From: Ignavibacteria bacterium
Lineage (GTDB): Bacteria > Bacteroidota > Ignavibacteria > Tepidaquicellales > OLB5
Assembly (NCBI GenBank): GCA_013140565.1
Contig: JABFSP010000211.1
Location: 1 to 38,708, forward strand
Direction: 5' to 3'
Length of the DNA: 38,708 bases
Part shown: piece after piece, positions 1 through 38,708 of the stretch
Layout of the letters: every line of letters starts with the position of its first letter
Position numbering within the stretch: position 1 is the first letter of the stretch
Translations under genes and position numbers: made by a program
The notes under the pieces: model-generated
The model's input: the letters and a program-made list of their open reading frames with translations, nothing else
Databases searched by the model: none
Told to the model about the DNA's origin: nothing

Positions 1-1
1 A

Positions 2-1264
2 TTTAATATTAATATCAGCTCCCGGATCCCCAATACAGGTATAATAATGTTCAATAACGGAGCCTTCGGTGGCGCCGCAAAACGTTATACATTGCTTTAC
101 CGGGAATTATTACTGCAATATCCCGATAATATTTTCCTTATTGTAAATAATCACTTATACCGCCAGATCAAATCGATCTTCCCGGAGCTTGACACAAAAA
201 ATGTAATTGTTATAGATTACAATAATGATAGCTCCAGATCTGAGCAAAAAGATAATACTACTTTTTACTCAGACCACTCACCTGACCCGGTTGTGATTGA
301 TAAAAATACTTCTTTTCTCAGAAAAATTTACTGGTATTACAAGAACTTCTACAAACAAAAGAGCATATACAAAAAGATTGAAGCTATAAGGATCAAATAT
401 AATATTAAAGTGTTTACCGGTGTATTTTCAGGTTCATTGCCAACTGTGTTTTATTTAAAGGATAAAAGAAGAAAGGTCTCCGTGATTTTTGCTAATATGG
501 ATAGCTGGTTTTCTGAAGTTCACCGTGATATGAAGCTGCTTTGGTACCGAAAGTATTATTCATTCAATTATATCATGGAAAATGCAGACTTCGTTGATTT
601 CCTAAGTCCATACATACTTGATGGTGTTAAGCAAAGAAATGTGAAAATAAGACCCGGCGCAATATCAATTGCCCCCTGCTCATTTGCAGATTATTCAAAG
701 TGCAAAGTAGGCGATAAATCACATTTAGAAATTGCTTTTTCAGCCAGGCTGGAGCCTGATAAAAACCCGTTGATGTTCCTTGAGGCTGCGGCCACTTTGC
801 ATAAAAAATATCCGGGCATAAAATTTCACTTGATGGGTGAGGGTTCACTTGTATTTGAAATTGAAAAGTTCATTAAAGAAAGCGGACTCCGCGAAGCAGT
901 CAATTTTAAATTTCATAAAAATCCGCCGGAAGTATTCGCTAATACCGGTATAATAGTTTCGCTGCAAACCGGAACCAATTATCCCTCTCAAACACTTCTT
1001 GAAGCAATGGCCTGTGCAAACGCAGTAATTGCCGGTAATACCGGTGATACCGGACTTTTTATCAACGAAAACAACGGTCTATTGATCGATCTTGATGCAA
1101 ATGAGCTTGTAAAAGCACTGGAAGAATTAATTAACAACCCAACCAGGCTTCATCAAATGGGAAACAACGCACGGGAACTGGTTCTTACCAGCCATACTGC
1201 TGAAAAATACTGCGAATATTTCACTTCTCTTCTCGGGAAAGCGTATGATAAAAATTTCTCCTGA
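2..1264 (+). CDS. Glycosyltransferase family 4 (GT-B), 5'-truncated by window edge
   Basis: C-terminal GT1/GT4 signature (FSARLEPDKNPLMFLEAA..., YPSQTLLEAMACANAVIAGNTGDTG). The frame is open upstream of the ATG at 47 to base 2 (FNINISSRIPNTGIIMFNNGAFGGAAKRY), so the true start is probably outside the window. Confidence 0.85.
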   Translation, partial: FNINISSRIPNTGIIMFNNGAFGGAAKRYTLLYRELLLQYPDNIFLIVNNHLYRQIKSIFPELDTKNVIVIDYNNDSSRSEQKDNTTFYSDHSPDPVVIDKNTSFLRKIYWYYKNFYKQKSIYKKIEAIRIKYNIKVFTGVFSGSLPTVFYLKDKRRKVSVIFANMDSWFSEVHRDMKLLWYRKYYSFNYIMENADFVDFLSPYILDGVKQRNVKIRPGAISIAPCSFADYSKCKVGDKSHLEIAFSARLEPDKNPLMFLEAAATLHKKYPGIKFHLMGEGSLVFEIEKFIKESGLREAVNFKFHKNPPEVFANTGIIVSLQTGTNYPSQTLLEAMACANAVIAGNTGDTGLFINENNGLLIDLDANELVKALEELINNPTRLHQMGNNARELVLTSHTAEKYCEYFTSLLGKAYDKNFS

Positions 1265-1362
1265 GCATTTGCCCTGCCGGCAATCTGCAATGGTGAAAGT
1301 ATTTATCTTGCTGAAATTTTAAAAATATGATAACTTGCAATAAAATAAGTATATAATTGACT

Positions 1363-2361
1363 ATGAAAAAGCTGTTTTCGGGAAAAAAGATACTTGTTAC
1401 AGGCGGCACCGGTTCTTTCGGGCATCAGATCGTTAACCGTTTAATGAAGGAAGATCCTGACGAAATAAGGATAATCAGCCGGGACGAGAAAAAACAATAT
1501 GATATGCAGTTTGAATTTCAGGGAAACCGGAAACTGAGATTCATAATTGGCGATGTACGCAGTAAAGAATCACTATTGAAGGCAATGCGGGGGGTTGATA
1601 TTGTATTTCATGCTGCCGCATTAAAACAGGTGCCTTCATGCGAATACAATCCGTACGAGGCAGTTAAAACAAACGCTATGGGAGCGCAAAACGTGATCGA
1701 TGCGGCATTGTTCCACAACGTGGAAAAAGTTATCGCCATAAGTACTGATAAAGCTGCGGAACCAGTAAATGTTATGGGTATGACAAAAGCGATCCAGGAA
1801 AGGCTCATTACTTCCGCCAATGTTCATCGTGATGGAAAACGTACCGTTTTTTCCTGTGTCAGATACGGCAACGTGCTGGGGTCACGCGGTTCTGTAATTC
1901 CGGTTTTAAGGAACCAGATAGATAATGACCAGGATCTTACCATTACGGATTACAACATGACCCGGTTTATTTTAACGCTGGATAACGCAATTGACCTGGT
2001 GTTTAAAAGCGTTGAGTATTCGCTTGGCGGAGAAATTTTTATTCTCAAAATACCAGCGCATACCGTTGTTGATCTTGCCGAAGTAATGCTTGAAGCTTCA
2101 GGGAAAAAACTTAAATTAACCGAAACCGGCATACGCCCCGGCGAAAAAATTCACGAAACACTTGTTACCCCTACAGAATCCATACGAACAATTGAAAAGG
2201 AAAACCTTTTCATTATTCTGCCGCAGGTAGAAATACCCGAAGTAGAAAAGAAATATAAAAATTATAAGAACGAAAATCTCTTCAGGTTTTCTTCTGATAC
2301 AGCTGAGAAACTGAATAAAGCTGAACTTAAAGAAATGCTGAAAAATGAAAAATGGATATGA
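1363..2361 (+). CDS. capE: Polysaccharide biosynthesis SDR, UDP-GlcNAc 4,6-dehydratase (CapE/FnlA/WbjB-like)
   Basis: GGTGSFG Rossmann motif, FHAAALKQVPSCEYNPYEAVKTN, STDKAAEPVNVMGMTKAIQE, RYGNVLGSRGSVIPVL, IRPGEKIHE. The ORF-track start at 1357 is TTG; ATG at 1363 is more likely. Confidence 0.85.
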   Translation: MKKLFSGKKILVTGGTGSFGHQIVNRLMKEDPDEIRIISRDEKKQYDMQFEFQGNRKLRFIIGDVRSKESLLKAMRGVDIVFHAAALKQVPSCEYNPYEAVKTNAMGAQNVIDAALFHNVEKVIAISTDKAAEPVNVMGMTKAIQERLITSANVHRDGKRTVFSCVRYGNVLGSRGSVIPVLRNQIDNDQDLTITDYNMTRFILTLDNAIDLVFKSVEYSLGGEIFILKIPAHTVVDLAEVMLEASGKKLKLTETGIRPGEKIHETLVTPTESIRTIEKENLFIILPQVEIPEVEKKYKNYKNENLFRFSSDTAEKLNKAELKEMLKNEKWI

Positions 2362-2392
2362 TCCATTATTTTAAACTCGCGGTAGCTGATAT

Positions 2393-3202
2393 ATGAAAAG
2401 TATTTTGATATTAGGTGCTAATGGTATGCTGGGCAGCTCCACCTGCAGGTATTATACCCAAAAAGGTTACGATGTAAAATCGCTTACCCGCAGTGAATTT
2501 AACGCTGTAACCTCCGGTATCAGCGAACTTGAATCTCATGTTGAAAAATCAGACCTGGTTCTGAACTGCATAGGAGTAATTAAACAGGTTATTGATAAAT
2601 ACACTCCATATGAAACAGTAAAGATAAACGGAACCTTCCCAAGGAATTTGGCTAAGCTATGCCTGCATAATGGAACACCTCTTATACATATCACTACAGA
2701 CTGTGCCTTTTCGGGAAAAAGAGGGAGTTATAACGAAAACGATTATCTTGACGCTGAAGATCTTTACGGTATTTCCAAGGTTGCCGGTGAAACCGTTGAC
2801 TGCATGACATTAAGAACTTCCATCATCGGGCCTGAACAGGATACATCACTATCTCTGCTTGGCTGGGTATTTTCTCAAAGGGGTAAAACAGTAAACGGAT
2901 ATACAAACCATTTATGGAACGGCGTTACCACTCTGCAGTTTGCTAAAATTACAGAGATGATAATGAACAAGGGGCTTTATGAAAAGGGTTTATTCCATAT
3001 TCACTCACCCGGCTCCCTTTCAAAGTTTGAATTGGTTAGCATGATAAGTAATGTCTTCGGGCTTGGTATTAAAGTGATACCTGAAGAAAACATGGTTTTC
3101 TGCGATAGAACGCTGAGCACCGTATATCCGCTTAACGGGAACATTTCTATTCCGGTTATAGAAGAGCAGCTGAGAGAATTAAAAAGCTTTTTCAATCTAT
3201 AA
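2393..3202 (+). CDS. RmlD-like sugar-nucleotide reductase (SDR superfamily)
   Basis: GANGMLGSS N-terminus, HITTDCAFSGKRGSYNE, YGISKVAGE (YxxxK). Adjacent to the CapE-like dehydratase. Confidence 0.8.
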   Translation: MKSILILGANGMLGSSTCRYYTQKGYDVKSLTRSEFNAVTSGISELESHVEKSDLVLNCIGVIKQVIDKYTPYETVKINGTFPRNLAKLCLHNGTPLIHITTDCAFSGKRGSYNENDYLDAEDLYGISKVAGETVDCMTLRTSIIGPEQDTSLSLLGWVFSQRGKTVNGYTNHLWNGVTTLQFAKITEMIMNKGLYEKGLFHIHSPGSLSKFELVSMISNVFGLGIKVIPEENMVFCDRTLSTVYPLNGNISIPVIEEQLRELKSFFNL

Positions 3203-3206
3203 TTAT

Positions 3207-4145
3207 TTGAGCATTCTCGGAATAATTACGGTTGTTACCAATGAAAAACAGAACCTGCAGGAATATTTCAATTCATTAAAAGAACAGGTTCTGAAAGATT
3301 TTACACTGTATTTTGTTGATAACAACTCAACTGACGGTTCGGTTGAATTCTTTAAAGAGCTTAACAAAAACAATGAAATAACAACAGAATATATCCTGCT
3401 GAACTTCAATTCAGGTTTTTCAGGGGGCTGTAACGCCGGCGCTGAAAGAGCTATCGAAGACGGCTGTGAATACCTCTTCTTTTCGAATAACGACCTCGTG
3501 TTTGACCAACAGGCAATGAATGAATTGAAAAAATTGTTCGATAACGACCAAAATTTGGCTTGTGCAGGTCCGGTACTTTTTAAGCACAAAAATAAAGCGC
3601 CTGATGAAATACAGGAATTCGGCGGAAGCATAAACTTCAAAAGAGGAAAACTGCTGAAGCAATATACCAATCAGAATATACACACCGCAGGAATACCGGA
3701 ATATTCAGAAACTGACTTTATTGGCGGCGGTGTTTGCTTTATAAAGGCTGATGTATTCAGCCGCGCCGGAATGTTTGAAAACTCCTATTTTGCTTACTTC
3801 GATGAGATCGATCTATCATACAGACTGAAGGTACAAAACAGTTACAAAATGGCGGTAACATCAAAAGCGAAAATATGGCACAATCACAAATGGTCGAAAA
3901 AAAATAACAACGGTTATTATTTTGAGTATTACTTAAGCGAGCGGAATAAATTTCTGTATTTCAGGAAATATAAACTCTATTTCTCATTGGTACTTACTGC
4001 CATCAAAGACCTTATCATGTTTCCATGGAAAGCTGTCTGGTTTATAAAAGTTTGCGATGTAAAATTGAGTTTGTATTATTTAAAAGGTATGCTTGATGGG
4101 TTACTCAACAAAAAAGGTAAACCGGGATTTAGTTTCTTAAAATGA
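3207..4145 (+). CDS. Glycosyltransferase family 2 (rhamnosyltransferase-like)
   Basis: VDNNSTDGSVEF, NFNSGFSGGCNAGAERA, FFSNNDLVFD, FAYFDEIDLSYRLK. TTG start 4 nt after the preceding stop codon. Confidence 0.85.
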   Translation: MSILGIITVVTNEKQNLQEYFNSLKEQVLKDFTLYFVDNNSTDGSVEFFKELNKNNEITTEYILLNFNSGFSGGCNAGAERAIEDGCEYLFFSNNDLVFDQQAMNELKKLFDNDQNLACAGPVLFKHKNKAPDEIQEFGGSINFKRGKLLKQYTNQNIHTAGIPEYSETDFIGGGVCFIKADVFSRAGMFENSYFAYFDEIDLSYRLKVQNSYKMAVTSKAKIWHNHKWSKKNNNGYYFEYYLSERNKFLYFRKYKLYFSLVLTAIKDLIMFPWKAVWFIKVCDVKLSLYYLKGMLDGLLNKKGKPGFSFLK

Positions 4146-4193
4146 TCCCGGAAATTGTAATTTTGAAGCGCAATAACATTCAAATAATTATTG

Positions 4194-5786
4194 ATGGCAA
4201 ATATTAAACAACCATTTCTGTTCCCAAAACTGCTCTCTGTCGGTTCGTTTACCCTTAGACCGGAAAAACTAAGCGGGAAACAAACAGCTATCCTTGCGGC
4301 TGCAGTTATAATTTCTATTGCCGTAAAAATATATCTCATTCCGTTTAACATGATGGATATGGGTGACTCGGCAACAAGGGTATGGAATGCTTTTTGGTGG
4401 GCGCAAAAACCGTTTTTCGTATTGCCGGAATCCGGTCATCCACTGTGGTTTTACTTTATGGGTACGATCTTAAAAATTACCGGTGAGCTATACCTGACTT
4501 CTGCTTTTACTATGATAGCTGTAATGACTATTGCCGGCATCTATGTTTTCAAACTTACCCTTACCCTGACTGATTACAAAACGGCGCTGCTTTCATTCAT
4601 TATCGTAACATTAAACCCTGTTATATTCCGGCTCAACTTTGAGCCCTATGCGCAGCAGACCTATCTTGCCGCTGCGTGCATTATGCTGTACTATTTCATC
4701 AAGGCACTGGCATCGGATAAGAGTGTAATGTATTTTATAGTTGCGGGTATCTTTTCATTCATTGCCCTTGCATCCAGGCCTGAAGCGATATTTATGATCG
4801 TGCCATTGTGCATTCTTGCGTTTTTGACAAGAAGGAACGGGTGCTGTTACTATATAGGGTTATCATTGATATTCCAGGTTATCTGGATAGCGGTTAGTTA
4901 CGCAATTTACGGTGAACCGTTCAAAACATTCAATTCAGCAGACCAGTATACAGATAGTATCAATATTCACGGCCTGAATCTTGGCCTGCGTCTTAAGGGC
5001 TTTTTTCTGCCGTATTACTTCATTGTGCTTGGATTAACGGTAATACTTTTTTATTATTTTATCAAAGGTATTATATATTTTTACCGGGGTTACCCGAAAA
5101 TATTTTTAATAACCTTACTCATCCCCATACTTGCTCCGGCACTGGTGAACGGCGCGGCGGGTGCCAAATCGGCAATATACCATACAACCCATTATATGTA
5201 TTTGATGTACTTTATTGCCCCGGTGCTTGTTGCTGCCGGCCTGAATACCGATCTCACAAAAATACGCTCCGGTATTCTGCAATCAGTCGTGGCTTCTGTA
5301 GTGATACTTTCGTGCATTCCTCTTTCATATGTCAAAGAATTTGTACCTGAAAAATACAATAAACTATTCCCCAAAATAATTCAGTTCATAGTAACTGCCG
5401 ATGAACCCGAAGAAACTGATAAGCTGATATACTTTGTTGATCATTACATCGATAAATACCCCGCCCTGATATTTGACGCTGATGATAATGCCTCGAGCAT
5501 ATTTTATGTGCCTTACCGTACAAAACTCGCGCCGCCTGAAAAAGTCATGATAAGCGGCTATAATATCCCAAGTGATAAAGATGGGCTAACGGCTGAAATA
5601 AAATCATTTATGAAGAAGAACCCTAAAGGCATAATTATGTACCGCAAGAATCCAAATACGATTATGAACAGGGTTTTCAGTGAACTTACGGCAAAAAAGC
5701 CATATATAAGAAACGGCATTCAGCTTGAAATGGAAACCGAAAAATGGCTGGTTATGACATATGAGCCGGCTGAAGGTTTTGAATAA
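4194..5786 (+). CDS. Polytopic membrane protein, GT-C/ArnT-PMT-like glycosyltransferase
   Basis: Many hydrophobic segments, N-terminal MGDSATRVWNAFWWAQ loop, FRLNFEPYAQQTYLAA. ATG at 4194 preferred over TTG at 4191. Confidence 0.65.
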   Translation: MANIKQPFLFPKLLSVGSFTLRPEKLSGKQTAILAAAVIISIAVKIYLIPFNMMDMGDSATRVWNAFWWAQKPFFVLPESGHPLWFYFMGTILKITGELYLTSAFTMIAVMTIAGIYVFKLTLTLTDYKTALLSFIIVTLNPVIFRLNFEPYAQQTYLAAACIMLYYFIKALASDKSVMYFIVAGIFSFIALASRPEAIFMIVPLCILAFLTRRNGCCYYIGLSLIFQVIWIAVSYAIYGEPFKTFNSADQYTDSINIHGLNLGLRLKGFFLPYYFIVLGLTVILFYYFIKGIIYFYRGYPKIFLITLLIPILAPALVNGAAGAKSAIYHTTHYMYLMYFIAPVLVAAGLNTDLTKIRSGILQSVVASVVILSCIPLSYVKEFVPEKYNKLFPKIIQFIVTADEPEETDKLIYFVDHYIDKYPALIFDADDNASSIFYVPYRTKLAPPEKVMISGYNIPSDKDGLTAEIKSFMKKNPKGIIMYRKNPNTIMNRVFSELTAKKPYIRNGIQLEMETEKWLVMTYEPAEGFE

Positions 5787-6007
5787 AAAAGGCGATTGAA
5801 AATTCTATTCAGGATATAATGGCACAGCCCGGGCAAACCATATTAAATACTGTCACCCGTGAAACTCAACAACAGGAAAACAAAACCAAATGGCGCGCCA
5901 ACCTTTCTGCAGGCTGCGCGTTTGTGCGGTAAGTATAATATTTACCATCAGGGGATTCCTGTAATTCTTCAGAAAGTATTTTCGAAAACGTTTAACTTTT
6001 TTATTAG

Positions 6008-6421
6008 ATGATTGAATATATGACTAAGAAACAAATTCTTTCCATATTGTTAATCGCTGCGTTCGCAGCCGTTTTATTTTATGCTTTTATGCCGGCTAAC
6101 AGCGGGTGGACTCAAACCGAACTATACTTTGGCATGACAAAAAATACAGGCGGTATTGTAACGCAGGAAGAGTGGAATGCATTTGAAGATTCTGTGATAG
6201 TTAAAGTATTCTCCTCTGGTTTCACAACGTTAGATAGCCGTGGCAGATGGCTAAATGAAAATAACGATGTTATAAAAGAAAATTCGCGGATTGTAATGGC
6301 TGTTAATAAAATGACACCGGAACTTTCAGCTTCAATTGACACTATAAGGGAAAAATACAAAAGATATTATGCCCAAAGTTCTGTATTAAGAATTGAACAT
6401 AAGGCAGAAGTTTCTTTTTAA
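6008..6421 (+). CDS. DUF3574 domain protein with N-terminal signal/TM segment
   Basis: TELYFGM...GGIVTQEEWNAFEDSVIVKVFSSGFTTLDSRGRWL...SIDTIREKYKRYYAQSSVLRIEHKAEVSF matches the DUF3574 pattern as remembered. Confidence 0.7.
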   Translation: MIEYMTKKQILSILLIAAFAAVLFYAFMPANSGWTQTELYFGMTKNTGGIVTQEEWNAFEDSVIVKVFSSGFTTLDSRGRWLNENNDVIKENSRIVMAVNKMTPELSASIDTIREKYKRYYAQSSVLRIEHKAEVSF

Positions 6422-6446
6422 TTTACCTGAATATAACTTCTCTCAA

Positions 6447-7055
6447 ATGAATAGATCCAAATTTCATATAAGTACTATATCTTTGATTGTGATACTTGCC
6501 GCGGTAATTATTACTGCTGTATTGAGTTTAATATTTATCACCGGGCCCGTTGTGGTTGATAATTTTGTGGGACCTGCTGAACTCAATCCATACCCTGACG
6601 GGCTTAACTGGCTTCGCCGTTTGCTGATCTATCCCGGGCTGATATTAACTATATCGGCAATAGTGATTTTTCTAAAATCCGCTCTTAGCAAAAACTCGGC
6701 GGCGGCAGATAAAATACTGAATTATTTTATTCTTCTTGCAGTAATATGCATAGGGTGGCTCTGCACACCATACTGGGCGAACGGTTTGCAGTATGTTTTC
6801 TCTTCGGGTACTTCGTCTCTGTATGACCCGAAATCACTGATACCATATACTGATATTAATGTAATATGGAATGGCGGGGCTATGCTGTTTTTCCTTTTAG
6901 CGTTTATACTGATACTGATACCTCTTGCATTTGCCGTAATTGATTCCATCAAAAACGGTTTTGATCTGAAATATATTTACGCGGCAGGGTTTTATTTGCT
7001 TATTTTTGCAGCATTCCGTTTAACACCGTATTACGGATACTGGTTCATGGATTAA
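6447..7055 (+). CDS. Hypothetical polytopic membrane protein
   Basis: Several hydrophobic helices. The ORF track begins at TTG 6393, overlapping the previous CDS; ATG at 6447 is in frame and after the previous stop. Confidence 0.55.
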   Translation: MNRSKFHISTISLIVILAAVIITAVLSLIFITGPVVVDNFVGPAELNPYPDGLNWLRRLLIYPGLILTISAIVIFLKSALSKNSAAADKILNYFILLAVICIGWLCTPYWANGLQYVFSSGTSSLYDPKSLIPYTDINVIWNGGAMLFFLLAFILILIPLAFAVIDSIKNGFDLKYIYAAGFYLLIFAAFRLTPYYGYWFMD

Positions 7056-7090
7056 ACAGGAATTTCAATAAATAAAATATTGATCAAATT

Positions 7091-7609
7091 ATGAAAAACA
7101 GAAAATTGATCCAAAACCTTATTTTTATTTTTATTGCTTTTGCAATTACCGGATACATCTTCCTGTTCTCGCCAAAAAAGACTGCTGAGGATGAAAACCT
7201 GTATAAATGGATAAGTTCTGAAAAGGATTATTTGTATTACCAAAACTCCCCTGAAATTCTGCCGACCACCGAAGAAACCGAGCGCGCTCATGATAATTTC
7301 ATGCGCATCAGGTTCAACAAAAAAGCTGCAGATGTGCTGAATCAGGATGGACATCTTCCCAAAGGAGTTTCGTTCCCGGATTCTTCCATCATCATCAAAG
7401 AAATTTACTCGGAAAAAACCGGAGCGGTTGAAATTCTTGCCGCTATGGTAAAACTAAAAGGCGCGCCTAATTCAAATAAGGACTGGCTGTGGGCTGAATA
7501 CTCACCTACAGGCGAAGTTGAATACAGTGTAAGTAAAAACGGCAAAGCATGTGTATCGTGTCACAAATCAACCTATGATAACGTGAGGATCTTTGAATTG
7601 AGAAAATAA
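7091..7609 (+). CDS. Cytochrome P460-like, exported c-type heme protein
   Basis: N-terminal hydrophobic segment; single CXXCH (CVSCH) near the C-terminus; RIRFNKKAADVL...WLWAEYSPTGEVEYSVSKNGKACVSCHKS resembles the P460 domain. Confidence 0.65.
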   Translation: MKNRKLIQNLIFIFIAFAITGYIFLFSPKKTAEDENLYKWISSEKDYLYYQNSPEILPTTEETERAHDNFMRIRFNKKAADVLNQDGHLPKGVSFPDSSIIIKEIYSEKTGAVEILAAMVKLKGAPNSNKDWLWAEYSPTGEVEYSVSKNGKACVSCHKSTYDNVRIFELRK

Positions 7610-7637
7610 AAATTCTGATACAGTTGACATTTTGACC

Positions 7638-8375
7638 ATGAAAAATAACATAAAGAGATATTTTATTGCTTTTGGTCTGATCATCACATTTTTATCCTGC
7701 GGTGACCTTGGTTCCAACCGGCCTTCAAAGGAAACCTACCCCATAAGAGGCATTGATGTCTCCCATCACCAGGGCCGCATAGACTGGGATGATGTATCTG
7801 AAGAAGATATTACATTCGTTTATATTAAGGCAACCGAAGGCGAGAACTTCCGGGATAGCCTGTTTGCACATAATCTCTTGAATGCGCGAAGAATAGGCTT
7901 AAAGGTTGGAGCATATCATTATTACCTCGCTTCAAAAGACCCGGTGAAGCAGGCATACAATTTTATTTCAAATGTCCCAAAAATGAGCGTGAGCTTGCCT
8001 CCCGTGCTTGATATTGAACTGCCTGCGGATCTGAAAACTGAAAAAACTCACAGCCAGATCGTTTCAGAAATATACACATGTTTAAAGGAACTTGAAAAAC
8101 ACTACAGGAAAAAACCTGGAATATATACTGACTATGTAAATTATGATAATTACCTGAAATCAGGGTTTACCGAATATGAATTCTGGATAAGGGATATTTA
8201 TGACACTCCTCAATTTTCAGATGGCAGAAGCTGGAGCTTCTGGCAGCACTCTGATAAAGGTCTGGTTAAAGGAATATCGGGTTTGGTCGATCTCAATGTA
8301 TTCAGCGGTAACCGCAGTAAGTTTGATTCACTTTACAATCCCGTCCATTTAGATTCAGCCAAAATACTGCACTAA
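7638..8375 (+). CDS. Glycoside hydrolase family 25 (lysozyme-like), probable lipoprotein
   Basis: RGIDVSHHQGRIDWDDV, FVYIKATEG, VGAYHYYLASKDPVKQAYNF, PPVLDIE; lipobox-like FLSC near the N-terminus. ATG at 7638 preferred over TTG 7632. Confidence 0.85.
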   Translation: MKNNIKRYFIAFGLIITFLSCGDLGSNRPSKETYPIRGIDVSHHQGRIDWDDVSEEDITFVYIKATEGENFRDSLFAHNLLNARRIGLKVGAYHYYLASKDPVKQAYNFISNVPKMSVSLPPVLDIELPADLKTEKTHSQIVSEIYTCLKELEKHYRKKPGIYTDYVNYDNYLKSGFTEYEFWIRDIYDTPQFSDGRSWSFWQHSDKGLVKGISGLVDLNVFSGNRSKFDSLYNPVHLDSAKILH

Positions 8376-8394
8376 CTTGCACTCAGAGTACAAA

Positions 8395-9477
8395 CTAAAC
8401 AACATCAAAATATTTTTTTGCTGCCTCTTCCCCGTTAACTACAATTGCAATATTATGCCTGCCTTTAAAATGTTTCCGTATGGTAAGATCTTTGAATGAA
8501 TGCTTCTTTGCAAAGTTGAATGTTTTACCCTTTTCAAACTTACCTTCGGTAATTTTAAATATCTTACGGCTTGTTTTCCCTGATGACGTAATGAAATCAA
8601 TCGTATATTCAAGTCTTACGTTCTCATTAACAGGCTTAATGGGTTTAATTGAAAATGAAAATTCAAGCTTCCCGCCGTTTTGAATTTTCGTACTGTTTAG
8701 CTTAAAGCCTGTTGTTTCAATTCCTTCGGAGCCATGCCATCCAAAGAGCTTAAGCGCAGCTTTGTTACCTTTCTTAAGCAATCCCCGCAAACCATGTTTA
8801 ACAATCCAGTCAGTGTTTTTATTTTTTCCGTACCATTTTTTTGCGGTTTCATAGGCAATCGCCGGGTTATCTTTTGAAATGTCATTCAGGTTATTTGCGA
8901 CACTCTTCCTCACGTACTCTGATTCATCATTCTTCAGCAGTTCCAATACTTTCAATACCGGTCTCGGGTCGCGTTTGAACTCCGGCAATGCGATTGCCCA
9001 CGGCAGCCGCGGCCGCGAGCCTTCTGATGCAAACCGTCTAACGTGATGGTTCTTATGCTTTGCCCACTTCAATATTTCGGGCGTTAATATTTTGGGATAC
9101 CTTATTATAAAGGGCCTTACTGCAAATTCACTGCTGCCATATTGTGTGAAAAGCTCCAGCGCTGGGACTGATATTTTAGGGTCTTCAAGCCCGAACTGCT
9201 CAACGTAATCGGGGAATATCATAGATAGAAATCCCTTAAAATGCGGTACAGCCTTTTTCAGAATTGAAATGTTCCTCCTGTAATCACCCGGCAATACTTC
9301 ATTTAATGAACGCGCAATGTGACTCATACGCTGTTTGAGCTCTCTGCTATCCCACTCATTATCAAAAACAAGCTTCAGGAATTTTTTAGTGTCAAACCCG
9401 GGATAAATTTCTTTGAAAACTCCTGCAAATTTTTCGAGGTAAGGTTTATTATACATGTTCTTTAACGGTTCTGCCAT
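8395..9477 (-). CDS. DNA alkylation repair protein, AlkC/AlkD-like HEAT-repeat family
   Basis: MAEPLKNMYNKPYLEKFAGVF N-terminus, HHVRRFASEGSRPRLPWAIALPEFKRDPRPVLKVLELLKNDESEYVRKSVANNLNDISKDNP. Confidence 0.75.
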   Translation of the reverse strand: MAEPLKNMYNKPYLEKFAGVFKEIYPGFDTKKFLKLVFDNEWDSRELKQRMSHIARSLNEVLPGDYRRNISILKKAVPHFKGFLSMIFPDYVEQFGLEDPKISVPALELFTQYGSSEFAVRPFIIRYPKILTPEILKWAKHKNHHVRRFASEGSRPRLPWAIALPEFKRDPRPVLKVLELLKNDESEYVRKSVANNLNDISKDNPAIAYETAKKWYGKNKNTDWIVKHGLRGLLKKGNKAALKLFGWHGSEGIETTGFKLNSTKIQNGGKLEFSFSIKPIKPVNENVRLEYTIDFITSSGKTSRKIFKITEGKFEKGKTFNFAKKHSFKDLTIRKHFKGRHNIAIVVNGEEAAKKYFDVV

Positions 9478-9633
9478 GTTTTAAACTAATATTAATTAAT
9501 AATTAACAATTAGAGTTTTACATCATTAAATTTGCCATCAAATTTCCCGGTAGTTTTTCATGTGTATAAAATAATTGAAGAAGTAAAACTTCCGAATTTG
9601 ATTAAGAAACAAAGTATAAATGCCCGTTTTAGT

Positions 9634-10320
9634 TCACCCTAGAAACTTTTTTATCTCCGCAGCCAGCCTTGTGCTTTCAACCAACTCTATAGGGTGAGGA
9701 GTTGCAGGTATAACAAGCAGGTTCGCGTTCGGCAATGTTCTGAATGCCGCTATAGTTTCTTCAAGTGATACCATTTTATCACTGTCGCCAATTCCAACCA
9801 GCACTTCGTTATTAATCTGTTCTAATTTCTCTGAGTTTAATATGTTATTGTTTCCCAGCCCTCTCATCATTTCAATGGTTTTTTCCAAAACCGTTTCCCA
9901 GTTACTTTCACCATGCCTTTTTGCAAGCTCAGCGGCAAACTTGGGGACTTTAGCTTTCATCTTCCGGGCATCAAGCATCTTAACTTCACGCTCGGCTATT
10001 TCAACGGTCCACTCAAACTTTGTTGCAAGTGTAAAGATCTTTGATATCCTGCCGGGATTATTCAGAGCTGCATACAGTGCGGCATATCCGCCCATGCTGT
10101 AACCAAAAATATTTATTTCACTTATTTCATTTTTATCAAGATAAGTAATTATATCACCGGCAAACAGATCCATTGTAAACGGCTCCTCAGGAATATCACT
10201 TCCGCCATGACCTGAGAAATTCAGTGTGTGAACTTCAAGACCTGTACTTAACAATTCTTTTAAACCTGCTAATTGGTCTTTTGCGCCAATGGCGCCATGA
10301 AGCATTAAGAGCTTATTCAT
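9634..10320 (-). CDS. Alpha/beta hydrolase
   Basis: LMLHGAIG, NIFGYSMGGYAALYAA (GxSxGG nucleophile elbow), IGDSDKMV, PATPHPIELV. Start overlaps the stop of the upstream DUF354 gene by 4 nt. Confidence 0.8.
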   Translation of the reverse strand: MNKLLMLHGAIGAKDQLAGLKELLSTGLEVHTLNFSGHGGSDIPEEPFTMDLFAGDIITYLDKNEISEINIFGYSMGGYAALYAALNNPGRISKIFTLATKFEWTVEIAEREVKMLDARKMKAKVPKFAAELAKRHGESNWETVLEKTIEMMRGLGNNNILNSEKLEQINNEVLVGIGDSDKMVSLEETIAAFRTLPNANLLVIPATPHPIELVESTRLAAEIKKFLG

Positions 10321-11363
10321 TTCTTCATACCCGCTGTTTCTGCAATTATATCCGTCACATCATTCACAATATTTTTATTGAACTCATATGACACCTTTTC
10401 CGTAATACGCTCAACTGCAATACTTTCAATTTCCTGTTTTGTTTCTATGAATTTGAGCCTGCCCAGTTCAGCAAGGTATTCATCCAGGTATGGCCTTTTT
10501 CCTGTGAATATGCTGAATGTCTTCGTGCCAAGCAGCGCGGATTCCCTGTTCATAGTGCCGCCGCCGCTTAAAACAATATCAGCCGTGCTTACAAGCTCAA
10601 GCCCGTCAACAGCCTTTTCAAGGAAACGGATGTTGTTTTTCTTGCTGACATTGGCATTAATATAATCCCTGTCCTTCTGCGAACGGCTTGTGATGAGTAC
10701 AACACAATTTTTGTGTGAACTTAAATGGTTCAGCGCATGTATAAGCAATTCTTCACTTCTGCTATCGTGGTAATTGCCAAGCATTCCCGGCGGACGAACG
10801 ACAGCCAGCACTTCATTTTCATCTACGCCAATTGACTTTCTGAAATCCGGTAAAGCGGCAAATGAACATAAATACAGTTCTTCTTTAAACCCGTTATACC
10901 TTATTACTTTTTTTAGGTCTATACCGTTTGAGCTGAACCTTTCATTTGGGATAAATACGGGGGCAAGGATCACATCCGCGTAGCGGTTAAATATTCGTGT
11001 TTCGGTGAACTCATAATCCATCATTAACAATGTTTTTATGCCAAGCGATCTTGAAGCAACAAGCTGTGTTCTGGAGCCGTGGCTTACCGCAAGAGCAGGT
11101 TTTACATTATTCCGGTATTTACCTTTTATATATTTACTTAGCTCCGCTTTCCGCTGAAAGAGATTGATTATTTTTTTGATCTTACTTTTTCCGCCATGTG
11201 CGCCAATAGCAGTATGCTGTACATCCCACATTTTTAACAGGTCAAGCGTTTGCGCAAAATCACGGGCTGTTACATCGTAACTTATGCCGCGCTTATTCAG
11301 CTCTGTAAACACAGGCAAAAAAAGCGGTACATGGGGTGAGTTATCCAGATCAAACCATATCAT
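10317..11363 (-). CDS. DUF354 family protein (GT-B-like)
   Basis: MIWFDLDNSPHVPLFLPVFTELNKRG, ILAPVFIPNERF, DIVLSGGGTMNRESALLGTKTFSIFTGK. Confidence 0.8.
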   Translation of the reverse strand: MIWFDLDNSPHVPLFLPVFTELNKRGISYDVTARDFAQTLDLLKMWDVQHTAIGAHGGKSKIKKIINLFQRKAELSKYIKGKYRNNVKPALAVSHGSRTQLVASRSLGIKTLLMMDYEFTETRIFNRYADVILAPVFIPNERFSSNGIDLKKVIRYNGFKEELYLCSFAALPDFRKSIGVDENEVLAVVRPPGMLGNYHDSRSEELLIHALNHLSSHKNCVVLITSRSQKDRDYINANVSKKNNIRFLEKAVDGLELVSTADIVLSGGGTMNRESALLGTKTFSIFTGKRPYLDEYLAELGRLKFIETKQEIESIAVERITEKVSYEFNKNIVNDVTDIIAETAGMKK

Positions 11364-11365
11364 AA

Positions 11366-12508
11366 TTATCTCTGCAAAAGTTTACGCTGAAGTATTTTGG
11401 TGATACGTTTTGCGGTATTGCCGTCCCAGTATTTCGGAAGTCTGCCTTTCTTATACCGGCCCGCCATTATTTGCCTGAATTTTCTCAGAAGCAGTCCTGT
11501 ATCTGTACCTATAATGGTATTTGTTCCTTCAGTTTCAGTAACCGGGCGCTCGGTGTTTTCCCTCATGGTTAAACACGGCACTTTAAGGTATGTTGATTCT
11601 TCCTGCAGCCCGCCGGAATCGGTGACAACAAGCTTTGCCGTAGATGTGAGCGCTATCGTTTCAATGTAACCTATCGGTTCTGTAAGCAAAATACCGGGGG
11701 TAGAGAAATATTTTTCAAGCTTAAAATCTTTTATCTTCTGTGATGTTCTGGGGTGCACCGGGAAAATAACTTTTACACTTTCTGAAATTTCCCTGATAGC
11801 CCGGGCAAGCCTGCCAAGCACGGCTTTATCATCAACATTTGATGGACGGTGCATGGTTACAAGGCAGAATTCATTTTTCTTAAGTCCGTATTTTTTTAGA
11901 ATATCCTGAGGTTTTGAGCCTTTTATGAATTTTTTAAGTGTATCTATCATAATGTTACCGGTAAAAAAGATCTTCCGCTTATCGATGCCCTCTTTTGCGA
12001 GATTTTTATTCGCATCAGCCGAAGGCGTGAAAAGGTAATCTGAAAGTCTGTCGGTAACAATCCTGTTCACTTCTTCGGGCATTTTTTTATCGTAAGATCT
12101 CAGTCCGGCTTCAACATGCGCCAGCGGAATCACCATCTTTGATGTTACCATTGCCGCGCTCAAAGTTGAATTTACGTCGCCTACCACTATCACAAGTCCG
12201 GGTCTGTTTGCAGTGAAGATATTCTCAAGTCCGGTCATGATCTTCGCCGTTTGCACTGCGTGCGAACCTGAGCCGGATATTATGCTCACATCAGGTTTTT
12301 TGATATTGAGCTCTTTGAAAAAAATATCACTCATTGAACTGTCATAATGCTGCCCCGTATGTATAAGCGTCACATCAAACTGTTTTACTTTCGTTAGTTC
12401 GTTTATCAACGGAGCTATTTTGATAAAATTAGGACGCGCGCCAGCAATGCATGCTATATTGATCCTGCCGGTCTTTTTTCCGGCTCTCTTTTTTATTTTT
12501 TTCTTTAT
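11366..12508 (-). CDS. wecB: UDP-N-acetylglucosamine 2-epimerase (WecB-like), start codon uncertain
   Basis: THTGQHYD-type motif (LIHTGQHYDSSMS), VVGDVNSTLSAAMV, HVEAGLRSYD, MPEEVNRIVTDRLSD, TDSGGLQEES. The frame extends upstream of the called start to encode RINIACIAGARPNFIKIAPL, the conserved N-terminus; no ATG/GTG/TTG is available upstream of it. Start drawn at an ATA as a guess. Confidence 0.85.
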   Translation of the reverse strand: MKKKIKKRAGKKTGRINIACIAGARPNFIKIAPLINELTKVKQFDVTLIHTGQHYDSSMSDIFFKELNIKKPDVSIISGSGSHAVQTAKIMTGLENIFTANRPGLVIVVGDVNSTLSAAMVTSKMVIPLAHVEAGLRSYDKKMPEEVNRIVTDRLSDYLFTPSADANKNLAKEGIDKRKIFFTGNIMIDTLKKFIKGSKPQDILKKYGLKKNEFCLVTMHRPSNVDDKAVLGRLARAIREISESVKVIFPVHPRTSQKIKDFKLEKYFSTPGILLTEPIGYIETIALTSTAKLVVTDSGGLQEESTYLKVPCLTMRENTERPVTETEGTNTIIGTDTGLLLRKFRQIMAGRYKKGRLPKYWDGNTAKRITKILQRKLLQR

Positions 12509-12519
12509 GATATGATATT

Positions 12520-13620
12520 TTATTTTTCTGTATGGACTAAATTTCCATAAATCGCGCTCAGCTTTTTATAATTTTCATCCCAGTCAGCTTTTTGAAGAGC
12601 TAAGCTTAAGTTTGCAGAGCCATGTTCTTCTATCATTGCCCTGTTGTTGTAATATTTATCCAGCGCACCCCTGAGTTCTTCCGCGCTTCCGCGCTTAACT
12701 ATCAGCCCGTTCACTTCAGATACCCATTCCTTTATCGCGGGTACATCCGTCACTATCAGTCCTTTACCGCACGCCATTGCCTCCAGCAATGAAAGTGATG
12801 TGCCGTCACTAAGTGAAGAAGAAACATAAACATCGGCGGCATTCAGAAATGCGGGCAGCTCACTATTTGGCACTCTGCCTAATACCTGTATCTTTTCATC
12901 CAGGTTACTTTCTGTAATGTATCTTAAGGCATCAACCTTACCGGAACCGTCTGAAAGCATTATCATCAGCACATCGTTTTTATCTTTGCAGAAATTACGG
13001 AAAGCATCAAGCAAACAATCAACTCCGTATACCGGCTCAAAATGCCGGTTGAATATAACAATGAATTTATCTTTATCAAGGTTTAACTTCTCGCGGGCGC
13101 TTTGCTTATCAGTTTTTTTAAACTGCTCCAGATCAATTCCCCACGGAAAAACTGTAATCTTTTCAGCCGGTAAACCGTAATCGTCAATGATCTTTTTTTT
13201 CACGAACTCAGCGTCACACTGTACATGGTCGCATGTTCTCATCACTTTCTTCACCAGTAGCCTGCGGATAAAGCTTATATCCGGCTCAGTCAGAATATCA
13301 GAGCCCCACGGCATCGATAGATGCGGGTGGAATCCTGAAATTGCCGTAAGTATGCCAACCTGCCATACGTAACCTGAGTGTATAATATCAGGTTTAAATT
13401 CCTTCACAATCTGTTTAAAATGCGAGCGCTCGCTAAGAAGCGGCATTGAACGGAACGCCGGCTTTTTGGAAATGATCTGCAAATGATCGAGTGAATCAAT
13501 TTCGCTGATAATCTCTCCTGCTGCATAATGCAGGAACAAAACCTCGTGGTCTTCCACAAGTTTTTTCAGGAACCTGTAGTCATGTATCCCGCCATTTGAG
13601 CTAACGTATAGTACCTTCAT
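12520..13620 (-). CDS. Glycosyltransferase family 4
   Basis: FPWGIDLEQFKKTD, FNRHFEPVYGVDCLLDAF, VYVSSSLSDGTSLSLLEAMACGKGLIVTDVPAIKEWV. Confidence 0.85.
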   Translation of the reverse strand: MKVLYVSSNGGIHDYRFLKKLVEDHEVLFLHYAAGEIISEIDSLDHLQIISKKPAFRSMPLLSERSHFKQIVKEFKPDIIHSGYVWQVGILTAISGFHPHLSMPWGSDILTEPDISFIRRLLVKKVMRTCDHVQCDAEFVKKKIIDDYGLPAEKITVFPWGIDLEQFKKTDKQSAREKLNLDKDKFIVIFNRHFEPVYGVDCLLDAFRNFCKDKNDVLMIMLSDGSGKVDALRYITESNLDEKIQVLGRVPNSELPAFLNAADVYVSSSLSDGTSLSLLEAMACGKGLIVTDVPAIKEWVSEVNGLIVKRGSAEELRGALDKYYNNRAMIEEHGSANLSLALQKADWDENYKKLSAIYGNLVHTEK

Positions 13621-13654
13621 TTATTACTTATATTCCGCAATCATTAAGGAAGGC

Positions 13655-14791
13655 TCACTTTCTTGCGTAGAAAAATTCCTTAATTTTAGAAGAAATAAAA
13701 CTTACCCCATCGTCAGAAAGCTCGTAATACAGCGGGAGCCTCAGCAGTCTTTCGCTGAACAAATCCGAATTGGGCAGTTCCCTGCCGTCATGTTTATCTT
13801 TAAAATACGGTGACTTGTGCAGACTCTGGTAATGAAACGTAGGGAGAATATCATTTTTCTTTAAATACTCTATCAATTCCTGCCTTTCGGTCAACGAGCG
13901 GCATATCATATAGAACATATGCCCGTTATTCATTGCGTATTCCGGTATAACCGGAAGCGTGAAAAAACCATCTCCCGCAAGCCCATTCAACGATTCGTAA
14001 TACTGCTCCCAGATAGAGATCCTTCGTTTCTGTATCATATCCAGGTTTTCAAGCTGCGCGTAAAGAAAAGCCGCAATGATATCTGAAGGCAGAAAGGATG
14101 AGCCAATATCTACCCAATTATATTTATCAACTTCACCGCGGAAAAAGGCTGAGCGGTTAGTTCCTTTTTCCCGGATTATTTCAGCCCTGTTAACCAGGCC
14201 CGGGTTATTCAGAACAAGCATACCGCCTTCACCCGAAATTACGTTCTTGGTTTCATGGAAACTGAATGCCGAAAGGCTGCCAAATGTACCTAGCGGTTTG
14301 TTTTTATGAAAAGAATCGATTGAGTGCGCCGCGTCTTCTATCAGGTGCAAACCGTGTTTTTCGGTCAGTTTCATCAGCGGCTCCATATCACAGGCAATGC
14401 CGGCGTAGTGTACAATTGCTATGGCTTTTGTAGCAGGAGTGATAAGTTCTTCAATTTTGGAAACGTCAATATTCGGGCCCGCGGATTCGCTATCGGCGAA
14501 AACTATCTTTATCCCGCGTATGGCAAATGCGTTTGCTGTTGATACAAAAGTGAAAGATGGGATTATAACTTCTTCGCCCGGTTTAAAATCAAGCAGTATC
14601 GCGCTCATTTCAAGCGCATCGGTACATGAGGTGGTAAGCATAGCTTTTTTGAAGCCATAGCGCTCTTCAAAGAATTCATGACATAGCTTTGTGAATTTGC
14701 CGTCACCGGATATTTTTCCGGTTTCAACCGCCTGTATGATGTAATCCTTTTCTTTGCCGGTTAAAAAAGGCTTATTGAACGGGTATTTCAT
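13655..14791 (-). CDS. wecE: dTDP-4-amino-4,6-dideoxygalactose transaminase (WecE/RffA-like, DegT family)
   Basis: NKPFLTGKEKDYI, TTSCTDALEMSAILLD, IIPSFTFVSTANAFAIRG, LIEDAAHSI, SFHETKNVISGEGGML, KGTNRSAFFRGEVDKYNWVDIGSSFLPSDI. Confidence 0.88.
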   Translation of the reverse strand: MKYPFNKPFLTGKEKDYIIQAVETGKISGDGKFTKLCHEFFEERYGFKKAMLTTSCTDALEMSAILLDFKPGEEVIIPSFTFVSTANAFAIRGIKIVFADSESAGPNIDVSKIEELITPATKAIAIVHYAGIACDMEPLMKLTEKHGLHLIEDAAHSIDSFHKNKPLGTFGSLSAFSFHETKNVISGEGGMLVLNNPGLVNRAEIIREKGTNRSAFFRGEVDKYNWVDIGSSFLPSDIIAAFLYAQLENLDMIQKRRISIWEQYYESLNGLAGDGFFTLPVIPEYAMNNGHMFYMICRSLTERQELIEYLKKNDILPTFHYQSLHKSPYFKDKHDGRELPNSDLFSERLLRLPLYYELSDDGVSFISSKIKEFFYARK

Positions 14792-15492
14792 TTTTTATCT
14801 TCCCTCCAACCCCAGATATAGTAAGCGGCATCCGGACCGGTATTGAACAAAAGATCAATTATACTTACATAATGTTCAAACGGCGGGTAGAATTGCATGT
14901 ACTCCGGGTATGATGAATAATCTTTAAACTCAATATCCACTCCGCATTTTTTGAATTCTTCTTCATCTATATAATTTTTTGCCGAGGGTCCCGATATATA
15001 AACCTCGCCTCCGCATTTTTTAATGAGATCCAGCAAACGCTCCAGGCGTTTGCCTTCGGGTTTATAGTTCTCGGAATTATCGTAAATTGCTTTTGAACCA
15101 AGAAAGTCTGTGGCAATTTTTTTAATTAGAAATTGATTCAGCTCGCTTAAGTTTTCCCATTTTCTTTCAAGGTAAACATGGGCAAAGAACTCTTTGTAAT
15201 TATTAAAATACGGGGCCTTATGGTAGTACTGTTCCATGTTTTTAAAATGTTTTCTTTCCCACACGCCCTGTTTAATGGTAACTTCATTGATGTTCCTGTT
15301 AAGCTCCTGCCCAACGGGTACAGATAGCCACATTGTCCCGCCATCGCATTTTATCTTGTTCCTGTTTCTCCAGTCATTTTTGGTAAATTGAACGTCATCA
15401 TAAAATATGAACAGGTCAGAGTCATTTATGATATCAAAGTACCCCTTCCATGGAATATAGTTTGATTGTATTATTGCAACCTTCTTCTTCAT
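14788..15492 (-). CDS. WbqC-like family protein
   Basis: VAIIQSNYIPWKGYFDIINDSDLFIFYDDVQFTKNDWRNRNKIK is characteristic of WbqC-like proteins. 4-nt overlaps with both neighbours. Confidence 0.85.
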   Translation of the reverse strand: MKKKVAIIQSNYIPWKGYFDIINDSDLFIFYDDVQFTKNDWRNRNKIKCDGGTMWLSVPVGQELNRNINEVTIKQGVWERKHFKNMEQYYHKAPYFNNYKEFFAHVYLERKWENLSELNQFLIKKIATDFLGSKAIYDNSENYKPEGKRLERLLDLIKKCGGEVYISGPSAKNYIDEEEFKKCGVDIEFKDYSSYPEYMQFYPPFEHYVSIIDLLFNTGPDAAYYIWGWREDKK

Positions 15493-16535
15493 TTTTTATC
15501 ATGTCTCCCCACGGGGATCTCGTTGCCCTCGGTATCAATTGGTCTCAAGAAGTTATTATCGAAAGTACTGAGGAACATCAGGCTGAGCAGAACAACATTG
15601 GGAATTATAACCGAGTAATTCCTCATTTCTTCTATACTGAAAGTGAAGAACATGGAAATTAAGAACGGTATTATTAAAAGGTTTACATACAGCAGCGGGC
15701 CTTTAAACCTTTTCCACAAACCTTTAATTACAAACAGCAGTACAATAAAATGAAGGCCCCCGAAATTGAAGAACAGGTCTCTGAGAAGCAAGTGAGGCGG
15801 GTGCTCAAATAAAAGGTTGAAATTCCTCATAGAATTATTACCAATGTTCTGCCCTGCAGCATCCTTTGGGAGAAAAGAACTAATTGCATAGATCACGCCA
15901 AAAAAGATAACGACCATTGCAGCGGAATAAATAATTGTCTTAATTTTGAACAGATCCCGGTAGTTGAAAAGTAAATAACTTATTATAAGATACACAACGC
16001 CGCCATGATTGAACATCCCTATAAAGAATGTTAATAAAAGGAGGTTGGGTTTTTTGGCAGCAATAAAATAAAATCCCACTATCATTGAAAGCAGGAGCGC
16101 GAAATCCATGTAAAAGAACTGCCCGTTCATTATTACAAGGTTCCATATCATTGGGTAAATAATTATCGGTGCAAGCCAGCAATTCATTGCTTTGCTCTTA
16201 AAATACCTGCCAAGAAGGAAATAGAATGAAAATAAAATTAAGTACGCAAGCCCGGTATTGATAAAAAAGAAAAGCAGCTTCGGGGGAACAAGCTGCAGCA
16301 TTGAAAGGGCCTTAAATATCATTGGTATCAGTATCCTCAGCTGTATGGGTTTAACAGAATCAAAATTCGCAACAGCAATAATACCGCCGGGTGAAGTTGG
16401 GTTCAGAAAATCAGCGCCCTGAACAAATTTATGGTAATACAGGTATGTAAAGGTAATTGCTATCATTAAATAATAAATATGTATGATAAGAGAAGGGGAT
16501 CTTTCATTGGGAAACTTTATATTAAGAAATTTCAT
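15489..16535 (-). CDS. Polytopic membrane protein of unknown function (paralogue of 19171-20238)
   Basis: Many TM segments; shares aligned blocks (YYHK..., SYLLFNYRDLF, FNFGGL, FLSTF) with the 355-aa ORF at 19171-20238. Confidence 0.7.
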   Translation of the reverse strand: MKFLNIKFPNERSPSLIIHIYYLMIAITFTYLYYHKFVQGADFLNPTSPGGIIAVANFDSVKPIQLRILIPMIFKALSMLQLVPPKLLFFFINTGLAYLILFSFYFLLGRYFKSKAMNCWLAPIIIYPMIWNLVIMNGQFFYMDFALLLSMIVGFYFIAAKKPNLLLLTFFIGMFNHGGVVYLIISYLLFNYRDLFKIKTIIYSAAMVVIFFGVIYAISSFLPKDAAGQNIGNNSMRNFNLLFEHPPHLLLRDLFFNFGGLHFIVLLFVIKGLWKRFKGPLLYVNLLIIPFLISMFFTFSIEEMRNYSVIIPNVVLLSLMFLSTFDNNFLRPIDTEGNEIPVGRHDKK

Positions 16536-16607
16536 TTAGTGTTTTATGCTTTTTTTGCGGCGTTTGTATAAATCAGTCCCGGATTACACTTTAGAAGTAT
16601 CTTCGGT

Positions 16608-17180
16608 TTATGCTTTGGATTCCGTTAACATTTTATATGCGCTTTCAAGCACCGTTTTTATATCAGCGCTGCTTATTATTAAGCCGTCTTCCCGAATATG
16701 TGAGATCTCATACCCGAGTTTCAGGTGAAGAATAATAGACCTGTTATTTTTCCTCGAAAAATAACCAATAAGCTCCTTATAATTATTTTCAAGCGCTGTT
16801 TGGCATAGCTTTATACTGTGATATTTCGCCAGGTTTTTACCGCGGTACTCTTTTGAGGTAAAAATTATGTGGTGATTTATTTTGCCGTCTGTCACAGATG
16901 CAAAATCAGCAAGAACAAGATTATCATTTCTATCTTTGATGCAAAAACTGAATTTAAACTTATCCGTCAGCGGGTTCAGCAGGTAATCATCATCTGCATG
17001 CTTGCGCCACCTGTAAATTTCGTAATATTCTTCAAATGAATCGTTTATGAACTTTGAGAATTTCCTGAGATCCTTTTTCATCAGATCTTCAGTAATAAGC
17101 TCCATTTTAAGTCCCATCTTACCAAGTTCTTCATCTACAAAAGCATGGTAATTTATGGTTTTTTCTTCAGTTGTTGACAT
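16608..17180 (-). CDS. GNAT-family N-acetyltransferase-like protein
   Basis: IFTSKEYRGKNLAKYHSIKLCQTALENNYKELIGYFSRKNNRSIILHLKLGYEIS fits the GNAT acetyl-CoA-binding region. Confidence 0.6.
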   Translation of the reverse strand: MSTTEEKTINYHAFVDEELGKMGLKMELITEDLMKKDLRKFSKFINDSFEEYYEIYRWRKHADDDYLLNPLTDKFKFSFCIKDRNDNLVLADFASVTDGKINHHIIFTSKEYRGKNLAKYHSIKLCQTALENNYKELIGYFSRKNNRSIILHLKLGYEISHIREDGLIISSADIKTVLESAYKMLTESKA

Positions 17181-17223
17181 TTCCTTCCGGTGAATTTCTG
17201 TAAATTATTCAGAATTAAATTAA

Positions 17224-18174
17224 TTACCTGTGAATATCTTTAATAAAATAAAGAGGCCGGTTCTGCACCTGGCTGAATATTTTGGAAAGGTAAATACCTA
17301 TAATACCAAGGCAAAGCGTTATGATGCCCAGTGAAAAACTTATTGATGCAAGAATTGAGGTCCACCCCAGGGAAATTTCATCGGGAAAGAGTATTTTGTT
17401 TATTACTATATACCCCGCAAATGATAAACTGAATAGAGTTATGACAAGCCCCATGTAAAAGATACCTTTCAGCGGCGCGGGTGAAAATGATGTAACTGAA
17501 TTAACCGCAAGTGATATCTTCTTCATGAAAGAATAGTTGCTTCTTCCCTCTCTTTTTATCTTCTTTACCGGTATTCCTCTCTGATCATATCCCAGCCAGT
17601 TCATCATACCTGCAAGAAAAAGATTTTTATCACCCATTTCAAGCAGTGAATCAACATATTTGCGTGAAAGTATTCTTTCGGTAAGTATATTCTTTGATAC
17701 CTTGGTTTCGCTAAGCAAGTTAAATATTTTCCAGAAGAGGTTGCCTGATATTTTTTCGAATGCACCGCCTTTTCTCTGCTCCTGATAGCCATACACAACA
17801 TCGTCTCCGGTCCTCTTTATTTCATCCAGGAAACCTGGCAGAACATCAGGGCTTGTTTCCAGGTCACAATCGATAAGGAATACATAATCGCCTTTTGCGG
17901 CCGAAATACCCGCAAAAAGCGCGTAGTGGTGTCCGAAATTCCTTGAAAGATCTATTATAATTATATGAGGGTAGCTTTTTTTTAATTCGAATAATTTTTC
18001 CAGCGAATTATCCGGCGAGCCGTCATTCACAAAGATAATTTCAAATCTTTCACAGTTTGTATCCTTCAGCGCAGCAGTACATTTGGATAAAAATTCTTCA
18101 AGATACCCGGCTGAATTATATACAGCAGTAACAACACTTATTACAGGATTCTGTATTTCGGTCTTACTGGTTAT
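17224..18174 (-). CDS. Glycosyltransferase family 2, GtrB/DPM1-like with C-terminal TM helices; start uncertain
   Basis: NDGSPDNSLEKL, LSRNFGHHYALFAGISAAKGDYVFLIDCDLE. Upstream in-frame sequence encodes QNPVISVVTAVYNSAGYLEEFL...FEIIFVNDGS, so the called GTG at 18030 is internal. Candidate ATA start at 18174 lies 5 nt after AGGGGG. Confidence 0.82.
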   Translation of the reverse strand: MTSKTEIQNPVISVVTAVYNSAGYLEEFLSKCTAALKDTNCERFEIIFVNDGSPDNSLEKLFELKKSYPHIIIIDLSRNFGHHYALFAGISAAKGDYVFLIDCDLETSPDVLPGFLDEIKRTGDDVVYGYQEQRKGGAFEKISGNLFWKIFNLLSETKVSKNILTERILSRKYVDSLLEMGDKNLFLAGMMNWLGYDQRGIPVKKIKREGRSNYSFMKKISLAVNSVTSFSPAPLKGIFYMGLVITLFSLSFAGYIVINKILFPDEISLGWTSILASISFSLGIITLCLGIIGIYLSKIFSQVQNRPLYFIKDIHR

Positions 18175-18355
18175 GTTTGCCCCCTGAAAACTTAAAAGAT
18201 ATTAATGTTAGTTACTGTATTTTGTTCACTTCCAGAACTGATTCTGTGTATTAAAATACTAAAATAATGCTATACTATAAAGGTATTTTAAACAAGGTAT
18301 CATAAACGTTAATTAAAGCCGGCTGATAAAATCAACTACGCTGCGTGTTTATTTT

Positions 18356-19141
18356 TTACTTTCTGCCGGTTACGTAATGCTGCGCACCAATGGGAAGCCA
18401 GCCTAATGCTGTTTCAATGCTCCTGAAAAGTTTTGCCTGAAACGGAAAAAAAACTATATATGAATCGTCAATAACTTTTAACCCCGCGCCTTTGAACAGT
18501 TTTTTTATTTTCCCGTGGTTAAGAAGAACAGCATCGCGGTCAAATTCACATCTTGCCACAGCAAGTCTTGTAAGCGGGTTCCACGGATTATGCTCAAACA
18601 CCGCGGCTATGCCGCCGGGTTTTAAAACCCGGTACATTTCCCGCGAAAAATTTTCCCACATATCCGGCGGCACATGATGCATTACGTTTACTGCAAAACA
18701 CATATCAAAAGTATTATCTTCAAACGGAAGCTTCGCGCCGTCATATAACTGATAATTCACTTCAGGATTATTGACTTTCGCTTTTTCAACCACGCCTTCT
18801 TCAACATCAACACCGTAGAGTTGTTTTAATTCTGATTTCAAAAAACGGTCAACAAGTCCAACACCGCTGCCGATATCAAGTACTTTTATATTATCAATCG
18901 TTCCAAAATTCTTCCGGGCAAGTTTCAGCAGTAAGTCAGCTTTTATTTCAATAAAGAAATCAGTATCCTGCCCAATGAAACCGATCGATTCATCAACTTC
19001 AGTTCTATATGTTTCTATATAATCATCAAAACTTACCTGGCTTTCAGTTTTCGTCTGGCTTTCTGATTTCACCCGGTTTTCTGTTTTCGTCCGGCTATTA
19101 TCATTTGTTTGCTGTTTCTTAATATTTTGATCCGTATTCAA
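18356..19141 (-). CDS. Class I SAM-dependent methyltransferase with repetitive N-terminal tail
   Basis: VLDIGSGVGLVDRFLK, LPFEDNTFDMCFAVNVMHHV, REMYRVLKPGGIAAVFEHNPWNPLT. Confidence 0.85.
   Translation of the reverse strand: MNTDQNIKKQQTNDNSRTKTENRVKSESQTKTESQVSFDDYIETYRTEVDESIGFIGQDTDFFIEIKADLLLKLARKNFGTIDNIKVLDIGSGVGLVDRFLKSELKQLYGVDVEEGVVEKAKVNNPEVNYQLYDGAKLPFEDNTFDMCFAVNVMHHVPPDMWENFSREMYRVLKPGGIAAVFEHNPWNPLTRLAVARCEFDRDAVLLNHGKIKKLFKGAGLKVIDDSYIVFFPFQAKLFRSIETALGWLPIGAQHYVTGRK
19037..19090 (-). repeat. 18-bp tandem repeat, 3 units plus partial fourth
   Basis: + strand units: ctggctttcagttttcgt / ctggctttctgatttcac / ccggttttctgttttcgt, then ccggctatta. Encodes K(T/S)E(S/N)(Q/R)(V/T) hexapeptides. 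Confidence 0.85.
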
Positions 19142-19170
19142 ATTACAGAAATTGAAAATTAAAAATTATT

Positions 19171-20238
19171 TTATGATTGCTTTTTTTGCTGTAATGCCCA
19201 TGGCTCAAGATGAAAGAACTTAAATGTGCTGATATAAAGCAAAAACAATGTTGTTATCATTGGGATAAGTTCAGTGTAAACACGTACTTCCGTAATATAA
19301 GTTATGTAGATCCCCAAAATATAATAAGGCACAATCGCCAGGTTCATATACACCTTGCGTCTATCCGGATATTTGCGCCATGCGCCTGTTATAAACAGAA
19401 GGATGACAAAAATGTACAATCCTCCGAAATTAAAAACAAGGTGTTTGATGTAAACAGTATTGCTGAAAAGCTGTTTTACTATTCTTATGTTCTCATGATA
19501 ACCAATCTCAAAACTATCCCCGGGGTTATTCCGGAAAATGTAATTCAGCAGAAGTTTGTATCCAATAAAAAATACTCCAAGTATAAAAGTATTGATTATC
19601 ACTTTTTTAGTGAACAGGTTTTTGTAGTTGAACAGCAGGTAGGCAAATATCAGGTAACCCGCCGTTTCTTTATTAATTACAGCAATAATAAATATAATAA
19701 AAAAAGCAATTGTTCTTTGGTTCAGTATGTAATACAAACCAATAGTAAAAAAAAGAATAGCCGTAAAATCATAATACTGAAACGACTGGTTGAGTATTAT
19801 GTAATTAAATAAGATCGGATACAATATCACGGGTGCTGCCCACAAGAGCCGTTTTTTGTTCCTGAAATATCCGCACAACAATTTATAATAAACAACCTGG
19901 ATCATAAAAACAGCGGTAACATTCCACGCGTTATAAAGATACTTGCCGTACAGTGCGTGAAGCGGCTTGAAAAAATCGAATATTACCGGCATAAGCAGGC
20001 GGAACTGGTATGGCTTTGAAGTTTGAAACGTCGCAACTGCATTAAGGCTGTTCGGAGCGTTCCAGTCAGCGGCTGCCACAATTTTTTTATGATACAGGTA
20101 ACACATTACGATAGAAAGTATCAGGTAAAGCCCCAAATATCCGTACGGAATTTTGTTGGGTCCGCCTCTATCATACCCGGAAAAATCTACGCTGCCCGGG
20201 GTGTAATCGTAATAATTATCTATATCCTGCAGATTCAT
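19171..20238 (-). CDS. Polytopic membrane protein of unknown function (paralogue of 15489-16535)
   Basis: Many TM segments; LYHKKIVAAADWNAPNSLNAVATFQTSKPYQFRLLMPVIF; INKETAGYLIFAYLLFNYKNLF; LVFNFGGLYIFVILLFI. Confidence 0.7.
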   Translation of the reverse strand: MNLQDIDNYYDYTPGSVDFSGYDRGGPNKIPYGYLGLYLILSIVMCYLYHKKIVAAADWNAPNSLNAVATFQTSKPYQFRLLMPVIFDFFKPLHALYGKYLYNAWNVTAVFMIQVVYYKLLCGYFRNKKRLLWAAPVILYPILFNYIILNQSFQYYDFTAILFFTIGLYYILNQRTIAFFIIFIIAVINKETAGYLIFAYLLFNYKNLFTKKVIINTFILGVFFIGYKLLLNYIFRNNPGDSFEIGYHENIRIVKQLFSNTVYIKHLVFNFGGLYIFVILLFITGAWRKYPDRRKVYMNLAIVPYYILGIYITYITEVRVYTELIPMITTLFLLYISTFKFFHLEPWALQQKKQS

Positions 20239-20275
20239 TTATTATTCTTTGCCTGCCTTCGCGGGTATGACAAAA

Positions 20276-21238
20276 TTATGGATTATAATATATCGGCACG
20301 CACCAGTGATTACCCGCAACCCAGTCGCTGTTGGGCAATTCAACATCATGCTTTAATATGCGGTGGCATTGCTCATCGTAAACCTTGCCGGTTGATTTCT
20401 CGATCGGATCAAACACTATATACTTGTAGTATCCAGAGATCATTCCATCGGGGAGTTTTATACGGTTGTTGTATTGTGGGTCAAGTGTTAGCGCATAATC
20501 ATTTTTAAAATCAATAATTTCCTTAAGTCTGTCGGTTTCGATTGCGCCAATAGCCGCCTGGAATTCCGTCATCCTGTAATTAAGCCCGCGCACCACATAA
20601 TCAAACTTGCCGTAGTTGCGGAATTTTTTAGCATGCTCTATCACATCTTTATGTTTTGATACAAGCATACCGCCCTCACCGGTTGTAACAGTCTTTGTGG
20701 CATAAAATGAATAAAATCCCGCATCGCCCCACTCACCCGGATTTTTACCGTTCCACGATGCGCCCGCCGCATGCGCGCAATCTTCAAGCAGTATGATATT
20801 ATTCTCTTTGCAGTATGCTGCAATTTTTTCAATTTCAAATGCTAAATGACCCCCAATATGCACTACCCATATTGCAGCGGGTTTATACTTTTCAGCTTTG
20901 GCTTTCATATCATCAAAGCTCATGCACAGGTCAAATTTATTGCAGTCAACAAATTGCACTTCGGCTCCCGCCTGCAGTGTTGCCAGGGGAGTTGCCATAA
21001 ATGTGTTTGAGGGACACAACACGGTTTTGCCTTTCAGGTTGTAGAAATCCAGGGCTGCAAGCGCAGCGCCCGCCCAGCTTGAAAATGCAACTGAGCCGAG
21101 CTTATTCATATCTGCCCATTTGTTTTCAAACAACTCAGTGTAATAGCCTTCTGTCCATTTGTTTGATGCGACAATTTTATCAAATGCCTCGTGCACCTTC
21201 GGCAAATCTCTTTTATCAAACCCGATTGAAAAATTCAT
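20276..21238 (-). CDS. DegT/DnrJ/EryC1/StrS family aminotransferase
   Basis: LCPSNTFMATPLATLQAGAEVQFVD, IILLEDCAHAAGASWNGK, FYSFYATKTVTTGEGGMLVS, LNYRMTEFQAAIGAIETDRL. Confidence 0.85.
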   Translation of the reverse strand: MNFSIGFDKRDLPKVHEAFDKIVASNKWTEGYYTELFENKWADMNKLGSVAFSSWAGAALAALDFYNLKGKTVLCPSNTFMATPLATLQAGAEVQFVDCNKFDLCMSFDDMKAKAEKYKPAAIWVVHIGGHLAFEIEKIAAYCKENNIILLEDCAHAAGASWNGKNPGEWGDAGFYSFYATKTVTTGEGGMLVSKHKDVIEHAKKFRNYGKFDYVVRGLNYRMTEFQAAIGAIETDRLKEIIDFKNDYALTLDPQYNNRIKLPDGMISGYYKYIVFDPIEKSTGKVYDEQCHRILKHDVELPNSDWVAGNHWCVPIYYNP

Positions 21239-21406
21239 ATTATATAATTATTGTTTTTGGAAACAATTACATTTCGCTCCTGACGGAGCTCTAAAATCAT
21301 GCTATTCAAATCCTACCTTCCTTCGCTTTGCTTGTTAAGGCGGGCAAACATAACGCTCCTACGGAGCTAAAACCAAATTCTAGTTAACTATTGTTCATTG
21401 TTCATT

Positions 21407-21452
21407 GTTGAGCCACGTTTCTTGTGGCGAAACCTTATCCCAAAGAAGGGAG
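21407..21452. repeat. Two-hairpin intergenic element, copy 1 (second hairpin degenerate)
   Basis: gttGAGCCACgtttcttGTGGCgaaaccttatcccaaagaagggag; stem GCCAC/GTGGC at 21412-21428. Confidence 0.7.
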
Positions 21453-21467
21453 TTCAATTGCTCATTT

Positions 21468-21495
21468 ATAATTGATAATTGATAATTGATAATTG
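21468..21495. repeat. Heptamer tandem repeat (ATAATTG)x4
   Basis: ataattgataattgataattgataattg, four exact units immediately 3' of the epimerase gene at 21499. Confidence 0.9.
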
Positions 21496-21498
21496 TTT

Positions 21499-22500
21499 TC
21501 ACCCTATCAATTCTTCACTCGGATCAAAATAATGGTTGTAATAAACCTTCTGCTTCGGGTCTTTAATCTCCTTTGATTCAAGCTTACCCCATATTTCCGC
21601 AGCTGCGCTGCTTATGGAGTGCTTTACCATAAAACCAAGCTCGTTCTGTATCTTTTTAAACGATACCCTGTAATCGCGTGCATCAACGCTCTCGCCTTCA
21701 ATGTTCACGGGAATATCCTTACCACTTGCTTCTTTAATTCCCTTTGCAACAAGATTAGCAACATCAGCTATAATATAATTTTGTTCTTCTGAACCTACGT
21801 TATAGATCCTTCCTGCTGATTGCTCAAGCTGGAGTACCTTCAGGTACGCTTCTGCTGCATCAGGCAGTGATAGCAGCGGACGCCACTGGTTACCGCCAAA
21901 AACATTTATCCTGCATTCAGTGAAAGCGGTCATCGTCATAGTATTTACAACCAGGTCAAAACGCATTCTCGGAGACCAGCCGTACAACGTTGACATACGC
22001 ATTATCACAGGCTTAAAATTCCCGTCAGCAATACCCATTATACTTTCTTCGCTGGATATTTTTGTCTTCGCGTACAGGCTCACGGGATTCAGCGGAGCTT
22101 CTTCATCAAGTATATCACTTCCAACTCCGTACACGCTGCATGTAGAGGCATATATAAACTTGCTGATACCCGCAAGCTTTGCTGATGACGCCACAACCTG
22201 TGCGGCAAGAAAATTCGTTTCAACTGTCTGCTCGGGTCTTGCTTTGCTGGCGGGATCGCCAACAACAGCGGCAAGCAATATAACGCTGCCTGAGTCACGG
22301 ATGGCAAGATTTACGGTTTCAATATTCCGTATATCACCCTCTATTATTTCAACTCTCTTATCACCGGCATATTTTTCCACTGAACGTTTACCATAGATAA
22401 AGCTGTCCAGTATCCTTACGGGATAGCCTTCATGTATGAGCCTGTCTGTCAACACCGCTCCAAGATATCCCGCTCCGCCAATTACTAATACTTTATTCAT
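21499..22500 (-). CDS. NAD-dependent epimerase/dehydratase (extended SDR)
   Basis: VIGGAGYLGAVLTDRL, YASTCSVYG, SLYAKTKISSEE, RMSTLYGWSPRMRFDLVVN. Confidence 0.85.
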   Translation of the reverse strand: MNKVLVIGGAGYLGAVLTDRLIHEGYPVRILDSFIYGKRSVEKYAGDKRVEIIEGDIRNIETVNLAIRDSGSVILLAAVVGDPASKARPEQTVETNFLAAQVVASSAKLAGISKFIYASTCSVYGVGSDILDEEAPLNPVSLYAKTKISSEESIMGIADGNFKPVIMRMSTLYGWSPRMRFDLVVNTMTMTAFTECRINVFGGNQWRPLLSLPDAAEAYLKVLQLEQSAGRIYNVGSEEQNYIIADVANLVAKGIKEASGKDIPVNIEGESVDARDYRVSFKKIQNELGFMVKHSISSAAAEIWGKLESKEIKDPKQKVYYNHYFDPSEELIG

Positions 22501-22510
22501 TTTTCATCAA

Positions 22511-22527
22511 ACCCGCTTTAGGCGGGT
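22511..22527. repeat. Palindrome ACCCGC-TTTAG-GCGGGT upstream of epimerase start
   Basis: Perfect 6-bp stem read directly; 10 nt upstream of the ATG at 22500. Confidence 0.75.
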
Positions 22528-22633
22528 ATCTCAATTATTGATTTACAAACTTATGACGTTTACTCATTGCTCACAAGATAATTACAGAGAAATTTTCGAT
22601 GTCCCGCCAGAACGGGACTGTTCATTATTCTTT

Positions 22634-22684
22634 GTTGAGCCACGCTTCTTGTGGCGAAACCTTACTCCGAAGGAGGAAGGCTTA
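22634..22684. repeat. Two-hairpin intergenic element, copy 2, ending at the stop codon of the 22682-23590 gene
   Basis: gttgaGCCACgcttcttGTGGCgaaaCCTTaCTCCgaaGGAGgAAGGctta. Confidence 0.8.
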
Positions 22685-23590
22685 TCGTCCCACAACCGTC
22701 TTTACATATTTTTCCATCGCCTCACGGTACGTATACTTCGGCTTCCAGCCAAGCATACGCTCAGCTTTTTCGCTTGAAATAAACCTGCCCTTATAATTGC
22801 CTTTGCGGTCTTCTATGAACTTCACCTTTGCTTTTATTCCCAGAATCTCCTCAAGTGTTGTAACTATATCAATAACCTTTATTACTTCCCTGCCGTTAAT
22901 ATTAAAGATCTGGTTCTCGCCCTCGGAACTCAAACAGCTGACATTGCCTTCGGCAAGATCGCGTACGTAAATAAATTGCCGTGTCTGACTGCCTGTACCG
23001 TGTATTGTAATTTCTTCACCCTTCAGAATTTTATCTATGAATATCGGAGTAACGGTTGCCGCCCTTGCACGCTCACCAAATGGTATGCCGTAACGCATGA
23101 TGGTATAATTTACCCCGTAAAGATTTTTGTAGTTCTTACAGAACATCTCTGCGGCAATTTTTGATGATGTATATAAATGATCGGGGTTCTGAGCGTATAT
23201 CGTTTCTTCAGTGATCTGTGTATCGTCATCACCTTCCACGCTTCCGTATATCCACTCAGTGGATGAAAGCAAAACGCGCGCAACATTGTTTTCACGGGCA
23301 GCTTCAAGTACGTTAATTGTGGAGTTCGATGTGTTCAGGTTTGATACAATGGGTTCATTAAAAAAAATATTCACATTTGCCTGTGCCGCCATATGATATA
23401 TGGCGTCAATTCCTTTGGCTGCGTTTTTGAACTTAGCAGTATCGTTAACATCGCCAATAATGTTTTCGCATTTTTGCCCGTAAACGGGCGCTTCAAGGTC
23501 GTATATAATTACGGTATGACCCTGTTCCATCAGTACGTCAACTACGTGCGAACCTATGAATCCCGCACCGCCTGTAACCAGTATTTTCAT
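22682..23590 (-). CDS. NAD-dependent epimerase/dehydratase (GalE/UDP-glucose 4-epimerase-like)
   Basis: MKILVTGGAGFIGSHVVDVLMEQGH, YHMAAQANV, LLSSTEWIYGSVEGDDD, YTSSKIAAEMFCKNY, GWKPKYTYREAMEKYV. Confidence 0.85.
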   Translation of the reverse strand: MKILVTGGAGFIGSHVVDVLMEQGHTVIIYDLEAPVYGQKCENIIGDVNDTAKFKNAAKGIDAIYHMAAQANVNIFFNEPIVSNLNTSNSTINVLEAARENNVARVLLSSTEWIYGSVEGDDDTQITEETIYAQNPDHLYTSSKIAAEMFCKNYKNLYGVNYTIMRYGIPFGERARAATVTPIFIDKILKGEEITIHGTGSQTRQFIYVRDLAEGNVSCLSSEGENQIFNINGREVIKVIDIVTTLEEILGIKAKVKFIEDRKGNYKGRFISSEKAERMLGWKPKYTYREAMEKYVKTVVGR

Positions 23591-23677
23591 TTAATCGTTG
23601 TGATTTTTAATATACAAGCGCTAAAATAGCCATATCTTCAGGCATTTGAAATATAATTATTTTCGTGATATTTATGT

Positions 23678-23903
23678 TCGACTCCTATGGAGTCGATATC
23701 CTTCAACCAATCTATTTTATAAATGTATGACTCCTGACGGAGTCAGCTTCGTGCATTCATTATTTATTCCCGCTTTTCTAAATCCGCATCGTGATCCGAT
23801 TTTGAATCTCATCCCCAGTTCACAAGTTAGATTCTTTTTGACCGCAGAGCGGTCACATATTTATAGATAGAATGTTAAAAATATTTTGACCCCATAGGGG
23901 TCA
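23678..23903. repeat. Cluster of four short palindromes (GAC...GTC family)
   Basis: TCGACTCC-TAT-GGAGTCGA (23678-23696), TGACTCC-TGAC-GGAGTCA (23728-23745), TGACCGC-AGA-GCGGTCA (23839-23855), TGACCCC-ATA-GGGGTCA (23887-23903). Confidence 0.85.
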
Positions 23904-23953
23904 CACATCCTTAACACTCTTTGCGTCCTTAGCGCTCTTCGCGGTTTATGCTT

Positions 23954-25042
23954 CTATGATGCCATACACTTTTTAAAATTCTTTATATAATCTCCTGCAA
24001 GAGCCGCCATCGAAAATTTCTTCATAGCAACTTCTTCAATTCCATTAGAAAGCTTATTAATTATTGCGGGATCTTTTATTATCTCTTCCATTTTTACTGC
24101 AAGTCCGGCTGCTGCATTATCAAATATTATGCTGTCAATGCCGTCGTTAATATATTCCCTGAACCCCGCAAGGTCACTGCATATTGAAGGCACTCCTTCG
24201 CTGTAACCAATCAGCAGCGGACCGCATTGCGTTACCTGCCTGTAAGGCAGTATCAGCACATCATTTGAATTGTAAATTTGGTGTATCTTTCTGTAATCAA
24301 TAAACTCATCATGAATGCTTGCATTAACTATATTGCGGATCCTGTCAAGTATAGCCTCTTTATCATACTTTATCCTGCCGTAAATATTCAGTTCAAAATC
24401 CAGCCCTTTGTTCTGCAGAATTCCGGCGGCATCGAGAAGTGTTTCGATGCCTTTATATTTTTCAACCGAGCCGAAGAAAAAAAACCGTACTTTGCCGGAT
24501 AAATTTTTCTCCAAAGAGTTCTTTTCTGCGGTTTCACCTGTTTCTTTGTAATAATCTATCACCGGAAGCTGAAATACAGGCGGGCTGAAACCGTGCTGCT
24601 GTTTAAATATTTCTGACTGTACCTTGCTTGCAGCGCATATTTTTTTTAAGGCAAGCTTCATTGTCATTTTGACAGAGAACATTCCATGCTTATCCTTAAT
24701 TTCCGGGTGAAGGTCAACATCATGCATAACCACAAGGAATTTCCTGAGAAGAATACCGGCAAGCAAAACCTGGTAAACCGTCATTGTGTTGAACCATACA
24801 ACATCAGGTTTCATTTTCCTTATCCGTAAAAGGAAAAATATTTCACTCATAAAGCTCAGCGGATTGCGGAAACGTCTGCGCTGAATGAACTCCGCACCGA
24901 ATTTTTTGCACCAGCGGTCAATTTCAATGGTCGCTTCCTTTGCCTGCAGGAAAATATTGAGTTCAATATGTTTCCCGAGTTCACCGGCGACGGTATAGCT
25001 GTGGTCTATGTAGCTTTCGGAAGTTAAGTAAACTACTTTCAA
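23954..25042 (-). CDS. Glycosyltransferase family 4
   Basis: VRFFFFGSVEKYKGIETLLDAAGIL, VLILPYRQVTQCGPLLIGYSEGVPSICSDLAGFREYI. Confidence 0.82.
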   Translation of the reverse strand: MKVVYLTSESYIDHSYTVAGELGKHIELNIFLQAKEATIEIDRWCKKFGAEFIQRRRFRNPLSFMSEIFFLLRIRKMKPDVVWFNTMTVYQVLLAGILLRKFLVVMHDVDLHPEIKDKHGMFSVKMTMKLALKKICAASKVQSEIFKQQHGFSPPVFQLPVIDYYKETGETAEKNSLEKNLSGKVRFFFFGSVEKYKGIETLLDAAGILQNKGLDFELNIYGRIKYDKEAILDRIRNIVNASIHDEFIDYRKIHQIYNSNDVLILPYRQVTQCGPLLIGYSEGVPSICSDLAGFREYINDGIDSIIFDNAAAGLAVKMEEIIKDPAIINKLSNGIEEVAMKKFSMAALAGDYIKNFKKCMAS

Positions 25043-25051
25043 TTTGATATT

Positions 25052-26248
25052 TTAGTTAACAACGCCAAATAATTCAGAGATCTCCCGGGCATTAAGGGTA
25101 TTCATGCATGTTACATTCTTATCACACTTATTCAAATAGCAGCACAAACAATCAACCTTACCCGAATAGATCACTTTGCCGTTGCCAAACACATCAAGCT
25201 CGGTATATGAAGTAGGACCTACTATCACAACGGTGTATTTGCCAAGCGCTGTTGCAATATGAAAACAAAGTGAATCAGAGGTGAAAACTTCCTGCGCAAG
25301 CGATACTATACAAATAAAATCTTCCATTGTATTTTCGGTTCCGAAGAAAACTACATTGCTTCTCTCAAGTTTCTTCAGGTCCAAGGCAATATCGTTATAG
25401 AAATCAATATCCTCCTCGCCCGCAATTATTCCAACCGCGGTATCGGGATACTTTTCACTTAAGATATCAACCAGCGCTGTGTATCCTTCACGGGTCCACT
25501 TTTTATACTGCCAGCGGTTTCCGCCGCCTAAATTTACCAGTATAACGCTGTTATACCCCGATAAACCATACTTCTCTTTCAGCTCTGCTGAACGTTTTCT
25601 TTTTTCCGGCGGCAGAAATATGTACGGCTCGGAGTTTTCATAACTTAAATTACAAATTTCGTGAATTATCTGGTGGTACGTTTTTTTATTTTGTTTTTTT
25701 ACAACATCGTTCACACCCATCAGGTACCATTCATTTGCAGCCGTATTAACGGGGTACGGTTTTTTGTTAGCAATATAATAACCATAACGCTGCTTAGCGT
25801 TTATCAAATTCATAATTTCACAGCTGTCAGCTCCGCTATCCAGATTTAATGCAATATCAAAAGTATCACCGTATACGTGGCCAAGGTCATCTGATGTAAA
25901 ATATATCTCATCGATCATATCGTTATCTTTTAGTACCTCGTATGAGCGTTCTTTTGTTATCCATGTAATATTTGATTCCGTGTATTTTTCCTTTAGACTC
26001 GGCAAAATTGATGTTGTCCGGAGTACATCGCCAACTGCGTCAAGTTTTACTATGATTATCCTTTTTTCACCTTCGGAATGAGTATGCGGTTCCGCAGCGG
26101 GAATTGACGGGTATGGTTCAGTGATGCTCTGATCCCTTTCGTAATAACTGCAGTTCCCGCAGAATACGCCATGCTCCTTATTCGGCTTGCAGGGTCTGTC
26201 TCCGTAAAAATGAAGGCAATCGAAATGTATTACGGGAAGCTCTATCAT
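25052..26248 (-). CDS. Glycosyltransferase family 9 (heptosyltransferase-like) with Cys-rich N-terminus
   Basis: IIIVKLDAVGDVLRTTSILPSLKEKYTESNITWITKE; ILVNLGGGNRWQYKKW; EVFTSDSLCFHIATALGKYTVVIVGPTSYTELD; N-terminal HFDCLHFYGDRPCKPNKEHGVFCGNCSYYE. Confidence 0.85.
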   Translation of the reverse strand: MIELPVIHFDCLHFYGDRPCKPNKEHGVFCGNCSYYERDQSITEPYPSIPAAEPHTHSEGEKRIIIVKLDAVGDVLRTTSILPSLKEKYTESNITWITKERSYEVLKDNDMIDEIYFTSDDLGHVYGDTFDIALNLDSGADSCEIMNLINAKQRYGYYIANKKPYPVNTAANEWYLMGVNDVVKKQNKKTYHQIIHEICNLSYENSEPYIFLPPEKRKRSAELKEKYGLSGYNSVILVNLGGGNRWQYKKWTREGYTALVDILSEKYPDTAVGIIAGEEDIDFYNDIALDLKKLERSNVVFFGTENTMEDFICIVSLAQEVFTSDSLCFHIATALGKYTVVIVGPTSYTELDVFGNGKVIYSGKVDCLCCYLNKCDKNVTCMNTLNAREISELFGVVN

Positions 26249-26282
26249 TAAAATTATATTGTTGTGATATTAAAAGGATTTT

Positions 26283-26339
26283 GGCAGTCACAAAAAGACT
26301 GCCGCGGGCGATAAATCGCCCTCGCCAAGGACTTTTTTT
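26283..26339. repeat. Tandem inverted repeats followed by a T-tract
   Basis: GGCAGTC-ACAAAAA-GACTGCC (26283-26303), GGGCGAT-AA-ATCGCCC (26306-26321), then T7 (26333-26339). Confidence 0.65.
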
Positions 26340-27284
26340 CTAAATGTTTTTAGTCTCTTCTACAATAAATGTCGGGCGTTTTCTGGTCGCATCAAAATTA
26401 CGCCAAAGGTATTCACCCACAATGCCGATACTGAGAAGTATCAGTCCGCCTGTTACAAATATCGCGGCTATCAGCGCCGGTATGCCAAACAGCGGGGCAT
26501 CCATAATAATTTTTCTTAGTATGACGTACAGCGCGAGTAAAAATGCCGGAACCCATGTTAGCATACCTATAAATGAAGCGATCCTCAGCGGTCGGGCAGA
26601 AAACCCGAAGAAAGTATCAAAGGCAAGTTTTAGCCTTTTGAAAAAAGACCATCTGGATTTTCCCAGCTTACGCTCCCTGCGGTGATAGTTCAAAAATCTT
26701 TTACCGAAACCAAGCCATATTATCTGGACCGTTAAGTGAGAGTTCTTCTCGTCCATATCCACCAGTATTTTAGTCTGCTGCTTATTTATCATAAACATAT
26801 CAAATCCCTTTTTGGGATAATCGGGGAGCACAAGCGCGCGGAAGATCTTGTAGAACGCAGCGGAAAATAACTTGGATAAAAATGGATCTGTGCGGCTTTG
26901 CCTTACGCAAAGTACCAGGTCGCGTTTATTGCCAAGCACCCACTCATCATACATTTGCGGTATCAGCTCCGGCGGGTCCTGCAGGTCTGCCGCAAGGAAA
27001 ACCACTGCATCTCCGGTTGCAAAGTTCATTCCGGAAAGTATAGCTACATATGCGCCGTGGTTCTTTGAAAGTTTTACAAGCTTCACCCTGTTATCGGCTG
27101 CCGCAATTTCCTGCATAACGCGGTATGATTCATCTTTGGAACCATCATCAACCAAGATGATCTCGTAATCAAACTTTGCAGAATGTCCGGCGAGGACCCC
27201 GCTTAAAGTGCTGTGGGTTTCCTTCAGGATATCCGCATTGTAATAAACCGGAACTATAACAGAAATTTTATCCAAAATTTTCAA
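26340..27284 (-). CDS. Glycosyltransferase family 2 (GtrB/ArnC/DPM1-like) with two C-terminal TM helices
   Basis: ISVIVPVYYNADIL, EIILVDDGSKDESYRVM, KLSKNHGAYVAILSGMNFATGDAVVFLAADLQDPPE, RRERKLGKSRWSFFKRLKLAFDTF. Confidence 0.88.
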   Translation of the reverse strand: MKILDKISVIVPVYYNADILKETHSTLSGVLAGHSAKFDYEIILVDDGSKDESYRVMQEIAAADNRVKLVKLSKNHGAYVAILSGMNFATGDAVVFLAADLQDPPELIPQMYDEWVLGNKRDLVLCVRQSRTDPFLSKLFSAAFYKIFRALVLPDYPKKGFDMFMINKQQTKILVDMDEKNSHLTVQIIWLGFGKRFLNYHRRERKLGKSRWSFFKRLKLAFDTFFGFSARPLRIASFIGMLTWVPAFLLALYVILRKIIMDAPLFGIPALIAAIFVTGGLILLSIGIVGEYLWRNFDATRKRPTFIVEETKNI

Positions 27285-27553
27285 TTTTTGTATAATTTAG
27301 CAAATAATAATAAATATTTTTTTTTATATATTAAATCCTATTAAAATAGTTATAAATCCGCAATTTATGAGCTCACCTGTTTATTGAACAGAGCGAAGCA
27401 ATTACTGTTCAGCAGGCTGGCAGGCCGGTACGGGAGTAAATACAAAAAAATTGGCCGCTGCATTTCTGCGGCGGCCGGGGGAATGGAGAAGAACAACAAC
27501 ATGAAGAAAAAAACTGCTCGAAGAAAAAACGAGGTACTATATAGGTGGAAAAC

Positions 27554-29704
27554 TTATTTTATCAGTATCATTTTTTTACTTTCAATATTTTTAGCTCCGT
27601 CTTTGCCTGTTGATTCAAGCCTGTAAATATATAAACCGCTGCCAAGGTTCTGCGCATCGAAATCAAAATCATAATAACCCGGCTGCATATCTTTTTCAGC
27701 CAGAACAGCAACCTGTTTACCTGTAATATCAAATATCTTCAGGGAAACAAATCCTGTTTCAGCTATCCTGAATCCTATCTTTGTTTTGGGGTTAAACGGA
27801 TTCGGGTAATTCTGTTCAAGCTTAAATGTACCCGGGGCTGTTGTGTTTTCAATGCCCGTCAGATTTTTGATTGGTGTATACTTTACTATGTTGTTGCACT
27901 CCACACCTGATGCGCTGTAGAATTCTCCGTTCACAATAAGATCATTGCCAAAAACCTCGAGCGCCTTTGGCCTCAGGTCCACGCCGTATTCAACACTGCA
28001 CCAGCTTACACCATTGTACCTTGCCAGCTTATTAGCTGTTACGTTATTTAATCTGCTGAAGTGTCCTCCGGCGTAAAGCTCGTTATTGCAGACCTTGAGT
28101 GTATTTATGTATCCTCTTGATACATTACAGTAAGCGCCGTCTGCACCGCTCCCTAAGGGACGCCAGAAAGTGCCGTCATATTTTGCTATGTTATAACAGA
28201 AATCATCACCCATTTTGATAAAAGAACCTCCGGCATACAACTCATCATCATAAACAGCCAGTGTATATATAGTTTTATCGCCGCCTGTAACACCTGTACC
28301 AACCGGATTCCATTTATTGCCATCCCATCTTGCTATTCCGCTTGCGGGCTGACCGTTAGCAGTATTGAAACAGCCTCCTGCATAAAGTTCTCCGCGGAAA
28401 ACCGCAAATGTATAAACCGTTCCGTTCATTCCGGATCCCATTCTGGTCCAGTTTTCACCATCCCACATTGCTACCGCGGAAAGTATTGCCGTATCAGAAC
28501 TTGTAAACCAGCCGCCGGCTATAAGCCGGCCGTTGAATTCGCAAAATGTATTTACAACATTATTAAATCCTTCGCCAACGTTTTGCCACTGGCTGCCGTT
28601 CCATTTTGCTACATGATTGACGGGGACTCCGCCAGCCGAATCAAAAAATCCTCCGGCATACAGCTCACCGTTAAAAGAAATGAGACCAACGGGCTCATGG
28701 TTCAGGCCGCTGCCAAGCGGAGACCACGTACTTCCGTTCCAGCTTGCAATGCATCTGGCGGGATTTCCGCCGGCAAGATTAAAGTAACCGCCGTTTATCA
28801 GGTTTCCGTTATGAACTGTCATTGCAGTCGAAAAATGCTCCGCATAAAATTCCATTGAACCATTACTGAACCAGTATTGTGTACCAGTGCCCAGTGGACT
28901 GAATCTTGATTGAACCGGGTTATCAAAAGCCGACCATTCAGGATCACAGCTATCCGGCGAGGGCATATAACCAAGCATCAGGTGTGATATTCCGCAGGTA
29001 GAATAACCCGGGTATGATCTATCTGAATAGAAATAAGTAAGCGAGTCTCTTGCAACCTGTCCGCTGCCTTCATTAAAACCATAATTTACAACACAGTTCG
29101 CATTTGAAAATATTTTTATATCCGCTATTGAACCCTTGAACCATAAAGACGATACATTAACGGTCTGTGGACCGTATTGAGCAAAGAACCCAACGTTACC
29201 GACTGAAAACGCGGCATTATCTGCCATACTTACATATGTAAAATCAGAATACATGTTTGTCAATACTCCGTCAACATATGTTCTGAGCGTCTGATCCGGT
29301 TTGTTATATTTTATTTCATAATCATGCCAGCTGGTATCAGCTCCAAGCTGGTAGACCCTCTTCCATGAATTGTTTATAAATATGCTTATGTAACCGCTTT
29401 CATTGTTGTTATATCCTAACATCCACCCGGCAGTGCGGCATTTACCGAAAATAAACATTGCCCTGTATGGCTCGTCTATTTTTAAACTTGTGCTTATAGA
29501 AAAGCTGTCCGTTGAACTTACCGGAAATTCCAAAGGGTTCAGGTCACCCGAACGCAAAAAATCTCCCTTGCCGTCAAATGTTAAATAGCCGTCTACATAA
29601 GGAGATGGGGGTATATTGGAATTCAGTGACGGATCGCATCCTATCTGAGCACCTGAATTTACCGTAACAAATGTTAATAGAGTTATAAATATAAAGGTCT
29701 TCAT
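27554..29704 (-). CDS. Secreted protein: LamG-like domain, seven-repeat beta-propeller-like region, T9SS type A C-terminal sorting domain
   Basis: N-terminal signal peptide (MKTFIFITLLTFVTVNSGAQ); LYAGGxF-type repeats; C-terminal FKLEQNYPNPFNPKTKIGFRIAETGFVSLKIFDITGKQVAVL...GLYIYRLES. Confidence 0.85.
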   Translation of the reverse strand: MKTFIFITLLTFVTVNSGAQIGCDPSLNSNIPPSPYVDGYLTFDGKGDFLRSGDLNPLEFPVSSTDSFSISTSLKIDEPYRAMFIFGKCRTAGWMLGYNNNESGYISIFINNSWKRVYQLGADTSWHDYEIKYNKPDQTLRTYVDGVLTNMYSDFTYVSMADNAAFSVGNVGFFAQYGPQTVNVSSLWFKGSIADIKIFSNANCVVNYGFNEGSGQVARDSLTYFYSDRSYPGYSTCGISHLMLGYMPSPDSCDPEWSAFDNPVQSRFSPLGTGTQYWFSNGSMEFYAEHFSTAMTVHNGNLINGGYFNLAGGNPARCIASWNGSTWSPLGSGLNHEPVGLISFNGELYAGGFFDSAGGVPVNHVAKWNGSQWQNVGEGFNNVVNTFCEFNGRLIAGGWFTSSDTAILSAVAMWDGENWTRMGSGMNGTVYTFAVFRGELYAGGCFNTANGQPASGIARWDGNKWNPVGTGVTGGDKTIYTLAVYDDELYAGGSFIKMGDDFCYNIAKYDGTFWRPLGSGADGAYCNVSRGYINTLKVCNNELYAGGHFSRLNNVTANKLARYNGVSWCSVEYGVDLRPKALEVFGNDLIVNGEFYSASGVECNNIVKYTPIKNLTGIENTTAPGTFKLEQNYPNPFNPKTKIGFRIAETGFVSLKIFDITGKQVAVLAEKDMQPGYYDFDFDAQNLGSGLYIYRLESTGKDGAKNIESKKMILIK

Positions 29705-29934
29705 TTTATATGTTCCTTGTTTCTTCCCTCAAATATCACGTTATAATGTATCATTAAATATAGCTTATATCGTTAATTATTCCCCGCTTCAAAAATAGGG
29801 TATCTGGTTAGTGATTACCATACCGTAATTATGGTAGGTAGAATAAAATATTGCTTAAGCTATTGTATTTATAATAAATTATTAATGACGTAAAGGTGTT
29901 AGATGTAATTTAAAAAAGCTTAGGTTTTGGTTGT

Positions 29935-30714
29935 TTACACTTTAATATCCAGCTCTATTGGGCAGTGGTCACTTCCCATAACTTTGGGGTGAATCTTAGC
30001 ATCGGTAACCAATGAGCGCATTTCTTTGGTGATCATGAAGTAATCAATCCTCCAGCCAACATTGCGCTCGCGCGCGCGGGTAATTTGATCCCAATACGTG
30101 TACTGCTCCGGCTTTTGGTTGTATTCCCTGAATATATCTATATAACCCATGTTAATTATCAGGTCTATCCAGGCGCGTTCTTCCGGCAGGAAACCCGTGT
30201 TCTTTGAATTTTCTTTCGGGCGGGCAAGATCAATTTCTTTATGCGCGGTATTATAGTCGCCGCATATAATAATATTCTTCTGCTTCTTTCGTTTTTTTTC
30301 TACATTAAAGAACAGTTCATTATAAAAATCGAGTTTATATTTTACTCTTTCGGGTCCCCTGCCGCCGTTTGGAAAGTAAACGTTATATATAGTGAAATCC
30401 TTAAAATCAGTTTGCAGCACGCGTCCTTCGTTATCGTAGTACGGATTACCCAGCCCTTTTTTGAAATCAATTGGGGGAATTTTTGAATACGTGGCTACGC
30501 CTGAATATCCCTTTTTTTCGGCTGAAAAGAATTCGCTCCAGCATCCGCAGTATTTTTTTACTTCGTCATCAAGCTGCTCAGCTTGCGCCTTGGTTTCCTG
30601 CAGGCATAATATATCAGGCGAGGTTTTTTCGAACCACTTTGGGAAATCTTTCTTCCATATTGCTCTTATGCCGTTAACATTCCAGCAGAATATTTTTATT
30701 TCTTTTTTTGCCAT
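29935..30714 (-). CDS. xth: Exodeoxyribonuclease III
   Basis: FCWNVNGIRAIWKKDF, DILCLQETKAQ, YSGVATYSK, GDYNTAHKEIDLARPKENSKNTGFLPEERAW, GWRIDYFMITKEM, GSDHCPIELDI. Confidence 0.95.
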   Translation of the reverse strand: MAKKEIKIFCWNVNGIRAIWKKDFPKWFEKTSPDILCLQETKAQAEQLDDEVKKYCGCWSEFFSAEKKGYSGVATYSKIPPIDFKKGLGNPYYDNEGRVLQTDFKDFTIYNVYFPNGGRGPERVKYKLDFYNELFFNVEKKRKKQKNIIICGDYNTAHKEIDLARPKENSKNTGFLPEERAWIDLIINMGYIDIFREYNQKPEQYTYWDQITRARERNVGWRIDYFMITKEMRSLVTDAKIHPKVMGSDHCPIELDIKV

Positions 30715-30838
30715 TTGTTCTTTGGGTTGTACCCGCGAAAGCGGATATCCATTTAACTAATTTGTAATTATTTTTACACCAGAAGCGCTAAATTAATTGT
30801 TTGAGTTCTAAATTCATAGATTAAAATTCGGGTAAATT

Positions 30839-31255
30839 ATGCAAAGTATATTTATGGATAAGGGCAAAAAGCCCGGCGAAGCTGAATTAAAAACTGCTTT
30901 AAGCAAAACATTTCCCTACTGGAAAACTCTCGAAGAATTTACATTAAAAGCTGAGCCTTCGGCTAAAGGCGATTGGCATTTTTCGGGGCCGAAATACGGG
31001 TGGAGCTATCGCATCAGTGATAAAAAACGCGTGATCATCTACCTGCTGCCCCGTGATAAATTCTTTAAATGCGCATTTGTCTTTGGCGGAAAAGCGTATG
31101 ATGCGGTTATGGCAAGTGATGTATCGAATGAAATTAAAAATGAACTGAAAGCAGCTAAACCGTACGCTGAAGGCAGAGGAATAAGACTTGAAGTAAAAAG
31201 TAAAACTATTTTAAAAGATCTTAAAATGCTGGTGAAGATAAAAGTAGCTAACTGA
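30839..31255 (+). CDS. DUF3788 family protein
   Basis: FPYWKTLEEF, GDWHFSGPKYGWSYRISDKKRVIIYLLPRDKFFKCAFVFGGKA, YAEGRGIRLEV. Confidence 0.75.
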   Translation: MQSIFMDKGKKPGEAELKTALSKTFPYWKTLEEFTLKAEPSAKGDWHFSGPKYGWSYRISDKKRVIIYLLPRDKFFKCAFVFGGKAYDAVMASDVSNEIKNELKAAKPYAEGRGIRLEVKSKTILKDLKMLVKIKVAN

Positions 31256-31268
31256 TTATCAAAATTTT

Positions 31269-31709
31269 ATGAGATGTGAATATCAAATAATTGTAATTCC
31301 TTTTATAAAAGAATGCCCGGAGACTAAATTCATTGTAATGAAACGAAAGGATGATGAAAACTGGCAATTTATTTCGGGTGGGGGTGAAAATAGCGAAGCC
31401 CCAATAGACGCCGCAAAACGTGAGGCAGCTGAAGAAGCAAATATAGAAACCTCAAACGAGTTTTATGCTTTAGATACAATTGCGTCAATTCCTAAATATC
31501 ATTTCAGAGAACACAGAAATAAAAAAGATATTTATGTTATCCCCGAATATTCATTTGCAGTAAGGCTCAATAATTATCGTATCAAGCTTTCCGGTGAACA
31601 TACAGATCATAAATGGGCAAGTTATGAAGAAGCATTAAGTTTATTGAAATATGACAGCAATAAAACCGCCTTGTGGGAACTTATGAGCAGGTTAGAAGAT
31701 GCCGATTGA
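31269..31709 (+). CDS. NUDIX hydrolase
   Basis: NWQFISGGGENSEAPIDAAKREAAEEANIE (Nudix box GX5EX7REUXEEXGU with variations). Confidence 0.88.
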   Translation: MRCEYQIIVIPFIKECPETKFIVMKRKDDENWQFISGGGENSEAPIDAAKREAAEEANIETSNEFYALDTIASIPKYHFREHRNKKDIYVIPEYSFAVRLNNYRIKLSGEHTDHKWASYEEALSLLKYDSNKTALWELMSRLEDAD

Positions 31710-31910
31710 CAAAATTCTGATAAAATAATAAGTCCGTTAAATAATTATTTTTCTGTTTCACATACTGTAATTAACAGTTAGTTTTCCCTTCGTTAATAAC
31801 TCTCCACAATCTGTCTTTTATTCACTTTGTATGGTTTGGATGTGATATTGAAATTAACTATAAAAATATGGATATTAGTATAGCCTTCGCAAACAAATAA
31901 TACTAAAGAT

Positions 31911-32339
31911 ATGTACGAAACAGTTATCAGCCAGGTAATAAATGCACCCGTTGAGAAGGTTTTTAACGCCTGGGCAGACCCAAAGGAACTTTCAGTTTGG
32001 TTTACTACAAATGCACAGCAGAATTTTACAGTTGGCGGGAAATATTCAAACGGTGATATGGACGAAGGCGAATTCATTGAAATAGTTAAAGATAAGAAGA
32101 TCTCGTTTACCTGGGAAAGTAAAGACCACTGTCCAGGTACGTTTGTTATTGTTGAGTTTAAAAACGTAACCCCCGGGATAACGCAAATTACCATTTTACA
32201 TACAAAACTTGAATCAGAAGAACATGTATCCGGCATGAATGAAGGCTGGACATGGGCTGCTTATTCGCTAAAATCTTATCTTGAAACAGGAAAGCCTATT
32301 GATTATGCCGCCTGGAAGAGAACGATCATGGAAAAATAA
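31911..32339 (+). CDS. SRPBCC / AHSA1-like domain protein
   Basis: INAPVEKVFNAWADPKELSVWF, GGKYSNGDMDEGEFIEIVKDKKISFTWES, EGWTWAAYSLKSYLETG. Confidence 0.85.
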   Translation: MYETVISQVINAPVEKVFNAWADPKELSVWFTTNAQQNFTVGGKYSNGDMDEGEFIEIVKDKKISFTWESKDHCPGTFVIVEFKNVTPGITQITILHTKLESEEHVSGMNEGWTWAAYSLKSYLETGKPIDYAAWKRTIMEK

Positions 32340-32362
32340 TAGCGGGATATCGGTGCTTTACA

Positions 32363-33184
32363 TTACCGCTTACTAAATCCCCTCTTTATGCCTTTAAACC
32401 CGGCATCAAAAAAATTATTTATCAGCGCTGCTTGTTCTTCAGCAGATGTTTTTTCAGTAATAGCTTCATAGGTCAACAATAGACCTTGCCAGCCGGAATC
32501 ATGCAGATACGCACTCTCGGGTATATCAAGAGTATTCATTTTTCTCAGTTCGGGATGTATGGTAAAATAAACATAAGGCAGCTCGTACATTTCATCACCG
32601 TTTGATACGCCTATTTCCATATACTCATCTATTTCATCTATCTTGCGCCCGCTGAACCATTTGAAGGCATTATCAAAGTGATGCGGCCAGAGAAATATCT
32701 GTGATTTTATACCGTCGTTAAAAGGGATACCCTTATGGAAAGAATTCAGCAGCTCAGAAAAATTTACAAATTGCAGCAGGAATTCCTGCGCGGCTTCGGG
32801 GTCAATTTCCATTTTGCGCTCATTGTCAAATTCACCCGCTGTTATGTTTGGAGAGACGCTAAACTCCGCTTTTAATACATCAAGCACTTCAGCGCAAAGC
32901 TCGCTAAGTGTTTTTCCTGTTATTTTGACAGATGCATATCGGTTTTTATTATCCGCAATTTCAACAGCAAGTATTTCGGCGTTAAAGCCAATTTCCAGTT
33001 CATTTAATGCGTTCATAGGGGGCGTGCAGAAACCTTTATTTACAATGCTCAGCCATATATTATCATTCTTCGCAATTGGCTGTACCAGCGCTTCGCGCAG
33101 CCTGCCAGCAAGCCTTGCAACGGAGTGTATTCTCAGCCTGGCCTTAACATACTGCTGCTCTTGTAATGATGGGAACTTTTGCAT
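32363..33184 (-). CDS. DUF5996 family protein
   Basis: WLSIVNKGFCTPPMNALNELEIGFNAEI, SQIFLWPHHFDNAFKWFSG, HDSGWQGLLLTYEAI. Confidence 0.75.
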   Translation of the reverse strand: MQKFPSLQEQQYVKARLRIHSVARLAGRLREALVQPIAKNDNIWLSIVNKGFCTPPMNALNELEIGFNAEILAVEIADNKNRYASVKITGKTLSELCAEVLDVLKAEFSVSPNITAGEFDNERKMEIDPEAAQEFLLQFVNFSELLNSFHKGIPFNDGIKSQIFLWPHHFDNAFKWFSGRKIDEIDEYMEIGVSNGDEMYELPYVYFTIHPELRKMNTLDIPESAYLHDSGWQGLLLTYEAITEKTSAEEQAALINNFFDAGFKGIKRGFSKR

Positions 33185-33217
33185 TTTTAAAGATTTAAAG
33201 AGTCGTGGTTAAAAGAA

Positions 33218-33520
33218 TTAATTAATCAATACTCCGTATTTAGAAATACTCTCAATAAAGCCGCTTTCATCTTTTCCCTCTTCAAGGATAATAGGTTCTA
33301 TTCGGCTATCAATTTGCGATGCCAGTTTCCACAGTTTCGGTGAAACTGTTAAAAAATCTCCGGGAAATTTTTCTACAATTACAGCCAAATCTATATCACT
33401 GTCATTATTTGCCGTTCCTTTAGCAAATGAACCATATAAGATCAATTTCTTGAATTGAATGATCTTCTTTAATTCAGTTGAATACTTTTTCAGAGAATCG
33501 GCAACATCTGTTTTACCCAT
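33218..33520 (-). CDS. MNT-type nucleotidyltransferase domain protein (putative antitoxin)
   Basis: ILYGSFAKGTANNDSDIDLAVIVE (GSx10DxD). Overlaps the HEPN gene by 31 nt. Confidence 0.82.
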   Translation of the reverse strand: MGKTDVADSLKKYSTELKKIIQFKKLILYGSFAKGTANNDSDIDLAVIVEKFPGDFLTVSPKLWKLASQIDSRIEPIILEEGKDESGFIESISKYGVLIN

Positions 33521-33888
33521 ATTTGAAATTCCTTTGTTTTAGCTAATATATCAGACGTATTATTTCTGTTCAAAGATTCTAAAACCTGTTTTTTATATGA
33601 TGGATACCTTGCTTCGATATTTAATGGTTGTAGTGAAAACAAAAAATCTTTGTGGTTTTCCTTTATAATTTCGTTTAAGCCGGATAGTTCAGCCAGCTTG
33701 GTTAAATTATGCGTAAATGGTGGTATTTCATTCTTTCTAAAAACGAAGTAAGCTTTCAGCATTTTTTCGATTGATTGATGACACATAAAACCAACATAAA
33801 GGTACCTGCCTCCTTCGAGCATTACTTCTGCCGTTTCAAGATCGTAGTCTGACAGCTCTGGCCAATATGTAATTTTATTGTTGTCCAA
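33490..33888 (-). CDS. HEPN domain protein (putative toxin partner of MNT)
   Basis: DYDLETAEVMLEGGRYLYVGFMCHQSIEKMLKAYFVFRKNEIPPFTHNLTKLAELSGL typical HEPN (PF05168-type). Confidence 0.8.
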   Translation of the reverse strand: MDNNKITYWPELSDYDLETAEVMLEGGRYLYVGFMCHQSIEKMLKAYFVFRKNEIPPFTHNLTKLAELSGLNEIIKENHKDFLFSLQPLNIEARYPSYKKQVLESLNRNNTSDILAKTKEFQIWVKQMLPIL

Positions 33889-34029
33889 TATTGCAATTTA
33901 AATAATACATAATACAGATACAACTTTAATTAGAAATCAGCTCCAGTTGTTCTAATGCTAACAAAGAATCTTTCTAAAATGCGTCTGGTATACGCCCGAC
34001 ACCACTAAATTCCAAAACCTGCAACCATA

Positions 34030-34431
34030 TCATCTCACCACCGGCATTCCCGCTGATTTCCAGTGTTCAATTCCGCCCTTTAGATTATACACCTTCTCAA
34101 ACCCCATACTTTTCATTTGCTTCACCGCGCCAACACTCCTTGAGCCGGATGCGCAGTAAACTAAATATGATTTGCTTTTATCCAGTTTTTCGAGGTACGC
34201 TTTAAATCCGCTTGAAGTATAGCTCATATTCTGCGCTCCCGCAATTTTATCGCCGCCGAATTCAAACGCGCTACGCACGTCAAGTATTACAGCGTCAGGT
34301 TCTTTTGTAAACTCGCTGAATTTTTCGGGGGTAACATCTTCGGCTGTGGTTTTGGCCCCGTTAAAAAAGAACATGTACACAAAAATCAGAACTGCTGCAG
34401 CCGCTGCTGCTAATATTATTTTATTGTTCAA
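34030..34431 (-). CDS. Rhodanese-like domain protein with N-terminal TM anchor
   Basis: AVILDVRSAFEFGGDKIAGAQNMSY, YLVYCASGSRSVGAVKQMKSMGFEKVYNLKGGIEHWKSAGMPV. Confidence 0.9.
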   Translation of the reverse strand: MNNKIILAAAAAAVLIFVYMFFFNGAKTTAEDVTPEKFSEFTKEPDAVILDVRSAFEFGGDKIAGAQNMSYTSSGFKAYLEKLDKSKSYLVYCASGSRSVGAVKQMKSMGFEKVYNLKGGIEHWKSAGMPVVR

Positions 34432-34502
34432 CTTTTTTCCTGCCCGTGAAAACGGGTCTCCGTTAATTTACTGTTTTATATATTGAACAATCGCTGCTGA
34501 TT

Positions 34503-34552
34503 GTTGAGCCGCGGTTTATGCGGCGAAACCTTACTCCGCAGGAGGAAGGCTA
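34503..34552. repeat. Two-hairpin intergenic element, copy 3, 4 nt from the aconitase stop codon
   Basis: gttgaGCCGCggtttatGCGGCgaaaCCTTaCTCCgcaGGAGgAAGGcta; compensatory A-T to G-C change relative to copies 1 and 2. Confidence 0.8.
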
Positions 34553-34556
34553 ATTG

Positions 34557-36800
34557 TTAAGCTTTCTTCGCCATTAAATTCAGCGCACTGCCAACTTTGA
34601 ACCAGTCTATCTGCTGTTTATTCATTGTGTGATTCAGCATTATTTCATCGGTTGTTCCGTCTGAATGCTTCAGCGTCATTGTAACCTGACTGCCGGGAGC
34701 AATATCTTTTACATCAAGGTCTATCCTGTCATCTTCGCGTACCTTATCATAATCTGCCGGATCGGCAAACGTCAAAGGCAGCATACCCTGTTTCTTTAAA
34801 TTGGTCTCATGAATCCTAGCAAATGATTTAACTATGATAGCCTTACCGCCTAAGTGGCGCGGCTCCATAGCCGCATGCTCACGGGATGAGCCTTCACCGT
34901 AATTTTCTTCGCCAACAACAACCCATGGTATAAAGTTAGCCTTATAATGCCTTGCAACATTCGGTACTTCGTCATAGTTTCCGGTTAACAGATTCTTTAC
35001 GTGGTTAGTCTTATCGTTGAACCAGTTTAATGCGCCTATGAACATGTTATTAGAAATGTTGTCTAAATGACCTCTGAACCTTAGCCACGGACCCGCCATT
35101 GAAATATGATCGGTGGTACATTTTCCTTTTGCTTTTAAAAGCAGGTGCATGTTCTTGTAATCCTTTTCAAAATCAGGGTGAACAAAAGGGAAGAGTCTCT
35201 GCAAACGTTTGCTCTCGGGGTCAATTTCAACATTCACTCCCGTGCCATCCGCTGCCGGGGCAACGTAGCCGTTCACGCCTTTTAAATAACCGTTTTTCGG
35301 GAGCTCATCGCCTTTTGGCTCGGCAAGTTTAACATCTTCGCCTTTGCTGTTTTTAAGTGTATCGGTTAACGGATTAAATGTAAGCTTCCCCGCAAACGCA
35401 AGCGCTGTTACAATTTCAGGCGAAGCGACAAAAGCGTTTGTTGCGGGATTCCCGTCATTACGCTTTGAAAAATTCCTGTTATACGAAGTAATAATAGAAT
35501 TCTTTTCGCCCTCTTTAACGTCGTGGCGTTTCCACTGCCCGATACAGGGACCGCATGCATTTGCCAGCACCAGTCCGCCAACTTTTTCAAATATCTCAAG
35601 CTGACCGTCACGCTCAATTGTCGCGCGGATCTGCTCGCTTCCGGGCGTTATTGTAAATTCTGATTTAACCTTAAGCCCCATTTCCAGTGCCTGCTTAGCA
35701 ACTGATGCTGAACGCTCCATATCTTCATATGATGAATTAGTACAGCTTCCAATAAGCGCAACTTTTAGCTCTTCGGGGTACTCTTTATCCTTAACAGCCT
35801 GTTTGAATACTGAAATGGGCCATGCAAGATCAGGTGTGAACGGACCGTTTATGTGCGGCTCGAGCTCGCTTAAATTAATTTCAATTACCTGGTCATAATA
35901 TTTTTCGCTGCCTTCATCGGGTCTAAGGTAATCAGCAATTTCGTTGGCAAGTTTACCAACTTCTTCGCGTTCTGTAATAGCGAGGTAGTCATACATTTTT
36001 TTATCGTATGCAAAAAGTGATGTTGTGGCGCCTATTTCGGCGCCCATATTACATATGGTACCTTTGCCCGTGCAGGAAATATTATCGGCGCCTTCACCGA
36101 AATATTCAACAATTGCGCCTGTGCCGCCTTTTACGGTGAGTATACCGGCGACTTTCAGTATCACATCTTTTGGTGAAGTCCACCCGTTTAACTTGCCGGT
36201 TAATTTAACGCCTATGAGTTTGGGAAATTTTAATTCCCACGGCATTCCTGCCATAACGTCAACTGCATCAGCTCCGCCTACGCCTATTGCTATCATTCCA
36301 AGTCCGCCTGCATTAGGGGTGTGTGAATCAGTACCTATCATCATACCGCCGGGGAAAGCATAATTTTCAAGCACAACCTGGTGGATAATTCCCGCACCGG
36401 GTTTCCAGAAACCGATACCGTATTTATTTGATACGCTTGCAAGAAAATCATATACTTCCCTGTTCTCGTTTTCTGCTGTCAGCAGGTCTTTTGCTGAACC
36501 AACTTCTGCCTGTATCAAATGATCACAATGTACGGTTGATGGCACCGCAACTCTGGGTATTCCCGCAGACATAAACTGCAGCAGCGCCATCTGCGCGGTT
36601 GCATCCTGCATCGCGACCCTATCAGGCGCGAACTCAACAAAATCCTTGCCGCCTGTGTATGGATTTGCAGTTTCCCCCCATAAATGCGCATAAAGAATTT
36701 TTTCCGCATAGGTCATTGGCCTGCCTAAAACTTTTTTCGCGGCATCAACTTTTCCTTTAAATCCTGAATATACTTTTTTGATTAGATCCAGATCAAACAT
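34557..36800 (-). CDS. acn: Aconitate hydratase
   Basis: [129 protein letters not shown]. Confidence 0.95.
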
Positions 36801-36895
36801 TTAATAATCCTTTGCATTGTAATTCCTGACTGCCTTCTTCCGGGGCGAGTGCAGGAATCTTATATAAATTTATATGATAATATTATTTAACTTTT

Positions 36896-37615
36896 TTAAT
36901 TTGTAAAACTTATATTTTCCGGCTTAAGCAATTCCATCCCTTTGAACTTAAGCAATAGCTGCGCATCGGTTACAACATCTTTCATGCAGTAATTCTTTAT
37001 GCGCTCAAGATCTTTATCTATCCAGTATGTGCTCCAGACCTGGCTGCCATCAATATCATCCTTGGGTGATTCAATGCCGAACACCGCAGCAAGCAGGTTA
37101 AGCGAAGTATAGCTTTTATAATCGCCGAACTTCCACATATCCATAGTATCGATTAACTGAACCTCCCACGGCTTTTTGCCGGCATTATCAAGCAGGTAGG
37201 GAATCTGGAGTCCGTTAATTAAACACCTGCGCGCAATGTAGGGAAAGTCAAATTCTTTGCTGTTATGCCCGCATAACAAATGCTCATCAGTACTGAAGCT
37301 TTTATTCAATGCTTCGCTGAATTCCTCCAGCAGCTTTTTTTCATCATCACCGTAGAATGCTTTTACTTTAAACTGTATCCCTGTGCCGTTTTCAAAAAAA
37401 TATCCCGCGCAAATGCAGATTATCTTCCCAAACTCCGCATAAATGCCCGCGCGCTGGTACAGCCCGTCGGGGGTAAGACCCTCTTTGATATCGCGCGCCA
37501 TTTTTTTCTTCCACAGCTCTTTCCACTCGTCCGGCAGTTCATCGTATGCGGCGTACTGCGGCACAGTTTCAATATCAAGCACTAGTATGTTCTTAAGATT
37601 TATTCTATCAAGCAT
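36896..37615 (-). CDS. Predicted PolB-like 3'-5' exonuclease (RNase H-like fold)
   Basis: ILVLDIETVPQYAAYDELPDEWKELWKKKM, LLCGHNSKEFDFPYIARRCLING, MDMWKFGDYKSYTSLNLLAAVFGIESPKDDIDGSQV. Confidence 0.85.
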   Translation of the reverse strand: MLDRINLKNILVLDIETVPQYAAYDELPDEWKELWKKKMARDIKEGLTPDGLYQRAGIYAEFGKIICICAGYFFENGTGIQFKVKAFYGDDEKKLLEEFSEALNKSFSTDEHLLCGHNSKEFDFPYIARRCLINGLQIPYLLDNAGKKPWEVQLIDTMDMWKFGDYKSYTSLNLLAAVFGIESPKDDIDGSQVWSTYWIDKDLERIKNYCMKDVVTDAQLLLKFKGMELLKPENISFTN

Positions 37616-37675
37616 TTTTTTAGATTATAGTCTGGTAAACTATATTTATCAAAATTAGTGAAATCCCGTTTATAA

Positions 37676-37707
37676 ACGTTTCACGTCTGACATTTGACGT
37701 TTCACGT
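37676..37707. repeat. Direct repeat ACGTTTCACGT, two copies, 21-bp period
   Basis: acgtttcacgt at 37676-37686 and 37697-37707. Confidence 0.75.
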
Positions 37708-38070
37708 TTAAAAACAATTTATTATATGATTCATCTTAGCTTTACCATTCTCTATCATAATTGCCGCAATATCAAAACGTTTTTCGTAATCATCGTATTT
37801 GGGATTCAACATTATAAATCCCTGGGCTGAGTGTATCATCTGCTGCATTTTTCTTTCGGTCACCGATTCTTCCGGCTCGCCAAACATTTTACTGCGCCTG
37901 GTCTTAACTTCCACAAATATTATTATCTTTTTTGTATCATCTTTAAATATCAGGTCAGTTTCAGCGCGCTCATACCGGAAGCCCTGCTCAACAAATTCAA
38001 ACCCAAGTAACTCAAAATGCTCCTTCGCTATAGCTTCACCGGTCTTACCCAGCTGAGTCAATTTACCCAC
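37708..38070 (-). CDS. yraN: YraN family protein (UPF0102, endonuclease-like)
   Basis: GKTGEAIAKEHFELLGFEFVEQGFRYERAETDLIFKDDTKKIIIFVEVKTRRS; GTG start. Confidence 0.9.
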   Translation of the reverse strand: MGKLTQLGKTGEAIAKEHFELLGFEFVEQGFRYERAETDLIFKDDTKKIIIFVEVKTRRSKMFGEPEESVTERKMQQMIHSAQGFIMLNPKYDDYEKRFDIAAIMIENGKAKMNHIINCF

Positions 38071-38073
38071 GGA

Positions 38074-38706
38074 TTAAAAAAGCTCTCCCTGTACAGCTTT
38101 CAGCTTAAACGACCTTCTGTGAATTTCTGTGTAGCCAAATTCTATTATCTCTTCTATGTGATTCTGTGTGCCGTAACCCTTGTGGTGGGAGAATGAATAA
38201 TTGGGAAACCTGTTTTCATACTCGCACATTATCCTGTCACGGGTAACTTTTGCAATAATTGATGCCGCGGCTACCGAAAAACTTTTTTCATCAGCCTTAA
38301 TTACGTTACGCACTTCGGCTATCGGATTAAAATAAAAATTCCCGTCTGCAATAATTACACCGGGAACTTCCTTTAACCTGCTGATCGCTATATTCATTGC
38401 TTCTTTGGTAGCGTTCAGAATATTCAGCTCATCAATCTGCCGGTTGTCAATAATTCCAACACCCCAGCTGAGAGCCTGTGATGTAATTTCTTCATACAGC
38501 TCTTCCCTGCGTTTGCGGGTAACTTTTTTTGAATCATACACGCCCTCAATATAAATATCATCACTGAAAATCACCGCGGCAGCAACCACGGGTCCGGCAA
38601 TCGGACCCCTACCGGCTTCATCCACACCGCACAGCAAACCTTTACCCTCACGCCTTATTATAGTATCGTATTCTATTATTCCCCGTGTTCTGATGGATGG
38701 TATTTT
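38074..38706 (-). CDS. rnhB: Ribonuclease HII, 5'-truncated by window edge
   Basis: LLCGVDEAGRGPIAGPVVAAAVIF, YDSKKVTRKRREELYEEI, SVAAASIIAKVTRDRIM, FSHHKGYGTQNH. Upstream codons remain open to the window edge (IPSIRTRGIIEYDTIIRREGKG), so the TTG at 38637 is probably internal. Confidence 0.93.
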   Translation of the reverse strand, partial: KIPSIRTRGIIEYDTIIRREGKGLLCGVDEAGRGPIAGPVVAAAVIFSDDIYIEGVYDSKKVTRKRREELYEEITSQALSWGVGIIDNRQIDELNILNATKEAMNIAISRLKEVPGVIIADGNFYFNPIAEVRNVIKADEKSFSVAAASIIAKVTRDRIMCEYENRFPNYSFSHHKGYGTQNHIEEIIEFGYTEIHRRSFKLKAVQGELF

Positions 38707-38708
38707 TG

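Follow-up and report, generated by a model that had tools for sequence, protein, structure and literature searches.

A two-hairpin repeat unit, dispersed in an Ignavibacteria genus and placed in inverted copies around IS200-like Y1 transposase genes

The nearest published arrangement to the one described here is the TIRtron, in which the gene for a Y1 transposase (TIRYT) lies between long inverted repeats, some of them self-complementary, and whose repeats occur elsewhere too, singly, as dimers, or in groups (Di Nocera et al. 2013, PMC3733652). Among the published TIRYTs, 20 of 26 belong to subclass 2.1, and the rest belong to subclass 2.2 or 2.5 (PMC6006769). A separate group of these enzymes, TnpA_Y1 subclass 1.2, is defined by the signature Y---Q--HH, a WQ motif, a DH-x-H motif (DH[IV]H), and a length of ~150 amino acids (aa), with hosts that are mostly Bacteroidota (Quentin et al. 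2018, PMC6006769). Members of subclass 1.2 were reported to have no REP and, in general, to lack terminal structures of the IS200 type, and as of 2018 they were described as IS200-like proteins of unknown function (PMC6006769).

The window analyzed here is a stretch of 38,708 nucleotides (nt) that constitutes contig C306 of a 3.73-Mb draft Ignavibacteria genome. A congener, G002, matches Ignavibacteria bacterium UBA2360 without a difference over 1.9 kb, which places the genus in Ignavibacteria. Four palindromes had been reported by an initial annotation; they lie in a 363-bp gap between an epimerase gene and a glycosyltransferase gene, both on the minus strand. All four are present exactly as written (in order of position, stems of 8, 7, 7, and 7 bp around the loops TAT, TGAC, AGA, and ATA [Table 1]), and the spacings of 50, 111, and 48 nt given for them are correct. 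The palindromes of this cluster are therefore real, but they are not independent of one another, since they constitute two copies of a single paired unit. Overlooked at that stage were the two direct-oriented pairs, the conserved tag that follows hairpin 1, and the conserved motif that follows hairpin 2. A search for direct repeats inside the 371-bp region came back empty because the stems differ, and Rfam yielded no family match within the window. The next intergenic gap contains a further perfect hairpin (positions 22601 to 22618, GTCCCGCCAGAACGGGAC), which is not of the unit type.

The unit opens with hairpin 1 and a tag of 11 nt (CACATTTATAG as consensus; in degenerate form, (C/A)A(C/T)RTTTRTAG), continues with a spacer of ~21 nt, and closes with hairpin 2 and the motif (C/A)ACRT, for a total of 70 to 73 bp. 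The two hairpins are ~50 bp apart and in direct orientation in the copies listed with their flanks, and the sequence to the left of hairpin 1 is unconserved. Units A and B of the window are divergent, pointing away from each other.

Table 1. Features of the two-hairpin units and their neighbors in the window (CM, covariance model)
Feature	Coordinates	Strand	Remarks
Unit A, complete two-hairpin repeat	23673..23745	-	CM R1 71.2 bits, E = 5e-14 (copy belongs to the training set)
Unit A hairpin 1, TGACTCC-GTCA-GGAGTCA	23728..23745	-	
Unit A tag TACATTTATAA, 3' of hairpin 1	23717..23727	-	Conserved in 67 aligned units (conservation inflated by selection)
Unit A hairpin 2, TCGACTCC-ATA-GGAGTCGA	23678..23696	-	
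Unit A terminal motif AACAT	23674..23678	-	Shares last base of the 8-bp stem
Inter-unit segment, 93 bp	23746..23838	.	Length varies among orthologues
Unit B, complete two-hairpin repeat	23839..23908	+	CM R1 78.8 bits, E = 1e-15 (copy belongs to the training set)
Unit B hairpin 1, TGACCGC-AGA-GCGGTCA	23839..23855	+	
Unit B tag CATATTTATAG, 3' of hairpin 1	23856..23866	+	
Unit B spacer, AT-rich	23867..23886	+	Length conserved, sequence not
Unit B hairpin 2, TGACCCC-ATA-GGGGTCA	23887..23903	+	
Unit B terminal motif CACAT	23904..23908	+	
GCTCC-family unit, atypical/degenerate (hairpins 21355-21367 and 21276-21289, 79 bp apart)	21268..21369	-	CM R2 32.1 bits, E = 4.6e-5
NAD-dependent epimerase/dehydratase gene, array neighbor	22682..23590	-	Context only; Pfam Epimerase, 3e-49
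Group 1 glycosyltransferase gene, array neighbor	23954..25042	-	Context only; Pfam Glyco_trans_1_4, 6.7e-15

Palindromes with a stem of at least 7 bp, a loop of 3 to 5 nt, and at least 4 G/C number 13 in the window, a few of them entered twice as the same palindrome with two loop lengths, versus 2.2 ± 1.5 in Markov shuffles. The genome-wide comparison with chance and the assessment of intergenic enrichment that had been recommended at the outset, for which counts were based on searches and on sampled stretches, place these palindromes far above chance and strongly between genes. GC-rich hairpins with a stem of at least 6 bp and a loop of 3 to 4 nt occurred 19 times between genes in 201 kb of unselected stretches of this genome, window included (0.6 expected), and 14 times in 360 kb of unselected stretches of a congener (0.5 expected). 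The excess of GC-rich hairpins is ~30-fold between genes and only about twofold in coding sequence. The pattern GCTCCN{3,4}GGAGC has 38 matches in the genome, as opposed to none for the reversed control pattern, and TGACTCCN{3,4}GGAGTCA is confined to this genus among the 59 genomes scanned, with no matches for its reversed control.

Used as the query of a plain DNA search, the window region recovers copies of one unit or the other dispersed over dozens of sites in the genus, with ~75 to 86% identity over 70 to 75 bp. The covariance model built from 67 copies detects ~32 units in this genome (3.73 Mb) and between 1 and 64 in each of 12 congeners (64, 45, 37, 34, 20, 20, 15, 14, 13, 3, 3, and 1). 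The same architecture is seen in a sister family, whose stems are of the GCTCC type and whose tag is ATGTTTGTAG; it has 28 matches in this genome and 0 to 44 in the congeners. Four GCTCC hairpins occur in tandem at L053:567-730 (G000:C117:1566-1725) and repeat every 49 bp exactly; the last has no GTAG tag, and the array looks like a local expansion of the unit. Some units contain a loop insert of 24 to 25 nt (GCTCCGAAGGAGCCCCTTTGGGGTA-like; L051:1023-1117, L057 near 524, L091 near 1356, and L214), which forms two small hairpins and, in several congeners, lengthens the unit to 92 to 96 bp.

Conservation at orthologous loci, another check proposed initially, reveals sites both with and without units. 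At orthologues of the window locus, both units are present in G012 and in G003, the latter with partly decayed stems; G002 has unit B only, G008 has a remnant, and G007 and G004 to G006 have neither unit. In G010, units A and B are each reduced to one hairpin. The junction of its unit B, GCGGTCA-CATAT joined to CCTTAG, matches exactly the product that excision between the two (C/A)A(C/T)RT motifs would give, but a deletion between GGTCACAYAT repeats (slippage) yields an identical product. The junction of unit A lies inside the stem, suggesting that slippage or recombination fits better there than precise excision. No transposition event was seen in these data, and recent jumps are rare in them, because copies at different loci share hairpins and not spacers. 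The material consists of MAG assemblies, and divergence at the species level keeps individual insertions from being viewed cleanly.

In the unit, the pairing of the stems and the length of the spacer are conserved and the spacer sequence is not. In the 67-copy alignment, 99.1% of stem cells are paired and double changes are seen in 9 of the 14 stem pairs; because units were chosen partly by stem pairing and by a tag expression partly imposed on their picking, the pairing percentage and the conservation of the tag are inflated. Double-changed cells number 128 in the 67 units; shuffles give 36.6 ± 7.3, and slid controls give no more than 4. The motif following hairpin 2, which was not imposed during selection, has A in 67, C in 62, and T in 63 of 70 cases. 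Spacer length is nearly fixed (21.3 ± 1.3), whereas pairwise identity among spacers is near random (0.34, versus 0.31 when shuffled). Folded as single-stranded DNA, units A and B each form two hairpins, with z-scores of -4.8 to -7.2. Larger composites at three loci of G012 that have different flanks contain the same four hairpins, with every spacer different.

A Y1 transposase gene of this genome (G000:C330:414-758, minus strand) lies between inverted copies of the unit, an arrangement repeated in congeners. The stem family of the window flanks four of the Y1 transposase genes, and in the GCTCC family one unit starts immediately at the stop codon. Different transposase lineages are accompanied by different stem families, the GAC/GCT split having support of 97/93. 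The transposases are ~154 aa in length (range, 144 to 163 aa), and Y115, Q119, H122, and H123, which make up the Y---Q--HH signature, are invariant in 21 proteins of the genus, as are HxH, W95, and Q96, with HxH mostly in the form DH[ITV]H and in a few cases preceded as EH or NH. The protein passes the NCBIfam model transpos_IS200 (75 bits; cutoff, 55) and fails REP_Tyr_transpos (32 bits; cutoff, 80), and its structure-solved relatives are IS200/IS605-type transposases, including ISHp608 TnpA (phmmer to 2xm3, 4.9e-7). The RAYT-type Y1 transposase that the initial annotation proposed to look for thus has a counterpart in a Y1 gene flanked by units, but that gene encodes an IS200-like TnpA_Y1 and not a canonical RAYT. 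The suggestion of a family of related mobile palindromes is supported: copies are dispersed over 13 genomes, orthologous sites exist in which units are present or missing, and a Y1 transposase gene lies between such units.

The GAC-type transposase gene occupies the same locus in four species, adjoining the same transporter gene, and is absent from other species in which the neighbors at this locus are present. Array-free sites exist at the transposase locus, with compact intergenic regions in G004, G005, and G009; at the closest of the array-free sites, that of G010, the junction retains a decayed hairpin, such that gain and loss are indistinguishable. A DNA search for the GAC-type gene returned no close copy in G002 or G008 despite their 34 and 37 units, and the upkeep of units therefore does not require this gene, suggesting that the gene was lost after the spread of the units or that another transposase is active. 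Other Y---Q--HH lineages of the genus have hairpins of their own (L095 and L098, CCACGACC; L097, L104, and L105, CCCACGGC; L049 and L116, CGATGGGC), some of which are apparently single and not paired. Canonical RAYT-like genes (YILNNPVR) occur at L109, L110, and L111 with GTAG-type tagged hairpins at their flanks, and classical REP systems therefore coexist with the two-hairpin units in this genus.

Inverted units around the transposase gene are conserved beyond the genus, in further genera and in further classes. When GTDB genomes were scanned with the protein alignment, 80 loci emerged, mostly in Bacteroidota and some in other phyla, one of which (L252, UBA2360) is from the same genus as the window. 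A strict scan for tagged pairs found them oriented toward the gene upstream at 27 and downstream at 26 of the 80 loci, versus 1 of 63 on each side in far-flank controls and none in shuffles. Readings in the reverse orientation (12 and 13) are expected because palindrome arrays are near-symmetric. Units detected by covariance models (E ≤ 0.1; tallied from hand-transcribed matches) lie within 150 bp of the gene upstream at 58 loci, downstream at 55, on both sides at 42, and on at least one side at 71. These models, built from this genus only, thus recover the arrangement in hosts as distant as Flavobacterium, Chitinophaga, and Draconibacterium. A plain scan for hairpins with stems of at least 6 bp, which found them upstream of 15, downstream of 28, and on both sides of 9 of 78 homologues, was too strict and is superseded by the tagged-pair scan and the covariance models.

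As in a TIRtron, a Y1 gene lies here within long inverted repeats that also exist as dispersed copies, and one arm of unit B hairpin 2 (GGGGTCAC) matches the TIRtron motif GGGGWSAS. TIRtron transposases, however, are of class 2 (those of 2.1 with a helix-turn-helix tail), whereas here the protein bears a class 1 signature and each repeat consists of a tagged pair of hairpins with a spacer fixed in length. In their Y---Q--HH signature, HUH motif, WQ, and length, the proteins of the genus agree with subclass 1.2, from whose published description they differ in having inverted two-hairpin units, both flanking and dispersed, in place of an absence of ends. That absence was a report and not a criterion for membership of the protein, and the flanking units add to the description of the subclass. 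REP, BIME, and REPIN systems likewise combine dispersed intergenic palindromes, in pairs and arrays, with a link to a Y1 enzyme and a low transposase copy number. The unpaired 5'-foot GTAG of GTAG-REPs and their association with class 2 RAYTs (Y---NP) are nevertheless lacking here, and a REPIN places two inverted REPs in one long hairpin, unlike the present hairpins, which are direct within a unit and inverted only between units. An IS200/IS605 element has a single hairpin at either end, and its ends do not form inverted repeats. Those elements (IS608 and ISDra2) and PATEs have in common with the present system a related Y1 TnpA, hairpin recognition elements, and a short motif beside each hairpin, but each end here is a two-hairpin inverted repeat. 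GTAG-REP, REPIN, and a standard IS200/IS605 element were each rejected, as each fails a tested defining feature. The units probably work in the manner of REPs or MITEs served by an IS200-like enzyme. No description of these units was found in the open-access literature.

The units are probably nonautonomous REP- or MITE-like elements that a subclass-1.2 transposase mobilizes, or once mobilized, in the form of folded single-stranded DNA. We infer that the transposase would recognize the unit in its folded single-stranded form, with a dimer holding the two hairpins, one per monomer, which would explain why geometry is constant and stems stay paired while spacer sequence is free, and that its cuts would fall at the (C/A)A(C/T)RT motif 3' of each hairpin. 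Binding and cutting of this kind are plausible because the protein is related to the solved IS200/IS605 TnpA. The pair in the window and the other dispersed copies would have been spread in trans by the transposase as nonautonomous elements and, over time, would have been retained, lost, or reduced to a single hairpin. A tentative extension is that the two-hairpin unit may by itself be the self-sufficient minimal substrate of the subclass-1.2 Y1 dimer: with one hairpin per monomer and a cut after each (C/A)A(C/T)RT, a circle of ~49 nt would be released and hairpin 1 left at the donor, geometry would be inherited rather than sequence, and the unit would be the general partner of this orphan subclass across the Bacteroidota group. 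The donor joint predicted by this extension is matched exactly by unit B of G010, and slippage would give the same joint.

Among other explanations, an origin of the palindromes by chance, or as unrelated terminators in an AT-rich intergenic region, would suit stems of only 7 to 8 bp and an intergenic position between co-directional genes, but it has next to no probability: chance is already refuted by the intergenic hairpins (19 versus 0.6), the pattern matches (38 versus 0), and the 70-bp homologues found by the dozen. It is also unlikely that the host keeps the hairpins as RNA or DNA structures (mRNA 3' stabilizers, terminators, or protein-binding sites), with selection acting on each copy and use by a transposase incidental. 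Hairpins that are conserved while spacers are unrelated between loci are hard to obtain from recent transposition alone, in the G012 orthologue a T-A pair in hairpin 1 of unit A is replaced by A-T, and genomes that lack a close copy of the cognate transposase gene still have units, all of which accord with retention by the host. However, on the strand of the tag, TTTT occurs within 8 nt after hairpin 1 in 0 of 68 cases and after hairpin 2 in 4 of 68 (9 of 68 and 13 of 68 on the other strand), and U-tracts are too rare for intrinsic terminators to serve as a general explanation. Moreover, units are missing from orthologous sites of several species and stems have decayed in G003, indicating that most units are dispensable, and retention by the host leaves their inverted placement around transposase genes across Bacteroidota unexplained.

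A REP/BIME/REPIN system of the classical kind, mobilized by a canonical RAYT, would also combine intergenic palindromes in pairs and arrays with a Y1 transposase, and canonical RAYT-like genes with GTAG-type hairpins do occur in the genus (L109 to L111). This origin is nonetheless very improbable, given that the 5' foot has no GTAG, that the RTAG of the tag stands 3' of hairpin 1 and reads in the opposite sense, and that hairpins within a unit are direct and not inverted. The score of 32 against a cutoff of 80 for REP_Tyr_transpos, together with Y---Q--HH in place of Y---NP, rules out a canonical RAYT as the partner.

Mobilization of the units by a subclass-1.2 transposase, now or in the past, would provide this subclass with a likely DNA substrate, making its activity directly testable with single-stranded oligonucleotides. 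A class of palindromes that lie between genes in Ignavibacteria and Bacteroidota is also accounted for, and the units offer an example of pairing and spacing that are conserved without conservation of the spacer sequence.
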